Shown here piece after piece: positions 1 through 64,000 of a stretch of 64,000 bases of DNA. The DNA lies in NCBI RefSeq assembly GCF_000816845.1, contig NZ_CP006879.1, forward strand, positions 372,001 through 436,000. The letters are read 5' to 3'. Under the pieces are notes generated by a model. The model ran no database searches, was not told the origin of the DNA, and saw only the letters and a list, made by a program, of their open reading frames with translations. Position 1 is the first letter of the stretch; each line of letters opens with the position of its first letter. Both the position numbers and the translations under genes were made by a program. This DNA comes from Rhizobium gallicum bv. gallicum R602sp. Lineage in GTDB: Bacteria > Pseudomonadota > Alphaproteobacteria > Rhizobiales > Rhizobiaceae.

Positions 1-1
1 T

Positions 2-136
2 CAGTTCTTCATCAAGTCCAGCGCAATCGAGCTATTCGGAGAAAACGGCGTTCGGCCATCAGCCGAAAGTTGGGTTGGCCGCAAAGCTCACCTTCCCGAG
101 CTTCACAGAGAGAACAGCTATGCTGAGAAATCCTAG
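2..136 (+). CDS. Partial: C-terminal end of an unknown protein
   Basis: An open frame enters from the left edge and ends at TAG 134-136, giving 44 residues (begins QFFIKSSAIELFGENG, ends ENSYAEKS). The composition is protein-like, but I recognise no family and the start lies outside the window. It runs in the direction of the HNH gene that follows. It could be chance, so confidence is low. Confidence 0.3.
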   Translation, partial: QFFIKSSAIELFGENGVRPSAESWVGRKAHLPELHRENSYAEKS

Positions 137-384
137 CAAAGCGCTTTCTGGGTCTCGTATGGTTGCACGAGCAGGAAAAGGACGGCGAGCGCGGGCGAGG
201 TTTAACTGCCGTGGTCGAGTTTGGCCCCTTGCAGTTGGGATGAATTGCACTGATTTCTGATGCGATGTTTTTTGATCGCCTTGTGGGGAAAGAACTCGTG
301 GAAGCCCACAAGGACGAGGGGAGTTTCATTTCCAGAATAGACACGAGCCGCCATAGCCGGATTTGGCCAATTTAAGATAGCGAC
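137..384. other. Gap before the HNH gene with a possible 36-residue frame
   Basis: No confident gene. An ATG at 265 opens a 36-codon frame (MFFDRLVGKELVEAHKDEGS and onward) that stops at TAA 373-375. It is in the same frame as the HNH gene starting at 385. Either it is a short leader, or the HNH protein once had a longer N-terminus now cut by this stop. I see no convincing ribosome binding site for it. Confidence 0.3.
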
Positions 385-870
385 GTGGACGCGCTTCTGT
401 CCGCAATCAGGCAAAAAGTCCACAAGATCGCGGAATACGAGAACCTGAGCCCCGACCCGCGTGAAGCCCTAAACCGAGAGAAGATCGAAGACACCACGGC
501 CCTACGCCCGGTGGTCTTGCGGCGATACCAGACCGCGTTCCGGCAAGCGCTCTTGAATAAGCGCTCCAACTGCTGCGCGATAACCGGCACGAGCGAATTA
601 TCGGTCTTCGAGGCTGCACACATCATTCCATATTCAGAGAGGTTTGCCGACCGCGACAAGCTGGAGAATGGCCTTCTGCTTAGAAGTGATATTCACAAAC
701 TATTTGACGCGCACCTTATCTCCATCAATCCCAAGACTAAGGAAGTTGAAGTTTCTGACCGCATTGGATCATCGGACTATTTGAGCCTTCGCGCCAAAGC
801 CATTGCGGATGATGTTTCCCCAAAGAGCCTAGATTCTCACTTCGAGAACTTTCAGAAACATCGTACATAA
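385..870 (+). CDS. HNH endonuclease-type protein
   Basis: 161 residues from a GTG start; an in-frame stop at 373-375 prevents a longer version. The C-terminal half is a recognisable HNH nuclease core: paired cysteines near 63-64, then FEAAHIIPY with H79, N95 in DKLENGLLL, and H104 in DIHKLFDAHL, the His-Asn-His metal-binding and catalytic set. Proteins with this core are often longer with an N-terminal specificity region, so this may be a shortened version. It converges on the ABC-three-component operon. A role as a restriction-like nuclease is likely from the family; the target is unknown. Confidence 0.75.
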   Translation: MDALLSAIRQKVHKIAEYENLSPDPREALNREKIEDTTALRPVVLRRYQTAFRQALLNKRSNCCAITGTSELSVFEAAHIIPYSERFADRDKLENGLLLRSDIHKLFDAHLISINPKTKEVEVSDRIGSSDYLSLRAKAIADDVSPKSLDSHFENFQKHRT

Positions 871-1018
871 CCTTGGAGCACTGAAGTGGCGTCCTCCGGG
901 TATCCATCCCATCGCCTCGTGAACTCGTGCCACCGTCGGATCAGCGTTCTGATCGTTGTCCGCAATGGGCCGATTGCAATCGTTGCTCACGTTGGAAGGT
1001 ATGCACGATCGCTATCCC

Positions 1019-2989
1019 TCAGGCCGAGTTCGGAGGAGCGATCCATGAATCCGGAACGAGTGCGTCACCATCCCGCCATTCGGCGATAGGCACGACGCCA
1101 ATGAGTTCTCCCCAAACGTCAGCGCCGGCATGGTCGAGCACAATTGCCTGCAACTGGCCCTTCGCAAGAACGATCTCGTCCGCGATGGCTGAGAACACTC
1201 CCCGGACGGCGGCAACGTCCTGATTGCGCGTTCGACCTGGCGCGTCCCGACCTGGTTTGTCAAACCCCGACGGGAAGTAGACCTGGCTTGGTTGGTCGTA
1301 CACAAGGAATCCCGGGACACAATGATCCGGAAGCTCCCTGAAGAAGCGCTGGAGCGACAGGGTTACCGCGACGTGGTAGGCGAGCCAGTTTGCGCCACTG
1401 CCGATTTCCCATAGGTAGTCCTTGCGGTCGGGATGCACGACGCGGACAGTCAGGTCGTCGATCAATACCTCAATCGGCGCATCAGGCCACTCGCCATCAA
1501 GCTTGGGCAGGATGGAGGCCGCAATTTTCGAGACATATAGCAGCGCGTTCTCGGTACGCCTGCGAACCTGCTGCTCGGAGTAAATCGCCTTCTGTTCTTC
1601 GATCAGGTCCTGCAGTCGACCAATCTCTTCCGCCTGCGTGCCACCATCCTCGGCGCGCTCGAATGTCTCGAGCGCCTGTTCCAGACGACCGAGGAAACGC
1701 TCAACTCTGTCTCTTCGGTAAGTTGCTTCCCTGACCTCGTCCGATCGGCGTTCGAGGATCGTGATCTCCTGGCGAACTGCGGCCAAGGCTTTCGTTGCCT
1801 CTTCAAGGTCCGACCTGATCCGTAGACGTTCCTTATCGAAAGAGTCGGATAGGCTCGGTTGCGTGCGCAACTGGATTTCAATTCCCGCCAGCGCCTGCAC
1901 GAGCGCGTCAATTTTCTCGCGACCATCCGCAAGCACCGCTATCGGGTCGCTGGCGGCTTCCGTCCTAGACTTGAGCCACTCCGCGATGTCCAGCCGGTCC
2001 TTCTGGATGCGAATAGCGCCGCCGTACTTTCGGCTGCTGTCTACAAGACGTTCCACCTCTCCGAGGTGTTGCCGGAGAATGGAGAGCCTCGCAGCGGTTT
2101 CTGATTCCCGGTTTTGCAAGACTTCGAGCTGACGGAGCGAGGGCTCGATCGAGTCGACGGTCGCGAATGATGTTCGAGTGTCGGCGCGCGTCGCCGCACG
2201 GAGGAGGTCTATCGTCTGGTTGGGCTCATCTTCGGGAATTGCCGTTCCCTGTGGGAGGAGCCCGAGCTCGAGCGCCTGTCTGAGCCACCCGGTGGTTTCC
2301 GCCTGCCAGGCACGGACCGCTTTCTTGACCGTAGACAAAGCGGATTCTGCTTGGCGAAGAATGCGCTGCAGGCGGTCAATCTCCCATCGCGCCGCAACCA
2401 TTTCCGGAGTCAAAGCACCGAGGACGTAGGGGAAAATAGCCTTTAGCTTCTCTCGATGTTCGGTCGTGTCCGCTCCGAAAAACAGGGCAAGCGGGTTCGC
2501 AACGATGTATTGAGGCTGGAAGTTGAATGCGATGAGGTCGCGAAAGCTTACCCGGCTTTGATAGGCCGCGTCCGCATCCGGATTGATCCGGAGCCGCGAC
2601 AGGCCGGACAGCTCGCCGAGCTTGCGTTTGACGATGTCCGCGTTCGTGTTCTTCTCGGTGATCCGATCGGGGATATCGATCTCGTCGCCTTCTAGGAGGA
2701 ACATGTCGCCGGTCTGCTTTGCCTCGCCAGGTTCCCGCCGAGCCAGAAGCTTTTTGCCTTCGAGGGTATCCACTACGATACCGAACCATTCGCAGGTATT
2801 GCGTATCGTCCCAACCGGAATGCTGCATTTGCCAGACGCCAGGCAGTAGTCGATAATTGGGATTACCGCTGATTTCCCGGTCTTTGACGCGCCGGTGATG
2901 ACGTTCACCATCCCGGGTTCGAAATGCAGGACACGCGGCGGATGATCAGCCTTGGGCCAGAGGATCAAGCTAAGAATCTGGAAATGCAT
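1019..2989 (-). CDS. SMC-like ATPase of an ABC-three-component system (DUF3732 family)
   Basis: About 656 residues. I chose the ATG at 2989 ([13 protein letters not shown]), the usual start of DUF3732 proteins; a GTG at 3007 would add six residues. Walker A is GASKTGKS (residues 33-40). A long central coiled coil rich in Arg/Glu/Leu follows (about 200-480). The C-terminal lobe holds GSGANW and [11 protein letters not shown], the family's signature and Walker B/D-loop region. It is an ABC/SMC-Rad50-like ATPase thought to sense nucleic acid and license an effector. It is the last gene of a three-gene operon: its ATG lies two bases after the middle-component stop. Family assignment is strong; the defence role is inferred. 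Confidence 0.85.
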
Positions 2990-2991
2990 GG

Positions 2992-3480
2992 TTAGGGTTC
3001 CACCCACAAAAGTGCGAAGGCCTGATCGAGCGATAGCCTGCCGAACCAGCGACCGAGCTTGTCTGCTCCGGCGACGTGGTACTTCAGCCGTTCGGGCGGT
3101 TTTGGGGGACGTGCTTCGTTACTCCGAAGCCTTCCCGTGTCGTAGGAAAGGTTCATCAATCCGCTGGAGATTGCCGCACCTACGGAGGACAGCGTTAGCT
3201 CCCGCATCTTCAGGGCACGCTCTTGCACCGCGATTAGAAGCTCGCGCTCCTCGCCCAGCTTTTTGGTGAACTGCGAAAGACCGGACGATTCGTAGGTGGA
3301 ACGGATGCGGTCAAGCGTGGGGGCGTGGTACAGGAGCGGGAGCACCACGAAGAACGAGTGTAACTGGGCGGCCTCGACCAATCGTTCTTGCTGATAGGAC
3401 TTTCCGAACCGCCAAAGTAGCATAGCTCCCAGCGCGGGATTCTGGACCAGCGCCACCGTAGAGAGAGGGGTGGTCGTCAT
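2992..3480 (-). CDS. Middle component of an ABC-three-component system
   Basis: 162 residues, all-helical in appearance ([21 protein letters not shown] near the start, [14 protein letters not shown] at the end). Small proteins of this size between an effector gene and a DUF3732 ATPase gene are the middle components of ABC-3C systems, which probably bridge effector and ATPase. The start overlaps the upstream stop as ATGA (3477-3480) and its stop lies just before the ATPase ATG, so the three genes are translationally coupled. The assignment rests on position and length more than on motifs. Confidence 0.7.
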
Positions 3481-4640
3481 GATGCCCCCTTGGGAAACAA
3501 GGTCTTATGATCGGGGTGCCAACCGACCCTACGGTCGTCGGCAAGGCAGTTGTACTCTCCAGCGACGAAGTAGGTGGGAAGACTCTGGCCTTCCAAGGGC
3601 ATAGTCAGATTGACGCACCGGCGATAAAGCTGCCTTCCCAGTTGCGGAGCGTCCAGATGCCCGTGGGTATCCGAAAGCTCATCAGAAGTCATTGCATGAT
3701 GGCGAATGAGAGACTCGTCAAGCTCGTCAAGACTGCTGTTGACGATACTGCCCGTGTCCGCCCAGGTGACCTTGTCGGCCATGGCTCTTAGGAAGTCGCT
3801 GACTGCGTTTGTCATGAGCGTATCCGAAGCCTCGACGGCCAGCAGTTGGCGCACAAAAGTCGGCTGACTGCTGAGAAGATCGGCAATCTGATCCTGGGCG
3901 GGCGCACCCGTGGTCGAGACCAGAAGCTTTGAAAAATCGTGCTTTCTGATGAACGCTCTCAGTTTACGCCGAAACACGACAGCGTCGAGGATCGGTGCCT
4001 TTTTTTTACGGATGAGACTATCGACGTCATCCTTTGCGATGCCGATCGCCGCAGCGCAATACTGGTCCAGGCTTTCCTCCGGAAGTGTCACAACCAGCTT
4101 TTGCGTGATCGCGTCGATCGGGTCTTCCTCAGTTTGCAATTCAAAGAGCCGTATGACCTTCAGACAGACTTCATCGCCGGCTTCGAGAAATTTGCTTATC
4201 AACGGCTCCACGCCGACACCCTTTTTGCCTTTGAAGGTCTTCGTCTTGAATTTCTTCAGCAGCGCGTCAGCCTTTGCAGCATCTCTGGCGTCATGCAATG
4301 CGTGAACGAGGTCGCCGACCTTCAGTGGGGTGACGTAAAACCGGAACGCGGTTGCTGGATCGAGAAGCGAGCCAGGAAGTGAAGCCCAGTTCGCGAGCGT
4401 CTTCCACAGTTCCGCAGACCTGTCCGAGGCGGGATTGCCCGACATCGCGCTTTTCGACTGCTCGAAGATCAATCCGCCGGATGGGTCATGGATCGCGATA
4501 TCGTCAAGTTGCTCAAGCGAGATCCGGCAGCCCTTGGCGACACTCATCAGATAGTAGCAGAGTCGAACGGGCTGAAGGCCATATCCGAGGTATTGACCGG
4601 GTACTGACGTCTTGAGTTTCGGATATTCGTCTAGCGACAT
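3477..4640 (-). CDS. Effector/nuclease-like component of an ABC-three-component system
   Basis: 387 residues. The N-terminus resembles the Cap4/DUF4297-type PD-(D/E)XK fold: a helix ending near residue 38, then E43, D46-D47 and Q61-S-K63 (ISLEQLDDIAI and FEQSKSAM), the spacing of an E-D-QxK active site. The remaining 300 residues are helical and charged and resemble C-terminal regions of ABC-3C effector proteins. It is the first gene of the operon, starting at ATG 4640. The inferred role is a dsDNA-directed effector kept off until the ATPase detects foreign or damaged nucleic acid. The nuclease call is from motif spacing only. Confidence 0.7.
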   Translation of the reverse strand: MSLDEYPKLKTSVPGQYLGYGLQPVRLCYYLMSVAKGCRISLEQLDDIAIHDPSGGLIFEQSKSAMSGNPASDRSAELWKTLANWASLPGSLLDPATAFRFYVTPLKVGDLVHALHDARDAAKADALLKKFKTKTFKGKKGVGVEPLISKFLEAGDEVCLKVIRLFELQTEEDPIDAITQKLVVTLPEESLDQYCAAAIGIAKDDVDSLIRKKKAPILDAVVFRRKLRAFIRKHDFSKLLVSTTGAPAQDQIADLLSSQPTFVRQLLAVEASDTLMTNAVSDFLRAMADKVTWADTGSIVNSSLDELDESLIRHHAMTSDELSDTHGHLDAPQLGRQLYRRCVNLTMPLEGQSLPTYFVAGEYNCLADDRRVGWHPDHKTLFPKGAS

Positions 4641-4845
4641 TGCACCCCGGCAGAATCGTTACCAGCACACGCTATCCGAAAGCAGTGGTTGCACAAGATA
4701 CGCATAGAATTACCAACATCTTTTCAAAATGTGACGGTAAATATACGAACGAACACCGTCGCTTGATATGCAGCGCCAGATACGTCTGGACTATCTCCAA
4801 AAATATTGGACTCTGCGCCTCATATGTCTGGCCTCAGTCCTTAGC

Positions 4846-5277
4846 TTACTCAATAATTCCTCCCGGATTGAGGATGTCCTCGACAGTAGAGCCGATAGGG
4901 TCCTTGATCTTGTCCTCGACTTTTTTGACCTTTTCCTTGAATTTCTTTTCCGCGAACTTCTTCACAAACTGGCCCGGGTCCTTCAGCGCTTTCGGGAAAG
5001 GAGCCAGCAGGCAAGCTCCTCGCACGTGGTGGCCCCGATTCTGAATAGCGCGAAGGCGGAAGTCCCGACGACGCGTTATGGGCTTCCAAGAATGGAACGA
5101 CTTTCTCTGCCAGCTTTTCCCCGTTTCGCGTGGCAACGACCGACTCACAGCCGAAGACGTGACGTTTGAAGGCGAACTCAGGAAAGCCGCCAAGGAAAGT
5201 CCCGCTTCAACACTCGCTGACCGCGCGTCCGTTTGATCGATCGCTGACTTATGACCACGGCATATGCAGATAGACAT
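4846..5277 (-). CDS. Doubtful small protein with lysine-rich C-terminus
   Basis: A 143-codon frame whose N-terminal half looks like non-coding composition. The last 50 residues (FVKKFAEKKFKEKVKKVEDK and onward, ending LNPGGIIE) form a plausible charged amphipathic helix. It overlaps the end of the DUF3800 gene by 29 bases. It could be a remnant C-terminus of a longer protein. I recognise no family. Confidence 0.25.
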   Translation of the reverse strand: MSICICRGHKSAIDQTDARSASVEAGLSLAAFLSSPSNVTSSAVSRSLPRETGKSWQRKSFHSWKPITRRRDFRLRAIQNRGHHVRGACLLAPFPKALKDPGQFVKKFAEKKFKEKVKKVEDKIKDPIGSTVEDILNPGGIIE

Positions 5278-5905
5278 GGTCCTTTAGGATATTGTACGCC
5301 TCGGAATCACCATCCTCGAAATGGCTCTGAAACGTTCCGGCTAGGTAGTCACAGAATGCCAGGCCATCCTCGAGAGGCTTCGATCTGATGATCCTGCTGA
5401 CCTCGGTCTGCGACCGCATGTGAAACCACAAATCTTTGCGAAGGATGCTCTCGATAAGAACGTCGTATCCTAGACCTGCATTAAGCTCGTCAGGACATAT
5501 CGACACTTGGCGCAGGTGACGAACCGTCGGGCCAATCAAGGAGGATGCCATCCAAGAATAGAAAAGATGGAAGTGTCCCTGGATATGCTTCGGCACCTTT
5601 TGCTTGTCGATCACCGCGACGAGCAAATGAACACGGGGATTCTCCTTGACCATTTTAACGGCTCGATGGGCGAACGACCGCCGGACGCCTGAGCCGATGC
5701 CGATCCATTTCTTCTCGTTGTTGGAGGTCCAGTCGAACTCCTTCTTGAGAGCTTTCACGACTTTGCCCGGGACTCGGTGGTTATCGTTTATCCCAACTAT
5801 TGCACCGACGGTGAAATACCGACTGGAACCCCCTTGGCGATAGGGGAGGTTAAGTTGCCATCCTAAGTCGCCACTTTCGTCGAGAAGAACAAGCGCGTTT
5901 GACAA
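5249..5905 (-). CDS. DUF3800 domain protein
   Basis: Starting at TTG 5905 (LSNALVLLDESGDLG), about 218 residues. The LDESGDLG motif near the N-terminus is the hallmark of DUF3800, an RNase H-like fold often found near defence and mobile genes; conserved acidic residues follow in the second half (LAFCDYLAGT). I rejected the upstream ATG at 5950 because it lies inside a terminator hairpin (5926-5950), whereas GGTGGG sits correctly before the TTG. Function is unknown; the family is suspected to act on nucleic acid. Confidence 0.75.
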   Translation of the reverse strand: MSNALVLLDESGDLGWQLNLPYRQGGSSRYFTVGAIVGINDNHRVPGKVVKALKKEFDWTSNNEKKWIGIGSGVRRSFAHRAVKMVKENPRVHLLVAVIDKQKVPKHIQGHFHLFYSWMASSLIGPTVRHLRQVSICPDELNAGLGYDVLIESILRKDLWFHMRSQTEVSRIIRSKPLEDGLAFCDYLAGTFQSHFEDGDSEAYNILKDHVYLHMPWS

Positions 5906-5920
5906 TGAATACCCACCAAC

Positions 5921-5950
5921 GAAAAATGGCCCCCGCGAAGCGAGGGCCAT
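5921..5950 (-). terminator. Rho-independent terminator
   Basis: On the minus strand, ATGGCCC-tCGC-ttc-GCGg-GGGCCAT forms a long GC-rich stem followed directly by TTTTT. It would end transcription arriving from the minus strand above 5950, where the broken vapC-like gene lies. It sits immediately upstream of the DUF3800 gene. Confidence 0.75.
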
Positions 5951-6178
5951 GGAAATTGTTGGCTATGCCAAGTTGCCGCGCGTTTACACCGCGCTTAGGA
6001 TACCCGAGAAGTGTTCTCAGGCGTCCGGTTGAGACTGTGGACTCACTAGCCACAACCTACATAGCCTGAATGTCACCCATGTTCAAGTGTATTGAAGGGA
6101 TATTCCCCGCACATCATAAGAGCAGCCCGATACCATCGGCACTTGCTTGGCGTCACTCATGGCTATGCCTTCGATACG

Positions 6179-6640
6179 TCACGCAACCTTGACCGCCAAC
6201 GTCCCGTCCGCCCGCGCTGCAGCTTTGCATCTCGTCACCGCCCAGACCTCAAATGCGGGATTGTAGACGCCTGGCAACGGAAAGAAGCCGTCGATCAGTT
6301 CGAAGTCCCTGGCGTTGAGCGTGGCGATCGGCATATCGTATACGATCGACGTTGCAGCAATGAAGAGGTCTTGCCCTGGCTTTTTGTTGTCGGCCTTTGG
6401 ATTGGCGAGCCAAAGTTGCGTCAGTGGCCGGTGGGGGCGGGATACTCGAACTCCGTGTCGAGAAGTTGGTCCATCCATTCCCAGAGCGCCTCAGCCTTTT
6501 CGGGATCGGCGAGATGCTTCTCAGCTATTCCCGTCTCGACTTCCAGAATGACAGCGAATGGAATGGCAACCCGGGACTGTGTTCTGAGCCATTCCGAGAC
6601 CTTCGGATGCGGCCGCCGTTTGCTGGAATTGCTTTGGTTG
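6179..6640 (-). pseudogene. VapC-like PIN-domain toxin, truncated and frameshifted
   Basis: Two frames together read as a PIN-domain ribonuclease of the FitB/VapC group. The first part (upstream 6640 to about 6420) contains SEWLRTQSRVAIPFAVILEVE and ends LLDTEFEYPA. After a frame change near 6430 the second part gives PGQDLFIAATSIVYDMPIAT and NARDFELIDGF, including the third conserved acidic position. The first strand with the LDTN active-site Asp is missing: the homology begins at about SKRRPHPKV, where metallophosphoesterase sequence joins on the other strand. It is dead as a toxin; no antitoxin gene is seen. Confidence 0.65.
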
Positions 6641-7270
6641 GCAACCCATTTTGCCGAAACGATGCCTGTCGTCGTTGTTGCCGGCAGCCACGAATTCGAC
6701 GGCGCGTCAATTACAGAGAGCATCCAAGATTCCCGTGCTTTCGCCGACAAATATCCCAATATCCACTATCTTGAGAACGACGCTGTGGACATCGGGGACG
6801 TCAGATTTTTGGGCGGTACGCTATGGACCGACTTCCGCCTCCGTGGAGGCGATCCTGAACTTGCGATGGCGGCAGCCGAGGTCGGAATAAACGATTACAG
6901 GCGCATCAAATTCCAGAAGCTTCCCTACCGGAAATTCCGCCCGATCCATGCCTATCGGAAGCACCAGGAAGCACGGAACTTTCTCGCCTCCGAACTTCGA
7001 GGCGGTGAAGGACGAAAGACGGTGATCGTAACCCATCACGCACCTTCCGTCCTCTCGATCGCCCCTGATCTCCGAGACGACCGGTTGTCTCCATGTTATG
7101 CTTCTGATCTGGAAAGCCTGATTGTCGAAGCACGGCCGGCGTTATGGGTGCATGGTCATGTTCATCGCGTGAACGCTTACATGATCGGCGACAGCAGGGT
7201 GATCTCGAACCCGCGCGGATACCCGGGCGAGGGGACCAGATTTGATCCAGCCTTCACCGTGGAAGTCTAG
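6625..7270 (+). pseudogene. Metallophosphoesterase, N-terminally truncated
   Basis: The C-terminal two thirds of a calcineurin-like phosphoesterase: PVVVVAGSHEF (normally GNHE), VIVTHHAPSVL and WVHGHVHRVNAY are the third to fifth metal-binding blocks, ending in IGDSRVISNPRGYPGE. The first blocks (D-x-H and GD) are absent. Sequence upstream of about 6625 belongs to the vapC-like fragment on the other strand. The open frame reaching back to 6092 is fortuitous. The gene probably came here as a fragment joined by deletion or recombination. Confidence 0.7.
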
Positions 7271-7405
7271 GATGGCGGCAGCCGTGTCGTGTTCGAATTC
7301 TAGGGTCCCGGCGTTTGCTGGAACGGTCGACTCGCGAACTTCGCCAGTTTTCTCGACAGGGCAGCGTTACCTCTGATATGTTCTGCCGGCCATAGAGAGA
7401 TCGAA

Positions 7406-7582
7406 TTGCCCAAAGCCACTCCACCTCAGAAGGTTCAGAGTGATAGTAAAGCTCCGCTCGGAGCGGTGTTGGGTACGGACTTCGAGCCGAACCCGGAAAG
7501 GATCGTTATAGGTCCACGAAACGATCGCAAGAAGCTCAAGATCAAGATAATCGATCAGCGCAAGAAATCCAAAAACTACTGA
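7406..7582 (+). CDS. Small basic hypothetical protein (58 aa)
   Basis: A TTG start at 7406 preceded by AGAGAG opens a 58-residue frame: LPKATPPQKVQSDSKAPLGA, then an acidic middle, then a very basic end (RNDRKKLKIKIIDQRKKSKN) and stop at 7580. Composition and codon pattern look coding. It lies in what would otherwise be a 400-base gap. No family recognised. Confidence 0.4.
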   Translation: MPKATPPQKVQSDSKAPLGAVLGTDFEPNPERIVIGPRNDRKKLKIKIIDQRKKSKNY

Positions 7583-7709
7583 CAGACGCATTCTCTCTAC
7601 TGATGATTTGACCGACAAGAGCGATCTGACTCTGACGGAATCTGATTGAGCCGCTCCAAGTTGCAAGTTACATTTGATGCGGCGATGTGGAGGGCATTGG
7701 AGGTGGCCA

Positions 7710-7877
7710 GTGGCCGAGCAGGGAACCCAAGCCCCTTATGGAAAAAAGCCATGTCCGGTTTGCAATCCGAGGGGCGAACTCTACCAACCCCCAAGTTTGA
7801 GAAAATGTGAAAGATGCGGTGGAATGGGATGGTTAACGCCGCCCGCGCCTTGGGATGAACCTGAAAAAGGCTCGTAA
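7710..7877 (+). CDS. Small zinc-ribbon peptide (55 aa)
   Basis: GTG start at 7710 with a near-perfect ribosome binding site GGAGGT at 7699. The protein has two Cys pairs, KPCPVC and KCERCGGMGW, about 20 residues apart. This is a zinc-ribbon arrangement resembling half of a DnaJ-type CxxCxG repeat set. It ends at TAA 7875-7877, touching the start of the next gene, so the two are probably co-transcribed. The role is unknown; such ribbons often bind protein or RNA. Confidence 0.55.
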   Translation: MAEQGTQAPYGKKPCPVCNPRGELYQPPSLRKCERCGGMGWLTPPAPWDEPEKGS

Positions 7878-7878
7878 C

Positions 7879-8559
7879 ATGGCCGTAGCCGAACTGGTCC
7901 CATGGTTTCAAATCGCGTCTACCATAATTGCGGGCATAGGCATTATCACCTCTGTGAGCCTTGGCATCGCTAGTTTGAACAACAACCGAACAGATCGATT
8001 GATTAAGATCAGCCCGAATTTGCTGTTCAACGTCGGCGGGCAAGAACTAGCTGCAACTCTTCAACCCTTAAAGCGCATCCCGGGTGTTGCGACAGGCGAA
8101 CAGGACGTTGAGGAGTTTCTGGCAGCTCTTCCGGACGGATATCTCGCTCCTTTTTTGGAACAGCATTATGGTCAACTCTACAATCACGGCGCTGGCCCTG
8201 GGCTGTCAGTTGAGATTTGGTTTCAGGCCGAGCGCCTCACGGTTAAGGGACAGGAACGTTCGTTAACGAGGAACGAGCGTGAGAGTTTGCCTTACATCAA
8301 GACATGGAACATGATGTCGGCTATTCCGGCCAACGTACCTCCTGGAGGAGTTGCGTCTTTTGGAACGTTGCCCATCTGTGTTCTTGCCGCGCACCCTGAT
8401 GTGACGAAGGTGACTGGCAACATGTACATCGAGTGCCACGACCAGCACGGGCGCTCCCTGCAGTGGAGCCAGCCGACAACGTACTTCATAGACAGGCTGA
8501 AATCCGACAAGGCGACGATCACTGTCGCATTCAGTCAGCGTCCCGTAAGTCTCACATAG
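7879..8559 (+). CDS. Hypothetical single-pass membrane protein
   Basis: About 226 residues from ATG 7879 (an ATG at 7855 would add eight residues and overlap the zinc-ribbon gene). One N-terminal membrane segment (residues about 7-32, IASTIIAGIGIITSVSLGIA) is followed by a soluble domain with VEIWFQAERLTVKGQE and MYIECHDQHGRSLQW, which has a beta-rich look. Orientation is probably N-in with the soluble part outside or cytosolic; I cannot tell. It overlaps or abuts the zinc-ribbon gene. No family recognised. Confidence 0.55.
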   Translation: MAVAELVPWFQIASTIIAGIGIITSVSLGIASLNNNRTDRLIKISPNLLFNVGGQELAATLQPLKRIPGVATGEQDVEEFLAALPDGYLAPFLEQHYGQLYNHGAGPGLSVEIWFQAERLTVKGQERSLTRNERESLPYIKTWNMMSAIPANVPPGGVASFGTLPICVLAAHPDVTKVTGNMYIECHDQHGRSLQWSQPTTYFIDRLKSDKATITVAFSQRPVSLT

Positions 8560-8888
8560 CACTTCCTATTCTTGGCTTCAGCTCTCTGGGCCGGTTTTCT
8601 GCCTCAAAATTGTCCAGGGCGAAACGAAACGTCCGAGTGGGCGAATACATATGGATTTGGGCGAGACCGAATGCCCAACGACAAAAAGCAACACGGACAA
8701 AACCGCTCGGGTGTTCCATAATATGTGTTATGCGACGACGTGTTGTAGCGGCATTTTAGAGATGCGACACATAGGCCAGTTAGAGATGCGACAGTCGTCG
8801 CCTCTTGCGATGCTGGTCAAACGTCAGCATTGGGGAGCAAGATCAGCGACTTGCATCGTGGCCGAGGCCATTTGTGTTGGGAGTCGTC

Positions 8889-9353
8889 ATGTCTTGTTTG
8901 ATTGTCATGTCGCAGAAGGAAATGCATCGTCTTGAACATATTCGGCAGGTTCGCCAAGGCAGTCTGAGGGTCACACGGGCGGCTGAGCTGCTTGGGCTCA
9001 GTCGCAGCCAAGTCCATAGGCTGTTGCAGGCCTATGACCTGAACGGGATCGACGGTCTCGTTTCGAAGAAGCGCGGCCGACCGAGCAACCGGCGGTACGG
9101 TGAGGATTTCCGCAATCTGGCTCTGGACCTGGTGCGTGAGCATTATGTCGATTTCGGCCCGACCTTGGCGGCCGAGAAGCTGGTTGAGCGTCATCAGATT
9201 TCGGTCAGCAAGGAGACGCTGCGCCAATGGATGATGGCAGCCGGCATCTGGGTGTCACGCCGCGAGCGCAAGAAGCGGGTCTTTCAGCCGCGCGGCCGGC
9301 GTGATTGTTTCGGTGAACTCGTGCAGATCGATGGGTCGCATCACTGGTGGTTG
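8889..9353 (+). pseudogene. ISNCY transposase, 5' part (element A)
   Basis: The first 155 or so residues of an ISNCY transposase: an N-terminal helix-turn-helix (ELLGLSRSQVHRLLQAYD) and the start of the DDE core ending GELVQIDGSHHWW, which includes the first catalytic Asp. The frame is cut at 9353 by IS110 insertion; the remainder resumes at 12274. Starts are possible at 8889 (MSCLIVMSQKE) or 8907. Intact counterpart: 14724-16145. Confidence 0.85.
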
Positions 9354-9354
9354 T

Positions 9355-10805
9355 CTTCTCTATTCGGCGTGGTGAGGTCAAGCACCTTCTGACTGTCCGC
9401 AGCTATGGCGATTGATGTCTTCGCAGTATCGCGCTTCTCTCCGGGCTCGGCCTATGTGGCCCTCCCATTATGGGACCAGAAGAATGGGGCGGAACAATCT
9501 AATCGGCGACCTGATCGCAATAAACGACCGTACCAGACAACCACGCGAACTCACCCCATCCATCGTCCTGCGAAGGACATCTTTCCACCGGCGGCGGAAT
9601 CTTCTTGTCTCCTTTGGTTCTCGTCACCTTGGTTGCTAATTACCCAGCAACAGGCAAGCTCTCCCGTGTCCAGCAGAATTCGGTTCCGTCACTCCACATT
9701 CGATGCATGATCACAGCAAGCCGTCGGGCCAACGCTACAACCGCCTTTTGCCTGCCGCGGCGTCTGGCGATATTCATCGCCCAGGCTTTTAGCCACGACC
9801 ATTTCTTAACGTTTACAAGCAGGACTTGCGCTGCTTCGTACAGCAGGGATCGCATCATCGCGTCACCGCAACAGGATACTCGCCCGACCCGTTTGCTTTC
9901 ACCAGACTCGTTCAGTTTCGGCGTCAGCCCGAGCACAGAACCGACCGCCTTTGAATGTGCAAACCGGCCAGGAATATCGATGGTTGCCGTATAGGTGAGA
10001 GCGACAACGGGGCCGACACCAGGGATCGTCGTCAACCGGCGACAAACTTCATCCTCGCGGACCAAATCCAAAACCTTCTTGTGCAGCTTGGTGAACTCGT
10101 CGCGCAGCAGTTTGCGCGCAGCCAACAATGGCTGCATGATTTCGTGTAGATCAGGCCTGTCTTCGACCAGCTCATTGATCCGCTCCTCGAATTTGACCTT
10201 GCCGACCAATCCGACTTTCAGACCGAAGTTGCGCAACAATCCGCGAATGTCATTCGCGATGGCGATGGCTTTTTCCTGCAAGAGTTTGCGCGCTGTCAGC
10301 AATGCCCGGTGCTTCTGGCTCGTCAGTGTCTTCACATGCACAGGCCGGTAGAGATTGACGCGCATCATCTGGGCTATTCCACGCGCATCGTTGCGGTCCG
10401 TCTTATTCGGTTGGGCTTTCAAAATGCCTTGGCATGTCTGGTCTCGATGCAGATCACCGGCAATCCTGCCTTGGCAAGTCCTTCATAGAGCCATTGCGAC
10501 AGTGGTCCGGCTTCAAGACCGGTCCGCTCAATCTGCCACTTCGGGTCCTTGATCACCGAGATCAAATCCTCAGGGTGAGTGGCAACTTTCGTCTCCCGGC
10601 AAATCTTGCCTGTCTCATCAACAATGCAGACCGCGGTCTCTTTCACCGACAAATCCAATGCACAATAGTGTTTCATGCTGCGCTTCTCCCTTTGATGTTG
10701 AGGCTGTTGAAAGACATGACCTCGTTTTACCATCAGCCAGAAGCGCAGCACCGCAATCCACAATGGTCAACGCTGAGACGCAAAGCCGAATATCCCATCT
10801 AATCG
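9355..10805 (-). mobile_element. IS110 copy 1
   Basis: 1451 bp that recur almost identically at 17241-18691. The boundaries were set by comparing the two copies: shared sequence begins at CTTCTCTATTC and ends at CCATCTAATCG. There are no terminal inverted repeats, as expected for the family. Both copies have closely related left flanks (GTGG-GGTTG), which may reflect the target chosen by the element's guide RNA. Confidence 0.8.
9640..10676 (-). pseudogene. IS110 transposase (copy 1), one-base frameshift
   Basis: A DEDD-type IS110 transposase of about 345 residues starting MKHYCALDLSVKET at 10676. The N-terminal RuvC-like domain holds D7 (ALDLS) and later KTDRNDARG. The C-terminal Tnp_20 domain holds LTTIPGVGPVVALTY. 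One A is missing from the A-run near 10420 compared with copy 2, so the frame breaks after ETRHAKAF. The rest of the gene is open. Confidence 0.85.
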
Positions 10806-12273
10806 CATTCCATCCGTCAAGCGGGCTTGAGCATTCAGCGACCTTGCCGGCTTGCGGGACAGGCAACCGGCTTAATCGATTGGATGGATCTGCCCTCACC
10901 GGCCGGGTCCTTCAGAGCTATCCAGTGCTGGGAGCAGGGTTGTCTCCGCGGTCGACAAATGTCGCCGCACAAGGGTTTTCGCAGGTGGGATCTTCCTAAT
11001 GTTCGAGGCGCAGTCTCAACGAGCTGCAGCCACCAGAAGCGGAATGATCCTGCCCACGTCCGCAGCAGGGACGCTCAGCACCAAAGTTAGATGGCGCGCT
11101 GAGGGACGAAGGCTGAGCGTCGCCTATATGGTCGCGCCAGCCGATGCGTTGAACACTTCTCCCGTCTTGAGCATGCTGTGCATGATGACCGCGAGTTTCC
11201 GGGCGACGGCCACAGCGGCCCGCTTGAAGCCAAGTCGCTCGCGCAGCTTAAGGCCCCAACTCTTGAGACTGCTCTCGGTCCTGGCACTGGTTCTCGTCAA
11301 AAGCACTGTCGCCGCTTCGTAAAGCAGCCCACGTAAACGATTGTCACCCCTTCGCGAGATATGGCCGTCATAGTCGACCTCGCCTGACTGATAACGCCGC
11401 GTTGTTAGCCCGAGCCAGGCGCCAACCGAGCGCGACGTTCGAAAGTTTTCTGGATTTTCAATTGCCGTAACGTAGGACACCGCTGTGACCGCGCCGATCC
11501 CCGGAATTGTCATCAATAACTTCGTGGCTTGGCTCCCACGTGCCACTATAAGCAACTGTTGGCCAAGATCGGCTGCGCGCTTGCGGATATCGTGCCACGC
11601 CTCCAAAAGAGGCAAGATAATCTTCGCAAGCTCGGTGTTTCCATCCAAAAGCTTCCGCACATCGCCATCAAACACTCGACCCTTCGCTTTCGGGATGATC
11701 AGACCGAAGGTCTTCATCAGGCCGCGGATTTGATTGCCAAGTTGCGTTGACATGTTCAGGAGCTGTTCGCGGGCAGCCACCAATGTGCGGGCTAACATAG
11801 CGTCAAACGACTTGACGCGAACCGCTTTGTAAAAGCCTGCTTCAGCGAGTTGAGCTAAACCATCCGCATCGTTGGCATCGGTCTTGTTGAGCGTTTCGTT
11901 CAATACCTTTTGCGCGTGCCGCGCTTCAATGCAGATCGCCGGCAACCCCTCGCTCGTCAGCGCGTGATAGAACCACGTCGACAGCGGTCCCGTTTCGAAT
12001 ACGACGCGCTGCGCGCGTGGAGCTTTTTTGCGGATCATCTGCGCGAGAAGATTGGGATCCGAAGGACACTTCCCCCGCCAGATCCGTTTCCCGTCTTCCC
12101 GGATCGAAATTGCGGTGTCTTTCAATGAAACATCAAGGCCAATATATTGGTTCAAGGTTGCCTCCATCCGATGTTTGGGCCCGGTTCCAATCGAGAGCCC
12201 GTTTTTCCATCCTATCGGGGGCAACCACCCTCACCAGCCCAAAAGCCAGAGACGGTCGCGCCGCGATTACTCC
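10806..12273 (-). mobile_element. Second IS110 element inside ISNCY-A
   Basis: The sequence between IS110 copy 1 and the resumption of the ISNCY transposase at 12274. It contains one intact transposase gene and about 318 bases beyond its stop (10806-11123) with no gene. Exact ends cannot be set without another copy. ISNCY sequence resumes immediately after CTCCATG. Confidence 0.55.
11124..12167 (-). CDS. IS110 family transposase, intact
   Basis: 347 residues from ATG 12167 (MEATLNQYIGLDVSLKDT), the usual IS110 start; upstream in-frame ATGs are unlikely. N-terminal DEDD RuvC-like domain: IGLDVS with the first Asp, VFETGPLSTW, and NKTDANDADG with the DEDD pair. C-terminal domain: LLMTIPGIGAVTAVSY and the catalytic Ser region RRGDNRLRGLLYEAA. 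Only about 39% like the twin copies by eye, so a different IS110 type. It is a full-length recombinase and may still be active. Confidence 0.85.
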   Translation of the reverse strand: MEATLNQYIGLDVSLKDTAISIREDGKRIWRGKCPSDPNLLAQMIRKKAPRAQRVVFETGPLSTWFYHALTSEGLPAICIEARHAQKVLNETLNKTDANDADGLAQLAEAGFYKAVRVKSFDAMLARTLVAAREQLLNMSTQLGNQIRGLMKTFGLIIPKAKGRVFDGDVRKLLDGNTELAKIILPLLEAWHDIRKRAADLGQQLLIVARGSQATKLLMTIPGIGAVTAVSYVTAIENPENFRTSRSVGAWLGLTTRRYQSGEVDYDGHISRRGDNRLRGLLYEAATVLLTRTSARTESSLKSWGLKLRERLGFKRAAVAVARKLAVIMHSMLKTGEVFNASAGATI

Positions 12274-13242
12274 ATGTTCGAGAACCGCGGCCGCAAATGC
12301 GCCCTGCTCGTCTACATCGACGATGCGACGGGCAAGCTCTTGCATTTGCGCTTTGCCGCCTCTGAGAACACCTTTGACTATCTGCACGCGACGAAGGCCT
12401 ATTTGCAGCAATGGGGCAAGCCGATTGCGTTTTACAGTGACAAGCACGGTGTTTTTCGCAGCACGCACGCCTCGATGAAAGACCGCACGAGCGGTCTGAC
12501 GCAGTTCGGCCGGGCGCTTTATGAGCTGAACATCGACATCATCTGCGCCAACACTCCGCAGGCGAAAGGCCGTGTGGAGCGGGCCAATCAGACACTGCAG
12601 GATCGGCTGGTGAAGGAATTGCGGCTGCGCGGCATCGACACGATCGAAGCGGCCAACGCCTATGCATCAGAGTTCATGGCGGATTTCAACTTTCGTTTTG
12701 GCAAGCCACCACGCAATCCGAAAGACATGCATCGGCCGCTGGCGAATCACGAGAACCTCGATGGTGCCATGTGCCGCAAGGAGGTTCGCAAGCTGTCGCA
12801 TTCCTTGACGCTGCGCTATGACAAGGTGATGTTCATTCTCGATCCGACAGAGCGCGCAACGGGGCTGGCGGGCAAGAAGGTTGTCGTATGCGACTATCCG
12901 GACGGGCGCCTGGAGATCACAGACGGGGAAGCCTCCCTGCCCTACAGAACGTTCGACATGTTACGGTCGGTGCACCGGGCGGACGTGATCGAGAACAAAC
13001 GCCTAGACGACATGCTTTCGATCGTGGCCGAGCTGCAGGCCGGGCGCCAACAGCAACGCAGCAAAAGTGGGCCTCGCCGCACCGGCCAGACGGACCATAT
13101 GTTCGGCATTCGCGATGGCAGCCAGAGCAATGGCTATCAGCAGCGCGGCACCAAGCCAGGACGGAAGACGGATTTTACGAAGGATCCAGTCGTTATCGCC
13201 CGACGGCAGCAGGTATTGGCGAGCCAGCTTAACACCGAGTGA
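12274..13242 (+). pseudogene. ISNCY transposase, 3' part (element A)
   Basis: Continuation of the interrupted transposase: FENRGRKCALLVYIDDATG, FYSDKHGVFRS with the second Asp and IICANTPQAKGRVERANQ with the catalytic Glu, then the C-terminal extension PRRTGQTDHMFGIRDGS. It ends at TGA 13240-13242. Without the IS110 insertions the gene would encode about 475 residues with no other lesion. Confidence 0.85.
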
Positions 13243-13465
13243 TGTAAGCGATCCGGATTGAAAAAGCTAAAGTATATTGTTGCACTTGAGCCCTGCGCGC
13301 CGACCGGGCTACGCAATACCGACAAGCTCCACCCGGACGGCGGCTTACCTCTGTGTATTCATCAATATAGAATATTGAAACGCCAGCAATAATGGATAGT
13401 ATGATGTCGCGTTTCTAAATTGCGTACTTTGTCTCATCTTTAATTAGCTGTGACACGTGTTGTAG

Positions 13466-14586
13466 CGGGGTGGGTTCAAGGATGAAGTGCGACTTGCGAT
13501 AGATACCAATGGGTTATCACGCGCAAGGAACGCTCATGAGACGCACCTACTCCCAGATCGATATGGATGAACGTCGCAGGATCGCTCGCTGGCGAGCGGC
13601 CGGCCTGAGCGCCACCGTCATCGCCGAGAAGCTCGGCCGGCATCGTTCGACGATTTTCCGCGAGCTGCGCCGCAATACGTTCGAGGATCGTGAGATGCCG
13701 GACCTCAACGGCTACTATTGCGTCACCGCCAACGAGATGGCACGTGAGCGCAGAGCCAAGCTGCGCAAGCTCGCCCGGTTCTCGCATCTGCGCCAATCGG
13801 TCATCGAGCGGATCATGCATGGCTGGTCGCCACAGCAGATCGCTGGCCGATTGCGGCTGGAGCGCCATCCGATCTCTGTCAGTTACGAGACGATCTACAA
13901 GTTCGCCTATTCCGCAGACGGCCAAGCCATCAAGCTGTGGCGGCACCTGCCGGAGCGTCGTGCGAGACGCAGACCGCGGTATGCCCGGCGGCGTCACGGT
14001 CGCCGCTTCAGCCCGGAACTCAACATCCTTCACGTCCTGATGCCGTTGCCGAGCGCAAGCAGTTCGGCCATTGGGAGTGCGATCTCATTCAGTTTCGCAA
14101 GAAGTTCGGTAAGGCCAACATGACCTCACTGGTCGAGCGTGTCAGCCGCTTTGCCGTCTTCCTGCGCAACAACGACCGGCAATCGAAGCCGATCATGGAC
14201 GGGCTGATTGATGTGCTCCAAACCCTGCCCCATGCTGCTCGACGCTCCATCACCTTCGACCGGGGAACTGAGTTCAGCGAATGGCCCTATCTGCAGGCTG
14301 GCATCGGAACGCAGATATGGTTCTGCGATCCGCAATCGCCTTGGCAAAAAGGCACCGTCGAGAATACCAATGGCCGGGTCAGGAAATGGCTTTCGAGAGA
14401 GGTGGATCCACTGTCGATCACCGACCGCGACCTGAAGGACATTTGCGACCAGCTCAACGCAACGCCGCGCAAATGCCTCGGCTATCGAACGCCCGCCGAA
14501 GTCTTCCGCCAGAAACTCCTCGCGCAAATCCGGCGCACCGGTTAGCTTCTCAAAGCCCGCAGGTCGCGGTTCGCCATGAACTCACA
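13466..14586 (+). mobile_element. IS30 element 1
   Basis: Imperfect terminal inverted repeats can be matched: the left end GGTGGGTTCAAGGATGAAG and the right end, read in reverse, GTGTGAGTTCATGGCGAAC. The element lies exactly between the end of ISNCY-A and the beginning of ISNCY-B and carries one frameshifted transposase. Confidence 0.65.
13536..14545 (+). pseudogene. IS30 transposase, frameshifted
   Basis: About 335 residues in two frames. The first (13536 to about 14030) carries the N-terminal HTH domains, with RRIARWRAAGLSATVIAEKL and LGRHRSTIFRELRRNTF. After a frame change near 14025 the second carries the DDE core: FGHWECDLIQF, ITFDRGTEFSEW, and CDPQSPWQKGTVENTNGR with the catalytic Glu. 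It ends at TAG 14543-14545. A fixed lesion is likelier than programmed frameshifting because the related fragment at 54.7 kb is otherwise continuous. Confidence 0.8.
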
Positions 14587-14723
14587 CGGCTATTTAGTAA
14601 TGCGACAGTTGGGCCAGTTAGAGATGCGACAGTCTCGCCTCTCGACGCACTGGTCAAAGCCAACGTTGGGAGCAAGGATGACGATCTTCAGCCTGGTCGA
14701 GACCATGAGCGGTCGGAGTCGTC

Positions 14724-16145
14724 ATGTCCTGTATAATCACCATGTCGCAGAAAGAATTGCATCGCCTCGAACTCATCCAGAAGATCCGTGACGAACGCCT
14801 GACTGTTGTCCAGGCGGCAGAACGGCTCGACCTCAGTCGAAGTCAGGTTCATCGGCTGCTGCAGGCCTATGACCGGGATGGGCCGGCCGGCCTTGTTTCA
14901 AAGAAGCGATCACGGCCGAGCAATCGGCGCCACAGCGAGGAATTTCGTAATGCGGCGCTGGACCTGATCCGCGAACGCTATCTGGACTTCGGTCCGACGC
15001 TGGCGCGCGAGAAGCTGATTGAGTTGCACAGGATCTCTCTCGCCAAGGAGACGCTGCGGCAATGGATGACCGAGGCCGGCATTTGGATTTCGCGTCGTGA
15101 GCGCAAGAAGCGAGTTTTCCAGCCGCGCGGCCGGCGCGACTGCTTTGGTGAACTGGTGCAGATCGACGGGTCGCATCACTGGTGGTTCGAGAACCGCGGC
15201 CCCAAATGCGCCCTGCTCGTCTATATCGATGACGCCACCGGCAAGCTGCTTCATTTGCGCTTTGCGCCATCCGAGAACACGTTCGACTATCTGCAGGCGA
15301 CGAAGGCCTATCTGCAGCAATGGGGCAAGCCGCTGGCCTTCTACAGCGACAAGCACGGCGTCTTTCGCTCCACCCATGCATCGGAGAAAGACCGGACGAG
15401 TGGTCTGACCCAGTTCGGTCGGGCGCTCTATGAGCTGAACATCGACATTATCTGCGCCAATACTCCGCAGGCCAAGGGCCGGGTGGAGCGTGCCAATCAG
15501 ACATTACAGGATCGGCTGGTCAAGGAGATGCGGCTTCGCGGTATCGATACGATAGAAGCTGCCAATGCCTATGCGCCTGAGTTCATGGCGGATTTCAACG
15601 CGCGTTTCGGCAAGCCACCGCGTAACCCGAAGGACATGCACCGGCCGTTGGCAGACCATGAGAACCTCGATGGCGCCATGTGCCGCAAGGAAGTCCGCAC
15701 GCTGTCGCAGTCATTGACGCTACGCTATGACAAGGTGTTGTTCATCCTCGACCCGACCGAGGTTTCCAGGCCGTTGGCCGGCCAGAAGGTGATCGTCTGC
15801 GATTATCCTGACGGACGGCTCGAGATCATGCACGAGAGCTTTGCCCTGCCCTACAGAACCTTCGATAAGTTGCGGTCGGTGCATCGGTCTGAAGTCGTCG
15901 AGAACAAGCGTTTGGACGATGTGCTGTCGATTGTCGCTGAGCTGCAGGCTGGACGCAAGCAGCAGCGCAGCAAGAGCGGTCCCCGACGCACCGGGCAGAC
16001 GGATCATATGTTCGGCATTCGCGACGGCAGCACAGCCAACGGCTATCAGAAGCGAGGACGCAAGCCGAGGACAGATTACATGACCGATCCGGCGGTGATT
16101 GCACGGCGAGAGAAAGCGTTATTGAGGCAGCCAGCAGCGGAATAA
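14724..16145 (+). CDS. ISNCY family transposase, intact
   Basis: 473 residues. HTH at about 27-60 (AERLDLSRSQVHRLLQAYD), DDE core with D in GELVQIDGSHHWW, D in FYSDKHGVFRS and E in PQAKGRVERANQTLQ, then a C-terminal tail with PRRTGQTDHMFGIRDGS. The length matches the IS1202-type group. The start is GTCATG at 14724; a second Met (MSQKE) seven codons later is an alternative. No lesion seen, so this copy could supply transposase for both ISNCY elements. Confidence 0.9.
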   Translation: MSCIITMSQKELHRLELIQKIRDERLTVVQAAERLDLSRSQVHRLLQAYDRDGPAGLVSKKRSRPSNRRHSEEFRNAALDLIRERYLDFGPTLAREKLIELHRISLAKETLRQWMTEAGIWISRRERKKRVFQPRGRRDCFGELVQIDGSHHWWFENRGPKCALLVYIDDATGKLLHLRFAPSENTFDYLQATKAYLQQWGKPLAFYSDKHGVFRSTHASEKDRTSGLTQFGRALYELNIDIICANTPQAKGRVERANQTLQDRLVKEMRLRGIDTIEAANAYAPEFMADFNARFGKPPRNPKDMHRPLADHENLDGAMCRKEVRTLSQSLTLRYDKVLFILDPTEVSRPLAGQKVIVCDYPDGRLEIMHESFALPYRTFDKLRSVHRSEVVENKRLDDVLSIVAELQAGRKQQRSKSGPRRTGQTDHMFGIRDGSTANGYQKRGRKPRTDYMTDPAVIARREKALLRQPAAE

Positions 16146-16151
16146 AAATCG

Positions 16152-16928
16152 TCAGTGCACGCCGGTGTCGCTCTGTGTATCCGATTCCAGTTGCAGGCAG
16201 GCTGGCCAGAGCGGCGTCTTGTGGAAGGATCCATCCTGGAAAAGCGTGATCCCCTCTCGTGCTTCATAGAGCAAACCAAGCCAGCACAGGCGCCGTAGGA
16301 CGCCATATTGGATATCGGATTTCAGCTCCCAGGCTTCCAGTGTCATTTCGGTCTCAGATAGGGGCTCGAAGTCTGGGTAGAGGATCTTCACAAGCTCCAA
16401 TGGCGTGCACCCTTCTCTGGCCTTGATATTGAGAAGGTTGAGGAACATGCGCCACCAGCGTAACCGCGCTTGGACCTCCTCTTTGCGCTCGGTGGCGTGG
16501 ACATAGGAATAGAGATAATCCGTGGCGACGAGATCGAAGAAGCCTTGCGGGTTCACCAGGAACTCCCGGCCGCGTCTGGTTGGCAGCAGCACATCCTTTT
16601 TCCGGCGAAGCAGCTTCAGATGACGGGTCATGTCGCGCACGACCCAGAGCGGCGGCATGTCGCTTTCATTGAGCACCTTGTTCATGCTGTAGAGGTCTTC
16701 GGCTGTGAAGTCGGGCCAGAGGAAGTTCACAGCGGCCCAATGCACGAACTTGCGGTTCATGGCGCCGGTCGCGGTCAATCCTATGCCACCCTCACCGTCA
16801 GCATAGGCAACCGCAAGAAGCATGCCGCGAACAAGTGGTGACAGCGCGGCGACATCGACGTCACCCTGCAACTTGATTTCCGGAAGCATCGTGTGGCTTT
16901 GACCCCTACCTGCCCCATGCAGGTGCAA
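16152..16928 (-). CDS. Passenger protein of ISNCY-B (hypothetical, winged-helix-like)
   Basis: 258 residues, or 245 from the internal Met at 16889 (MLPEIKLQGDVDV). The protein is helical and Trp/Leu rich with two segments typical of winged-helix repeats: GIGLTATGAMNRKFVHWAA and KKDVLLPTRRGREFL, plus a C-terminal RRLCWLGLLYEAREGITLF. The GLTATG/LLPTRRG pattern recalls C-terminal halves of pRiA4b ORF-3-like proteins (recalled, not checked). It lies 6 bases beyond the transposase stop on the opposite strand, inside the element ends. The role is unknown; a DNA-binding or accessory function is inferred. Confidence 0.6.
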   Translation of the reverse strand: MHLHGAGRGQSHTMLPEIKLQGDVDVAALSPLVRGMLLAVAYADGEGGIGLTATGAMNRKFVHWAAVNFLWPDFTAEDLYSMNKVLNESDMPPLWVVRDMTRHLKLLRRKKDVLLPTRRGREFLVNPQGFFDLVATDYLYSYVHATERKEEVQARLRWWRMFLNLLNIKAREGCTPLELVKILYPDFEPLSETEMTLEAWELKSDIQYGVLRRLCWLGLLYEAREGITLFQDGSFHKTPLWPACLQLESDTQSDTGVH

Positions 16929-17107
16929 ACGAGTATCAGCCGGCGACGGAACAATTGCTACTGAGAAAGCTAAAGCCGAAGAGGAGCATTATCACCCGCC
17001 CCCGCCCTTCCCTTGCAACCCGGCCCAGCCGGTCGGATCGGGGGCTGATTATCGGTGCCAGTGTCGCGTTTCTAACTGGCTGACAGCGTCGCGCCTCTAA
17101 TCAGCTT

Positions 17108-17151
17108 TGACACGTGTCATTATATAACGTTATATTGCATTGGCGCAATGC
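17108..17151. repeat. Three consecutive palindromes at the right edge of ISNCY-B
   Basis: TGACACGTGTCA (17108-17119), ATATAACGTTATAT (17122-17135) and GCATTG-GCG-CAATGC (17137-17151) follow one another with almost no spacing. The first overlaps the ISNCY terminus. The others lie in the 120-base gap before IS110 copy 2, which holds no gene. They could be binding sites or a hot target for insertion. Confidence 0.5.
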
Positions 17152-17240
17152 TTCTTGCGTCTTTCCATTCGTCTCATCAAGCATCAATACCATAAAGCTC
17201 GACAACGGCGTTCATTGTACTCTCGCTCGAGTGGAGGTTG

Positions 17241-18691
17241 CTTCTCTATTCGGCGTGGTGAGGTCAAGCACCTTCTGACTGTCCGCAGCTATGGCGATTG
17301 ATGTCTTCGCAGTATCGCGCTTCTCTCCGGGCTCGGCCTATGTGGCCCTCCCATTATGGGACCAGAAGAATGGGGCGGAACAATCTAATCGGCGACCTGA
17401 TCGCAATAAACGACCGTACCAGACAACCACGCGAACTCACCCCATCCATCGTCCTGCGAAGGACATCTTTCCACCGGCGGCGGAATCTTCTTGTCTCCTT
17501 TGGTTCTCGTCACCTTGGTTGCTAATTACCCAGCAACAGGCAAGCTCTCCCGTGTCCAGCAGAATTCGGTTCCGTCACTCCACATTCGATGCATGATCAC
17601 AGCAAGCCGTCGGGCCAACGCTACAACCGCCTTTTGCCTGCCGCGGCGTCTGGCGATATTCATCGCCCAGGCTTTTAGCCACGACCATTTCTTAACGTTT
17701 ACAAGCAGGACTTGCGCTGCTTCGTACAGCAGGGATCGCATCATCGCGTCACCGCAACAGGATACTCGCCCGACCCGTTTGCTTTCACCAGACTCGTTCA
17801 GTTTCGGCGTCAGCCCGAGCACAGAACCGACCGCCTTTGAATGTGCAAACCGGCCAGGAATATCGATGGTTGCCGTATAGGTGAGAGCGACAACGGGGCC
17901 GACACCAGGGATCGTCGTCAACCGGCGACAAACTTCATCCTCGCGGACCAATCCAAAACCTTCTTGTGCAGCTTGGTGAACTCGTCGCGCAGCAGTTTGC
18001 GCGCAGCCAACAATGGCTGCATGATTTCGTGTAGATCAGGCCTGTCTTCGACCAGCTCATTGATCCGCTCCTCGAATTTGACCTTGCCGACCAATCCGAC
18101 TTTCAGACCGAAGTTGCGCAACAATCCGCGAATGTCATTCGCGATGGCGATGGCTTTTTCCTGCAAGAGTTTGCGCGCTGTCAGCAATGCCCGGTGCTTC
18201 TGGCTCGTCAGTGTCTTCACATGCACAGGCCGGTAGAGATTGACGCGCATCATCTGGGCTATTCCACGCGCATCGTTGCGGTCCGTCTTATTCGGTTGGG
18301 CTTTCAAAAATGCCTTGGCATGTCTGGTCTCGATGCAGATCACCGGCAATCCTGCCTTGGCAAGTCCTTCATAGAGCCATTGCGACAGTGGTCCGGCTTC
18401 AAGACCGATCCGCTCAATCTGCCACTTCGGGTCCTTGATCACCGAGATCAAATCCTCAGGGTGAGTGGCAACTTTCGTCTCCCGGCAAATCTTGCCTGTC
18501 TCATCAACAATGCAGACCGCGGTCTCTTTCACCGACAAATCCAATGCACAATAGTGTTTCATGCTGCGCTTCTCCCTTTGATGTTGAGGCTGTTGAAAGA
18601 CATGACCTCGTTTTACCATCAGCCAGAAGCGCAGCACCGCAATCCACAATGGTCAACGCTGAGACGCAAAGCCGAATATCCCATCTAATCG
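17241..18691 (-). mobile_element. IS110 copy 2
   Basis: Near-identical to 9355-10805 in the same orientation, with one substitution noticed (GTCC to ATCC near 18412) and two compensating one-base length differences. The left flank GTGGAGGTTG resembles that of copy 1 (GTGGTTGT). The two copies bracket 6.4 kb and could recombine or mobilise it together. Confidence 0.8.
17526..18562 (-). pseudogene. IS110 transposase (copy 2), different one-base frameshift
   Basis: Same protein as copy 1, starting MKHYCALDL at 18562. Here the A-run near 18305 is complete (FLKAQPNKTDRND reads through), but one A is missing near 17951 (copy 1 AAATCC, copy 2 AATCC). The frame is therefore lost within LDLVREDEV and the Tnp_20 domain is cut off. 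The lesions of the two copies are complementary. Confidence 0.85.
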
Positions 18692-18799
18692 TGCGTCGGC
18701 TCGGCGGCGATGCGATGTTCATGCGAATGGTCGAGGCTGAAATCGCGGCGGGTTTGGCGCGGCGCTTCCCCCTTACTGCCACTGAATTTCGGTCTATCA

Positions 18800-19600
18800 A
18801 TGCAAGGGGGGCCAGGGGCTGAATGGCGACCGATAGGTCTCGGGGTCCTCCACGATCTCGAACATGCGGCGCACATTGTGCCCAACCACATCCGTATTGT
18901 CGAAGATATTGCCATAAGCAGAAGCAACTTCTCCCAACCCATCAGGCAATTTACTAGATGCATACTTCATGAGAATACGCGCGGCTCTTTCTCTATTAGG
19001 AGCTGAGGCCAGCCCCCTGCACCGTGCCCTCAGCGTCAACCTTGCGAAGCCCGTAATAAACCGCCTGAACCATCCATCTTCGGATCGTCGAGCGCTTTGG
19101 CGGGATGTAGCGATCCTTGTCACGATTGGCGAGGAAGTCGATGAATTTGCCGAGATCGTCCGGAATATTCGGGTGGGGATCCAATTCGACCATAGAAAGG
19201 AAGCGCTGTGGCGGCGCCGAGAAGTCACCCTTCCTGGCTGTGTTCAATGCATTGCAGTCGATCCACAAAGAAAACAGGCCGGCGCCCCACTGTCCGAAAG
19301 GATTGGACTCCCAAAGCTTTTTCTCGAACCTTCCCGCGATGGCCCGATTTTGCAAAGACCTTCCGGCGGGACGAAATATAACTGACTTCCATTGGGCGTC
19401 GTTGCGAACTCGTGCATCGGGGGAACGCCCGGAGTCGTGGGCGGCGGCAAGCCGGAAGGATCGAAATTGAAGGTGACCTCTCCCTTGAGCCCAAGACCGG
19501 AGGCGAGGGCCTAACAACAGGGCGCTTCGGCAGCCTCCGAGATCAAGGAGGCGATCGAATCTTGTTTCACCCCGCCGCTCGGGGCGACGGAAAAGGTGCC
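18800..19600 (-). pseudogene. Hypothetical protein, decayed across several frames
   Basis: Read from about 19560 downwards, coding-like pieces follow in different frames: GLKGEVTFNFDPSGLPPPTT to GVPPMHEFATTPNGSQLYFV, then (frame change near 19310) FGQWGAGLFSLWIDCNALNT through PPKRSTIRRWMVQAVYYGLR, then (frame change near 19015) ILMKYASSKLPDGLGEVASA to FEIVEDPETYRS. Together they would form about 230 residues. I recognise no family. It lies downstream of an exported protein and a lipoprotein on the same strand and may have formed an operon with them. Confidence 0.5.
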
Positions 19601-19646
19601 GTTTCGGCGATGCTGATTTGGCGAACCCGATAATCCGATCGATCGG

Positions 19647-19997
19647 CTAAGCGTCAGGTGCCATCTTGACTGAGGTCATGCAGGCGACGCCCGGCCCTGC
19701 CCCGGCTTTGTCACATTGCCCGAGCGCGAGGGAGATCTTCGGCAGATTATTTCGGTCCCAACCCAAGGGAGACGCCGCGTGCGCTTTGCGATAGGCAGCT
19801 TGTGCTTCGGCTTCCGACGGCGCTTCAACGGTCGGGATCGGGCAGAGGGATGGATCAGCGGAAATGGCTGCGACCAATTTGGCTTTCGAGATGGCCTGAG
19901 CCTCAAACTTTGGTTCTGACGTAGCAAGATAAGTGCCTCCGGCGCCGGCGGCTATTCCGAGGGTCGCTGCGATCGCGATAATGACGTTCTGGTGCAT
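19647..19997 (-). CDS. Small exported or membrane-anchored protein
   Basis: 116 residues with an N-terminal hydrophobic segment (MHQNVIIAIAATLGIAAGAG, residues 1-25) acting as a signal peptide or anchor. A small soluble domain with two to three cysteines follows (SADPSLCPIPT, LALGQCDKA, GVACMTS). Cysteines outside the cytosol could form disulphides. The ATG is preceded by AAGGAAG. It lies 18 bases after the end of a broken lipoprotein gene on the same strand. No family recognised. Confidence 0.55.
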   Translation of the reverse strand: MHQNVIIAIAATLGIAAGAGGTYLATSEPKFEAQAISKAKLVAAISADPSLCPIPTVEAPSEAEAQAAYRKAHAASPLGWDRNNLPKISLALGQCDKAGAGPGVACMTSVKMAPDA

Positions 19998-20014
19998 GGC
20001 ATCTTCCTTTGATG

Positions 20015-20622
20015 CTAGGTGCGGAGATTGAACCAGAAGCGTTCTTTGACGCCCTTGTCATTGGGAATGTCGAAGAACCAAGGATTCGCTCGCCGCGGCC
20101 GGGGAGACGTTACTTGGACCTTGCAGCCGTTGTAATTGTTGTCACGATTCCAGAAGTGGTCATTGTTGCTGCCGCTGCGGATAACCGTAACCGTGGTATG
20201 ATTGCGCTGGTTGGCTTCCTCATCACCATAAAGGCGGTTGTACTCATCGCGATTCTCGCATCTGTCAACGATGCGGGCGCATTGATCCTCTTCGTTACGG
20301 CGCAAGCTGTTGTCGTCACCATCCTTGCTCGAGGTCGGACGGGATCCTGCAGGGCAGTCTTCAAACTCTTGCCTGCCTGGCTACCGGCCTTCGCCTCGTG
20401 GGAAACCGGCCAATCAAATCCCGGCTTTGCCATTGCGCTGATGAGCTTCTTCATCGGCGGAACGCAATAGGAAACGCCTTGCCAGGACGGATCTTGAGAA
20501 GGCAGCGCAAAGGAGAATCTGGCAGGTGACTCGGCCTCGATCCACTTAGGTTGGCCGTGCCCAACTCCCGGGGCAGGCGAACAGCCGGCCAGGCAATAGT
20601 AACCGAGTAGAAAAAAGGCCAC
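20015..20622 (-). pseudogene. Lipoprotein, frameshifted
   Basis: Starts MAFFLLGYYCLAGCSPAPGV at 20622: a signal peptide with lipobox L-A-G-C, so a lipoprotein. The frame is protein-like to about residue 95 (FSFALPSQDPSWQGVSYCVP). After about 20345 the sensible reading moves to another frame: EFEDCPAGSRPTSSKDGDDN, DRCENRDEYNRLYGDEEANQ, and an end at FDIPNDKGVKERFWFNLRT (stop at 20015). The combined length is near 200 residues. A one-base indel is the simplest cause. Confidence 0.5.
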
Positions 20623-20688
20623 TGGTCCAGTTCACAGACAGCATCACGCTCCTACACATAAGTTTGTTGGACTGTTGGACTCCGCTTA

Positions 20689-21534
20689 TTACAATTCGAT
20701 AATCCCGAATTCTACTGCTTTTAGAGCAGCAACCGTTCTGCTAGCAGCATCCAATTTTCGCATCACGTTTTTCATGTGGAAATTGACGGTATTTTTGGAT
20801 ATGCCCAGAATGGTTCCTATATCCCACGATGATTTTCCCCTTGCCACCCATAGCATACACTCCTTCTCTCTTATAGAAAGGCTAGGAGCACTCTCGATGC
20901 GACTCGATTTCAACCAGTTGTCAACCCTTTGATGGAAATGTAACGCGGCAAGTTCCAAGTAGGGTGTTGTCTGTTTTTGGAATTGGCGGTCCCATGATTG
21001 GGCAAAGCTCATGACCGCAAAGCTGCCATCGGGGCCGTGCAGTGGAACACTCAAGCCCGATCTTAAGCCGAACGTCGCAGCCTCGTCGAAAAATCGTCGT
21101 TCGATTTCAGTCGTGCTTTCGTCGTTGTACACCTCGCTCCAAGGAAAGGCGCCGGTCCGCTTTCGACTCTTCTTGATTATGGGGTCTATAAAGGCATAAC
21201 CCATTTCGAAATAGCGCTTTTGCCATTCCTCAGGATAATTCAGCATGACCCCCGGACCAGATTGAACTGGCTTCAAAACCCTCTGGTTAGGTGTAAGAGA
21301 ACCATAGGCGATCCACGGGCAATCAAAGTTCAAAGCAAAAGCAGACAAGAGGTCGAACAACTCTTCGCATTCGTTGACACCTTCGGCCTGGTCGAGAAAT
21401 CGGCCCAACGCGAGCGCGAACGCCGCTGTGGCTGCCTCGCGGAAACGCATAGACGGGAGCAAGGCAAATCGATCGGACACTCTGGTGGTCGGCCTTCGAG
21501 CTTGAGGGACGTCAGTCTTCCGCGGGCGTTCCAT
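20689..21534 (-). CDS. LuxR-type regulator with autoinducer-binding domain
   Basis: 281 residues. Start at 21534 is supported by AAGGAG six bases upstream. An N-terminal autoinducer-binding domain (about 60-200) keeps WQKRYFEMGYAFIDPIIKKS with the conserved aromatic and D-P residues, FPWSEV and a Gly in FGLRSGLSVPL. A C-terminal LuxR HTH (about 215-275) has LSIREKECMLWVARGKSSWD and KNTVNFHMKNVMRKL. No luxI-type synthase is nearby, so it is a solo or responds to a signal made elsewhere. In layout it recalls y4qH of pNGR234a (memory). Targets unknown. Confidence 0.85.
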   Translation of the reverse strand: MERPRKTDVPQARRPTTRVSDRFALLPSMRFREAATAAFALALGRFLDQAEGVNECEELFDLLSAFALNFDCPWIAYGSLTPNQRVLKPVQSGPGVMLNYPEEWQKRYFEMGYAFIDPIIKKSRKRTGAFPWSEVYNDESTTEIERRFFDEAATFGLRSGLSVPLHGPDGSFAVMSFAQSWDRQFQKQTTPYLELAALHFHQRVDNWLKSSRIESAPSLSIREKECMLWVARGKSSWDIGTILGISKNTVNFHMKNVMRKLDAASRTVAALKAVEFGIIEL

Positions 21535-22784
21535 AGGCTCTCCTTAGCTGCGCTGCATGTTTTCACTGGTGCACAAAGCTTCCCGCTATGTCAGTCACCC
21601 TTGTCGGTGAGCCCGCATTGCTGACCGCACTATCAATACAGATCTGAGGCAACCCTGATATGACTCAGGTCTGCGGCGCCTGGGTAGCGACGACAGCGTT
21701 ACAAAAGTCGTGCCAGCTTTCGCCAAACAAGCCTCAAATGTTCTTACTTCATATTTGTCAAAAAGTTAGAACAGGGTGGCGGCTGAGCAGATCGAACACG
21801 ACCTTCTCTCGGACTCGCCTGAACCCGACAGTAGGTGTCGGTTGCGTGCAAAATCGGCCGTTACTTCGAAAGCCCGCGAATTTGTCCCTACGGTTCAGCG
21901 TGGAGGCGGTTGACCTGGGGATCGGAGAACTGTGCGACAGCTTTCTCGATCGGTCCGCGTCCATCGACGACAGGATCTCCCGCTCAATGTCGAACAAGGC
22001 ATCGATTGACCCGCCGCGAGCCAAATGAGATATCACTACCGCTTGTCGCAAAGCATTGCGACGTTGACAGGGATGAATAACTTGCGACGCGACCAAGATC
22101 GTCGTCCACCGTCTCAATGCGAGACCACGAGTACCGAGGCGCTGCTTTCGCGATTGTGCAGAACCTGGTGGACCGGCGCTGGAGAGGCCGCAACGGAAAA
22201 CAGCCTCTCCCTTCACGAGCACGTCATGGATACGAACAGTCGCCCAGGCCACGAATGCCACGGATGGAACCTGGGTCCCGTGGGGTGTTGTGTTGCCACG
22301 TTGTGCAACTATGCCGGTCGCACTCGTCGCTCGGGTACCGCACCCGGAGCGCTATGCACGGCCGCCGCAAACGCGCCAGCAGGCGGATCGAGAACCGACA
22401 CTCTGATTTGCCGTTGGATGAACGTACCTGTGGCAGGTCAGCCAGGCCTCGAATGCATCGCAATGCCGTCCAAGCAGTCGGAACGTGCAAATTCCGAGGC
22501 AATCCGCCCCTGATTCCGAAATGATCTCGCCCCCATCGGAGGCCCTCTTTCATGGTTCCATCGCAACCATTCTGGCACATCGATGCCTTCGAGTGGGGGC
22601 GTCAACCCCATCGCCTACGTCGAACTGACCGTTCGCGTCGGCGATCTCTTCGCCCTCTCGCAGCCTGCCGCGGATCGTGTGTGCCACTATCAAGGAAGGT
22701 AGCTGGTTTCGAGTTAAACGGCGAGGTTATTTTTACTCACGTCTAGCTGATGGTGCAGACGGAACACACCAATGGAGGCGGATA
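21535..22784. other. 1.2-kb region without a confident gene; possible IS66 trace
   Basis: No intact gene. On the minus strand near 21960-22080 the residues GGSIDALFDIEREILSSMDA resemble the IS66 TnpC stretch usually read as (R)IDALFDIEREIN, suggesting a worn transposase fragment. On the plus strand 22580-22700 a coding-like stretch (GGVNPIAYVELTVRVGDLFA) ends in a stop; no family recognised. The promoter of the ATP-grasp gene must lie in the last part, but I see no clear nod box or sigma-54 site. Confidence 0.35.
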
Positions 22785-24014
22785 ATGGCAAGTAGTGCGC
22801 TCATCCTGCTTGAAGGCCATACAAGGGGTGTTGGTCTACTTTACGTCCAAGCCGCCAAGCGGCTTGGTCTTCATCCGATCAACTTCGCGGCTGATCCAAC
22901 TATGTATGACTATCTTGCAGCGGAAAACATCGAGACAATCCGCATCGACACAGGCGACCTCAATGCGCTGATCCGCGAATGCTCCCGGCTACGTGCCATC
23001 TATGACATTGCTGGCATTACGAGCAGTGAGGAGGACGTCTATGCGACAGTTGCCAAGCTCTGTCGGCATTTTGATCTACCGGGCCCGAACCCGGCTTCAA
23101 TCGAACGATGCTGCGACAAGTTCACCCAACGTCAGCTCCTGAAGGAGGCCGGCGTCCCAATACCTGCTTATCGCTTAGCAGCGAAAGCGACGGACGTGGA
23201 AAGCGCTGCCGCGGAAATTGGTCTGCCGGTGATTCTCAAGCCGGCCGTCGGCTGCGGCAGCCGCGGTGTCCGGTTGTGCCGCACCGTCTATGATTTGCGT
23301 GACCACACGACCTATCTATTGGACGGCAAGCACAAATGGAAGACTCCGCCGAGGATACTGGTCGAAGAATTCGCAGAGGGCCCGCATTATAGCGCTAACA
23401 TCATGGGGAATGAGGTCGTTGGAATTGCCGCCGCTGACTTTGGCCCCCCACCGCATTTCGTCTATCACGAGTTTACCCTTCCGGCCGGGCTAACAGATGA
23501 AGAGCATGAGCGTGCCGCCGATGTTTCCCTGAGCTGCTTGCCAGCTCTAGGTCTTGGCTGGGGGCCAACGAACGTTGAACTTCGGTGGACGAAGCGTGGC
23601 CCACTAGTCATTGAAGTCAATCCGCGGCTTTCTGGCACCCCCGATCCTCAACTGGTTCACTTGGCTTACGGTGTCGACCTCATCACCGAGCACGTGAAGC
23701 TCGTCATCGGCGATGAATGTAATTTGCGCAGAAGGCATTCGCACACTGCGGCCGCGCGGATCCTAGTTCCTGACCGGGACGGCACTCTCGACTGGATCGG
23801 TGGCGACAGTCGGGCGGCTGCTGTAACCGGGATTGCCGAGGTCAAATTGTATGTTGAACCAGAAACGCCGATCATCCGGAAGGGCGATACCCGAGATTGG
23901 ATCGGACATGTCATCGCCGCTTCGCCTGGCGTCGCTGAGACCGGGGCGATACTTCAGCGTGCCGTTGACTTAATCGGCTGGTCGATCACACCATTCCCGC
24001 CGCTTAGCGAATAG
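22785..24014 (+). CDS. ATP-grasp enzyme (carbamoyl-phosphate-synthase-like ligase)
   Basis: 409 residues. ATG 22785 is preceded by GGAGG at good spacing; the frame open back to 22677 is not needed. N-terminal pre-ATP-grasp fold (1-110), then the ATP-grasp core: K152 in VILKPAVGCGSRGV with the glycine-rich loop at 157-161, LVEEFAEGPHYSA at 192-204, and metal ligands in NVELRW and VIEVNPRLSGTPD. Such enzymes join a carboxylate to an amine through an acyl-phosphate, as in peptide, cofactor or small-metabolite assembly. It stands alone here, so the substrate is open. Similar to y4rH of pNGR234a from memory. Confidence 0.85.
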   Translation: MASSALILLEGHTRGVGLLYVQAAKRLGLHPINFAADPTMYDYLAAENIETIRIDTGDLNALIRECSRLRAIYDIAGITSSEEDVYATVAKLCRHFDLPGPNPASIERCCDKFTQRQLLKEAGVPIPAYRLAAKATDVESAAAEIGLPVILKPAVGCGSRGVRLCRTVYDLRDHTTYLLDGKHKWKTPPRILVEEFAEGPHYSANIMGNEVVGIAAADFGPPPHFVYHEFTLPAGLTDEEHERAADVSLSCLPALGLGWGPTNVELRWTKRGPLVIEVNPRLSGTPDPQLVHLAYGVDLITEHVKLVIGDECNLRRRHSHTAAARILVPDRDGTLDWIGGDSRAAAVTGIAEVKLYVEPETPIIRKGDTRDWIGHVIAASPGVAETGAILQRAVDLIGWSITPFPPLSE

Positions 24015-24084
24015 CAACAATCGCCGGCGCGTCCATGCAGCTGACCTCGAGGCAGGTATTTCACTTGGGCAGCTTGCGCTCGAT

Positions 24085-24570
24085 ATGGCTCCAATGGTTT
24101 GGCGCATGTCGCGGAGATCGGGCCTTTTCGGGAGGTGCGGGTGAAAGGGTTCGACAGCATGTTGACCCGCACGCTGGTCGCGACGCGAATTCGGCTGGTT
24201 CGGATCACCACCGAGCTTTCCAACCAGATCCGCGGCATCATGAAGACGTCGGTCTCGTCGTTCGGCCGAAAGGGAAGCACCTTCGAGGACAACGTCCAAC
24301 GCCTTCTTTTCGATCAGGATGGGCTTGCATCGGTCGTGCTGCCGACGCTGGAAGCCTGGCACAGTATCTGCATCCGCGCCATCCGCGCCGCCGAACTTGG
24401 CCGGCAGCTCGTCCAGAGGCGCGCCAGAGCCAGGCCCGCCGTATCCTCATGTCGATTCCGGGTGTCGGAGCGATCACCGCAACCTCCTTCACCACAGCTA
24501 TTGAGGACCGGGACAACTTCAGGAAGTCCGATCCGTTGGCGAGCAGGCTGTGCGCTGCCTGGCGGCTCGC
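24085..24570 (+). pseudogene. IS110 transposase remnant
   Basis: Two frames give the middle and start of the C-terminal domain of an IS110 transposase: VRVKGFDSMLTRTLVATRIR and LSNQIRGIMKTSVSSFG, then in another frame ILMSIPGVGAITATSFTTAI followed by DNFRKSDPLASRLC. The N-terminal catalytic half and the C-terminus are gone. It resembles the intact element at 11.1-12.2 kb (VKSFDAMLARTLVAAR). Confidence 0.7.
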
Positions 24571-24599
24571 GCTCTGGACTCGAAGCGCTTCTGACGGCG

Positions 24600-24911
24600 C
24601 GTTGTCGCCTCCGTTCGAGAAGGAGGGCAAGCCATTCGCCGTGCTCGAGAGCTCTTGCCTCCGGACGCGTGTCCAGTTCCTGGAAAGCGCTTGCCATGCC
24701 GGAAAGACAGAGTTCGCGCAGATGTCGAGTCTTCTTAATGAAAGTAGCCGGCGCCACGAAGATTGGCGTGCTCACCGACGGCGGCAGCTTCGGCGGTGTG
24801 CCCGGACGCCTTGTGGGTTTTGATGAGGGCGGTGATGCTTTTCCAGTCCAGGTCGCCGATCTCGAGCCCGGGCTGAGACAGCTTCCGCCTGCGCCGTGTC
24901 GATCGCCTGGT
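24600..24911 (-). pseudogene. istA/istB: IS21 remnant: istA end and istB beginning
   Basis: The end of IstA (LDWKSITALIKTHKASGHTA to EHANLRGAGYFH, stop near 24735) is followed directly by the start of IstB (KTRHLRELCLSGMASAFQEL and EHGEWLALLLER). That is the normal junction of the transposase and its ATPase helper. Both genes are cut: istA joins IS66 sequence at about 24912 and istB joins the IS110 remnant near 24600. Confidence 0.6.
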
Positions 24912-25275
24912 AGAGCTTGAGAACGCCGAGGCGCAGCGGCGCATGTAGTCGGCCTGTGGTTCGCCGTCATCGGGCTCTTCGTCCCGCACCTGCCTTTCAA
25001 TCCGGTAGAGCTGGTCGAAGAACTTAAGGGCCTGCGCCGGCGGCCCGCCGGGTTTCTTCCTCGCCTTGAGGGCGTCGACAAAGCGCCGCCTAGCGTGGGC
25101 CATGCAGCCGATATGCGTGGCCCCTTTCAACGTCCGCCAAGCCGAGTAGCCGTCGCTCATCAGGATGCCGCGATAGTTGTCGAGGAAGGCTTGCGGGTGT
25201 TCCTGCCCGCGCCCGGGCTGATAATCGAACAGCACAATTGGCTGTTCGCTGCCCTCGCCGCTGCGATAGGCATAC
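24912..25275 (-). pseudogene. tnpC: IS66-1 tnpC, middle part (truncated)
   Basis: Residues TYAYRSGEGSEQPIVLFDYQ through THIGCMAHARRRFVDALKAR and FDQLYRIERQVRDEEPDD of an IS66 DDE transposase, holding the second catalytic Asp region. The 5' continuation lies beyond the inserted IS1111-type element at 26665. The 3' end (with the catalytic Glu) is lost at the IS21 junction. Confidence 0.75.
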
Positions 25276-25276
25276 G

Positions 25277-26664
25277 TGGACGGCCCCCCTGCTCGCAAGA
25301 TATTTTTGAGATGATTTTGACCGCATCGCTTGCGTCCATACGTCCGGCCTGTTGTTGCGCTCGCACATGAACGCTGGCCAAGATGGTTTCCGCAACGTGA
25401 GCCCCAAACACATACACGACCTTGTAGAAGGCCATGGGCCTATACGGAGTGTCTCACGTCGTGGATCGATTGATCACACCATCTGCTCCTATCTTGCAAG
25501 TTCTGGCATCAGCACGCGGATTGAAGGACTAGACTTTCTATACGTTGCCGATCTTCATGCGGCGTTGACCATCAGCGCTGGCGCTAACTTTACGTTGTAT
25601 GTCTCTCCAGACACCATGATCTTCCAGGCGATACGCGCCATCTTGTTGGCGAGGGCGACGGCTGCAAGCTTCGGCGGCTTGCGTTTCAGCAGTTCGGTCA
25701 ACCATGGAGAAGCCTTGCCAGATCGCCGTGCATGCTGAATGACAGTGGTTGCTCCGACCACCAGCACCGCTCGCAATGCCTCATCGCCTGCTCGCGTGAT
25801 GCGGCCGAGGCGCAGCTTACCGCCGGTCGAGTGGTCCTTCGGCGTCAACCCAATCCAGGCGGCAAACTGACGGCCGGATCGGAATAGTTCCGGCGCCGGT
25901 GTCTTCATGATCAGAAGCGCCGCGCCGATCGGGCCAATGCCGGGAATTCTGTTGAGGCGTTTGCTGCGTTCATCGGTACGCTGCCATGCCTTGAGCTTCG
26001 CATCCACGTCGGCAATCTTCTCTTCCAGTTGCGCGTATTCCTCTGCCTGACTCGCGAACAATTCCCGTGCCAATTCCGGCACCGTCGCGTCGGCCTGTAT
26101 CCGTTCAAGAAGCAAAGGAATATGGGCCAGGCCCTTGGCGGCGGAAATGCCGAATTCAGCGGCATAGCCGCGGATAGCATTGGCGAGTTGGGTACGGTTG
26201 CGGATCAAACGACCCCGGACGCCGACCACCATGAGGGCCGCTTGCTCATCGACCGTCTTGACCGGCACAAACCGCATCGTCGGACGGCTCATCGCCTCGC
26301 ACAGCGCCTCAGCGTCAGCGGCGTCGTTCTTACTCCGCTTGACGTAAGGCTTCACGAGCTGCGGCGCGATCATTTTCACCTCATGCCCGAGCGAGGTCAG
26401 CAGCCGAGCCCAGTGATGGGAACCGCCACAAGCTTCGATGGCGATCACGGTTGGCGGGCAGGTCGTCAAGAAATCTATCGATTCCTTGCGGCGCATTTTC
26501 TTGCGCAAGACCGGCTTCTCGGCGGCGTTCACGCCATGCAGTTGAAAGACATGCTTTGACGTATCGATGCCGATACGAGTAATCTTGTCCACGGACGGCT
26601 CCCTTTGTTTGAGATCTTAACGACTCACTCTGGCACGTTTCGATGCCGTTCGGGGGCCGTCCAC
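25277..26664 (-). mobile_element. IS1111-type (IS110 family) element inserted in IS66-1 tnpC
   Basis: Subterminal inverted repeats GTGGACGGCCCCCC (25277-25290) and GGGGGCCGTCCAC (26652-26664) mark the ends, as in the IS1111 subgroup. The transposase has about 70 bases before it and about 278 bases after it; the long downstream non-coding stretch is where IS1111-group elements carry their guide (seek/bridge) RNA. It interrupts TnpC between TSTSYM and YAYRSG. Confidence 0.7.
25555..26592 (-). CDS. IS110 family (IS1111 group) transposase, intact
   Basis: 345 residues, MDKITRIGIDTSKHVFQLHG at the start with the first Asp of the DEDD site; IAIEACGGSHHWAR and KRSKNDAADAEAL give the remaining acidic residues. 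The Tnp_20 domain has LNRIPGIGPIGAALLI and the Ser region HSTGGKLRLGRITRAGDEAL. Full length with no lesion. It could be active and could act on the related element at 49.4-50.7 kb only if their ends matched, which they do not. Confidence 0.9.
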   Translation of the reverse strand: MDKITRIGIDTSKHVFQLHGVNAAEKPVLRKKMRRKESIDFLTTCPPTVIAIEACGGSHHWARLLTSLGHEVKMIAPQLVKPYVKRSKNDAADAEALCEAMSRPTMRFVPVKTVDEQAALMVVGVRGRLIRNRTQLANAIRGYAAEFGISAAKGLAHIPLLLERIQADATVPELARELFASQAEEYAQLEEKIADVDAKLKAWQRTDERSKRLNRIPGIGPIGAALLIMKTPAPELFRSGRQFAAWIGLTPKDHSTGGKLRLGRITRAGDEALRAVLVVGATTVIQHARRSGKASPWLTELLKRKPPKLAAVALANKMARIAWKIMVSGETYNVKLAPALMVNAA

Positions 26665-27477
26665 CCCAACACATATACGACGTGCTGGTAGCTTCTTTGC
26701 CCGCTTCCTTCAGCACCTGAACCGTGGTCTCGTCGCCATGGATGACGGTCTGGGACTGGAGTCGCGATTTCAGCACATTATAGATACGATACAGGTGTTT
26801 CTCGCTCGAACCGATCACCCATTGGTCCAAAGCGCCGCGACTGACCGGAACCCCGGCGCGCTCAAAGACCTGCGACAAACGATAGAGCGGCGTGCCGTCG
26901 ACATATTTATGAACGAGCGCGAAGGCCAGCGTCGAAGCGGTGGCGATGCTGCCTGGAAGGCAGCTGCTTCGGCATCGGCGCGATGACAACAGGCGTGTTG
27001 ATGCCGGTGCGGTCGAGTTTCGGCACGAATATTTGGCCCGGGCATTCTGCAGAACCGTGGCCTTCACCTCGATGTGAAGCTGCTTGGTAACGAGCTCGCC
27101 CATCCGATGCAGCGGGTGGCTGCAGCACGGACAGACCTTCTGGTCGTCGGCAAGGTCATATTCGACGCCCTGGCGCGGCAGGTTCTCCGGCAGCGGTCTG
27201 CGGCCGGGTTTCTTGCCTTCCGGCTTTTTTCGGTGTCCGGCAGTCCTGTGTGCGGATGATCAACGGCATCGGCCTCATCGATGTCGTCGCTGTCCTCATC
27301 CCCCTCAAGGGCGCTCTGCTCGGCTTCGTTGAAGAGGCGATCCATATGCTTTTCGCTGCGCGGCGCAAAACGATGCAACTGCGCGAGAGCCAGTTCTTCT
27401 TCAAGCTTGAAGACGCGCTGCGCAAGGGCTTCCCTCTCGACCTTCAGCGCGGCGATTTCGGCAGCATTAGCCGCCAA
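26665..27477 (-). pseudogene. tnpC: IS66-1 tnpC, 5' part (frameshifted, interrupted)
   Basis: Starts near 27477: ALAQRVFKLEEELALAQLHR and FAPRSEKHMDRLFNEAEQ are the TnpC leucine-zipper-like N-terminus. After a frame change (about 27180-27060) come LHIEVKATVLQNARAKYSCR, IATASTLAFALVHKYVDGTP, SRGALDQWVIGSSEKHLYR and VIHGDETTVQVLKEAGKEA, ending TSTSYM where the IS1111-type element begins. The Zn-finger between the two parts is damaged. Confidence 0.75.
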
Positions 27478-27557
27478 AAGCCAAAAGCGCCATCAATTCC
27501 GCATCAGGGGTGCCGGCTCGAGTCATTATAGTCTTGAATCTGAGCCGTTCCCTTAGG

Positions 27558-27917
27558 TCAACGGCAAAGTTCAGCCGACAAATTCATATTGCCGCACCGG
27601 ATGGCGCACCATCGCGTCGAGATCAATGCCGTCGAGCAACCAGTGCAGTTGCTCGGCATCGAGCGGCACCACCGTCTCCTGCCGCCGCACCAGCGGAACT
27701 TGTCTTCCGTCAGCGCCTTCAACACCAGCACAAAGCCCGACCTATCGAAGAACAGCAACCAGGTGCGGCGGCGATTGCAGAAGGCAAACACCGCGCGCTC
27801 AAACGGATTGAGGCCAATAGACTGCTCGACCAGGATCGCAAGACTACTGATCCCGGCGCGAAAGTCGATCGGCTCCCGGTGGAGATAGACGCGCAGATCA
27901 TCAGCCAGCCGGAACAT
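27558..27917 (-). pseudogene. tnpB: IS66-1 tnpB, frameshifted near the end
   Basis: IS66 orf2: MFRLADDLRVYLHREPIDFR, AVFAFCNRRRTWLLFFDRSG and LVLKALTEDKFRW are typical. After FRW the frame is lost; the expected end (LHWLLDGIDLDAMVRHPVRQ) is readable in another frame. The start overlaps the tail of tnpA (stop 27901-27903), as in IS66-2. Confidence 0.75.
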
Positions 27918-27955
27918 CGCAACGCCCCAACGCTTCGATCATCGCCGACAGAACC
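27901..27955 (-). pseudogene. tnpA: IS66-1 tnpA, 3' piece
   Basis: Encodes the end of TnpA (LSAMIEALGRCDVPAG, stop 27901-27903). It is cut at 27955 by IS66-2. The preceding part lies on the other side of IS66-2 at 30529-30790. The last 8 bases (ACAGAACC on the plus strand) are the target duplication. Confidence 0.75.
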
Positions 27956-28024
27956 GTAAGCGCGATTTTCCCCGCACGTTGACGCCGCCTTTCGGCGTTT
28001 GATTTAGGAAAGCGTAGCGCTGGA

Positions 28025-29592
28025 TCAGGCGGCAGTGGCAGTTTTGGGGAAGTTGAAGGGCAGCAGGTCGGTGGTATCGGCGTCGTCGGCGCGCTGAGGC
28101 AATTCGGTGAGGACGTGGCGCAACCAGGCTAACGGCTCGACGCGCGAGGCGCGGCAGGTCAGCATCAGGCTGTAGACTACGGCACTGGCCTTGGCTCCAT
28201 CCACGGTGTCGCTGAACAGCCAACTCTTTCTGCCAGTGGCAAAGATTTTGATATCGCGTTCGAGAAGGTTGTTGTCGATCGGCATCCTGCCGTCTTCGGC
28301 GTAGCGCGTCAGATATTCCCATTGGTTCCGAGTGTAGGATACGGCATAGCCAAGCTTGCTGTCCGGCCTTCGGGGCGATTTTATCGAGCCATTCCTTGAG
28401 GGCGTTCAGGACGGGGATGCTATGTTGCTGGCGGAAGCGGCGAATGCATTGATCTGGCGTTTCGCCTCTGTCCGGTTTTTCGTCCCGCGCCTGCCTTTCA
28501 ACCCGGTAGAGCTGTTCGAAGAACCGGAGCGCCTGCTCCGGCGGACCGCCGCCCTTCTTCCTCGCCTTGAGGGCATCGACAAAGCGCCGCCTCGAATGGC
28601 CATGCATCCAATATGGGTTGCGCCCTCCAGTGTGCGCCAGGCGGAATAGCCGTCGCTTATCACTATACCGCGGTAATCGGCGAGAAAGGCCTGCGGGTCT
28701 ATCTGGCCGCGGCCCGGCTGATAATCGAGAAGCACGATCGGCTCGTCACTGTCCTCGCCACTCCGATATGCCCACATATACGATGTGCTGGTGGCCTCCC
28801 TATCCTTTCCTTCAGGACCTGAACCGTCGTCTCGTCGCCATGAATGAGGGGCTGTGATCTGAGCCGCAGTTTCAGTGCGTCATAGATGCGATGCAGATGC
28901 TTCTCGCTCGAGCCGATCACCCAGTGACCCAGAGCGCCTCGGCTGACAGGAACACCGGCGCGTTCGAAGGCCTGCGCCAGACGGTAGAGCGGTGTGCCGT
29001 CGACGTATTTGTGAACAAGAGCAAAGGCCAGCGTCGAGGCCGTAGCGATGCTGCCCGGCAAGGGCTGCGTCGGCATCGGCGCGGTCACAACAGGCGTGTT
29101 GATCCCGGTGCGGTCGCAATGACGGCAAGCATATTTGAACCGCACATTTTGTAGGACCTTAGCCTTCACCTCGATATGAAGTTGCTCGGTAACGGTCTCG
29201 CCCATGCGGTGCATTTGGCCGCGGCAGCAAGGACAAGCCTTCTGATCGTCGGGAAGGTCATACTCGACGCGCTCGCGCGGCAGATTTTGCGGCAAGGCCT
29301 TGCGGCCGCGCTTCTTTCCCGTCGCCCCTTCTGTCGCCGGCAAGCCCGTGTCTGGCAGGGCAACGACATCGCCATCTTCGTTGTCGGCGGCGTCCTCATC
29401 AGCGGCCTGTTCAGCTTCATTGGAGAGGCGGTCAATTTGCTTTTCACTCTTCGGCGCAAAACGATGCAGTCGTGCAAGCGCCAGCTCTTCCTCGAGTTTG
29501 ACGACGCGCTCTGTGAGCTGACGGTTCTCCGCCTGCAGCGCAGCAATACGCGCCATCAACTCTTCAACAGTCGGTTCGCCGGTTCGATTCAT
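28025..29592 (-). pseudogene. tnpC: IS66-2 tnpC, at least three frameshifts
   Basis: Starts MNRTGEPTVEELMARIAALQ at 29592. The N-terminal coiled coil, the Zn-finger (ACPCCRGQMHRMGE, YACRHCDRTG) and the DDE start are open to VIHGDETTVQVLKE-like sequence (here PLIHGDETTVQVLKE). Frames change near 28805, 28600 and 28345. The readable end is [20 protein letters not shown] with the catalytic Glu, then [17 protein letters not shown]. Length with lesions corrected is about 520 residues. Confidence 0.8.
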
Positions 29593-29645
29593 CGTAGTTT
29601 TGAATCTGAACCGTACCGCCGCGTCAACCGCAGAATTCGCCGCCG

Positions 29646-29999
29646 TCAGCCAGCAACCTGATATTGCCGCACCGGATGGCGAACCATCGCATCGATATCG
29701 ATGCCGTCGAGAATCCAGTGCAATTGCTCCGTCGTCAGCCGCATCACCGTTTCCTGACGCCGGGGCCAGCGGAACTTGTCCTCGGTCAACCGCTTCAGGA
29801 CCAGCACAAAGCCCGATCGGTCGAAGAACAAGAGCTTCATCCGATCGCGATGGCGATTGCAGAAGGCAAAAACCGCTGGAGCAAACGGATCGAGTGCCAT
29901 CGTCTCCTGGACCAGAACCGCAAGGCTGTTGATACCAGCCCGAAAGTCGATCGGTTCGCGATGCAGGTAGACCTGAAGGTCAGCGCCCAGTCTGAACAT
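29646..29999 (-). CDS. tnpB: IS66-2 TnpB, intact
   Basis: 117 residues: MFRLGADLQVYLHREPIDFR, AVFAFCNRHRDRMKLLFFDR, LTEDKFRWPRRQETVMRLTT and the end IDIDAMVRHPVRQYQVAG. Full length for IS66 orf2, a helper required for transposition whose biochemical role is unclear. Its start overlaps the end of tnpA (stop at 29980). Confidence 0.85.
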   Translation of the reverse strand: MFRLGADLQVYLHREPIDFRAGINSLAVLVQETMALDPFAPAVFAFCNRHRDRMKLLFFDRSGFVLVLKRLTEDKFRWPRRQETVMRLTTEQLHWILDGIDIDAMVRHPVRQYQVAG

Positions 30000-30446
30000 G
30001 ACCCAGTGCTCCCATGATCGCCCTCAATGCATCCACATCACAGCATTCTAGCGTCAACTTCACGCCGTTCGGCAGTGACGCGCTCACCTTGGCTGGAGAG
30101 GAAAAAGGCGCAGCCCTTTTGACCCACGCACTCCATCGCAAGTCCCCGGCACATCCACCGCAGCCATGCTGCTCTGTCGCAGCAAGGCCCGATCGGAAGT
30201 GCTTTCAATCTGAACCGGGATAAACGCCGGTGATGAGGACGGCGGAAGGGACTGGGTCTCCGTGCGTTTCTTCATCCACTTCCGAAGAAGGTTCGCATTG
30301 ACCCCATGTTCGAGCGCAAGCTTCGATACCGACACTCCAGGCTCAAGGCAGGCCGTGACAGGACGGTCCTTCGATGCCGGGTCGTAACGGCGTCGCCCGT
30401 CCCGACCAACAAGCCTTACCCGTAGTTTCTGATCATCGTCTTCCAT
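29980..30446 (-). pseudogene. tnpA: IS66-2 tnpA, frameshifted
   Basis: From ATG 30446 the HTH protein reads GRRRYDPASKDRPVTACLEP, GVSVSKLALEHGVNANLLRK, WMKKRTETQS and a linker. Near 30110 the frame is lost, and the normal end (SLPNGVKLTLECCDVDALRA, GHVQTGR, stop 29980) is read in another frame. One indel would repair it. Confidence 0.75.
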
Positions 30447-30528
30447 CACAAGGTGTCCACCTATTTTGGTGGACATCTAATGCATCAGAGCACTCAACAG
30501 CAAAAGGTGCCGGGAAATTCGCGCTTAC

Positions 30529-30790
30529 ACAGAACCTGAGCATCCGCATCTTCAAGCTCAGCCGTACACCGTTCGGCAGCGACGCCTTCAGCCGCACCCG
30601 TGGCGATGTCGGCCGAGCCGACGGAGCCGGCGGTCGCGCAATCGGCGCGGCCTCAACAACCGGAACAAAGGCCGACGGCGCGCAAGGCATTAGTGGTCAA
30701 CGCGTTCTCCGCCTGCCGGCGCGGACGCAGCCTGATCCAGTTGCGCAACTGATTGGCGTTCACCCCGTACTCGAGCGCAAGCCCTGCAAC
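30529..30790 (-). pseudogene. tnpA: IS66-1 tnpA, middle piece between two nested IS66 elements
   Basis: Reads LALEYGVNANQLRNWIRLRP and, after a frame change near 30690, FVPVVEAAPIARPPAPSARP and KASLPNGVRLSL. At 30790 it joins, across IS66-3, the first TnpA piece at 35606 (GVSVAG + LALEYG). At 30529 it joins, across IS66-2, the last piece at 27955. The two junctions were confirmed by the 8-bp duplications. Confidence 0.8.
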
Positions 30791-30812
30791 GTAAGCGGCA
30801 AGGCGAGGCCGT

Positions 30813-32394
30813 TCAGGCGGCGTAGTTCCACGGCATGAGTGCGTCGATTTCGCTGCTCGGCCAGCCATTGGCGATGCGCTCGAGGGTCTGGGTGAGCCAG
30901 GCAAGCGGATGACGTTGTTCATCTTTGCCGTCTGCACCAGCGTGGCGATGGTTGCCCAGCTCCTGCCGCCGCCGTCGCTGCCGGCGAAGAGCGAGTTCTT
31001 GCGTTTGCTCGCTCGACGATGTTGGAGTCGAGTTCGATGCGGCCGTCGGTGAGGAAGCGTTCGAAGATGGCGCGACGCGAGATGGCATAGCGGAGCGCCT
31101 CGGCCAGTTTCGATTTGCCGGAGATGCGCGGCAGGGTTTGCTGCCAGAGGGCGAAGAGGTCCGCGACGACTGCTGCAGAAGCCTCTTGGCGCGCCGCGGC
31201 ACGGGCATCGGGACCTTGGCCGCGCACGGTCTCTTCGATCTGCCAGAGCGTGGCCATCTTCTCCACCGTCGCCGTTGCAACCTTTGAGCTTTCGCTGGCA
31301 TGAAGCTCGTAGAACTTCCGCCGACTGTGTGCCCAGCAGCCTGCTAGCAAAACGCCGTCATGGCCGCGATCGGCGCGGACCAGCTTGTTGTAAGCGGCAT
31401 AGCCGTCGACTTGGAGAATGCCGCGGTAGCGGTTCAGATGCCGGGCGACACACTCGCCGGCTCTACTATCCTCGAAGCGATAGGCCACCATCGGCGGACC
31501 ACTGCCTCCGAAGGTCCGGTCATCCCTGGCATAGGCCCAAAGCCAGGCCGTCTTTGTCGATCCGGATCCAGGAGCGAGGGTCGGCAAAGTGGCTCGTCGG
31601 CGAAGATCCGCTCCCCCTTCTTGATCTCATCAAAGAGGTAGTCGGAGAGGATCTCGAGCTCGAACCCGAGCTTGCCCATCCATTGCGCCATCAGCTTGCG
31701 GTCGAGCTCGACCTTGTCGCAGGCGTAGATCGCCTCCTGCCGATAGAGTGGCAGGCCATCGGCATATTTGGAGACAGCGATCTGGGCCAGAAGCGCTTCC
31801 GTCGGAATGCCGCCCTCGATGATGTGTGCCGACGCCGATGCCTGGATGACGCCGTCCTCATTTTTGAGGCATACTTCGGCCGGCGATGACGCGGAACTTC
31901 GCCGGCACCACATCCAGCCGCTCCGACACGTCCTCGCCGATCAGCACCTTCTGCTTGCCGACATGTTCCGGCAGATCTTCAGGCTCGAGGACCACTTCGA
32001 CCCGCTCCAGATGCGGTGCGAAGCCCTTGCGCGGCCGCGGCGGACGTTTGCCTTCTGAGCGCTCGCGGCCTTTGTTGACCTGTGCCTTGATCGCGGCGAT
32101 GCCGGTCTCGATCTCCTCGAAGACAAAGGCCTGCTGCTCGTCGTCAGTGGTGGGGGAGCCGAGCTTTTCCGATCGGCGGCCGAAGCGGGCACGATCGAAG
32201 GCCTTCAGGATCTGCGTCAGCCGCTCGATGCGCTCATCGGCATCGGCATTGCGCGCCTTGAGATCAGCGATTTCGCTCTCCAGGGCATCGGCCCGCGCCG
32301 CCTTCTCGGCCATGGCAAGCACCATGGCTTTCAGCGCGTCAACATCGTCTGGGAGGTTGAGATCGGGCGGCGTCATCGTTTCGACAGAGCACAT
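30813..32394 (-). pseudogene. tnpC: IS66-3 tnpC, several frameshifts
   Basis: Starts MCSVETMTPPDLNLPDDVDA near 32394. FDRARFGRRSEKLGSPTTDD and EHVGKQKVLIGEDVSERLDV are open. A frame change near 31885 leads to NEDGVIQASASAHIIEGGIP and DLFDEIKK-like DYLFDEIKKGERIFADE. A change near 31600 leads to TAWLWAYARDDRTFGGSGPP, LQVDGYAAYNKLV and the Glu region ELDSNIVERA. A change near 31010 leads to the end WLTQTLERIANGWPSSEIDA, stop 30813. It is a different IS66 subtype from IS66-1 and IS66-2. Confidence 0.8.
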
Positions 32395-32449
32395 TTTGCT
32401 CCGGTTTTCCTGCCCTTTCAGGCTGCTGATTCACTTCGCCGCAGGGCTT

Positions 32450-32651
32450 TTACCCAACAATCTCCGGCGGCTTGACCGGCACGGCCCGAACCCGCTTCCA
32501 ATCCATGCCATCGATGAGCGTCAGAAGCTGAGCATGGTTAAGCTGGATCCGATTATGGCCGATCCGCGGCCAGCAGAACTGCGATTTTTCCAACCGCTTG
32601 GCGTAAAGGCAGACGCCAGAGCCGTCCCACCAGACGATCTTGACTCTGTCC
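32450..32651 (-). pseudogene. tnpB: IS66-3 tnpB, 3' half
   Basis: Encodes DRVKIVWWDGSGVCLYAKRL, FCWPRIGHNRIQLNHAQLLT and the end VRAVPVKPPEIVG. Joined to 35251-35393 with one copy of the GC dinucleotide removed, it gives exactly 345 bases (114 residues and stop) with the standard sequence across the joint (RAKRADRVKIVWW). So only the insertion disables this gene. Confidence 0.9.
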
Positions 32652-32681
32652 GCACAGTGCGCTTCATAATGCATCCCTCTG

Positions 32682-34766
32682 TTAGAGTCCGGGCAATCGG
32701 ACAACTTTATCATATTGATAATCCTCGTAAAACTTCGGGCGTCGATCGACGACACCCTGCACCCCTATCCGGACGGCTTCCGAGGATAATGCTTCGACGG
32801 GAACCATCCACGGCGAGCCTGGAAGGATTTGCGTTGCGGGTAAAATTCCTCTCTGCACCAGGCTCTTAGCCGATCCGACACAAATGCCGAGTTTCTCCGC
32901 CGCTTTCATCAAGCTGATCATCGGTACGTCCACTTTGGTGGCATCGTATTCGGGAATTGCTAGGCGCTCGCGCATGTCGCGGACACGTACGGTCGTCCAA
33001 CTCTCGCCATCACCGGTCTTGCAGTGCATTCTATTGAGCGACACCGCAAGTTCCCGATCTGGCCATGTCCACCCAGTTTGCGCAGGGCCTCGACTGCCGA
33101 CGGCGCCATCTCACTCGGATATCTGCCGGTCTTGACGCGCGCGACGCGGACCTCAGTATGACGACCACCGGTCCAATGGATTAATAGCACGGCCTCGTTG
33201 GTCGCATTGTCGAGATTGCAGACGATCTCCTGAACCAGGATATGGATAAGCCGCTGTTTCGTTCGAGTATCTGTAGCTGTCGCATTCCATGCGGTCGGCA
33301 GATCATGAGCGAGTTGCAGGAGCCGGCCACGATCGATGGCAGGGCGTGCGGCTGACAAGGCGGACAATTCCTTGATCTTCTGCTCAAGCACCTTCACACG
33401 CTCCAGCGCATCATTCCATCGCGCTTCCAACTCACGAGCGACATGCCGCTTGGCTGGGTCCACAAGCTCATACCTGCGACTGGCCAGCAGGGCGTCGTAG
33501 CGTGCGCCTTCGAGGTCCCGCTCGATTGCCGCAATGATGTCTCTTTGGGACCGCTCGACTTGATCGGAGGCGAATATTGCCGCTTCGACGGCACGATCCG
33601 ACACCGCTTCCAGAATCTGGAGGGCGACAGCGCGGTCGACCCTGACGCCGCCAATGCCGATACAAAGGCCGACACCCACATGAGCATCATCGCCGCGGCA
33701 CTGATATCGATGGGCGTTGCCTTTTGCACTGCCGTAAAAGACGCGCATCATTCGGCCACAGCGGCCGCATCGCATCAGTCCCGTCAAAAGAGCACGGCCG
33801 CCACGCGCTGATTTGCGATCGCAATTCTTCTTCATGTGCGCGTTCTCAGTCAGGAGCTTGTAGTTCTCCTCATACTCCCGCCAACTGATGTAACCTTGAT
33901 GATTATCGCGCAGCAGCACGCTCCATTCGCCCCGGGGTTTACGCACCCCAGTGGCCTTGCGAGCGCGACCATCGACGATCCGCGTTCGCTGCGCGCGTCT
34001 TCCGAAGGCGTAGGCGCCCGCATAGAGTGGGTTGTGGAGGATCTGCATGACGCTGTGGTAGGCTGGCGCTTTCCAGACTAGTTTGCAGACGTCGACATTG
34101 CGCAGGACGACAGGCATCTTGATATCGGCCGACCGCCAAAAAGACCTGTCGTCCGCTTCCCAGTTCCCGGAATTTGGTAAAGACAAGCCTGATCGTCTCA
34201 GCTACGTGTTCGTCCGGATCAATCTCTATCTTGCCCACCTCGCTCCAGCACAAGCCCGGAGGCAGCATGAACCTTAGTTCCCCACGTCCGGCCTTGGAAT
34301 CGCGGGCGGCGATGCCGCGTTGTCGCATCAAGCTAAGCTCGTACTCCGACATCGTGCCTTTCAATCCAAGCAGCAAACGATCGTTGACAAGCCGCGGATC
34401 ATAGGCGCCGTCCGGATCGATGACCAGCGTACCAGCAAGCGCGCAAAGGTCGATCAGATGATGCCAGTCCCTACCATTGCGCGCCAAGCGTGATGCCTCG
34501 ATGCAATAGACCGCACCCACATCGCCGGAGCAGACCTGTGCCACAAGCCGTTCGAACCCAGGGCGCTCCATGCTGCCCGAACCGGAACGGCCAAGATCGT
34601 CATCGATTACGGTCACCGATGCAAAGCCGGTCGTTGTGGCAGCTCCAGCAAGGTCATACTGCCGACGCTGGCTTTCGAGATTACTGGTGACCTGCGTCAT
34701 AATCGACTGCCGGACGTAGACCACAGCCGCACGTCCCAGATGGTCAGGCGTGATCTTCGTGTTCAT
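32682..34766 (-). pseudogene. Large serine recombinase, two frameshifts
   Basis: From ATG 34766: the N-terminal resolvase domain has VVYVRQSIMTQVTSNLESQR with the catalytic Ser, then DDDLGRSGSGSMERPGFERL and EASRLARNGRDWHHLIDLC. A frame change near 34135 (after SGRQVFL) leads to the Recombinase domain (MQILHNPLYAGAYAFGR), a zinc ribbon (LTGLMRCGRCGRMMRVFYG, YQCRG) and a coiled coil. A second change near 33055 leads to the C-terminal region with a HTH-like segment (KAAEKLGICVGSAKSLVQRG), ending VVRLPGL at 32682. About 690 residues when repaired, normal for this rhizobial family. Confidence 0.85.
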
Positions 34767-34929
34767 TTACGCCTCCCGTCTTCGTCGTTGTGTTTACCTC
34801 CAATGCCTCCAGCAGAAGATCTGCCAACGCCTCCACCAACCCCTTGACGTTCTTGACCGGCACCTGATGATTTTGGCGCTCCAGCTCCAGGACGAGCTGA
34901 TCGCGATTTTGATGTCGCCTGCTTCGCAT
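34744..34929 (-). CDS. Small protein of the serine-recombinase element (61 aa)
   Basis: ATG 34929 with AAGGAG seven bases upstream. It reads MRSRRHQNRDQLVLELERQN, then VKNVKGLVEALADLLLEALE, a helical core resembling small partner proteins found before such recombinases. It overlaps the recombinase start by 23 bases (translational coupling likely). A directionality or assembly factor is a guess. Confidence 0.55.
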   Translation of the reverse strand: MRSRRHQNRDQLVLELERQNHQVPVKNVKGLVEALADLLLEALEVNTTTKTGGVNEHEDHA

Positions 34930-35250
34930 CACCCTTCTCCTTCTTCTTTGAAGGACGGGATCTTGCGCCTCCTTTGCGAGTCGCGCCGAACGACGCCAGC
35001 GCGGCCGCCAGTTCGTTGAGGCCAGCGATGCTGATCTCAGGCAGCCCTAGCGCCATGGTGGAGCAGTAGCTTTGATCGAACATCCAATTCGGCAATTCGC
35101 GGCACAGATCCGGACGCTCATTCGTGTAGATGCAGGTCAAACTCTTGCCGCGTCTAAACGGCGAGACCTGCACCTTCTTCCCGAACAGCGGGTGCCAAGG
35201 ATAGGCAATCGTCGAAAAGCGAGAAACGTATGCAGAATGTCGGTCGTTGG
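34930..35250 (-). CDS. DUF5372-like protein of the serine-recombinase element (start uncertain)
   Basis: The frame from about 35235 downwards reads SRFSTIAYPWHPLFGKKVQV, CIYTNERPDLCRELPNWMFD and LPEISIAGLNELAAALASFG, then a lysine-rich tail (RPSKKKEKGDAK). The HPLFGK and P-x-WMFD pattern matches DUF5372 proteins that accompany this recombinase type (from memory). The frame stays open to 34763 through the next gene, where it is probably an overlap artefact. The start is not clear: the frame runs back across the insertion point into tnpB. Confidence 0.5.
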
Positions 35251-35393
35251 GCCCGTTTGGCCCGGAAGACGTAAAGCGCACCGTTGAACGGATCATTGCC
35301 GGCATCCCGCACCAGCGACAGCAAGCTGTCCGGGCCTTTGCGGAAGTCCACCGGATGACTGGCGAGGAACACCTTCACGCCGGAGGGGATCAT
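35251..35393 (-). pseudogene. tnpB: IS66-3 tnpB, 5' half
   Basis: MIPSGVKVFLASHPVDFRKG to NGALYVFRAKRA, then interrupted by the serine-recombinase element. The ATG overlaps the tnpA stop as ATGA (35390-35393), the coupling typical of IS66. Confidence 0.9.
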
Positions 35394-35521
35394 GCCGAAC
35401 GGACCGCCCGGATCACCCGCTGCAAGTGCGCCTCGTCGACATCTGCGCCGGCGCGCACGACAATGTCGCCAAGGACAACCTCGATATGGAAGGTTCTAGT
35501 TCCAGAACTAGGCGCAGACAT
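35390..35521 (-). CDS. tnpA: IS66-3 TnpA, unusually short (43 aa)
   Basis: ATG 35521: MSAPSSGTRTFHIEVVLGDI, VVRAGADVDEAHLQRVIRAV, end RSA with stop overlapping tnpB. This is only the C-terminal third of a usual IS66 TnpA. The N-terminal HTH is missing even though the element's terminal repeats are intact, so there is an internal deletion of about 250 bases between the right end and this gene. Confidence 0.6.
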   Translation of the reverse strand: MSAPSSGTRTFHIEVVLGDIVVRAGADVDEAHLQRVIRAVRSA

Positions 35522-35605
35522 AGAAGCTCACTTCGGCTCACAACGTGCGCTATCGATATCCGACCGCTAACCCCCTACGCCAGACGGGGTCCCCTTGCCG
35601 CTTAC

Positions 35606-35715
35606 CCTGCAACCGACACCCCCGGCTCAAAGCATGCATCGATCAAGCGCTCTTCCTCGACCGGATCAAACCGCCGCTTACCATTACGAAGAGGCATTTT
35701 CCGCGGCTGCTTCAT
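35606..35715 (-). pseudogene. tnpA: IS66-1 tnpA, 5' piece
   Basis: ATG 35715 (MKQPRKMPLRNGKRRFDPVE, then RLIDACFEPGVSVAG), the start of an IS66 TnpA HTH protein, cut at 35606 by IS66-3. It continues at 30790 (LALEYGVNANQL). The left truncation of IS66-1 is at 24911 and its own right end must lie shortly above 35715. Confidence 0.8.
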
Positions 35716-35875
35716 GTCAAAGTGTCAAAGCGCGGGCAAAGCAGAAGTTCTAAACGAGCCCCCTGAAAAGCCCGACTGCCAACATCTGGGGACCGTGGGC
35801 GTTCGTCGCGCTCATATCAGATCTATTCCGGCGCGCGCCCCACGTCCGCCGGACATAAAAGCCCTCAAACCACGA

Positions 35876-36877
35876 TTATGTCGCCAGCCAACAGGCTGAT
35901 CGGTGTTGCGGTCCTATTTCGATTGCTGGCGGCTCCTGCTGTCGGCAGCGGTTGAACGCGAGGGAGCAGCGCGGATGGAACCGACAGCCCTTCGGGACCC
36001 GAGCCGCACTGGGAATCTCCCCCCGCAGGGCTTGGATAGCACCTCGATCTGCGGTATCGCGAACCTGTGGCGTGGCGTTCCGGAGCGCTACTGTATACGG
36101 ATGCTGGGGGTTCAAGGTGATATCGTCAGCACTGCCGATCTCGACCACACGTCCGAGGTACATAACGGCGATGCGATCGGCGATTAGCCAGGCGAGCGGC
36201 AGGTCGTGAGTGATAAACAGCAGCGCTAGATTTTGTCGGTCCCGCAGGTCGATCAGAGTCTGCAGGATTTGTGCGCGGATCGAAACATCCAGCATCGATA
36301 CGGGCTCGTCCGCGACAATGAGTTCCGGTTTGACGACAAGGGCCCCCGCTACGACGACTCGCTGACGCTGACCGCCTGACAGCTCGTGTGGAAATCGTGC
36401 GAAGAAATCCTCGGGAGGGTTCAAACCAGCGGCCGAAAGAGCGTCGCTCACCCGTTTGGTGAGCTTCTCATTGTTCTCGACGAGCCGCAGCGACCGCAAC
36501 GGTTCTGCCACCGCGTCGAACACGGTGTGTCGTGGATTGAGCGCTTGATAGGCATCCTGGAAAATCATCTGCACTCGATGCCGATAAGGACGTAGCGCCG
36601 AAAAGCCGCGCACGCTTGTCATATCATCACCATCGAAAAGCAACTTGCCGCCAGTTGGCTGCACGAGCTTGGTGATGACGCGGCCTATGGTGGTTTTGCC
36701 ACTACCTGATTCACCCACGAGGGCAACGATTTCACCGCGAGCGACGGTCAGGTCGACTCCGTCTATCGCACGTACGCCGCCCCTTGGTCGTCCTAAGATA
36801 CCATCAAACAATCCACCCTGTAGGGGAAAGCGGACTTGCAGGTTCTCTAAACGCAGAATGTCGGCGATGTTAGGCAT
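35876..36877 (-). CDS. Oligopeptide-type ABC transporter ATP-binding protein (OppF-like)
   Basis: 333 residues. Walker [10 protein letters not shown] at about 54-62, Q-loop [13 protein letters not shown], signature LSGGQRQR, Walker [14 protein letters not shown]-loop FITHDLPLA. The C-terminal oligo_HPY domain has [14 protein letters not shown]. It energises import of peptides or similar solutes together with the OppD-like subunit; its start overlaps the OppD stop by 8 bases. Last gene of a five- or six-gene operon; the operon is followed closely by IS66-1. Corresponds in position to y4tS of pNGR234a (memory). Confidence 0.9.
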
Positions 36878-37880
36878 GAACTGGAACCTTGTCTGCTTGT
36901 CTCAACGATCTGTGAAGATGGCAGGCGACCCGTCCTTGGCCGCACCTCTCAAGTTGAGGATCTTCGATCATACAAATTGACATGGCAGACGGACAGCGTG
37001 GATGAAATGGGCAGCCTGAAGGGCGCTTCACCAAAGTCGGAGGGTCGCCCGGGATCGGCCGAATTATTCTTTTGTCCTTTGCCGGGCTTGGAATCGATTC
37101 GATCAGGAGCCGAGTGTAGGGGTGCTTAGGTTCGGCAAATATCTCTGCGACGGTGCCGTCCTCGACGATCCGTCCGGCATACATGATCATGACACGATCA
37201 CAGGTCTCCGCAACCACGGACAGATCATGTGTGATCAAGAGGAGAGCGAGATTAAACTTCGATCTCAATTCGACTAGCAGTTTGAGAACCTGCGCTTGGT
37301 TAATTACATCAAGGGCCGTAGTCGGCTCGTCACCGATGACTATTGACGGGCTACAGGCCAACGCCATAGCGATCATCACTCTTTGCCGCATGCCGCCAGA
37401 CAGTTCGTGTGGATAGGAAGCACCACGATCCGCAGGGATACCGACTAGTTCAAGGAGTTCCCTTGCTCTTGCCCTCGCATCGTCACGTGACATGCCATTC
37501 AGCATGCACGGCTCGGCGATCTGCTTAATAATTCGGTGAACGGGATTAAGTGCGTTCATCGCTCCTTGAAATACAACGGAGATTTCGCTCCAGCGGTATG
37601 GGCGCATCGCTGCATCATCGTTGATCGGCAAGCGCGTACCGCGGTAGCGTACCTCGCCGCCGTTGACCCGCGCGTTGGGCGAAAGCAGACCTGCAATGCT
37701 CATCGCAGTCGTGGTCTTGCCACTACCCGATTCCCCAACGAGGGCTACAGCTTGTCCGGCCAGCAGATCAAAGCTTATGTCATGGATGGCACGCAGCGAG
37801 ATGGCCTTCATCTCATAGTCTACGGAGAGATTGTCAATTGAAAGCAGCGAGGCAGTAGGATTCTGAGAACTTTTACTCAT
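36870..37880 (-). CDS. Oligopeptide-type ABC transporter ATP-binding protein (OppD-like)
   Basis: 336 residues. Walker [10 protein letters not shown] at about 53-61, Q-loop [13 protein letters not shown], signature LSGGMRQR, Walker [14 protein letters not shown]-loop LITHDLSVV. The C-terminal oligo_HPY region [14 protein letters not shown] may hold an iron-sulphur cluster as in some Dpp/Opp ATPases. It overlaps the OppC stop by 4 bases (ATGA-type coupling). Pairs with the OppF-like subunit on the cytoplasmic face. Confidence 0.9.
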
Positions 37881-38809
37881 GGAATGGTCCTCCGGCGGGG
37901 ATTAATTGTATCATCGAGCGCATTGCCCAAGAGGACGAATCCAAGTGAAACAATGAGCACGCACACACCCGGTGCGCCGAGATACCACCAGGCTCCAGCA
38001 CTGGCAGCGCCGGCGCGTTGCGCCAAGGAAAGCAGAGTGCCCCAGGAAGGCTGTAGCGGATCGCCGAGCCCGATAAATGAAAGAGAGGTCTCGATAGAGA
38101 TCGCATTGGCAACAACGAGTGCGCCGTTAGCAGCGATCTGCGGCAAGAGGTTGGGCAGGATGTGCCGCACCATAATGCTGAAATCACTGCTACCCACCAC
38201 TCGTGCCCGATCGACGAAGGGACGTCCCCGAAGGGCCAGCGTCTGGCTGCGGATGATACGAGCGATAAAGGACCAACTGGTTAAACCGATCACCGCAATG
38301 ACCACGAATAGAGAGGTACGAAAGCCGAGGATTTCGCGACCGCGGCCCACGACCTCCACAAATACGGGTGCAATGACCAGAGCCAGAACGAAGGACGGAA
38401 CGACGAAAAAGAAGTCCGTCAGGCGCATCAGCCAAGCGTCGACCTTCCCGCCATAATAGCCCGACGCAATACCGACCGTAGTGCCGACGATGAGGCAAAT
38501 TGCAGTCGCTATCATAGCTATTGTAAGAGAAATCCGTGCGCCATGGACTACGAGATTAAGAACATCTCGTCCTATTTCGTCGGTTCCCAAAATATGCTGC
38601 CTGTCGGGCGATGCGAGAAAGTCGCCCGTCGCTGTGGCAGCCGTCTCCAGTGGACCAACAAGCGGTCCGGGCGACGCAGCCAAAACGAGGAAGAAGGTCA
38701 GTGTCGCTACGCCGACCCAAGCGCCGCCTCGCTCGAAGAGCCTGCCTATAAACTCCTTAATCGCGCGCAACCGCACATTCCGAGCGTTTGTTGTGACAGT
38801 TTGGGTCAT
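37877..38809 (-). CDS. Oligopeptide-type ABC transporter permease (OppC-like)
   Basis: 310 residues. One N-terminal membrane segment (VGVATLTFFLVLAASPG), the OppC_N block with HILGTDEIGRDVLNLVVHGA, then about five membrane segments and the EAA loop (SSDFSIMVRHILPNLLP). Inner-membrane half of the permease. Its start overlaps the OppB-like stop by 4 bases. Confidence 0.9.
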   Translation of the reverse strand: MTQTVTTNARNVRLRAIKEFIGRLFERGGAWVGVATLTFFLVLAASPGPLVGPLETAATATGDFLASPDRQHILGTDEIGRDVLNLVVHGARISLTIAMIATAICLIVGTTVGIASGYYGGKVDAWLMRLTDFFFVVPSFVLALVIAPVFVEVVGRGREILGFRTSLFVVIAVIGLTSWSFIARIIRSQTLALRGRPFVDRARVVGSSDFSIMVRHILPNLLPQIAANGALVVANAISIETSLSFIGLGDPLQPSWGTLLSLAQRAGAASAGAWWYLGAPGVCVLIVSLGFVLLGNALDDTINPRRRTIP

Positions 38810-39807
38810 TGTTTCACCCTGGGGTCGAGAATGCCGTAGGTTAAGTCCGCGACAAGGTTAGCAAGAACAATCGACGCACCGAGTAACAGAAAAACCCCCT
38901 GAAGGACCGGATAATCCCGTGCGTTCAGGGCCTCGACTGTGAGGCTACCAACTCCCGGCCAAGCGAATACGGTTTCAACGGTGATTGCGCCCGCCACCAC
39001 ATAGCCAAGATTGAGCGTCACCAAGGTTGCAACGGGCAGCATCGCATTGCGGAAAGCATGACGCATCAGCATCTGGCCGCTGGTGAGTCCCTTTGCGCGG
39101 GCTGTCACCATGTAGTCCTCGGCTACCACGTCACTCATAGCAGCGCGCGCCACGAGGACGTATTGACCTAAAAGTCCTAGGGCAACTGTGGAGACTGGTA
39201 GGATGAGATGCCGAGCGTAATCGAATAACCACTCGAGGGACCCGATGGTTACACCAGGCGAATATACACCGTAGCCCGGGAGCCAACCTAATGCCGTGCT
39301 GAAGATCACCACCAAGAGCATGCCGAGCCAAAAGGCAGGTGTCGAGTACAGTGCCAGGGATGCGGCAGTGGCGACGTTGTCGACAGCACCTCCCCGGCGC
39401 CAGCCTGCGTAGATGCCAAGCATGACACCGCAAATGATCGCAATTATCTGAGCCACACCCACCAAAGCAATGGTAGCAGGCAGCCGCTCCAAGAGGAGGT
39501 CGCCCACGCGCCTTCCCCTGAATTTGAAGCTATAGCCCAGGTCGCCCTGGACCGTTGCCGATATATAATTCAACAATTGATCAGGGATAAGCGGGCGGTC
39601 AAGGCCCCAGCGCTGGCGCTGAGCCTCAATCTGTTCTGTGGTCGTGCCACTGCGAGCCCCGCCGAGCAAAAGCCCGGCCGGATCTCCGGGGATGACTCTG
39701 AACAAGATAAAGTTCAGACTCGCCACCATCAAAAGAGTCACAACAGCTCTGAGGATGATATGTCCAACGCGGTGGCTTGCTCGGCTTCCATGTCTAGCAG
39801 CCGTCAT
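38806..39807 (-). CDS. Oligopeptide-type ABC transporter permease (OppB-like)
   Basis: 333 residues, six membrane segments. FILFRVIPGDPAGLLLGG is the usual OppB N-terminal block, and the EAA loop reads ARAKGLTSGQMLMRHAFRNA. Ends DLTYGILDPRVKQ. It forms the channel with the OppC-like subunit. The start lies 1-2 bases beyond the end of the binding-protein gene, so the operon is tight. Confidence 0.9.
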   Translation of the reverse strand: MTAARHGSRASHRVGHIILRAVVTLLMVASLNFILFRVIPGDPAGLLLGGARSGTTTEQIEAQRQRWGLDRPLIPDQLLNYISATVQGDLGYSFKFRGRRVGDLLLERLPATIALVGVAQIIAIICGVMLGIYAGWRRGGAVDNVATAASLALYSTPAFWLGMLLVVIFSTALGWLPGYGVYSPGVTIGSLEWLFDYARHLILPVSTVALGLLGQYVLVARAAMSDVVAEDYMVTARAKGLTSGQMLMRHAFRNAMLPVATLVTLNLGYVVAGAITVETVFAWPGVGSLTVEALNARDYPVLQGVFLLLGASIVLANLVADLTYGILDPRVKQ

Positions 39808-39808
39808 T

Positions 39809-41479
39809 TTAGATCGTGCTCAAGCGATCAAACGGGAAGTAGCTCCACATCGACATGATGTCTTGCTTCCCCCAGCCCCTGAAGCAATCCTTGCGGCGCG
39901 CGTCAAGCGCGAATGGATAACACAGTATAATATAGGGAGCTTCGGCATAAATAAGCCTGGCCGCTTCATCTACGAGAGCCTGACTCTTCTTGAGAGCAAC
40001 CGTAACATCAATCTCTGACAAGAGTTTGTCAAATTTCTCGCTTGTCCAGTATGATCTATTTTGGCTACCGATAAGCTTACTGCTGCCCAAGCTCAGAAAA
40101 TCGTGAGGGGAAGGGGACAGCCAGCTTTGCGTAACGAGTAGATCCCATCCTCCACCACCCTTCGCCGGATCGGCGTAGCGGGCGCCAAGGGCACCGTCGT
40201 CGAGTTGAGTTACAGACACAGGAATGCCCACTTGCCCCAGCCAGTCAGCGATAAATTGCACGACCGCAATTGGCATCTCAACCGTTCCCGAGCTGGGCCC
40301 AGTAATTAGCTCGAGCTGGAAGCTTTTTCCCTCCTTATCCTCTCGAATGCCGTCGCCGTTTGTGTCTCGATATCCTGCCGCATCGAGCCGGCGGCTCGCC
40401 TCGGCCAGGTCAAAATGGCGCCTGATATCCGCCAGATCCGAATAGTAGTTGGCGGCAATCGGCATTGTCAGCCCCACGCCAAGGTCGGCATTTCCCCGCA
40501 TTCCTCGATCAACGATGGTTTTTTGATCGATAGCGTAACCAATTGCGTCGCGGAACGCCGGATCCTGCAAGGCCTTCGTGCTTCCCGCTCCTTTGCCAGA
40601 GAGGGTATTGAAAGCCAAATAGTTCCGCTGCTCAATGCGCTGTTTACCGACTACAATCTCCGGATTCTTCGCAAGGTCCGCCCACTGGGCGGCCGTCAGC
40701 ATGAAGCCATAGTCGAGGTCACCACTCTTAAGGCCCTGTGCGATAGGATCGGCAGTATTGAAGAACCGGAAAATCAAGCCTTCCGTGCCTGGCCGTCCCG
40801 TGCGGTAGTATTCATTGGGGGTCATGCGCGCGAACTGGCCCTGTTGAAACTCCGCGATAATCATAGGTCCCGTGCCCACCAAAGGTGCACTGTTTCGGAA
40901 GGTGCTGCGCGCATCGGCGTAACTGATATCCTTCCAAATGTGCTCGGGAACGATCATTGTCCAATTGTCAATTGGCCAGCGGGTCGGCACCTTCGTCACG
41001 ATTTGCAGGGTCTCGTCGTCTAGAGCCGTGATTGACTCAACAAGTTCTAGGCCCTCAGTGTTGTTCCACCCGACATTCAGTTCGTCGGGTTTGCCGATAG
41101 ACCCGCGCAGATAATCATAGGTGAAAGCAGCGTCTTGAGCGGTGGCAGGCTGCCCGTCCGACCACTTCATGCCCGGCCAAATTTTGAAGGTCCACGTAAC
41201 ATTGTCCTTGGCAACGGACCACTCTTTGGCAAATCCTTTCCGGTCGGAATGGCGCTGAGCATCTACACCCACCAGAAAATCATAGGTGAAGATCGTTGGC
41301 CAATACGAACTCCATGTGGCAAATGGGTTCATCGTATCAGGGCTGACAATTCCAGCGATACGCACAACATGGTCCCCGCAGGGCGAAGCAAAAGCCCTGG
41401 AATTTATCGCCCACGCCGACCCCGATGCCACGAGCATGGTTTTGACCATCGAGCGGCGACTAAGTGACCACTTATTCAT
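39809..41479 (-). CDS. Extracellular solute-binding protein (SBP family 5)
   Basis: 556 residues from ATG 41479, preceded by GAGGAGGAAGG; the frame open to 41812 is intergenic read-through. A twin-arginine signal (SLSRRSMVKTMLVASGSAWA) suggests Tat export. The SBP_bac_5 body follows: LVGVDAQRHSDRKGFAKEWS, WTFKIWPGMKWSDGQPATAQ, VPTRWPIDNWTMIVPEHIW, and DPAFRDAIGYAIDQKTIVDR. It binds the peptide-like substrate in the periplasm. A 352-base gap separates it from the hydrolase gene upstream, so it may have its own promoter. Confidence 0.9.
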   Translation of the reverse strand: MNKWSLSRRSMVKTMLVASGSAWAINSRAFASPCGDHVVRIAGIVSPDTMNPFATWSSYWPTIFTYDFLVGVDAQRHSDRKGFAKEWSVAKDNVTWTFKIWPGMKWSDGQPATAQDAAFTYDYLRGSIGKPDELNVGWNNTEGLELVESITALDDETLQIVTKVPTRWPIDNWTMIVPEHIWKDISYADARSTFRNSAPLVGTGPMIIAEFQQGQFARMTPNEYYRTGRPGTEGLIFRFFNTADPIAQGLKSGDLDYGFMLTAAQWADLAKNPEIVVGKQRIEQRNYLAFNTLSGKGAGSTKALQDPAFRDAIGYAIDQKTIVDRGMRGNADLGVGLTMPIAANYYSDLADIRRHFDLAEASRRLDAAGYRDTNGDGIREDKEGKSFQLELITGPSSGTVEMPIAVVQFIADWLGQVGIPVSVTQLDDGALGARYADPAKGGGGWDLLVTQSWLSPSPHDFLSLGSSKLIGSQNRSYWTSEKFDKLLSEIDVTVALKKSQALVDEAARLIYAEAPYIILCYPFALDARRKDCFRGWGKQDIMSMWSYFPFDRLSTI

Positions 41480-41831
41480 CCTTCCTCCTCCCTCATTGCT
41501 GGCTTTTGGCCAGTCTGCTTGCCTATTGAAGGGTGGATTTATCAGCCAGCAGTTACCCACCAAAATCGCGGGGCCCATGAAACAGCGGCACCAAAATTCC
41601 TCTCCAATTGACGCAAACTTTTCGCCTCGATCGTGCTGGCCACTCCCAACTTTCCAATAGCCAAGGGAATGGCAACTCCCAATTTGGCCTGGGTCGACTG
41701 AGTATTCCAATGATACCGCACAGTGGTTCGGAAACGAAACCATACTCCTATGGAGTAATGATGTGGAGGCGTCCACCACTCCAGACTTGCTTGAACCGAA
41801 TGGGAGCCGCATTGCAAGGGAGAGACGGGTA
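41480..41831. other. Gap between hydrolase and binding-protein genes
   Basis: 352 bases with no gene I can support, although one minus frame stays open through it. It may hold a second promoter of the uptake operon. I see a small hairpin (41499-41513) but no clear -35/-10 pair. Confidence 0.4.
41499..41513 (-). promoter_or_regulatory. Small hairpin before the binding-protein gene
   Basis: CTGGC-TTTTG-GCCAG is a perfect 5-bp stem just upstream of the strong ribosome binding site of the solute-binding protein gene. It is too short for a terminator and lacks a T-run; it could stabilise the mRNA or tune translation of the abundant binding protein. Confidence 0.3.
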
Positions 41832-43598
41832 CTATCTGATCGGCAGCCCCCCGGGAACGAATCCCGTGCTTGTCCGCCAAGGCTGAGCGCGCAATGTACC
41901 GAAGTCGGGAGTAGGCGCGCGGGCTACCGCCCCCGGAAGAACGGGAAGAAGAATCCTCGAGGGGTATTTCTCCGAGTGATAGACCCTGTTGATAGACGGC
42001 GCGCCCACAGGAATGCTGCCGAGATTGCGAAGCGGCATCGGATTGGGTGCCCCAACCGTCAGCTCGAGGCTGTGCCCTTGCCGGACAACATGAGCAATTG
42101 GCGCAAGCAACGACATTCGTATCTCATAAATGTTACCCGAAACGAGCTTTTCGAATTTGCGGCATGAGTGAACCACTTCGTCGGCATATGTCCTCATCTC
42201 ATCTACCGACCGGAGCGAAGCACGCAACAGGCCCGTTTGCAGGAAAAGAACGTTGCCGTTCACGTCGACATCTTTCAACGTCACTTGCAGGTCGGCATCA
42301 TCTCCATTGTCTATACTCAGATACAGCGTTATTTCCGGATTCCCCAACAGCGTCATATCCGAAATGGCTGTGGCGGTGCGGTAGTTCAACACACCTTCCT
42401 TGTACGGCTGGATCGCGAACTGCTGATTGTTTCCGTGGAGTTCTGTTCCCGTCGGATAGAGATACGCGCGCGAGCCCTCGTTCGGGTAATCCCTGGGTGG
42501 TTGAGGCGAAACCATGGCATCTGGTGTGAGATAGTAGGTACGACGCTCAACCGCTGGCTCCGGCCAAGTCTTATGTCTCGTAACCCAACCAGCAACCGAA
42601 TTCTTTGGATCTCCATCCGGCTCAGAGACCTCCCAATAAACTGTCACTGGCGGTTCCTGTTCTATTCCGTTCTGAACCCCCTTTACCCAACGATCCAGAA
42701 ATTTCAACCTCTCGTCAACGACGAGACAGTAGGCTTCTTCTGCCCCAGGCTGCCCGATCAAGTGATCACCGTTCATCAGCACAAGTTTCTTATGGTCTAC
42801 GTTCGGCAACAGCTGAGTAAATACTCGAGCACTTTCTCTGGCCGCACCGCCGTAAGTGTCTTGCCACGCTGCGATAAGCATGGTGGGGATAGCGACCTTA
42901 CCGGCGACCTTATCGCGCGCCAAATAAGCGGAATCCCACCAATCATCTTTCAAGGGGTGCTTTCGCACCTCGTCGAAAAATGAATGCTTGACAATCTGCC
43001 TGTCGCTCCCACGAATTGCCGCGCATTGAGTATCACCCGCTCTGATCCGGTCCTCCGCTCCGTTAGCTTGAGTGACGAATTCGGCGCCAAGCGCCCATCC
43101 GGCTGCTGTCTGGAGTTGCAGCATACCACCTACGCAGAAGCAATCTTCGTACCCATCTTCGACGCCGCTCGCGACTATAGCCTTCAAGTGCGGAGGCCGC
43201 TCTGCCGCGACCCAGAACTGAAGCGTTCCGGACGATGAATTGCCGATCATGCCGACGTTTCCGTCACTCCAGGACTGCTCGGCTATCCATTCGACCACTT
43301 CGGCGCCATAACGTCCGACTTTGTGATCAAACCCATCTACCCAACAATCGACAACACCTTCCGAGCAACCCGTTGCGGGAAAGTTTGCACCGACGAAAGC
43401 ATAACCAGCTTCGAGGAATGGTTTAGCGAGACTGAAAGGTGACGCACTTGCCGCGTACGGATCGTATAGAAAGACGGTTGGATAACGGCCAGATTTCGGG
43501 CGCCACGATGTGTAAGCAATTCGTATTCCGTCCTTCATCGGCACGTAGCCGATATCGCGTGCTAGACCTTCAGTAAGATCGTCGTTAACCTGCTTCAT
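41832..43598 (-). CDS. CocE/NonD-family serine hydrolase (X-Pro peptidase S15 type)
   Basis: 588 residues. N-terminal alpha/beta-hydrolase with G119-N-S121-S-S-G124 as the nucleophile elbow, D247 in AAWQDTYGG and H279 in NGDHL as the likely triad. A C-terminal jelly-roll domain (about 370-560) is typical of PepX_C/CocE (EITLYLSIDNGDDADLQVTL). No signal peptide, so cytoplasmic. The family cleaves X-Pro peptides or acyl/ester bonds. Being upstream of a peptide-type importer on the same strand, it probably processes the imported compound. Likely y4tL/M-type relative (memory). Confidence 0.85.
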   Translation of the reverse strand: MKQVNDDLTEGLARDIGYVPMKDGIRIAYTSWRPKSGRYPTVFLYDPYAASASPFSLAKPFLEAGYAFVGANFPATGCSEGVVDCWVDGFDHKVGRYGAEVVEWIAEQSWSDGNVGMIGNSSSGTLQFWVAAERPPHLKAIVASGVEDGYEDCFCVGGMLQLQTAAGWALGAEFVTQANGAEDRIRAGDTQCAAIRGSDRQIVKHSFFDEVRKHPLKDDWWDSAYLARDKVAGKVAIPTMLIAAWQDTYGGAARESARVFTQLLPNVDHKKLVLMNGDHLIGQPGAEEAYCLVVDERLKFLDRWVKGVQNGIEQEPPVTVYWEVSEPDGDPKNSVAGWVTRHKTWPEPAVERRTYYLTPDAMVSPQPPRDYPNEGSRAYLYPTGTELHGNNQQFAIQPYKEGVLNYRTATAISDMTLLGNPEITLYLSIDNGDDADLQVTLKDVDVNGNVLFLQTGLLRASLRSVDEMRTYADEVVHSCRKFEKLVSGNIYEIRMSLLAPIAHVVRQGHSLELTVGAPNPMPLRNLGSIPVGAPSINRVYHSEKYPSRILLPVLPGAVARAPTPDFGTLRAQPWRTSTGFVPGGLPIR

Positions 43599-43892
43599 TT
43601 TTGACCGTCCACGTTGACATATTTACGCATTTTCCATTGCACCGTGTGTTGAACCCTTTTCCAGTTCAGAGTGCGAGCTGTGTTCGTATCGGCGGCAAAG
43701 TTCATATCGGGCGGGCCCTGCGATGCCGTCTTTGATCTCGGGAGGTCATTCATTTACAGCGTGCGGCAGGGAGATTTGCAGCGAAATGCATCTGTATTTG
43801 AAACGTGGAACGCCGGAATGAATGCAGATTGAATTGTTACTGACAAACGGAGCCGTCGCGATCGGGCCCGACGGGTGATGTAGGTCCTGCCG
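43599..43892. other. Upstream region of the hydrolase/uptake operon
   Basis: About 290 bases with no gene. It must hold the operon's promoter on the minus strand, but I find no clear consensus, nod box or inverted repeat that I would defend. Confidence 0.35.
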
Positions 43893-43920
43893 GTGCAACC
43901 GGTACTGGCATCAAGGAAGT

Positions 43921-44600
43921 CAAATTTTACGGTCGAATACTTTTCCGGCGTGATGATGATCTTGGATCTACATCGCCAAGGGCTGTCGGTGTCAGCGGTC
44001 GCCAGGCAGGCTGGTATCGATCGCAAGACGGTGCGCAAGTACATAGAGCGCGGGCTGGAGGCTCCGGTGTATGGACCGCGAGCGACGGTGATCGATCCGT
44101 TTGCGGCCTATCTTCGCGAACGCGTGCAGACCTATCCGGCCCTGACAGCGCGGGTTCGCATCCTGCTCTCCCGAGGAGCTGACCCTGCGCGAGAAGTCGC
44201 ATTAAGACCGCGCTGCGGATGGGGCGGCTTGCGACGATTAAGACGCTGGCTGGCTTCGACTTCTAGTTCCAGCCATCGCTCGACAAGGATCGGATCTTCA
44301 CCCTCTTCCAACTCGTCAACGCCCGCTACGAACGTGGCGCAATGATCCTCAACTAAAATCGCGGCTTTCTCGAATGGGGCGATGTCTTCGACGATAGATC
44401 AGCTTCGTATCGAGAGCGAAGTTCCGTCGTTCGTTCTGAGGCAAATCCGGCAGGTTGCACAGCAGATGGACGGCGCCATGATCTCGTCGGGCTGAAGATG
44501 CCCCGTGCCCTCGAGGCTCTCGATCATGTTGTTCGTCGCCTGGAGCATGGCGAACTCTCGGCATTGGAAGCGATCGACGCGCAAGAAAACCGGTTAGTAT
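43921..44600 (+). pseudogene. istA/istB: IS21 remnants, rearranged istA and istB pieces
   Basis: 43948-44200: IstA N-terminus (MILDLHRQGLSVSAVARQAG, IDRKTVRKYIERGLEAPVYG, YLRERVQTYPALTAR). 44205-44385: IstB pieces LRMGRLATIKTLAGFDF, FQPSLDKDRIFTLFQLV and RYERGAMILN, then GFLEWGDVFDD. The P-loop is missing between them (internal deletion). 44498-44585: the IstB beginning (MPRALEALDHVVRRLEHGEL, SALEAIDA) placed after its own middle, so the order is scrambled. Confidence 0.65.
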
Positions 44601-44864
44601 TTGCCCGACAACGGCAGGGTCGAAGCTCGATTGCCGGTAATTTTGAAAGCTCCGGCGTCCCATCTCCGCCAGAGCCGTCTTCGCGCTGCCTGCGGAATTA
44701 GCACACTCGGCCAATTTAGCCTGAAGGGCTCTTCGGCCGGCACCGTTTCTGCCGGTGTCAAGCGACAAGGTTTGGTAGCTTTTAGCAGAAGTTGAAACCA
44801 TGTACTGAATACTCCAAATAGAACCTTGGAGTTTGCGGGGCCACTCGCGCAGGGACTATGCCCG

Positions 44865-45161
44865 ACGCGCGAGCCGCTATGCAAGCGACCTGACGGATCG
44901 GGAATGGGGCTTGATGGAGCATTACCTGCCTGCGTCGTGAACGGCGGAAAATCCTTCCGCCATGGCAACCCATCGACGCGATGTAAAGTAGCGCGTTCAC
45001 GACATCGCGCAAATCCGTCCTGCGCGGCCTGCCCAACCGTCGAGGCGGCAGACTGGCCAAGGATTGGGAGAAAACGATCGCATCCGCTGAGGCATGGATC
45101 ACTATCGCCCATATCCGCATGCTCACACGGCGGCTCGCAAGATACGGATATCGCTGAGGTC
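44865..45161 (+). pseudogene. IS5-type transposase fragments in both orientations
   Basis: Plus strand 44868-44935 reads SRYASDLTDREWGLMEHYLP (N-terminus of an IS5/IS427-type transposase). Plus strand 45040-45161 reads LAKDWEKTIASAEAWITIAH and IRMLTRRLARYGYR (its C-terminus, stop at 45159). Between and overlapping them the minus strand 44945-45065 reads PRRLGRPRRTDLRDVVNALL, YIASMGC and KDFPPFTTQAG. So an IS5 element was broken up with part inverted. Confidence 0.6.
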
Positions 45162-45388
45162 TTTCGGAGTCAGGCTCTTAGGTCAGGAACACGTCCGCGA
45201 TTTGATTTCTGGTGTGCAACTTTGTTCCAATCCGTCGCTGAGGACAGCATCTCCCAAGCTATGCTTCGTCCCCGTGGTATGACGATATCGACTTATTGGT
45301 GTATGTGCTCGCAAATTCTAGACCGTTCGCAAGAAGGAGCCATCTAATAACTCACTGAAACTTCTGAACCAAACTCCGAAGGTGCAGC

Positions 45389-46423
45389 ATGGAAGAAAAA
45401 CTGAACGTCGTACCCTTTGTCAGCGTCGAGAGCATGAAGAAGCTGGTGCATCGAATAGGCGTCAACCCATTCCTGAACGAACTTGCCGCCGAAATCGAGA
45501 AAGACTTCCTGCGTTGGGAACAATTCGACAAGGTTGCCCGCATTTCCGCCCATAGTGAAGAAGGTGTAATCGAACTGATGCCAACGACTGATGGGGAGGT
45601 CTACGGCTTCAAATATGTCAGCGGTCATCCAAAGAACACTCGATCCGGCTGCCAGACGGTCACTGCCTTCGGGCTGCTTTCCGACATGCGCACGGGTTAT
45701 CCGCTTATGCTCTCGGAAATGACGATCCTAACTGCCCTCAGGACGGCCGCCATGTCGGCGCTAACTGCCAAATATCTGGCGCCAAAGGGCGCGGACACCA
45801 TGGCAGTCATCGGCAACGGCGCGCAATCCGAGTTCCAGGCGCTGGCTTTCAAGGAGATCGTAGGCGTGACGAAGGTCCGCCTCTTCGACATCCAGTGTTC
45901 GGCAAGCATGAAATGCGCGCGCAATCTTCGCGGCACCGGCATCGAGGCGACGATCTGCAACTCCGCCGAAGAGGCCGTCCTCGGTTCACAGATCATCACG
46001 ACGGTGACGGCGGACAAGCAGTATGCCACGATTCTGACCGACAATATGATCGGCCCAGGCGTCCATATCAACGCGGTCGGCGGTGATAGCCCGGGCAAGA
46101 CCGAACTGCACAAGAACATCCTGCTGCGTTCCTCGATCTTCGTCGAGTTTCCCCCGCAGACTCGCATCGAAGGGGAAATTCAGCAGCTTGATGCCGACCA
46201 CCCGGTGACCGACCTGTACTCCGTGATGGCAGGCAAGCGCGCCGGCCGCACGAGCAAACAGGAAATCACCCTCTTCGATTCGGTCGGCTTTGCCGTTGAG
46301 GATTTCTCGTCGCTGCGCTACGTGCGCTCCAAGCTTGCGGAGACTGGATTTTACGAGGAACTTGATCTTCTTGCAGATCCCGACGAACCGCGCGACCTCT
46401 TCGGCATGCTGATGGGCGCCTGA
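45389..46423 (+). CDS. ocd: Ornithine cyclodeaminase
   Basis: 344 residues. OCD/mu-crystallin fold: substrate side MPTTDGEVYGFKYVSGHPKN (K75 is the catalytic-base position) and LTALRTAAMSA, Rossmann loop IGNGAQSEFQ at 141-150, then FVEFPPQTRIEGEIQQLDAD and LFDSVGFAVEDFSALRYV-like sequence (here FSSLRYV), strongly characteristic of Ocd. It converts L-ornithine to L-proline and ammonia using bound NAD. The ATG at 45389 follows GAAGGTG. It lies upstream of, and divergent from, the hydrolase/uptake operon but is separated by IS debris. Matches y4tK from memory. Confidence 0.9.
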   Translation: MEEKLNVVPFVSVESMKKLVHRIGVNPFLNELAAEIEKDFLRWEQFDKVARISAHSEEGVIELMPTTDGEVYGFKYVSGHPKNTRSGCQTVTAFGLLSDMRTGYPLMLSEMTILTALRTAAMSALTAKYLAPKGADTMAVIGNGAQSEFQALAFKEIVGVTKVRLFDIQCSASMKCARNLRGTGIEATICNSAEEAVLGSQIITTVTADKQYATILTDNMIGPGVHINAVGGDSPGKTELHKNILLRSSIFVEFPPQTRIEGEIQQLDADHPVTDLYSVMAGKRAGRTSKQEITLFDSVGFAVEDFSSLRYVRSKLAETGFYEELDLLADPDEPRDLFGMLMGA

Positions 46424-46504
46424 CCGCCTGAGTACGGCCCGTCTAGCACGGCGGGTCATTCGCACAGGATTTTGCGCGAGTTGTAAACCCAGCGCTCAAT
46501 TTTA

Positions 46505-46830
46505 AAGCGTTTCCCTTTCATGTTGGATCGTATCCGCATAAATTGAAGTAGTTTTCTGCATTCGTTGGCTCGAAGAGATCGACAAGCTTGCCAATCACGT
46601 CGCACAGACCAGACACGGTCCGCTCGGCCGCCTCAGATGTGCCTTGAGCTTGGAGAAGGCCTTTTCGATGGGGTTGAAGTCGGGCTAGAGGGCGGCAGGA
46701 AGACCATCGTTGCGCCCGCCGCTTCGACCAACGCTCTTGCTGCTGGGCGTTTGTGGCTGGAGGACTGTCGAGGATCACTACGTCGCCGGGCTTCAATGTC
46801 TGACCAGGACCTGAGCGACATAGGCCTCGA
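46505..46830 (-). pseudogene. IS630-type transposase C-terminal remnant
   Basis: Minus-strand pieces in several frames: [20 protein letters not shown] ([16 protein letters not shown]), [15 protein letters not shown] and [13 protein letters not shown] in place of [13 protein letters not shown], then [20 protein letters not shown], and [11 protein letters not shown] at the end. This is the DDE C-terminal half of an IS630 transposase. The N-terminal part is absent: IS66 tnpA sequence begins beyond 46840. Confidence 0.65.
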
Positions 46831-46839
46831 CCAAGCGAG

Positions 46840-47065
46840 TTTCTCCATCGAGACTACGTTGGAGGTTCTCACAACCGCCAAGGCTGTGGGTGAGCGGCAT
46901 CGGCAATGGCCGGAGGAGGTCAATGCGCGGATCGTGTCGGAGAGTTTGCGACCTGGTGTAACGGTGAACGAGGTGGCGGAGCGTTATGGGCTGAAGCCGA
47001 ACCACCTGTCGTCATGGCGCACGATGGCGCGGCAGGGCAAGCTGGTTTTGCCTGCGCCCTGCCGA
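46840..47065 (+). pseudogene. tnpA: IS66 tnpA fragment
   Basis: [40 protein letters not shown] and [20 protein letters not shown] form the HTH part of an ISRm14-like IS66 OrfA. After KLVLPAP the usual C-terminus (glutamate/proline linker and end) is replaced by the reverse of a hypothetical gene. Confidence 0.7.
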
Positions 47066-47400
47066 GGTCAGAAAACTATCTCAATTTCGCAAGCCGCCTT
47101 GGATGGGGCGACAATGGAAACCTTGATGGTTGCATCCGCGAACCACGCCTGCGGCATCGCATTTGCCTTCATCATTCGAAGAACTGCGCCCCGATAATAC
47201 TCTGCTGAGACGGCGATGCCGCGATTGTCAGGAACGCCAGTCGCATCCCCAAGCTTGAGCTGAAGTTGACGTTCGCCGAGACGTTCGAGGTACGCGACGT
47301 ACTGGCCCAAAGCCCAATACCCATCGAGATCATTGTACCGGCTGACAAATGTTCCGAGGATGTCGTGACAAATCCCTTTGAATTGCTTTCTCCTGGACAT
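47066..47400 (-). pseudogene. Hypothetical protein, C-terminally truncated by IS66 sequence
   Basis: From ATG 47400: MSRRKQFKGICHDILGTFVS, YNDLDGYWALGQYVAYLERL, LQLKLGDATGVPDNRGIAVS and [21 protein letters not shown] compact, ordered protein of at least 110 residues. The reading continues without a natural end into IS66 tnpA sequence at 47065, so the true C-terminus is missing. No family recognised. Confidence 0.5.
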
Positions 47401-47654
47401 CTGGAATTCTGACTCGCTCGCCACCTTATACGAGGATATCGGAGCACTTCGCGATAGCAACGACCTTGGTTCCATTTTGTCTCTACAAGATTGCCTGATG
47501 CTAAGCGACAGGTGACCTGCCACGGGTAATTTCCCCCAGATTGGATTAGACCGTATGTTCGCGGGGTGAGCGTGGCCCGCCCCCGCGGTAAGCTGAATTC
47601 GGGGGTTGCTCTGGATTGGCCGGAGCCGAGCCCCAAGCTTAGCGAGGGCGAACC

Positions 47655-48773
47655 ATGAAAGAAGATAGCGTGGTTTTCGTCGGCTTGGATACGTCGAAGC
47701 TGAAGATTTCAGTGGCGGTTGCGAATGGAGAGCGCAACGGCGAGGTGCGGTTTTTTGGCGACATCTCTTCAGAGGCGGCATCGGTCGCATCTATGGTCAA
47801 TAAGCTTTCCAAGCGCGGAACCAAACTTCACTTCTGCTATGAGGCCGGTCCCACAGGTTACGGTCTTTACCGTCAGATTATCGAACTGGGGCATGAATGT
47901 ATGGTGGTCGCGCCATCCCTGGTGCCCAAGCGTGTGGGCGACCGGGTGAAGACAAACCGCCGGGATGCCGTAAGTCTGGCACGTCTGCACAGGGCGGGCG
48001 AGCTGACCTCAGTCTGGGTTCCGGACAAAGGTCATGAGGCCATGCGCGATCTGGTGCGGGCTCGCGAAGCTGCCACCGACGCGCTGAAGCAGGCGCGACA
48101 GCAACTTCAATCTTTCTTGTTGCGTCATGGCAGGATCTATACCGGCCGCAAGCCATGGACGCGCGCCCATACAAGATGGCTTGCGTGCCAGGCCTTCGAT
48201 CATCCCGCCCACCAAATCCTGTTGGCGGAATATTGCCAAGCCATCGAGGATGCCGGCGTGCGTCTGGACAGGCTGACCACACTGGTCGTCGAAACTGCGG
48301 CATCCTGGTCGATGGCGCCGGTTGTGGCCGCCTATCAAGCGATGCGCGGCGTCGCGTTCATGACAGCGGTCACCTTTGTGGTCGAAGTCGGTGATGTCAG
48401 GCGCTTTGATAATCCTCGTCAGTTGATGGCGTATCTGGGCCTCGTGCCGTCGGAACACTCAACGGGCGAAAGGGTCAAACGTGGTGGGATCACCAAGGCG
48501 GGCAACGCAAGGGCTCGAAGGGTACTCATCGAAGGGGCCTGGACATATCGCTTCCCTGCACGTGTAAGCCCAACGATCCAGGCGCGGCTGGACGACCTGC
48601 CGAGAAACGTCCGAGAGATTGCCTGGAAGGGGCAACTAAGGCTTTGCGGGCGGTATCGAAGGTTGGTGGCGGCAGGCAAGCCGAAAGTCATCGCTGTCAC
48701 CGCCATTGCCAGAGAAATGGCCGCGTTCCTGTGGGCGATTGGGCAGGAGATTGCTCCTGCGACAAAGGTTTAA
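47655..48773 (+). CDS. IS110 family transposase, intact
   Basis: 372 residues. MKEDSVVFVGLDTSKLKISV with the first Asp, HFCYEAGPTGYGLYRQ and VKTNRRDAVSLARLHRAGEL complete the DEDD set. The C-terminal Tnp_20 domain has AYQAMRGVAFMTAVTFVVEV and the Ser region EHSTGERVKRGGITKAGNAR. Good start with GAGGGCG upstream. Full length for this longer IS110 subgroup. Element ends are approximately 47530 and 48990. Confidence 0.9.
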   Translation: MKEDSVVFVGLDTSKLKISVAVANGERNGEVRFFGDISSEAASVASMVNKLSKRGTKLHFCYEAGPTGYGLYRQIIELGHECMVVAPSLVPKRVGDRVKTNRRDAVSLARLHRAGELTSVWVPDKGHEAMRDLVRAREAATDALKQARQQLQSFLLRHGRIYTGRKPWTRAHTRWLACQAFDHPAHQILLAEYCQAIEDAGVRLDRLTTLVVETAASWSMAPVVAAYQAMRGVAFMTAVTFVVEVGDVRRFDNPRQLMAYLGLVPSEHSTGERVKRGGITKAGNARARRVLIEGAWTYRFPARVSPTIQARLDDLPRNVREIAWKGQLRLCGRYRRLVAAGKPKVIAVTAIAREMAAFLWAIGQEIAPATKV

Positions 48774-49112
48774 AGAGAGGCGATCGTCGGCGGAAATTGG
48801 ACCCGCGCTATCGAGAAATCATCTGTCTGATGTGCAAAGTTGGAGGCAGGGCTCCGGTGGGGAACCCTCGCGGACTCTATGTGGCGGATAATTCCAAGCC
48901 CGAGATTAGACAGAGGCAGCCCCAGACGAACAAACGGAAATGCGGTATCCAGCCCGCGTATAAGAGTATGCCAGCCGTCGTCTAAATGCCCTGTCTCCTG
49001 CTTTGTGCATCAGCTTCACGCATGGGCTTCGTCGTCAAAGTCGAAAGGAAAAAACGCGGCTAACGATCTTGCAAACGAACATAAGAGAGACGGCCTATTA
49101 AAGGACGGACGC
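48774..49112. other. IS110 tail and IS3 leader, no gene
   Basis: About 340 bases. The first 210 (to about 48985) look like the non-coding downstream end of the IS110 element. The remainder is the upstream end of the IS3 element, with AAGGACGG before its orfA ATG at 49113. Confidence 0.4.
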
Positions 49113-49375
49113 ATGAAGAAGCAGAGATTTACGGAAGAGCAGATTATTGCGGTGCTGAAGGAGCAAGAGGCTGGCGCGAAGGTGGCCGACCTCTCCCGCA
49201 AGCACGGGATTTCGGAAGCGACATTTTACAACTGGAAAGCCTAATACGGCGGCATGGAGGTTTCCGAGGCGAAGCGCCTGAAGGCGCTCGAAGAGGAGAA
49301 CGCCAAGCTGAAGAAGCTGCTCGCCGAGCAGATGCTGGATGCCGCCGCACTCCGCGAGCTTTCTTGCAAAAAATG
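49113..49375 (+). pseudogene. IS3 orfA with a premature stop, then interrupted
   Basis: MKKQRFTEEQIIAVLKEQEA, KVADLSRKHGISEATFYNWK is the HTH of an IS3 OrfA. A TAA at 49242-49244 replaces the Lys of the usual WKAKYGGM. The frame then continues YGGMEVSEAKRLKALEEENA, KLKKLLAEQMLDAAALREL (leucine zipper) and is broken at about 49375 by the IS1111-type insertion. Confidence 0.8.
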
Positions 49376-50731
49376 TATGGTCCGCCGCGTCCGTGCAAGG
49401 GTACGCGACATCGCAAATGACGATTCCAGTTGCATAAATGTATCCGGCCTCTCGCGAGTGGGCTGCGGTTGCAGCCAGGCCATGATGAGATCCGCACACG
49501 CCGTTCCCAATAAATGGTTCGGGCACGAAGCCCGCTTTTTTGCACAGGGCTTACGGCATGTTGATCCACTGTTTCGTCATCACTATTCCCGAGCCTTGCA
49601 ATCGAACCAGGGGCATCAGGCGAATGCAGGGTCTCTGCGTTCGTAGAGTGCCCCGGGCCTGGTCAGGACGACCCAGACAATCCGGGCCATTTTAGCGGCA
49701 AGTGCGACGACCGCTTTATTCGGGTGCATCCGAGCCTGAAGGCCATCCAGCCAGCTCCCCAGTCGATCTCTTGTCGGTCAAGATGACGAAAGCAGGATCG
49801 TGCGCCATGTACGAGCAGTTTGCGAACGTAGCGATTTCCTCGCTTGCTGATGCCGAGAAGCTTCTGCTTGCCTCCGGTCGAGTACTCGCGAGGCACCAGG
49901 CCCAGCCAAGCAGCTAGGTCGCGGGCTTTCTGGAACTGCCGTCCACTGCCGACCGCCGCCAGAAGTGCGGTTGCACCCAAGGCTCCAATGCCGGGAATTG
50001 TCATGAGCCGTCGAGCCACATCCTCTCGACTAGCGATAACTTCGATCTCGCGTGTGACGTCACCAATGCATTGTTCCAATTGGCGTAGATCGGTGAACAG
50101 ATCTGCGAGCAGCTTACGGATCGCTGACGAAAGGTCGTTTGATTGGTCCTCGAGAGCCTGCGGCAGGTCGAGCTTGAACAAGCCCGCGCCTTGGCGTAGC
50201 GCGATCCCGTATTCGAGGCAAAAAGCCCGCATCTGATTGATCAGGCGCGTTCGCGTGCCGATCATCTGGTCTCGCACCCGGTGCAAAGCCTGAAGATCGG
50301 CTTGTTCCTCGCTCTTGAGTGCAGCAAACCGCATCGTTGGCCACGTTGCTGCCTCAGCAATCGCCTCCGCATCGATGATGTCGGTCTTGTTCGACTTGAC
50401 GTAGGGCTTCACGAATTGCGCGGGGGTCAAGCGCACCTTATGTCCGAGCGCCTGAATCTTCCGGGCGATCCATTGAGAGCCAGCGCAGGACTCCATGCCA
50501 ACGATAGTCGGTGCGGCGCGCTCGAAGAACTGCAGCAGCGTGTCGCGTCGAAAACGAACCTTCTGGACCGGCAAGCCATCGCTTCCGAGACCGACAACGT
50601 GGAAAATATTCTTGCCGATATCAATTCCGTAGACAGCCGCTGGGCGCGGCGCATTGCGTTTTGGCATTGCAACCTCCTTCGGTTTGACCGCCTCATGATG
50701 CGGCAGGAGGACGAGGCGGACCATCCCATTA
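49376..50731 (-). mobile_element. IS1111-type element inside IS3
   Basis: Subterminal inverted repeats ATGGTCCGCCGCGTCC (left, from about 49377) and, reversed from the right end, ATGGTCCGCCTCGTCC (15 of 16 match). The transposase has about 64 bases upstream and about 240 bases downstream without a gene; the latter is the expected site of a guide RNA in this group. Confidence 0.75.
49616..50667 (-). pseudogene. IS110 family (IS1111 group) transposase, C-terminal frameshift
   Basis: Starts MPKRNAPRPAAVYGIDIGKN at 50667 with the first Asp; VGMESCAGSQWIARKIQ and KSNKTDIIDAEAIAEAATWP supply the other acidic residues; LMTIPGIGALGATALLAAVG and EYSTGGKQKLLGISKRGNRY are the Tnp_20 features. Near 49760 one base is missing: HLDR is followed by QEIDWG instead of TRDRLG. 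The expected end (LGSWLDGLQARMHPNKAVVA to YERRDPAFA, stop 49616) is intact in the next frame. Only about 45 residues are affected. Confidence 0.85.
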
Positions 50732-51661
50732 ATGGTAGGGCCCGCCGCCAAGCGAGAAGCCATCGCGCATCTGAAGGCCGTCATGGGCCTCTCGGAGCGG
50801 CGGGCCTGCCAGATCATATCCGCTGATCGGAAGATGGTGCGCTATCGGTCCTGCCGACCGCCGGAGGTCGAACTGCGGGCAAGACTGCGCGACCTCGCCA
50901 ACGAGCGACGGCGTTTCGGCTATCGGCGGCTGTTCGTCCTGCTCAAGCGGGAGGGAGAGCCGTCCGGCGTCAACCGCATCTACCGGCTGTACCGCGAGGA
51001 AGGCCTGTCGGTGCGCAAGCAGAAGGCCACACGGCGTGCCGTCGGCACGCGTGTGCCGATACTGGTCGAAGCGAAGGCCAATGCCCGTTGGTCATTGGAT
51101 TTCGTCCATGATCAGTTCGCCTGCGGAAGAAGGTTTCGCGTGCTCAACATCGCCGATGACGTCACGCGCGAATGCCTAGCGGCGATGCCGGACACCTCGA
51201 TCTCCGGTCGTCGTGTTGCTCGCGAACTGACGGCACTTCTCGAGCGGCGCGGCAAACCAAGCATGATCGTCTCCGACCACGGCACGGAGTTCACATCGAA
51301 CGCTATCCTTGCCTGGTCGAAGGAGCATAAGGTCGAGTGGCACTACATCGCGCCGGGAAAGCCGATGCAGAACGGTTATATCGAGTCCTTCAACGGACGG
51401 ATGCGCGACGAGCTGCTGAACGAAAGGCTGTTCTTCGGTCTCGATCATGCCCGCAGCGCCATCGCCGAATGGGCGGACGATTATAACCATTCCCGGCCGC
51501 ACTCATCGCTCGGATATCGGACCCCGGCAAGCTATGCCGGAACCATCGCCGCAACCGGCTCCAACGCTGCGCAAGATGAAGGCTACGCGTTTCCGCCGGT
51601 TGCTCCCACCGCGCCAAGTGGCGTATCGAAAACCGCCGAGGCTCTAATCGCCGCTGGATGA
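50732..51661 (+). CDS. IS3 OrfB (transposase DDE subunit)
   Basis: 309 residues beginning [20 protein letters not shown], the usual start after the shift. HTH_21 region ([20 protein letters not shown]), then the rve DDE core: [20 protein letters not shown] with [15 protein letters not shown] with [21 protein letters not shown] with E, and [19 protein letters not shown]. Intact in itself, but its normal translation depends on frameshifting from orfA, which is interrupted. Confidence 0.85.
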
Positions 51662-51786
51662 AAGTTCTGTGGTGATCGGGCCGCTCTACAACGGCAACTC
51701 GACAAATATTTACGCCGGCGGTAGCCTGAGCACTTCCGCGGTGCTGCCTCTAAGGCAATGCGATGGGGGCTTGAGAGACACAAGAA

Positions 51787-53430
51787 ATGCAGCGCGAAGA
51801 TTCGCATTCGGCCGTTTCGGCCACCCTGACTCCTCTCCGAAACCGGGCGTTCCGCGCGATTTGGACGGCCACGCAGATCTCCAGCCTCGGATGGCTCATC
51901 CAGACAACGGCGATTAGTTGGCTGATGGCCACAATCTCGGCCTCCGATCTGATGGTGGCGCTCGTGCAGGCCTCGTCCACGCTGCCCGCCTTCTTCCTAT
52001 CTATCCTCGCCGGAGCCATTGCCGACTGCTTTAGCCGACGGGGCGTGATGCTCGCCGGACACTTCCTGATCGCTTTGGCCTCCTTGACACTGGCGATCTC
52101 CGTTGCCCTCGGCTTGGTCGGTCCATGGCTGATACTGGGGTTGGGTTTCCTGGCCGGATGCGGCTTTGCCTTGAATGACCCGGCCTGGCACGCCTCGGTC
52201 GGTGACATTCTGGAAAAGCGTGACATTCCGGCGGCGGTCACGCTAATGTCGGTCGGATATAACATCGTTCGAAGCACAGGCCCTGCCATTGGCGGCGCCA
52301 TCCTGGCTTTCTTCGGACCCCTTGCCGCTTTCGTCCTGGCGGCGCTGAGCGATCTGGTACCGCTTGCCGCTATCTCGCGCTCGATATGGCACGTGCGCTC
52401 GTCCTCGCTGCCACGCGAGCGCGTAACTACCGCCATTTATGATGGGCTGCGCTTTGCGGCGATGTCCTCGGAAATCAGGGCGGCAATCGTGCGCGGGACG
52501 TTGTTCGGATTGGCGAGCATTTCCATCCTCGCGCTGCTCCCCCTGATCGTCCGGGATCATGTGGCGGGCGGGCCGATCGTTTACGGCGCCCTCCTGGCTG
52601 CTTTCGGTGTGGGTGCCTTTACCGCTGGTCTCAGCACCAGCCACCTGAGACGGATCGCCTCTCAGGACCGGCTCATCGCACTTGCATCGGTTGCCTGTGC
52701 CGCATGCTGCTTTCTGCTTCCTCTCACCGCTTCGATCCCCGTTGCGGCCCTTGCATTGGCAATCGGTGGCGCGGGCTGGCTCCTCACCTGGACCGGAATT
52801 GACGTCTCGATACAGCTGTCGAGCCCGCGATGGGTCGTCGGCCGGACGCTCTCGATCTACTACACCCTCGCCTCAGGCGGCATGGCTGCCGGCAGCTGGA
52901 TCTGGGGCGCTGTCGCGCAGAACTACTCCTTGACCATGGCATTCGAGGGGGCTGCCGTGGTCCTGCTCCTGGTGGCCGCTGCTGCATTCGTGTTGCCGAT
53001 CGAGTTGTGGGACGAAGCCGAGCAAGAGGAATCGGATTTTGAACCGCCATCGCTTGCACTTGACTTGAAGCCGAGAAGCGGTCCCATTGTCGTTAAGGTT
53101 GAGTACGCCATAGCCGAGCAGAATCTCGAGGCCTTTCTCGAATGCATGCGCAAGCGGCGACGCATCCAGAGCCAAGCGGGTGCGAGGAACTGGACGCTTC
53201 AGCGCAACCTGCTGACCCCGACTCTATGGACCGAAACGTTTCGGACGCCGACCTGGACGGACTATCTTCGACTGAACCATCGTCTTTCGGCAACCGACCA
53301 CGACCTCGGCGGGCGTATTGCCGCACTTCATGATGGGAAAGACGCCCCTCAGACCGTGCTCGCAATTGAGCGAGCCACCACCCTGGGTCACACACGCAGT
53401 CAACCGATAACGCGTGTCTCACGTCCCTGA
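51787..53430 (+). CDS. MFS efflux transporter, DUF894/MFS_3 type
   Basis: 547 residues. About twelve membrane segments over residues 15-415 with the MFS_3 features TLTPLRNRAFRAIWTATQIS, FFLSILAGAIADCFSRRGVM and NDPAWHASVGDILEKRDIPA. A C-terminal cytoplasmic domain of about 120 residues (KVEYAIAEQNLEAFLECMRK, RNWTLQRNLLTPTLWTETFR, TWTDYLRLNHRLSATDHDL) is characteristic of the full-length DUF894 group. Likely proton-driven export of a small molecule, as for enterobactin-exporter relatives; substrate unknown. Resembles y4rN of pNGR234a from memory. Confidence 0.85.
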   Translation: MQREDSHSAVSATLTPLRNRAFRAIWTATQISSLGWLIQTTAISWLMATISASDLMVALVQASSTLPAFFLSILAGAIADCFSRRGVMLAGHFLIALASLTLAISVALGLVGPWLILGLGFLAGCGFALNDPAWHASVGDILEKRDIPAAVTLMSVGYNIVRSTGPAIGGAILAFFGPLAAFVLAALSDLVPLAAISRSIWHVRSSSLPRERVTTAIYDGLRFAAMSSEIRAAIVRGTLFGLASISILALLPLIVRDHVAGGPIVYGALLAAFGVGAFTAGLSTSHLRRIASQDRLIALASVACAACCFLLPLTASIPVAALALAIGGAGWLLTWTGIDVSIQLSSPRWVVGRTLSIYYTLASGGMAAGSWIWGAVAQNYSLTMAFEGAAVVLLLVAAAAFVLPIELWDEAEQEESDFEPPSLALDLKPRSGPIVVKVEYAIAEQNLEAFLECMRKRRRIQSQAGARNWTLQRNLLTPTLWTETFRTPTWTDYLRLNHRLSATDHDLGGRIAALHDGKDAPQTVLAIERATTLGHTRSQPITRVSRP

Positions 53431-53628
53431 GGTGCGCATGAGATGAGGCAGAGGATCGACGTGTTGATTTGCACTGATGGGTTGTATGCCCCTCCCGCCA
53501 GCACCGTAGTGTTCCAAGATGGTGATGCGTTACGTCACCAACAGTGGAGGAGATCCCATGGGTGCATGACGGCCGACGTTTTTGCAGAATGAGTGGCCGT
53601 AACTTAACGCACTTATTGTGAGGCCCCG

Positions 53629-54402
53629 ATGTTTAAGACCGAAAAAGCCGCGATCGCCATTCACACTAACCTTGGTGCAATCTTCGTTTCACTGGAGCTG
53701 AGTCGTTCGACCTGGCTGATCACGTCGCTGTCGCCGGGGAACGGTGAGAGGATGTCGAAACACTCTTTGAGGGCAGGAGACGTCGCCGGATTGTTTGGTC
53801 TGCTTTCGAAGTTGCGGGAGAGATGCCGGGCAAAAACCAGGAATGACTATCCTATCGTCACCATTCAGGAAGCCGGGCTCGACGGCTTCTGGATCCAGCG
53901 CGTGCTTGAGAAGGCGGGGATCGAAAGTCATGTTGTGGATGCAGCGTCGATCGCGACATCACGCCGCCACCGGCGGGTGAAGACGGATCGTATCGATGGC
54001 GAGGCGCTGCTTCGGGTCCTGATGGCGTATAAGAGAGGAGAGCCCCGCGTGTGCTCGATGGCACGGGCACCATCGCCTGACGAGGAAGACCGGCGACGGA
54101 TTGGCCGGGAGCGCAAGGCGCTAACAGCCGAGCGGGTCGCCCATGTCAATCGCATAAAGGGGCTGCTGTTCTCGCAAGGCATCACCAACTATGAGCCAAT
54201 GAATACGGATCGGCGGCAACAGTTGGAAGACTTGCAGACTGGCGACGGGCGTGCCTTGCCGACGCATATGAGAGCGCAGATTGGTCGGGAACTGGATCGG
54301 CTGGAACTTCTGCTCGAACAGATCAGGACAGTCGAGGACGAGCGCGACGCGATCATCGCTGCGCAGACCGCGGAGACCTTTCGCGCTCTACGAGGAGATT
54401 GA
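53629..54402 (+). pseudogene. IS110 family transposase, C-terminally truncated
   Basis: 257 residues: AIHTNLGAIFVSLELSRSTW, IQEAGLDGFWIQRVLEKAGI with the Glu, and RRHRRVKTDRIDGEALLRVL with the Asp pair. The frame ends in LRGD at 54402, just before the IPGVG-type Tnp_20 region that should follow. Beyond it lies a nuclease fragment on the other strand. The first Asp of DEDD appears replaced (LGAIFVSLELS). Confidence 0.75.
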
Positions 54403-54404
54403 AG

Positions 54405-54715
54405 TCAGCGATCGGCTGGCGGCCTAACGTCTTGTCCACCGCCTTTCGGCTCCACTCGTTCATGTCCAGGACGTAAGTAGCCCACATGCCGTAGGGCCGA
54501 CATCGCGTGCTGCTGATAGGCCAGATATTGGCTGTTGTAGGAATGCGGGGACGCGACACGTGCCCAACCGACCCGAAGCATCTCGACCGCAATATCGCGC
54601 CCATCCACTGTGCAACGAGCCTGCGGGATTCCGTCATGACCATAGGCAACGACGCTGCATTCGACAGGCTTATTACCTACCGTCCTCTTGAGCCAAGCTT
54701 TTGCGAGCGGGCCAC
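54405..54715 (-). pseudogene. SNase-like thermonuclease, N-terminally truncated
   Basis: The last 100 residues of a staphylococcal-nuclease-like protein: CGPLAKAWLKRTVGNKPVEC, VVAYGHDGIPQARCTVDGRD, IAVEMLRVGWARVASPHSYN and SQYLAYQQHAMSALRHVGYL. The Arg of the ARC block corresponds to a catalytic arginine position. The N-terminal half with signal peptide and calcium site is lost at the join with IS30 sequence near 54715-54737. Confidence 0.7.
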
Positions 54716-55190
54716 ATGGTACGGGCGAAGGAGCTCTCTGCCGGTTTGCCGTCTTCCTGCGCAACAACGACCGCCAATCGCGTCCGATCATGGACGGGCT
54801 GATCCAGGCGCTGCAGTCCCTTCCCCATCTCGCCGGCCGGTCGATTACCTTTGACCGCGGCACCGAATTCAGCGAATGGCCGTATCTCCGGGCCGGCATA
54901 GGAACGCAGACATGGTTCTGCGACCCGCAGTCGCCGTGGCAGAAAGGCACGGTCGAGAACACCAATGGCCGTGCTCGCAAATGGCTTTCGAGAGAGGTAA
55001 ATCGGCTTTCGATCACCGATGGCGACCTGAAGGACATCTGCGACCGGCTCACCTCGACACCACGAAAGTGCCTCGGCTATCGAACGCCTGCGGAAGTATT
55101 CCGCAAGAAACTGCTCGCGCAGATGCGGCTTGTTGGTTAGCATCACACGCGCAAGTCGCAGTTCGGCATGAACTCACACGCGCAACCTTT
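54716..55190 (+). mobile_element. IS30 remnant 2 (3' part with right end)
   Basis: From about 54737 to TAG 55138-55140 the frame encodes the C-terminal half of an IS30 transposase: LCRFAVFLRNNDRQSRPIMD, ITFDRGTEFSEWPYLRAGIG and PQSPWQKGTVENTNGRARKW, close to IS30-1. The right terminus AGTCGCAGTTCGGCATGAAC follows to about 55190. The left half is deleted. Confidence 0.8.
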
Positions 55191-55218
55191 GAATTTTCGC
55201 CTAATTGATCTCATACGC

Positions 55219-57078
55219 TCAATGGACGTTGCGTTGGAAAACTGGAGGTTTAATATTTCCAGATTTGAATGCTTCTTCCATCGCGTCTAAATCAACGAGC
55301 ATCTCGGGACGGCCACCGTAGAGATAGCGCCAGCAACTGAAAATCGGCCCGCGAACGGCCAGCTCCTTCGCTTTGCCAAGATACTCGAACGCGTCCTCGC
55401 CTCTTCTCGTAATTGCGCTTGCCAACGCCAGGCATTGGTAGAAATTCGCTCCCTCCGGGTCGGGGTCCGCAATTCCTAACCCCAAGACATGGTCGAATAG
55501 CTCATCCGAGGGGGACCCGGTTTGCCCCCACTCAGCCATCGCATAGTTGAAGACGTCTTGGATCGACCCGCTCCTCAAGACATTTGCCCTGCTGTCGCCA
55601 ATTGTTTTCATGGCTTCCGTAAACTCCCCACTCGAGATGAGGGCAAGAACAAGATCGGAGCAAAGATCCGCTCTAACTCCCTCATTGCCATCAGCTTCAC
55701 GATGCCCTTTCACCAGTATACGCAGGGCAACAGGGACGGCCGTTGCATCAGTCAAAAGAGCGTTCGAAATTATGCTCACGTCCTCTGGGAGAAGCTTTTC
55801 CAGTATTGGAGAACGTTCTATGACGTCAATCCAATGCGGGTCTACTATTTTCAAAGCCTCGATCGCGGATCTCAACTCGATCGGTGCCGTCACCGGCGAG
55901 CCTATGACCGCATGAAGGTCGACCTGAGCATCTTGGCGACGTGACTGGCTGAGGAGAATGAACGCGCGGTTTAGGTGCGCCTTTTGCACGTTGACGCCCG
56001 CGTTGATCGCGCCACTGAGGGCTTCCATCTCGTTAGCGAAGTCGCCAAGTTCATGATAAAGAGAAGCCATCAGCCAGCAGATCTCGCCGTCGCTTCCGTG
56101 GATCGAGCTGATACTTTCAAGTTGGCCGATAATCTCGTTCAACGGTATAGGCCTAGCGTCCGCGCCCCTTGATCCTCCTTGTGATCGCGCACGCAATTCC
56201 CTTGTCATGCGCCGCAGCGCAAGAACGGCTCCATCGCGATCTTCAAGATTCCACTGAACGAGCGCTTCCGTCAAACTGCGGTACTCCGCAGCCAACTTCG
56301 TCCTCGGCCGATCAATAACGAATATCTTCTGATCGATGAGAGACATGCTGTTGTAATGCCGTATCGTCGCGCTTGGCTTCTCGTATCCCAGCTCTCGACT
56401 GGCATCGTCCAGCATCGCTTTGAGAATTCCGTCTTCGTCGTCCAAATCCGGAACATTCGAAGGGCAGAACAGGAGTTTTGTCTGCTTCGAGCCAACGTGG
56501 CGATCGGATCGAATTTCACTCACGATAGTTTTGAGTCCGGAAATATTCTGACTGTTCGGAAAAAACATGAAGGTTATCGCGTCCGCGAGCTGGCGCGTGC
56601 ATATACCTCCGACATCGGTGTGACCGGTCCTGCTGTCGATCAAGACATAATCGAACCATCTAATGTCGGCTTGGATCTGCTGCTTCAAGTCCTCGAAGAG
56701 CAGGTAACCGCTCCGATTTTCGTAAAGATCTTGCCAATCGATCGATGAAAGCTTCTGCCCGTAGCTTTCATCGCGCTTTCCCGCCGGGATAACCCATACT
56801 GGCGCAGACCCCGATGGTGTCTCGAGATTTGTTTCCACAATGAAGTCCGACACATCGGGCGCAACCGACGTGTCAATGTACTTTGTGACGTAGTCCACGA
56901 CTCCCACCCGGCCGTCGCTCGCCGAAAACTGTTTGAAGCTTGGGATACCGGGAGCTTCCAGGTCGAAATCGACAATCAGCACCTTCCGGCCGCGTTGAGC
57001 GAGCTCGGCTGCGACGTTGACGAGGCCCATGGTGCGACCAACGCCACCTTTATACGAATAGAATGTGATCGTGAACAT
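55219..57078 (-). CDS. KGGVGR-type ParA/MinD-like ATPase with helical repeat tail
   Basis: 619 residues. The N-terminal domain (1-280) is a ParA/MinD-like SIMIBI ATPase with deviant Walker A YSYKGGVGRTMG (K10, with Arg in place of the usual Lys of GKT), VLIVDFDLEAPGIPSF, and DYVLIDSRTGHTDVGG as Walker B. The rest (300-619) is all-helical with TPR-like repeats (EICWLMASLYHELGDFANEM, KAHLNRAFILLSQSRRQDAQ). The ATG overlaps the antitoxin stop as TAATG. KGGVGR ATPases occur in bacterial conflict systems; here the gene is the distal member of a toxin-antitoxin-like operon. Role inferred. Confidence 0.8.
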   Translation of the reverse strand: MFTITFYSYKGGVGRTMGLVNVAAELAQRGRKVLIVDFDLEAPGIPSFKQFSASDGRVGVVDYVTKYIDTSVAPDVSDFIVETNLETPSGSAPVWVIPAGKRDESYGQKLSSIDWQDLYENRSGYLLFEDLKQQIQADIRWFDYVLIDSRTGHTDVGGICTRQLADAITFMFFPNSQNISGLKTIVSEIRSDRHVGSKQTKLLFCPSNVPDLDDEDGILKAMLDDASRELGYEKPSATIRHYNSMSLIDQKIFVIDRPRTKLAAEYRSLTEALVQWNLEDRDGAVLALRRMTRELRARSQGGSRGADARPIPLNEIIGQLESISSIHGSDGEICWLMASLYHELGDFANEMEALSGAINAGVNVQKAHLNRAFILLSQSRRQDAQVDLHAVIGSPVTAPIELRSAIEALKIVDPHWIDVIERSPILEKLLPEDVSIISNALLTDATAVPVALRILVKGHREADGNEGVRADLCSDLVLALISSGEFTEAMKTIGDSRANVLRSGSIQDVFNYAMAEWGQTGSPSDELFDHVLGLGIADPDPEGANFYQCLALASAITRRGEDAFEYLGKAKELAVRGPIFSCWRYLYGGRPEMLVDLDAMEEAFKSGNIKPPVFQRNVH

Positions 57079-57587
57079 TAGGCGGCTTTGTTCGATTCGG
57101 CCGGACGCCTCAGTTGGAACTCCTTCGCTTGCTGAAACGTACGCTCCGATATTGTCGTCTTGAATTTAGGTTCGAAGGGCTTCGCATTGTTCATTTCCTG
57201 AACAAGCAGGAAGTTCCGCGGCATCCGCAACAGTCGCAGGAGATTATCTGCGGATTCGCTCTGTATCTGATTGCCGAGTTCCCATCGCTTGATGGAAGCG
57301 ATGCCGAATCCACTTACATCGGCAAACTTGTCCTGCGTCAGGCCATACCCTTCCCGCAGCATCTTGACCTCGGCAGGCGTTAAGCGTCCCAGGTAATTGC
57401 AAACGGCTGCATGACGCGAAATCTCGGCCGCCTCACCGGTGTAGGCGTCGCCACACGTTTCGCATTCAAACACGGGAACCATTGCGGACAGGGTTACCCG
57501 TTCATCGCCTGAGCCATAGAGAAACTTTTCTTCCAAGAGCTTCTCTCTGACCTGGTCAGACCCACACAGGTCGCAGTGATGTATCAT
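57078..57587 (-). CDS. MqsA-like antitoxin (zinc finger plus HTH)
   Basis: 169 residues from ATG 57587, preceded by GGAAAGAGA. The N-terminal zinc domain has two CxxC pairs (HHCDLCGSDQ and FECETCGDAY). The C-terminal Xre-type HTH reads LTPAEVKMLREGYGLTQDKF and ADVSGFGIASIKRWELGNQI. This is the MqsA/HigA-like layout. A longer tail than MqsA (LRRPAESNKAA end) may contact the ATPase. It probably represses the operon through the palindrome at 58000-58015 and neutralises the upstream toxin-like product. Confidence 0.8.
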   Translation of the reverse strand: MIHHCDLCGSDQVREKLLEEKFLYGSGDERVTLSAMVPVFECETCGDAYTGEAAEISRHAAVCNYLGRLTPAEVKMLREGYGLTQDKFADVSGFGIASIKRWELGNQIQSESADNLLRLLRMPRNFLLVQEMNNAKPFEPKFKTTISERTFQQAKEFQLRRPAESNKAA

Positions 57588-57620
57588 TTGATCTCTTTCC
57601 AAAAACAACAGATGGGGCGG

Positions 57621-57964
57621 TTACATGTAGCTTTCATGGAAACTACGGCCTCGCACGTTGTACTCATCTAGTTGGAGCTTAATGTAGATATGGGACACCG
57701 GAGGGTGCCCTGCAACCTTGAGGACATACCCCTTTTTTCCAGGCGGTTTATCAAGGATGATCGTTGTAATCTCGCAGCCGCTGCGTATACACTCCGCTAT
57801 AAATTCCCAAGCTGAATCCTGAGTGAAATACTGCGTAGGGTCGCGAGGATCTCGGAGAGACGCGGCTTGCCAGTCGATAGGTTGTGCAGGCGAAAAATTG
57901 ACGACTCTCGTCCTTCTGGACCCGCATCGCTCAGCAAGCATACGACGTATGTTCTGTCCAACAT
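57621..57964 (-). pseudogene. MqsR-like toxin candidate, probably frameshifted
   Basis: An ATG at 57964 follows a strong ribosome site (GGAGGGGG) and opens MLDRTYVVCLLSDAGPEGRE, SSIFRLHNLSTGKPRLSEIL, ATLR. After about 57840 the sensible reading is in another frame: DPTQYFTQDSAWEFIAECIR, GCEITTIILDKPPGKKGYVL and ending IYIKLQLDEYNVRGRSFHES. Joined, it would be about 114 residues, the size of MqsR-type ribonucleases, and ends with their (Y/I)IK...SFHE pattern. The alternative is a 128-codon frame from TTG 58007, but that start lies inside the operator palindrome. One indel explains the break. Confidence 0.5.
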
Positions 57965-57999
57965 CCGAATCCCCCTCCAAGGCAAAAGCCCCTTCTGTC

Positions 58000-58015
58000 A
58001 GTATCAAATGATACT
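58000..58015. promoter_or_regulatory. Palindromic operator before the MqsRA-like operon
   Basis: AGTATC-AAAT-GATACT, a perfect inverted repeat with 6-bp arms, about 36 bases before the toxin-like ATG. On the minus strand a TTGACT about 17 bases upstream could be a -35 box, placing the palindrome over the -10. That is the expected position for autorepression by the HTH antitoxin. Confidence 0.5.
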
Positions 58016-58916
58016 ATTCCTTCAAAGTCAATACCGAACTCTATTCGCCGGCCGTTTCGCGCACTCCGGGCTGAGGAGCAGGCGTCCGAAATGAATGGAC
58101 AAATCGGTGTTTAATAGCAATAGCCGTTAACGTGATGTGTGTGTATGTAGGCCGCCAGGGTTGATCTGTTTCGACTAGGCGGTGTTCTCTCAGATAATGC
58201 AGGTCTGATGGCATCTGACATCACATTCTCTCTATTTCGTCCAGGATCACCTACGATGTGCGAGTACGTCACGCTCGGCACGGACGTCGATGTGGACGAT
58301 ATCGCGAAATGGTCGAGATGGGCCCCTCGCCGAGGTCGACCGCCTCGATCCCATAGCTTCGGGCCGATCGATGAGGTCAGTTCGAGAATTGGCGGAAAGT
58401 AGCTCGTCCAGCAGATAAGTCGGTATTCTTTGATATTGCCAGGAGTGACCCCCATCAGCTTAAACGTACGCGATACACTAGCCGTCACCACCGACTTCTC
58501 TTTAAAAAGACAGGAAGTCGAACAGACGCTTGCTGGCCCTTGCCGCCCAGGACGGCTTCACGGTCCCAGCGATCAAAGGCGGCCCCCCAACGATGGAGCA
58601 AGCGGCGACAGATAGAACCGATTGAGCATCGCGTCGCACACGTAATACCCCCAATTCGTCAGACGCTCTGTCTCATTTGCGCCCGGGAAATGAAGTAGGA
58701 TCGACCTCCGAAGGAACGACGGAAAAAACCGTTCTCAGCGATGCCCCCGTTCATCGTCCTGAACTTTTGCAAGAAAGATTGATTCGCCAACGCGACGGAA
58801 ACGATTGGCATCATCTGACGGGGCATCGGTCGATTTGCTAGGCAACACCGTACGACCTTAACACGGTCATAGATGCTGTCGAAAGCCAATTCGAGGGCTG
58901 CTGCACAAACTCCGCA
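58016..58916. other. 0.9-kb region with no confident gene
   Basis: Several short frames are open on both strands but none has protein-like composition, a ribosome site or a recognisable motif. A minus-strand stretch near 58660-58890 (IYDRVKVVRCCLANRPMPRQ) could be a fragment, but I cannot assign it. Confidence 0.4.
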
Positions 58917-60676
58917 TCAACGCGAGAGCGACGCCATCAACCAGCTAAGTTCTGTCCGGGCTGCCGAGATAAGGCTGATGTACGAGTTGATGGCGATCGT
59001 GTCGGGCACGTAACGTGCGTCAATGGAATCCGATCTCCCCCGACCCACCATCATGATTCTGAGCGGACTCTTTGAAGTCAACGTAGTCGAAAGGTCATCC
59101 CGATACTTCTCCGCCTGCGCAATATCATCGCGCGTGATAGGATGGTTGGGACGTTTGAATTCGATGATCAGGTAGCTGTCGCCAATATCCTGCTACAGCA
59201 GGAGATCTGGGCGCTTCGACGCACGATCGCCTGTGAATTTCGTATGCCATAGCTGGCGATGATGCTCTTGAGCGTTGCGTTCGATGCCATGGTGGCGAAC
59301 TGCCGGCCGAACACCCAAAGATTCGTTTCGAGAGCTTTATGGACGTTTTGTTCGAGCGTCGCATCGTTCTGGATGAGTTCATCCAGGAAGTCGAGAAACT
59401 CCAACCTTCTCTTCGCCTGGGCCGCCATTGCAGAAAGTTCGACAAGCCCAAACTGTTCGAGCGCTTCAGCGAACGAGCCGACGTCACCTCGGCTGGTTGT
59501 ATTGATCCGCTCGAGCACAGCCCAATAGGCATCGTGCTCGATCGCATCCAATGCGACTTCGGCGATCGTCGAAATCCGATCCTCGCTTTCGCCGTAGAAG
59601 CGTCGGAGTATGCGGCTCAACGCCTCCTCCGCATACCGCCGACGGTGCTCCGGAAGCTGCTGAAGCCGCAAATCGATCTGCCGCTTCAATCGAGCTAGTT
59701 GTAAGCTCATATCGCGGGCGTGAGTCTCCTGCAGTTCCTGCTTCACTATCGACCGAACGTAGGCTTGGATTTCCTGAAATGCCTTGCTGTTTTCGATCAC
59801 TCCGCCCCAATCCGCAGTGACGAAGTGATCATTGCCCTCGAGTTCGACTTCGCCGTAGACGCGCTTCGACAGCTTGAGTGGAATTTCCTCGTCATCGTCC
59901 AACCCGAAGAGCATGGGCCTTCCGACCACCTTTCCGGCGACCTTTAGGACAATACCAGGGGATTCCGGAGCTTTTTTCCCGTCTGCGATCGTAAAATGCA
60001 GTCGGACAGCCCCGCTCTCGCCAAGCACCTCTTCAACCTGCTTGGAAACACCCGGGACATCCTCGACTGACAACTGAACATCGTTGACGAACACTTTGAA
60101 ACTCTCTTCGCGTCCGTACTCGTGAACCAGCACTTCCCGGAAACGATCGGCTGTCGGAAAGTTCAGGCGGTTGTCGAGATCCGACAATACGATCGTTGTC
60201 CCAATTTCACCGCTGGCAGCTTCCTCTTCGATGAAAGGAAGCGGCACGGACTCGAGATCGTTCTCGTTTTCGGTCAGAGCGATCTTGTCAATGGTCAGGC
60301 TGCACCTGCGTCCACGCGCCACGGCGGTAACATCCATCCGATTGGCAAGCGACAGGCCCGCAAACTTTCCAATGCCCTTGCGGCCCTTGACCCTCCGCTT
60401 CATCGAAGGCGTCCGCTCCCCAGTGCGAGCGCGCTTGTCACTCGCGATGTTCAAGTACTCGTTCTGCATTTCGAGAGAAGTCATGCCTGAGCCGTCGTCC
60501 CTGACAACGATCGCTTCGCTGGTCATCGGCAACGGCAATATGATCCAGACGTTTCTTGCGTCAGCATCCCAGGCGTTGTCGACCAGTTCCTTAAGTGCGG
60601 CCTCACTGGAGCGGTAAGTCTCGCCCAAGAGCCGGGTTAACCGCGTATTCACCGAAAAATGTGCGTCGCCACTCAT
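58917..60676 (-). pseudogene. GHKL-type ATPase fused to PD-(D/E)XK nuclease, broken
   Basis: From ATG 60676: an Hsp90-like ATPase with N-box KELVDNAWDADA (N34), D61GSGM, and GRKGIGKFAGLSLANRM, followed by a second domain and a helical region to about residue 500. The frame is lost near 59225. In the next frame a nuclease core follows: FTGDRASKRPDLLL, a TAG at 59193-59195, then QDIGDSYLIIEFKRPNHPIT, i.e. D followed by E-x-K. The end is ISAARTELSWLMASLSR (stop 58917-58919). So one indel and one nonsense codon separate it from a 585-residue ATPase-nuclease, a layout known from MORC-like conflict proteins. Confidence 0.75.
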
Positions 60677-60789
60677 TGCAAAGCAATCCAACTCCCCATT
60701 TGAGATAGTGTTAGCAGATCGCAAATTCGGTCACCATGATAGGTAAACGGCTATCTGCAACTTAAATGAGATTTCCCACGGGAAATATG

Positions 60790-60882
60790 CACCTTCGTCT
60801 TCGACGACGCGCACGTCGACGCCACCGTCGAAGGGGCCATTCAAGCGAAATCCCGGAACGGGGGTCAGACCTGCATAGCGGG
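60790..60882 (+). pseudogene. Aldehyde dehydrogenase fragment
   Basis: TFVFDDAHVDATVEGAIQAK followed by SRNGGQTCIAG is the catalytic-Cys block of an NAD(P)-dependent aldehyde dehydrogenase (succinate-semialdehyde type pattern FDDADxDAAVEGA...GQTC). Only about 30 residues remain; both sides are unrelated. Confidence 0.65.
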
Positions 60883-61047
60883 CTTTGATCGGCCGGCCAC
60901 GGAGGATGGGCTTGAACCGGGCGCGGAAAGCATAGTCGCGCAAGGTGACAAGGCGATGTACCCCTACTTCCGCTTCGGCTTCGTCGCCAGCACGTTCCGG
61001 GTCGAGAAGCGGTACGGCTGGAAGAACTGCACGTCGACGAAGCTGGC
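60883..61047. other. Unassigned junction sequence
   Basis: Between the dehydrogenase and racemase fragments. A plus-strand reading (MYPYFRFGFVASTFRVEKRY, then GWKNCTSTKLAWK) looks coding over about 38 residues before a stop, but I cannot place it in a family. Confidence 0.3.
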
Positions 61048-61372
61048 GTGGAAGGCGCGTCGGGCTACCTGACGATCGACCTCTCCGCGCTCGGGCGGAA
61101 CTACGAGAAGCTGTCCCGGACGGTTTCTCCTAGCCACGTGGCTGCGGTAGTCAAAGCAGACGCCTACGGGCTTGGAGCGGATCAGGTGGCGAGGACCGTG
61201 TATGCGGGCGGCTGCCGCCATTTCTTCATCGCCCAGTTCGTGGAGGCGAAGAAGCTCCGCCCGGCCCTGCCGCAGGACGCACAAATCTTCGTCCTCAACG
61301 GCCTGCAGCCGGGGAACGAAGACATCTGCGCCTCCGAGAACATCGTCCCGGTCATCAACTCGATCGCCCAGT
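61048..61372 (+). pseudogene. alr: Alanine racemase, N-terminal fragment
   Basis: GYLTIDLSALGRNYEKLSRT, then AAVVKADAYGLGADQVARTV with the PLP-binding lysine in VVKADAYGLG, FFIAQFVEAKKLRPALPQDA, QIFVLNGLQPGNEDIC and VPVINSIAQW. Homology stops near 61372, so roughly the first third of the barrel remains without the catalytic Tyr. Not functional. Confidence 0.8.
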
Positions 61373-61689
61373 GGCGATTTCGTCGGCAAGTACGTCTCGA
61401 TGGAGGGACTGGTCAGCGAACGGAGGTTGCGAATATCAAGAATAAGGAACCGCTTGAATGCCATCGGGGTCGGACCGGCGCTCGTGATCGGGAAGACCTC
61501 TATTTATAGGCGTGCCGAACTTTCATCGATGTGACGCAGAATTCTTTAGTCGAATCCTTCAGCTGGGCTCCGCCCGACTTTTCTTTTGTGTATGACTGGT
61601 AGCTCATTTTGCCTTCAGCGATGGGCCAACATTGTTCCAGAATCGGAACGCAGCACGGCAGATCAATGAGTTACAGGCGAGTTGGCCCG

Positions 61690-62530
61690 TTCTAGGGCCG
61701 GTTTTTCAGCGACATGCCAATGATTTCAATGGCTTCACTTTGGAGATTTTGGCATGTCGCATTGCTATTTGCAGCTCACCCTGTCCGATCGTCGGCGTCT
61801 TTATCAGATGAAGGAACGCCCGGTTGGTGAGATCGCTCGCCAGCTTGGGCGCCACCGCTCGACGATCTACCGCGAACTGAAGCGCAACACGTTCCACGAC
61901 CGCGAGTTTCCCGAATACAGCGGTTACTTCGGGACCATTGCCGACGACATCAGCAAGGAGCGGCGTCGACGGCTGCGCAAGCTCACACGCCATCCAGCGC
62001 TGCGCCAGCTTGTCATCGATCAGTTGAAGGCGCATTGGTCGCCGGAACAGATCGCCGGCCGTCTGTCTCGGTGTCAGCGTCATCCGCGTTTGCCCCGAAA
62101 CGATCTATCGCTTCATCTATGGCAAGGAAGACTATCCGCTCGGCCTCTACGAACACCTGCCCGAACGGCGACGCAGACGCCGGCCGCGCGGATCCCGCAA
62201 GCCCCGTGACGGCTTGATCCCGTTTGAACACCGGATCTCTCAACTATCTGATTTTATTGATGATCGGTCGCAGCTCTGGCATTGGGAAGGCGATCTGCTG
62301 ATCTTCGATCGCAAACTCGGCCATTACAATGTGACGTCGCTTGTTGAACGCGTGAGCCGCTACACCGTAATGATCAAGAACCGCAGTCGGCACTCGCGTC
62401 CGATCATGGACAAGATCATTACGGCCTTCTCACCCTTGCTGTCCTCTGCACGCCGCAGTTTTACCTTTGATCGAGGCACCGAGTTTGCCGGCTTTCGGGC
62501 TTTGGAAGACGGGCTCGGCGCCAAGAGGAG
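61690..62530 (+). mobile_element. IS30 remnant 3 (5' part)
   Basis: Transposase from ATG 61754: SDRRRLYQMKERPVGEIARQ, LGRHRSTIYRELKRNTFHDR, then a frame change near 62085 to YRFIYGKEDYPLGLYEHLPE, ITRYTV-like core SLVERVSRYTVMIKNRSRHS and RRSFTFDRGTEFAGFRALED. Sequence ends at about 62525, before the third catalytic residue. It is a different IS30 type from the one at 13.5 kb. Confidence 0.75.
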
Positions 62531-62717
62531 GTCACACCATCATACGACCCAATGTGGGACGAGCCATGAGCGGTCGGAGTCTTTACGGCGCATGACAGCA
62601 CGCTGCGCCATTCGCATCCTACAAAGGTGTTTGCGCGATGCAGGATATGCGGGCGATCTACGAGATTGGAAACGGTCCACAAGGATGACGCACATCGGCC
62701 GCCAAACATCCAACTTG
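62531..62717. other. Short joint with an ISNCY-like trace
   Basis: No gene. CCATGAGCGGTCGGAGTC (about 62562-62580) is identical to 18 bases in the leader of ISNCY-B just before its transposase (about 14703-14721), suggesting a scrap of a related element at the edge of the IS30 remnant. Confidence 0.4.
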
Positions 62718-63026
62718 TCAGATCGGGCCTTTGGTGGAGTTAGATGCCGGTGCCAGCGACAGCCGCAGGCCAAGCACTTTCACCGCTTTGGCGATCGTAT
62801 CGAGCGTCGGATTTCCCCCTGGGCGAAAAACCTTGTAGATGGTTTCACGACTGAGCCCGCTGTCTTTCGCGAATTGTGATGCGCCGCGTGCGCGGGCAAT
62901 ATCGCCGATGGCCGCTGCAATAAGAGCAGGGTCTCCATCCTCTAGAACAGCGTCGAGATAGCCAGTCTGATCCTCGTGGGTTTTGATGTAGTTCTGAATA
63001 TCGAAGCGCGTTGTTTCCAATGCCAT
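62718..63026 (-). CDS. higA: HigA-type antitoxin
   Basis: 102 residues from ATG 63026. N-terminal FDIQNYIKTHEDQTGYLDAV, then VLEDGDPALIAAAIGDIARA and an Xre-like HTH: SQFAKDSGLSRETIYKVFRP, NPTLDTIAKAVKVLGLRLSL. This is the addiction-module antidote (HigA) pattern. It starts one base after the toxin stop (TAAGATG), so the pair is one operon with the toxin first, as in HigBA. It should bind the toxin and repress the promoter. Confidence 0.9.
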   Translation of the reverse strand: MALETTRFDIQNYIKTHEDQTGYLDAVLEDGDPALIAAAIGDIARARGASQFAKDSGLSRETIYKVFRPGGNPTLDTIAKAVKVLGLRLSLAPASNSTKGPI

Positions 63027-63027
63027 C

Positions 63028-63318
63028 TTATAGCTCCTTCGCCATGGCCTTCGCCGTCGCAATGTCACGTTTCTGTCTTGCTTTGTCGCCACCGCACAGC
63101 ATCACCACGATAACATCAGCCTGTCTCACAAAATACAGCCGATAACCCGGCCCATAATCTATTCGTGCCTCGCTTACCCCGCTCCCCACGGGCTTTACAT
63201 CTCCGAAGTTTTCTAATTCGAAACGACGCAATCTGGCGAGAACTCTGTCACGCGCGCGCCGGTCTTTCAGATCTTCCAGCCATCGGGAAAAAGTGACTGT
63301 CAGGCGGACTTCAATCAT
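63028..63318 (-). CDS. higB: HigB/RelE-ParE-type toxin (Gp49-like)
   Basis: 96 residues: EVRLTVTFSRWLEDLKDRRA, RDRVLARLRRFELENFGDVK, EARIDYGPGYRLYFVRQADV, IVVMLCGGDKARQKRDIATA. The GYRLYF and LCGGDKxxQxxDI motifs are those of the Gp49/HigB group, ribosome-dependent mRNA interferases. Intact, ATG at 63318. Located between two IS30 remnants. Confidence 0.9.
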   Translation of the reverse strand: MIEVRLTVTFSRWLEDLKDRRARDRVLARLRRFELENFGDVKPVGSGVSEARIDYGPGYRLYFVRQADVIVVMLCGGDKARQKRDIATAKAMAKEL

Positions 63319-63325
63319 GTGTAGT

Positions 63326-63368
63326 ACAGTACGCAGATTGCATAGGTTGTCAACTGTAATACACAGTT
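63326..63368 (-). promoter_or_regulatory. higBA promoter and operator
   Basis: On the minus strand TTGACA (63353-63348), 16 bases, then TACTGT (63331-63326) form a good sigma-70-type promoter 8 bases before the toxin ATG. A perfect palindrome AACTGT-AATAC-ACAGTT (63352-63368) overlaps the upstream edge of the -35 box, the likely HigA operator. Confidence 0.65.
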
Positions 63369-63584
63369 AATGCTGACTTCACCTCACCGGCTGATGCGCC
63401 AACTTGCTTTCTCATTCTCTCGATCCCTCCAACGACCTGAGCGTCCGAAGAGCCGCGAAGATCGGATTGTCGCCGAATGGGCCGCAAATCAGGGGCAGCC
63501 CAGCTTTCTGGACGCAGCCGTCGAGAAGTACCGTATGACGGCCCTCAAGATGGCCGGTCAGGACTGCGATACGAAGGTCTCCGC

Positions 63585-63925
63585 CTGCCCGATCATGGAC
63601 AGATCATCAATGCATATCATCTCTGCCGTCTTTTGCCCGCCGAAGCTTACCTTCGGCCGCGGGACCGAGTGCGCCGGGTTCAGGCCTCTGGAAGATGGCA
63701 TCGGTGCTTAAGAGCTGGTTCTGCGACCCAAACTCACCCTGGCAAAAAGGTGCGGTCGAGGACACTAACCAGCGTATCCGTCGCTTCCTGCCTGGCGATA
63801 CGGACCTCCACTATCACCCAGCGACAGCTTGTCGACCTCGCCCATCAGCCGAATTCGCTGCCAGGAAGGTGCTCGGGCTACAAAACGCCGGCCGAAGTGT
63901 TCATAGCTCATTTGCGAGAATGTGA
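63585..63925 (+). pseudogene. IS30 remnant 4 (3' part)
   Basis: PIMDRSSMHIISAVFCPP, LTFGRGTECAGFRPLEDGIG, then after a stop/frame change SWFCDPNSPWQKGAVEDTNQ, RIRRFLPGDTDLHY and KVLGLQNAGRSVHSSFARM. It overlaps remnant 3 in content (both include the RGTE(F/C)AGF block), so it derives from a second copy, not from the other half of remnant 3. Confidence 0.7.
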
Positions 63926-64000
63926 TCCCCTACCCTGCATAACCGGCATGATGCACTTAGCGGAGATTCTCCAAAAAAAACCGCGTCAAGCTGCGTCGAT

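Follow-up and report, generated by a model that had tools for sequence, protein, structure and literature searches.

The window, as we call the 64,000-nucleotide stretch of Rhizobium gallicum bv. gallicum R602sp DNA analysed here (contig NZ_CP006879.1, positions 372,001 to 436,000), holds an IS66 tnpB gene split by about 2.6 kb of DNA with a serine recombinase, and this raises the question of whether such an element falls into tnpB by chance or is directed there. Judging from the junctions of its relatives, IS66 tnpB is the fixed target of the clade to which the window's element belongs and no incidental landing place. With considerable confidence, we regard this element as a broken copy from a family of minimal large-serine-recombinase elements, made up of a recombinase, a DUF5372-like protein, and a small protein, and with what appears to be a lasting tropism for fixed codons of transposon genes.

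Interrupted tnpB gene and its IS66 host

The IS66 copy and the features within it lie on the minus strand. Including the element, the whole IS66 copy spans 30791–35605 and has terminal repeats that begin GTAAGCGGCAAGG (start of the repeats, GTAAGCGG). An 8-bp duplication, CCTGCAAC, adjoins this copy at 30783–30790, with a perfect counterpart at the other end (35606–35613). Of tnpA, only the C-terminal end is left (35390–35491, recognised by eye), and the tnpC remnant (30813–32394) is spread over three frames. Thus, the IS66 host in the window is decayed, yet its 8-bp target duplication still flanks both ends.

The element proper, located between two core dinucleotides, takes up 2597 bp (32654–35250); its ends are kept in relatives, and uninterrupted forms of the tnpB gene exist. 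On its left side is the N-terminal part of tnpB (35251–35393), which comprises codons 1–47 along with the first two bases of codon 48 and covers positions 2–46 of PF05717. These two bases form the left core GC (35251–35252), which recurs as the right core (32652–32653). The C-terminal part of tnpB, with its stop codon, follows at 32450–32651 and covers PF05717 positions 43–100. An initial sequence-only reading of this locus had proposed that removing the insertion together with one GC would restore the gene, and we found this to be exact. Here, excision of 35250–32652 joins 143 bases (35393–35251) to 202 bases (32651–32450), and the resulting 345 bases encode an unbroken 114-residue TnpB. The GC duplication that it described, 35252–35251 repeated at 32653–32652, is likewise present.

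Searches with the joined gene also located the empty sites that the same reading had suggested looking for. Among plasmid records, 338 match the joined tnpB and 152 cover at least 80% of it, with the best uninterrupted gene (S. meliloti HM006 psymA) aligning at 95.4% identity over all 345 bases without a gap. Moreover, the uninterrupted tnpB genes at L119 and L120 are identical to the joined gene over 32 bases across the joint. A DNA-level search of the window genome returned one copy of the element, and the sequence adjoining a second broken tnpB in this genome (G000:C3:464326-464448) has no visible element end. Overall, the description of a compact unit with exact ends and a 2-bp core stands, and its probable mode of movement is serine recombination.

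Gene content of the element

The first gene of the element encodes a DUF5372-like protein, the second has 62 codons, and the third specifies a large serine recombinase. While the recombinase (32682–34766) had been listed as a gene, it proved to be a pseudogene. Compared with the intact copies in L002, L003, and L006, it has lost 5 bp near 34136 and 1 bp near 33065, and a search covers it only with three separate matches. Because of these two deletions, the window copy is very likely dead. Uninterrupted 2091-base recombinase genes are found in L002, L003, L004, and L006. In the intact relatives L002 and L004, the Resolvase (PF00239) and Recombinase (PF07508) domains score above their cut-offs, and the zinc ribbon (PF13408) does so in L002 and falls below in L004. 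The Resolvase domain in the intact relatives is positioned at residues 14–163, and a weak HTH_17 stretch lies near the C-terminus. In a sister recombinase (L134), the C-terminal part matches an excisionase family (E 2.7e-4). Large serine recombinases are marked by a catalytic serine in a YxRxS stretch and by active-site arginines; correspondingly placed residues Tyr17, Arg19, Ser21, Arg93, and Arg96 are invariant in all 31 aligned relatives.

A domain scan of the L002 and L004 proteins gave no match to DUF4368, and a PDB sequence search with a four-row recombinase alignment gave none at 1e-5. A test for the XisF type returned an E-value of 3.3e-22 and 79 bits, which is below the NCBIfam equivalog cut-off of 375. 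A distant C-terminal remnant of a related recombinase is found elsewhere in the window genome (G000:C1:3088801-3089205). Separately, we considered and rejected a phage origin; 43 phage records match the recombinase, all at less than 60% identity and none with 80% coverage.

The conserved part of the DUF5372-like protein, whose true start may lie elsewhere, maps to 34928–35206 within an open frame that runs from 35305 to 34763. The 62-codon gene (34744–34932) occupies the same place as the DUF6788 gene of L135 (Cupriavidus), where the annotated layout is DUF5372, DUF6788, and recombinase, with strong Pfam matches. There, the DUF5372 protein matches PF17342 at 5.8e-29. The window's 62-residue protein has no Pfam match to DUF6788 (PF20586), and only its position is shared with L135. 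The DUF5372-like label of the sequence-only reading suits the family, since 16 of the 27 aligned homologues match PF17342 at E-values of up to 1 (best, 4.9e-7), but the window's own protein has no Pfam match to this family. In these 27 aligned copies, the Y..HP..G and WM motifs are conserved. With a simple pattern (HP, two residues each drawn from a set, and G), a DUF5372-like protein was detected in 92 of 161 loci, upstream of the recombinase; a few of these matches are spurious, and the loci come from clades A, B, D, and E along with others. The structure of the DUF5372-like protein was modelled with middling confidence (pLDDT 73.6, pTM 0.40), and a comparison of the model with PDB structures gave no match at E ≤0.001.

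Relatives share a fixed target codon

Relatives of the element were collected in several ways. A blastn search with the element and its flanks gave 457 plasmid records that match to some extent, and in 35 of these the match covers 80% of the query or more. With the L002 recombinase as tblastn query, 267 plasmid records were recovered at E ≤1e-100, and the identity is 60% or higher in 59 of them. A scan of species genomes gave 141 relatives, from which the best 80 of 141 were kept. In whole-genome samples, for which at most two candidates per genome were scored among the matches listed, the family is sparse, with members in 15 of the 397 genomes sampled from the order (E ≤1e-100) and in three of the 394 genomes of the family-level sample (E ≤1e-200), the window genome included in both. 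When the two halves of TnpB were used in tblastn searches, the N-terminal half was found on one side and the C-terminal half on the other at many loci, and in both orientations.

The junctions were read by first locating the conserved end sequences and then testing the adjoining sequence in the reading frame set by the core codon. The rules for this were regular expressions tuned on the first loci, and the right side was set by eye in L029, L056, and L127. After setting aside the window and six duplicates (L207, which overlaps L012, being one), the 88 loci comprise 81 relatives. In these, TnpB is found at the same codon in 123 of the 132 readable junctions; nine were not recognised, and two more are runs of N. 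The codon in question comes after an RR or a similar pair (KR in the window) and before a D, and, to our knowledge, is conserved in IS66 TnpB at large. Among the 65 loci found by recombinase sequence alone, 91 of 100 junctions are at this codon, as are all 32 junctions of the 16 loci retrieved with a query that extended about 200 bases into tnpB at either end. At random positions in the same loci, the left-side test is passed in 755 of 19,969 cases (3.8%) and the right-side test in 841 of 19,964 (4.2%).

Where both junctions of a relative were recognised, one TnpB half lies on each side in 45 of 48; two of the others have two N-terminal halves and one has two C-terminal halves. A further 27 relatives have one recognised junction and six have none. 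With the window included, the 76 loci with a recognised junction fall into 63 flank groups, and so not all of them are separate insertions. The same codon is kept by recombinases that are only 56–63% identical to those of L002 or L034. As for hosts, the window's clade is found in Rhizobiaceae, other Alphaproteobacteria, Burkholderiaceae, Nevskiaceae, and Verrucomicrobiota, though several of these are metagenome bins in which misplacement is possible (e.g., L017, labelled Actinobacteria).

Ends, core dinucleotides, and orientation

The left end of the element (35228–35250, CCAACGACCGACATTCTGCATAC) and its right end (32654–32676, GGATGCATTATGAAGCGCACTGT) form a pair of imperfect inverted-repeat half-sites. 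Across 43 elements, the ends agree on average in 12.2 of the 23 core-adjacent bases when in register, versus 1.9–7.3 in six shifted registers, which overturns the initial view of an element with no inverted repeats. The consensus of the left end, given as its reverse complement, is GTATGC.GAATGTCG.T.G.TGG, and that of the right end is GGATGCATTATGAAACGC.CT... When other copies were compared, as had been suggested, they proved to have the same end points, but the GC core holds in some lineages only, with GG, CC, CG, and AA found elsewhere.

Of the 49 two-junction loci, the window included (GC/GC), 38 have the same core and orientation at their two ends. The concordant loci with a GG core are 14 forward and one inverted, and the eight with CC are all inverted; GC is found in six forward and two inverted, CG in three of each, and AA in one forward. 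The 11 discordant loci show single changes (e.g., GG/GA in L002), GG/GC or CC/GC pairs, or gene halves that point to copy exchange. Some of the unrecognised junctions (9 of 132) or discordant loci (11 of 49) are mutations, and others may be rearrangements.

Serine integrases synapse their sites in both alignments, and efficient strand exchange takes place only in the parallel one with respect to the central dinucleotide, according to the passages of PMC3783163 that cite Ghosh 2003 and Smith 2004. For palindromic cores, a free orientation is therefore predicted. At a glycine codon, core GG and forward orientation imply each other, and thus the meaningful test is whether close relatives flip. 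When pairs of elements with 85% identity or more are compared, the two members lie in opposite orientation in 13 of 33 pairs whose cores are palindromic and in none of the 55 with other cores, and with one locus taken per flank group and orientation, the discordant pairs are 8 of 21 versus 0 of 25. By multi-member clusters, mixed orientation occurs in one of three palindromic versus none of seven others. Since the pairs are not independent and the cluster contrast is one of three against none of seven, these comparisons are suggestive that a palindromic core lets close relatives flip their orientation. Moreover, the insertions in L014, L039, and L084 leave a proline codon in tnpB, which a simple core rule does not fit.

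Sister clades at other codons and in other genes

Sister-clade recombinases are about 40–46% identical to that of L002. The 16 loci of clade B are in IS66 tnpC near an RKN motif, with a tnpC match adjoining each, and the four loci of clade C are in IS66 tnpC near LFAGS. Clade D (six loci, from Verrucomicrobiota bins) is found in tnpB near a KRL motif, a second tnpB site. The 14 loci of clade E are in IS3 orfB. Here, as read by eye, the right flank ends like an IS3 transposase in 11 of 14 (WR or WI in eight and RYL in three); as for the exceptions, L185 is not IS3-like, and L114 and L115 are unreadable. When the two flanks are joined, L104 regains TnpC, with GC as the core at the joint, and L136 regains OrfB, with TA as the core. 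For the 13 remaining joins, the longest frame is not the whole target gene or has extra residues, and their junctions are therefore approximate. The flanks of clades C and D, when joined, gave no exact restored junction.

A tree built from 110 recombinases separates each of the labels B, C, D, and E from the rest by a single branch that has 100% SH-aLRT support. Label A, the window's clade, needs two changes, because L031, which has no recognised junction, is placed within it. Altogether, six changes account for the seven labels; this is the lowest number possible, and 200 shuffles never equalled it. As two of the ten clade E rows (L114 and L185) were labelled by recombinase only, the test is partly circular there. 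With 31 of the 110 recombinases having no assigned target, the tropism for IS genes is shown for the named clades and not for the family as a whole. Outside these clades, the flanks of 26 loci were inspected by eye, and several resemble IS genes.

Signs of movement and alternative explanations

Several pairs of elements bear the signs of movement. The elements of L006 (M. huakuii) and L013 (Mesorhizobium sp. AR07) have 2613 bp in common at 99.85% identity, which is the length of the element, and lie in opposite orientation within tnpB; their IS66 sequence matches elsewhere as well, at 88%. On one Sinorhizobium medicae plasmid, L126 and L205 have 1339 bp in common at 99.8%, ending at the right core, and the 1956 identical bases of L005 and L208 likewise end there. 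In L013 and L015, it is the IS66 flank as well as the element that is common (98.3% over 4786 bp), and therefore copies can also spread with their host, though in L015 no pair of terminal repeats accompanied by an 8-bp duplication could be found, and a composite transfer by IS66 is not supported there.

Spread with the host could, in principle, be the whole account, in which a single insertion into an ancestral IS66 was then distributed by IS66 transposition and homologous recombination of tnpB, and not by the element's own recombinase. In keeping with this, the whole composite in the window is enclosed by terminal repeats and an intact 8-bp duplication, L013 and L015 have a flank in common, and the doubled halves (N-terminal in L037 and L052, C-terminal in L003) suggest exchange between copies. 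We nonetheless consider it improbable, given that both orientations occur at one codon in tnpB genes that are widely different, that near-identical elements have unlike flanks with the identity stopping at the element ends, and that sister clades are found at other codons and in other genes.

Less probable still is a regulatory element of the skin or fdxN kind, an interruption that silences IS66 until a programmed excision restores tnpB. Its removal does restore the gene exactly, and the recombinase has a distant likeness to XisF (E 3.3e-22), yet this is at 79 bits against a cut-off of 375. Moreover, insertion in either orientation, the decayed host in the window, and the sister elements in other IS genes fit a parasite better. 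Least credible of all is a loose choice of target, with insertion anywhere near a short motif and a preference for IS66 that reflects its abundance. Core dinucleotides do vary among lineages, and no target is assigned to many relatives beyond the clade, but where the recombinase alone served to find the loci, 91 of 100 junctions share one codon, and this codon is unchanged with recombinases only 56–63% identical to L002 or L034.

Proposed cycle and its significance

Our preferred reading thus remains that of a self-mobile unit with a fixed target. From the ends, the core, the target codon, the use of both orientations, the exact uninterrupted sites, and the one site per named clade, all of which can be read off the aligned loci, we infer the following cycle. 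Each unit encodes a recombinase of the large serine type (about 696 residues) along with a DUF5372-like protein and a further small protein, and is bounded by half-sites of about 23 bp. The recombinase, perhaps aided by the small proteins (that they help excision is a guess), would cut at both 2-bp cores and thereby release the element as a circle with one core between its half-sites, with the split gene being restored. This circle would then recombine with a 2-bp core located at a fixed codon within an IS gene; here, this would be the codon of TnpB that has RR (KR in the window) before it and D after it. The choice of target is inherited by clade. By aiming at codons that IS genes keep, such elements would have targets in many hosts, would spare host genes, and possibly would travel with the IS.

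In a wider version, for which we see the chances as even, the whole lineage would be specialised on transposons, with each clade settled on another codon (IS66 tnpB twice, tnpC twice, IS3 orfB, and another transposase) and with site switches giving rise to the clades. Cores would drift along with the codon, a palindromic core would permit either orientation, and the excisionase-like HTH at the C-terminus may serve as a built-in directionality factor.

If true, this would clearly exemplify mobile elements that exploit other mobile elements through the kept codons of transposon genes, with many targets and little damage to the host. The natural set of core dinucleotides at one codon would allow the rule that the core sets the orientation to be tested in nature, and each clade would be a source of recombinases with known and distinct target sites. 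It would also explain the 'recombinase family protein' that adjoins a broken IS66 tnpB in many rhizobial plasmid records among the matches listed.

Comparison with known systems

Large serine recombinases are known from phages and from transposons such as Tn4451 and Tn5397. The elements described here resemble the known members in domain order, a 2-bp core, and a pseudo-palindromic attP, as given in a survey of these recombinases (Durrant et al. 2022, PMC10083194), and differ in having a transposon gene as target; the string IS66 is absent from the main text of this survey. The TnpX/TndX type (Tn4451, Tn5397) is further set apart by its association with DUF4368 (PMC10083194), a domain that is absent from L002 and L004. 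The rit elements of C. metallidurans CH34 are also small recombinase elements, and one copy inactivates an IS66 gene, but they encode three tyrosine recombinases, and the sections of that paper at hand describe no fixed target (PMC2864759). As for the IS607 family, a serine transposase likewise mobilises a small element, yet the excerpted account has its domain order inverted and its target specificity minimal (PMC4058570), whereas here the catalytic domain comes first and the target is strict. Our literature search found no paper describing the element family, which is weak evidence of absence, as subscription journals were thinly covered.

A close genetic counterpart in outline is the y4b cluster of pNGR234a (NC_000914, 33989–37258), whose genes we take to be y4bA–D, and whose record carries the PGAP name 'Y4bD/Y4pK family'. 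Here too, a DUF5372 gene is upstream of a 694-residue recombinase, and, by eye, a transposase-like frame is split at NTPQAK|GRVERANQT. It differs in having two small genes between the DUF5372 gene and the recombinase, and its recombinase is from a different clade (95% to L191, 'other' in our tree), one of the 'other' clades holding relatives of this cluster.

Phage-inducible chromosomal islands (PICIs) of the helper-embedded kind use an integrase of the tyrosine type. According to Tommasini et al. (2023; PMC10111431), these form an integrase clade in which site-specific subclades repeatedly target the late genes of prophages, and this makes them the closest published analogue that we found. 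In both systems, each integrase subclade has one site in the genes of another mobile element, and the target is split by an attP that brings no replacement for it. The differences are that helper-embedded PICIs, as portrayed there, are satellites in prophage late genes, while the elements reported here are 2.6-kb serine-recombinase units in IS genes, with the window copy carrying no phage genes.

Flanks and cores of related elements

On the Microvirga ossetica plasmid NZ_CP016617, an element of clade B, the sister recombinase clade whose members lie in IS66 tnpC near the RKN motif, is present twice and in opposite orientations, at ~115-123 kb (L169) and ~163-171 kb (L170). Here, both flanks of L169 are N-terminal parts of tnpC, while both flanks of L170 are C-terminal parts, and this pairing gives the look of an inversion by exchange between the copies, as if the ~46 kb between them had been turned around in this way. 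Separately, we noticed that the 2-bp cores at the two ends of a single element differ (GG/GC or CC/GC) at four loci (L123, L019, L130, and L047), which possibly reflects a mismatch between donor and target cores that was resolved differently at each end.

Other features of the window and its genome

Besides the copy split by the element, additional IS66 genes lie at window positions 27684-29975, and include two tnpB matches (G000:C3:399684-399893 and G000:C3:401685-401975, contig C3 of the window's genome) and a tnpC frame (window 28699-29592) whose DDE match ends at position 83 of 284. Elsewhere on this contig, a tnpB at G000:C3:464326-464448 (L098) breaks off close to the target codon of the element, and no element end was seen in the sequence beyond the break. 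On contig C1 of the same genome, a distant recombinase of the same kind as that of the element survives as a C-terminal remnant (L102, G000:C1:3088801-3089205), and 1.6 kb from it lies a match to tnpB whose frame is open.

Among the remaining window genes, positions 22677-24014 encode an ATP-grasp enzyme with a C-terminal domain of the L-amino acid ligase type. Moreover, an adjacent gene pair at 1019-4640, one with DUF3732 and the other with CTD7 of ABC-three-component systems, is possibly itself such a system (ABC-3C).
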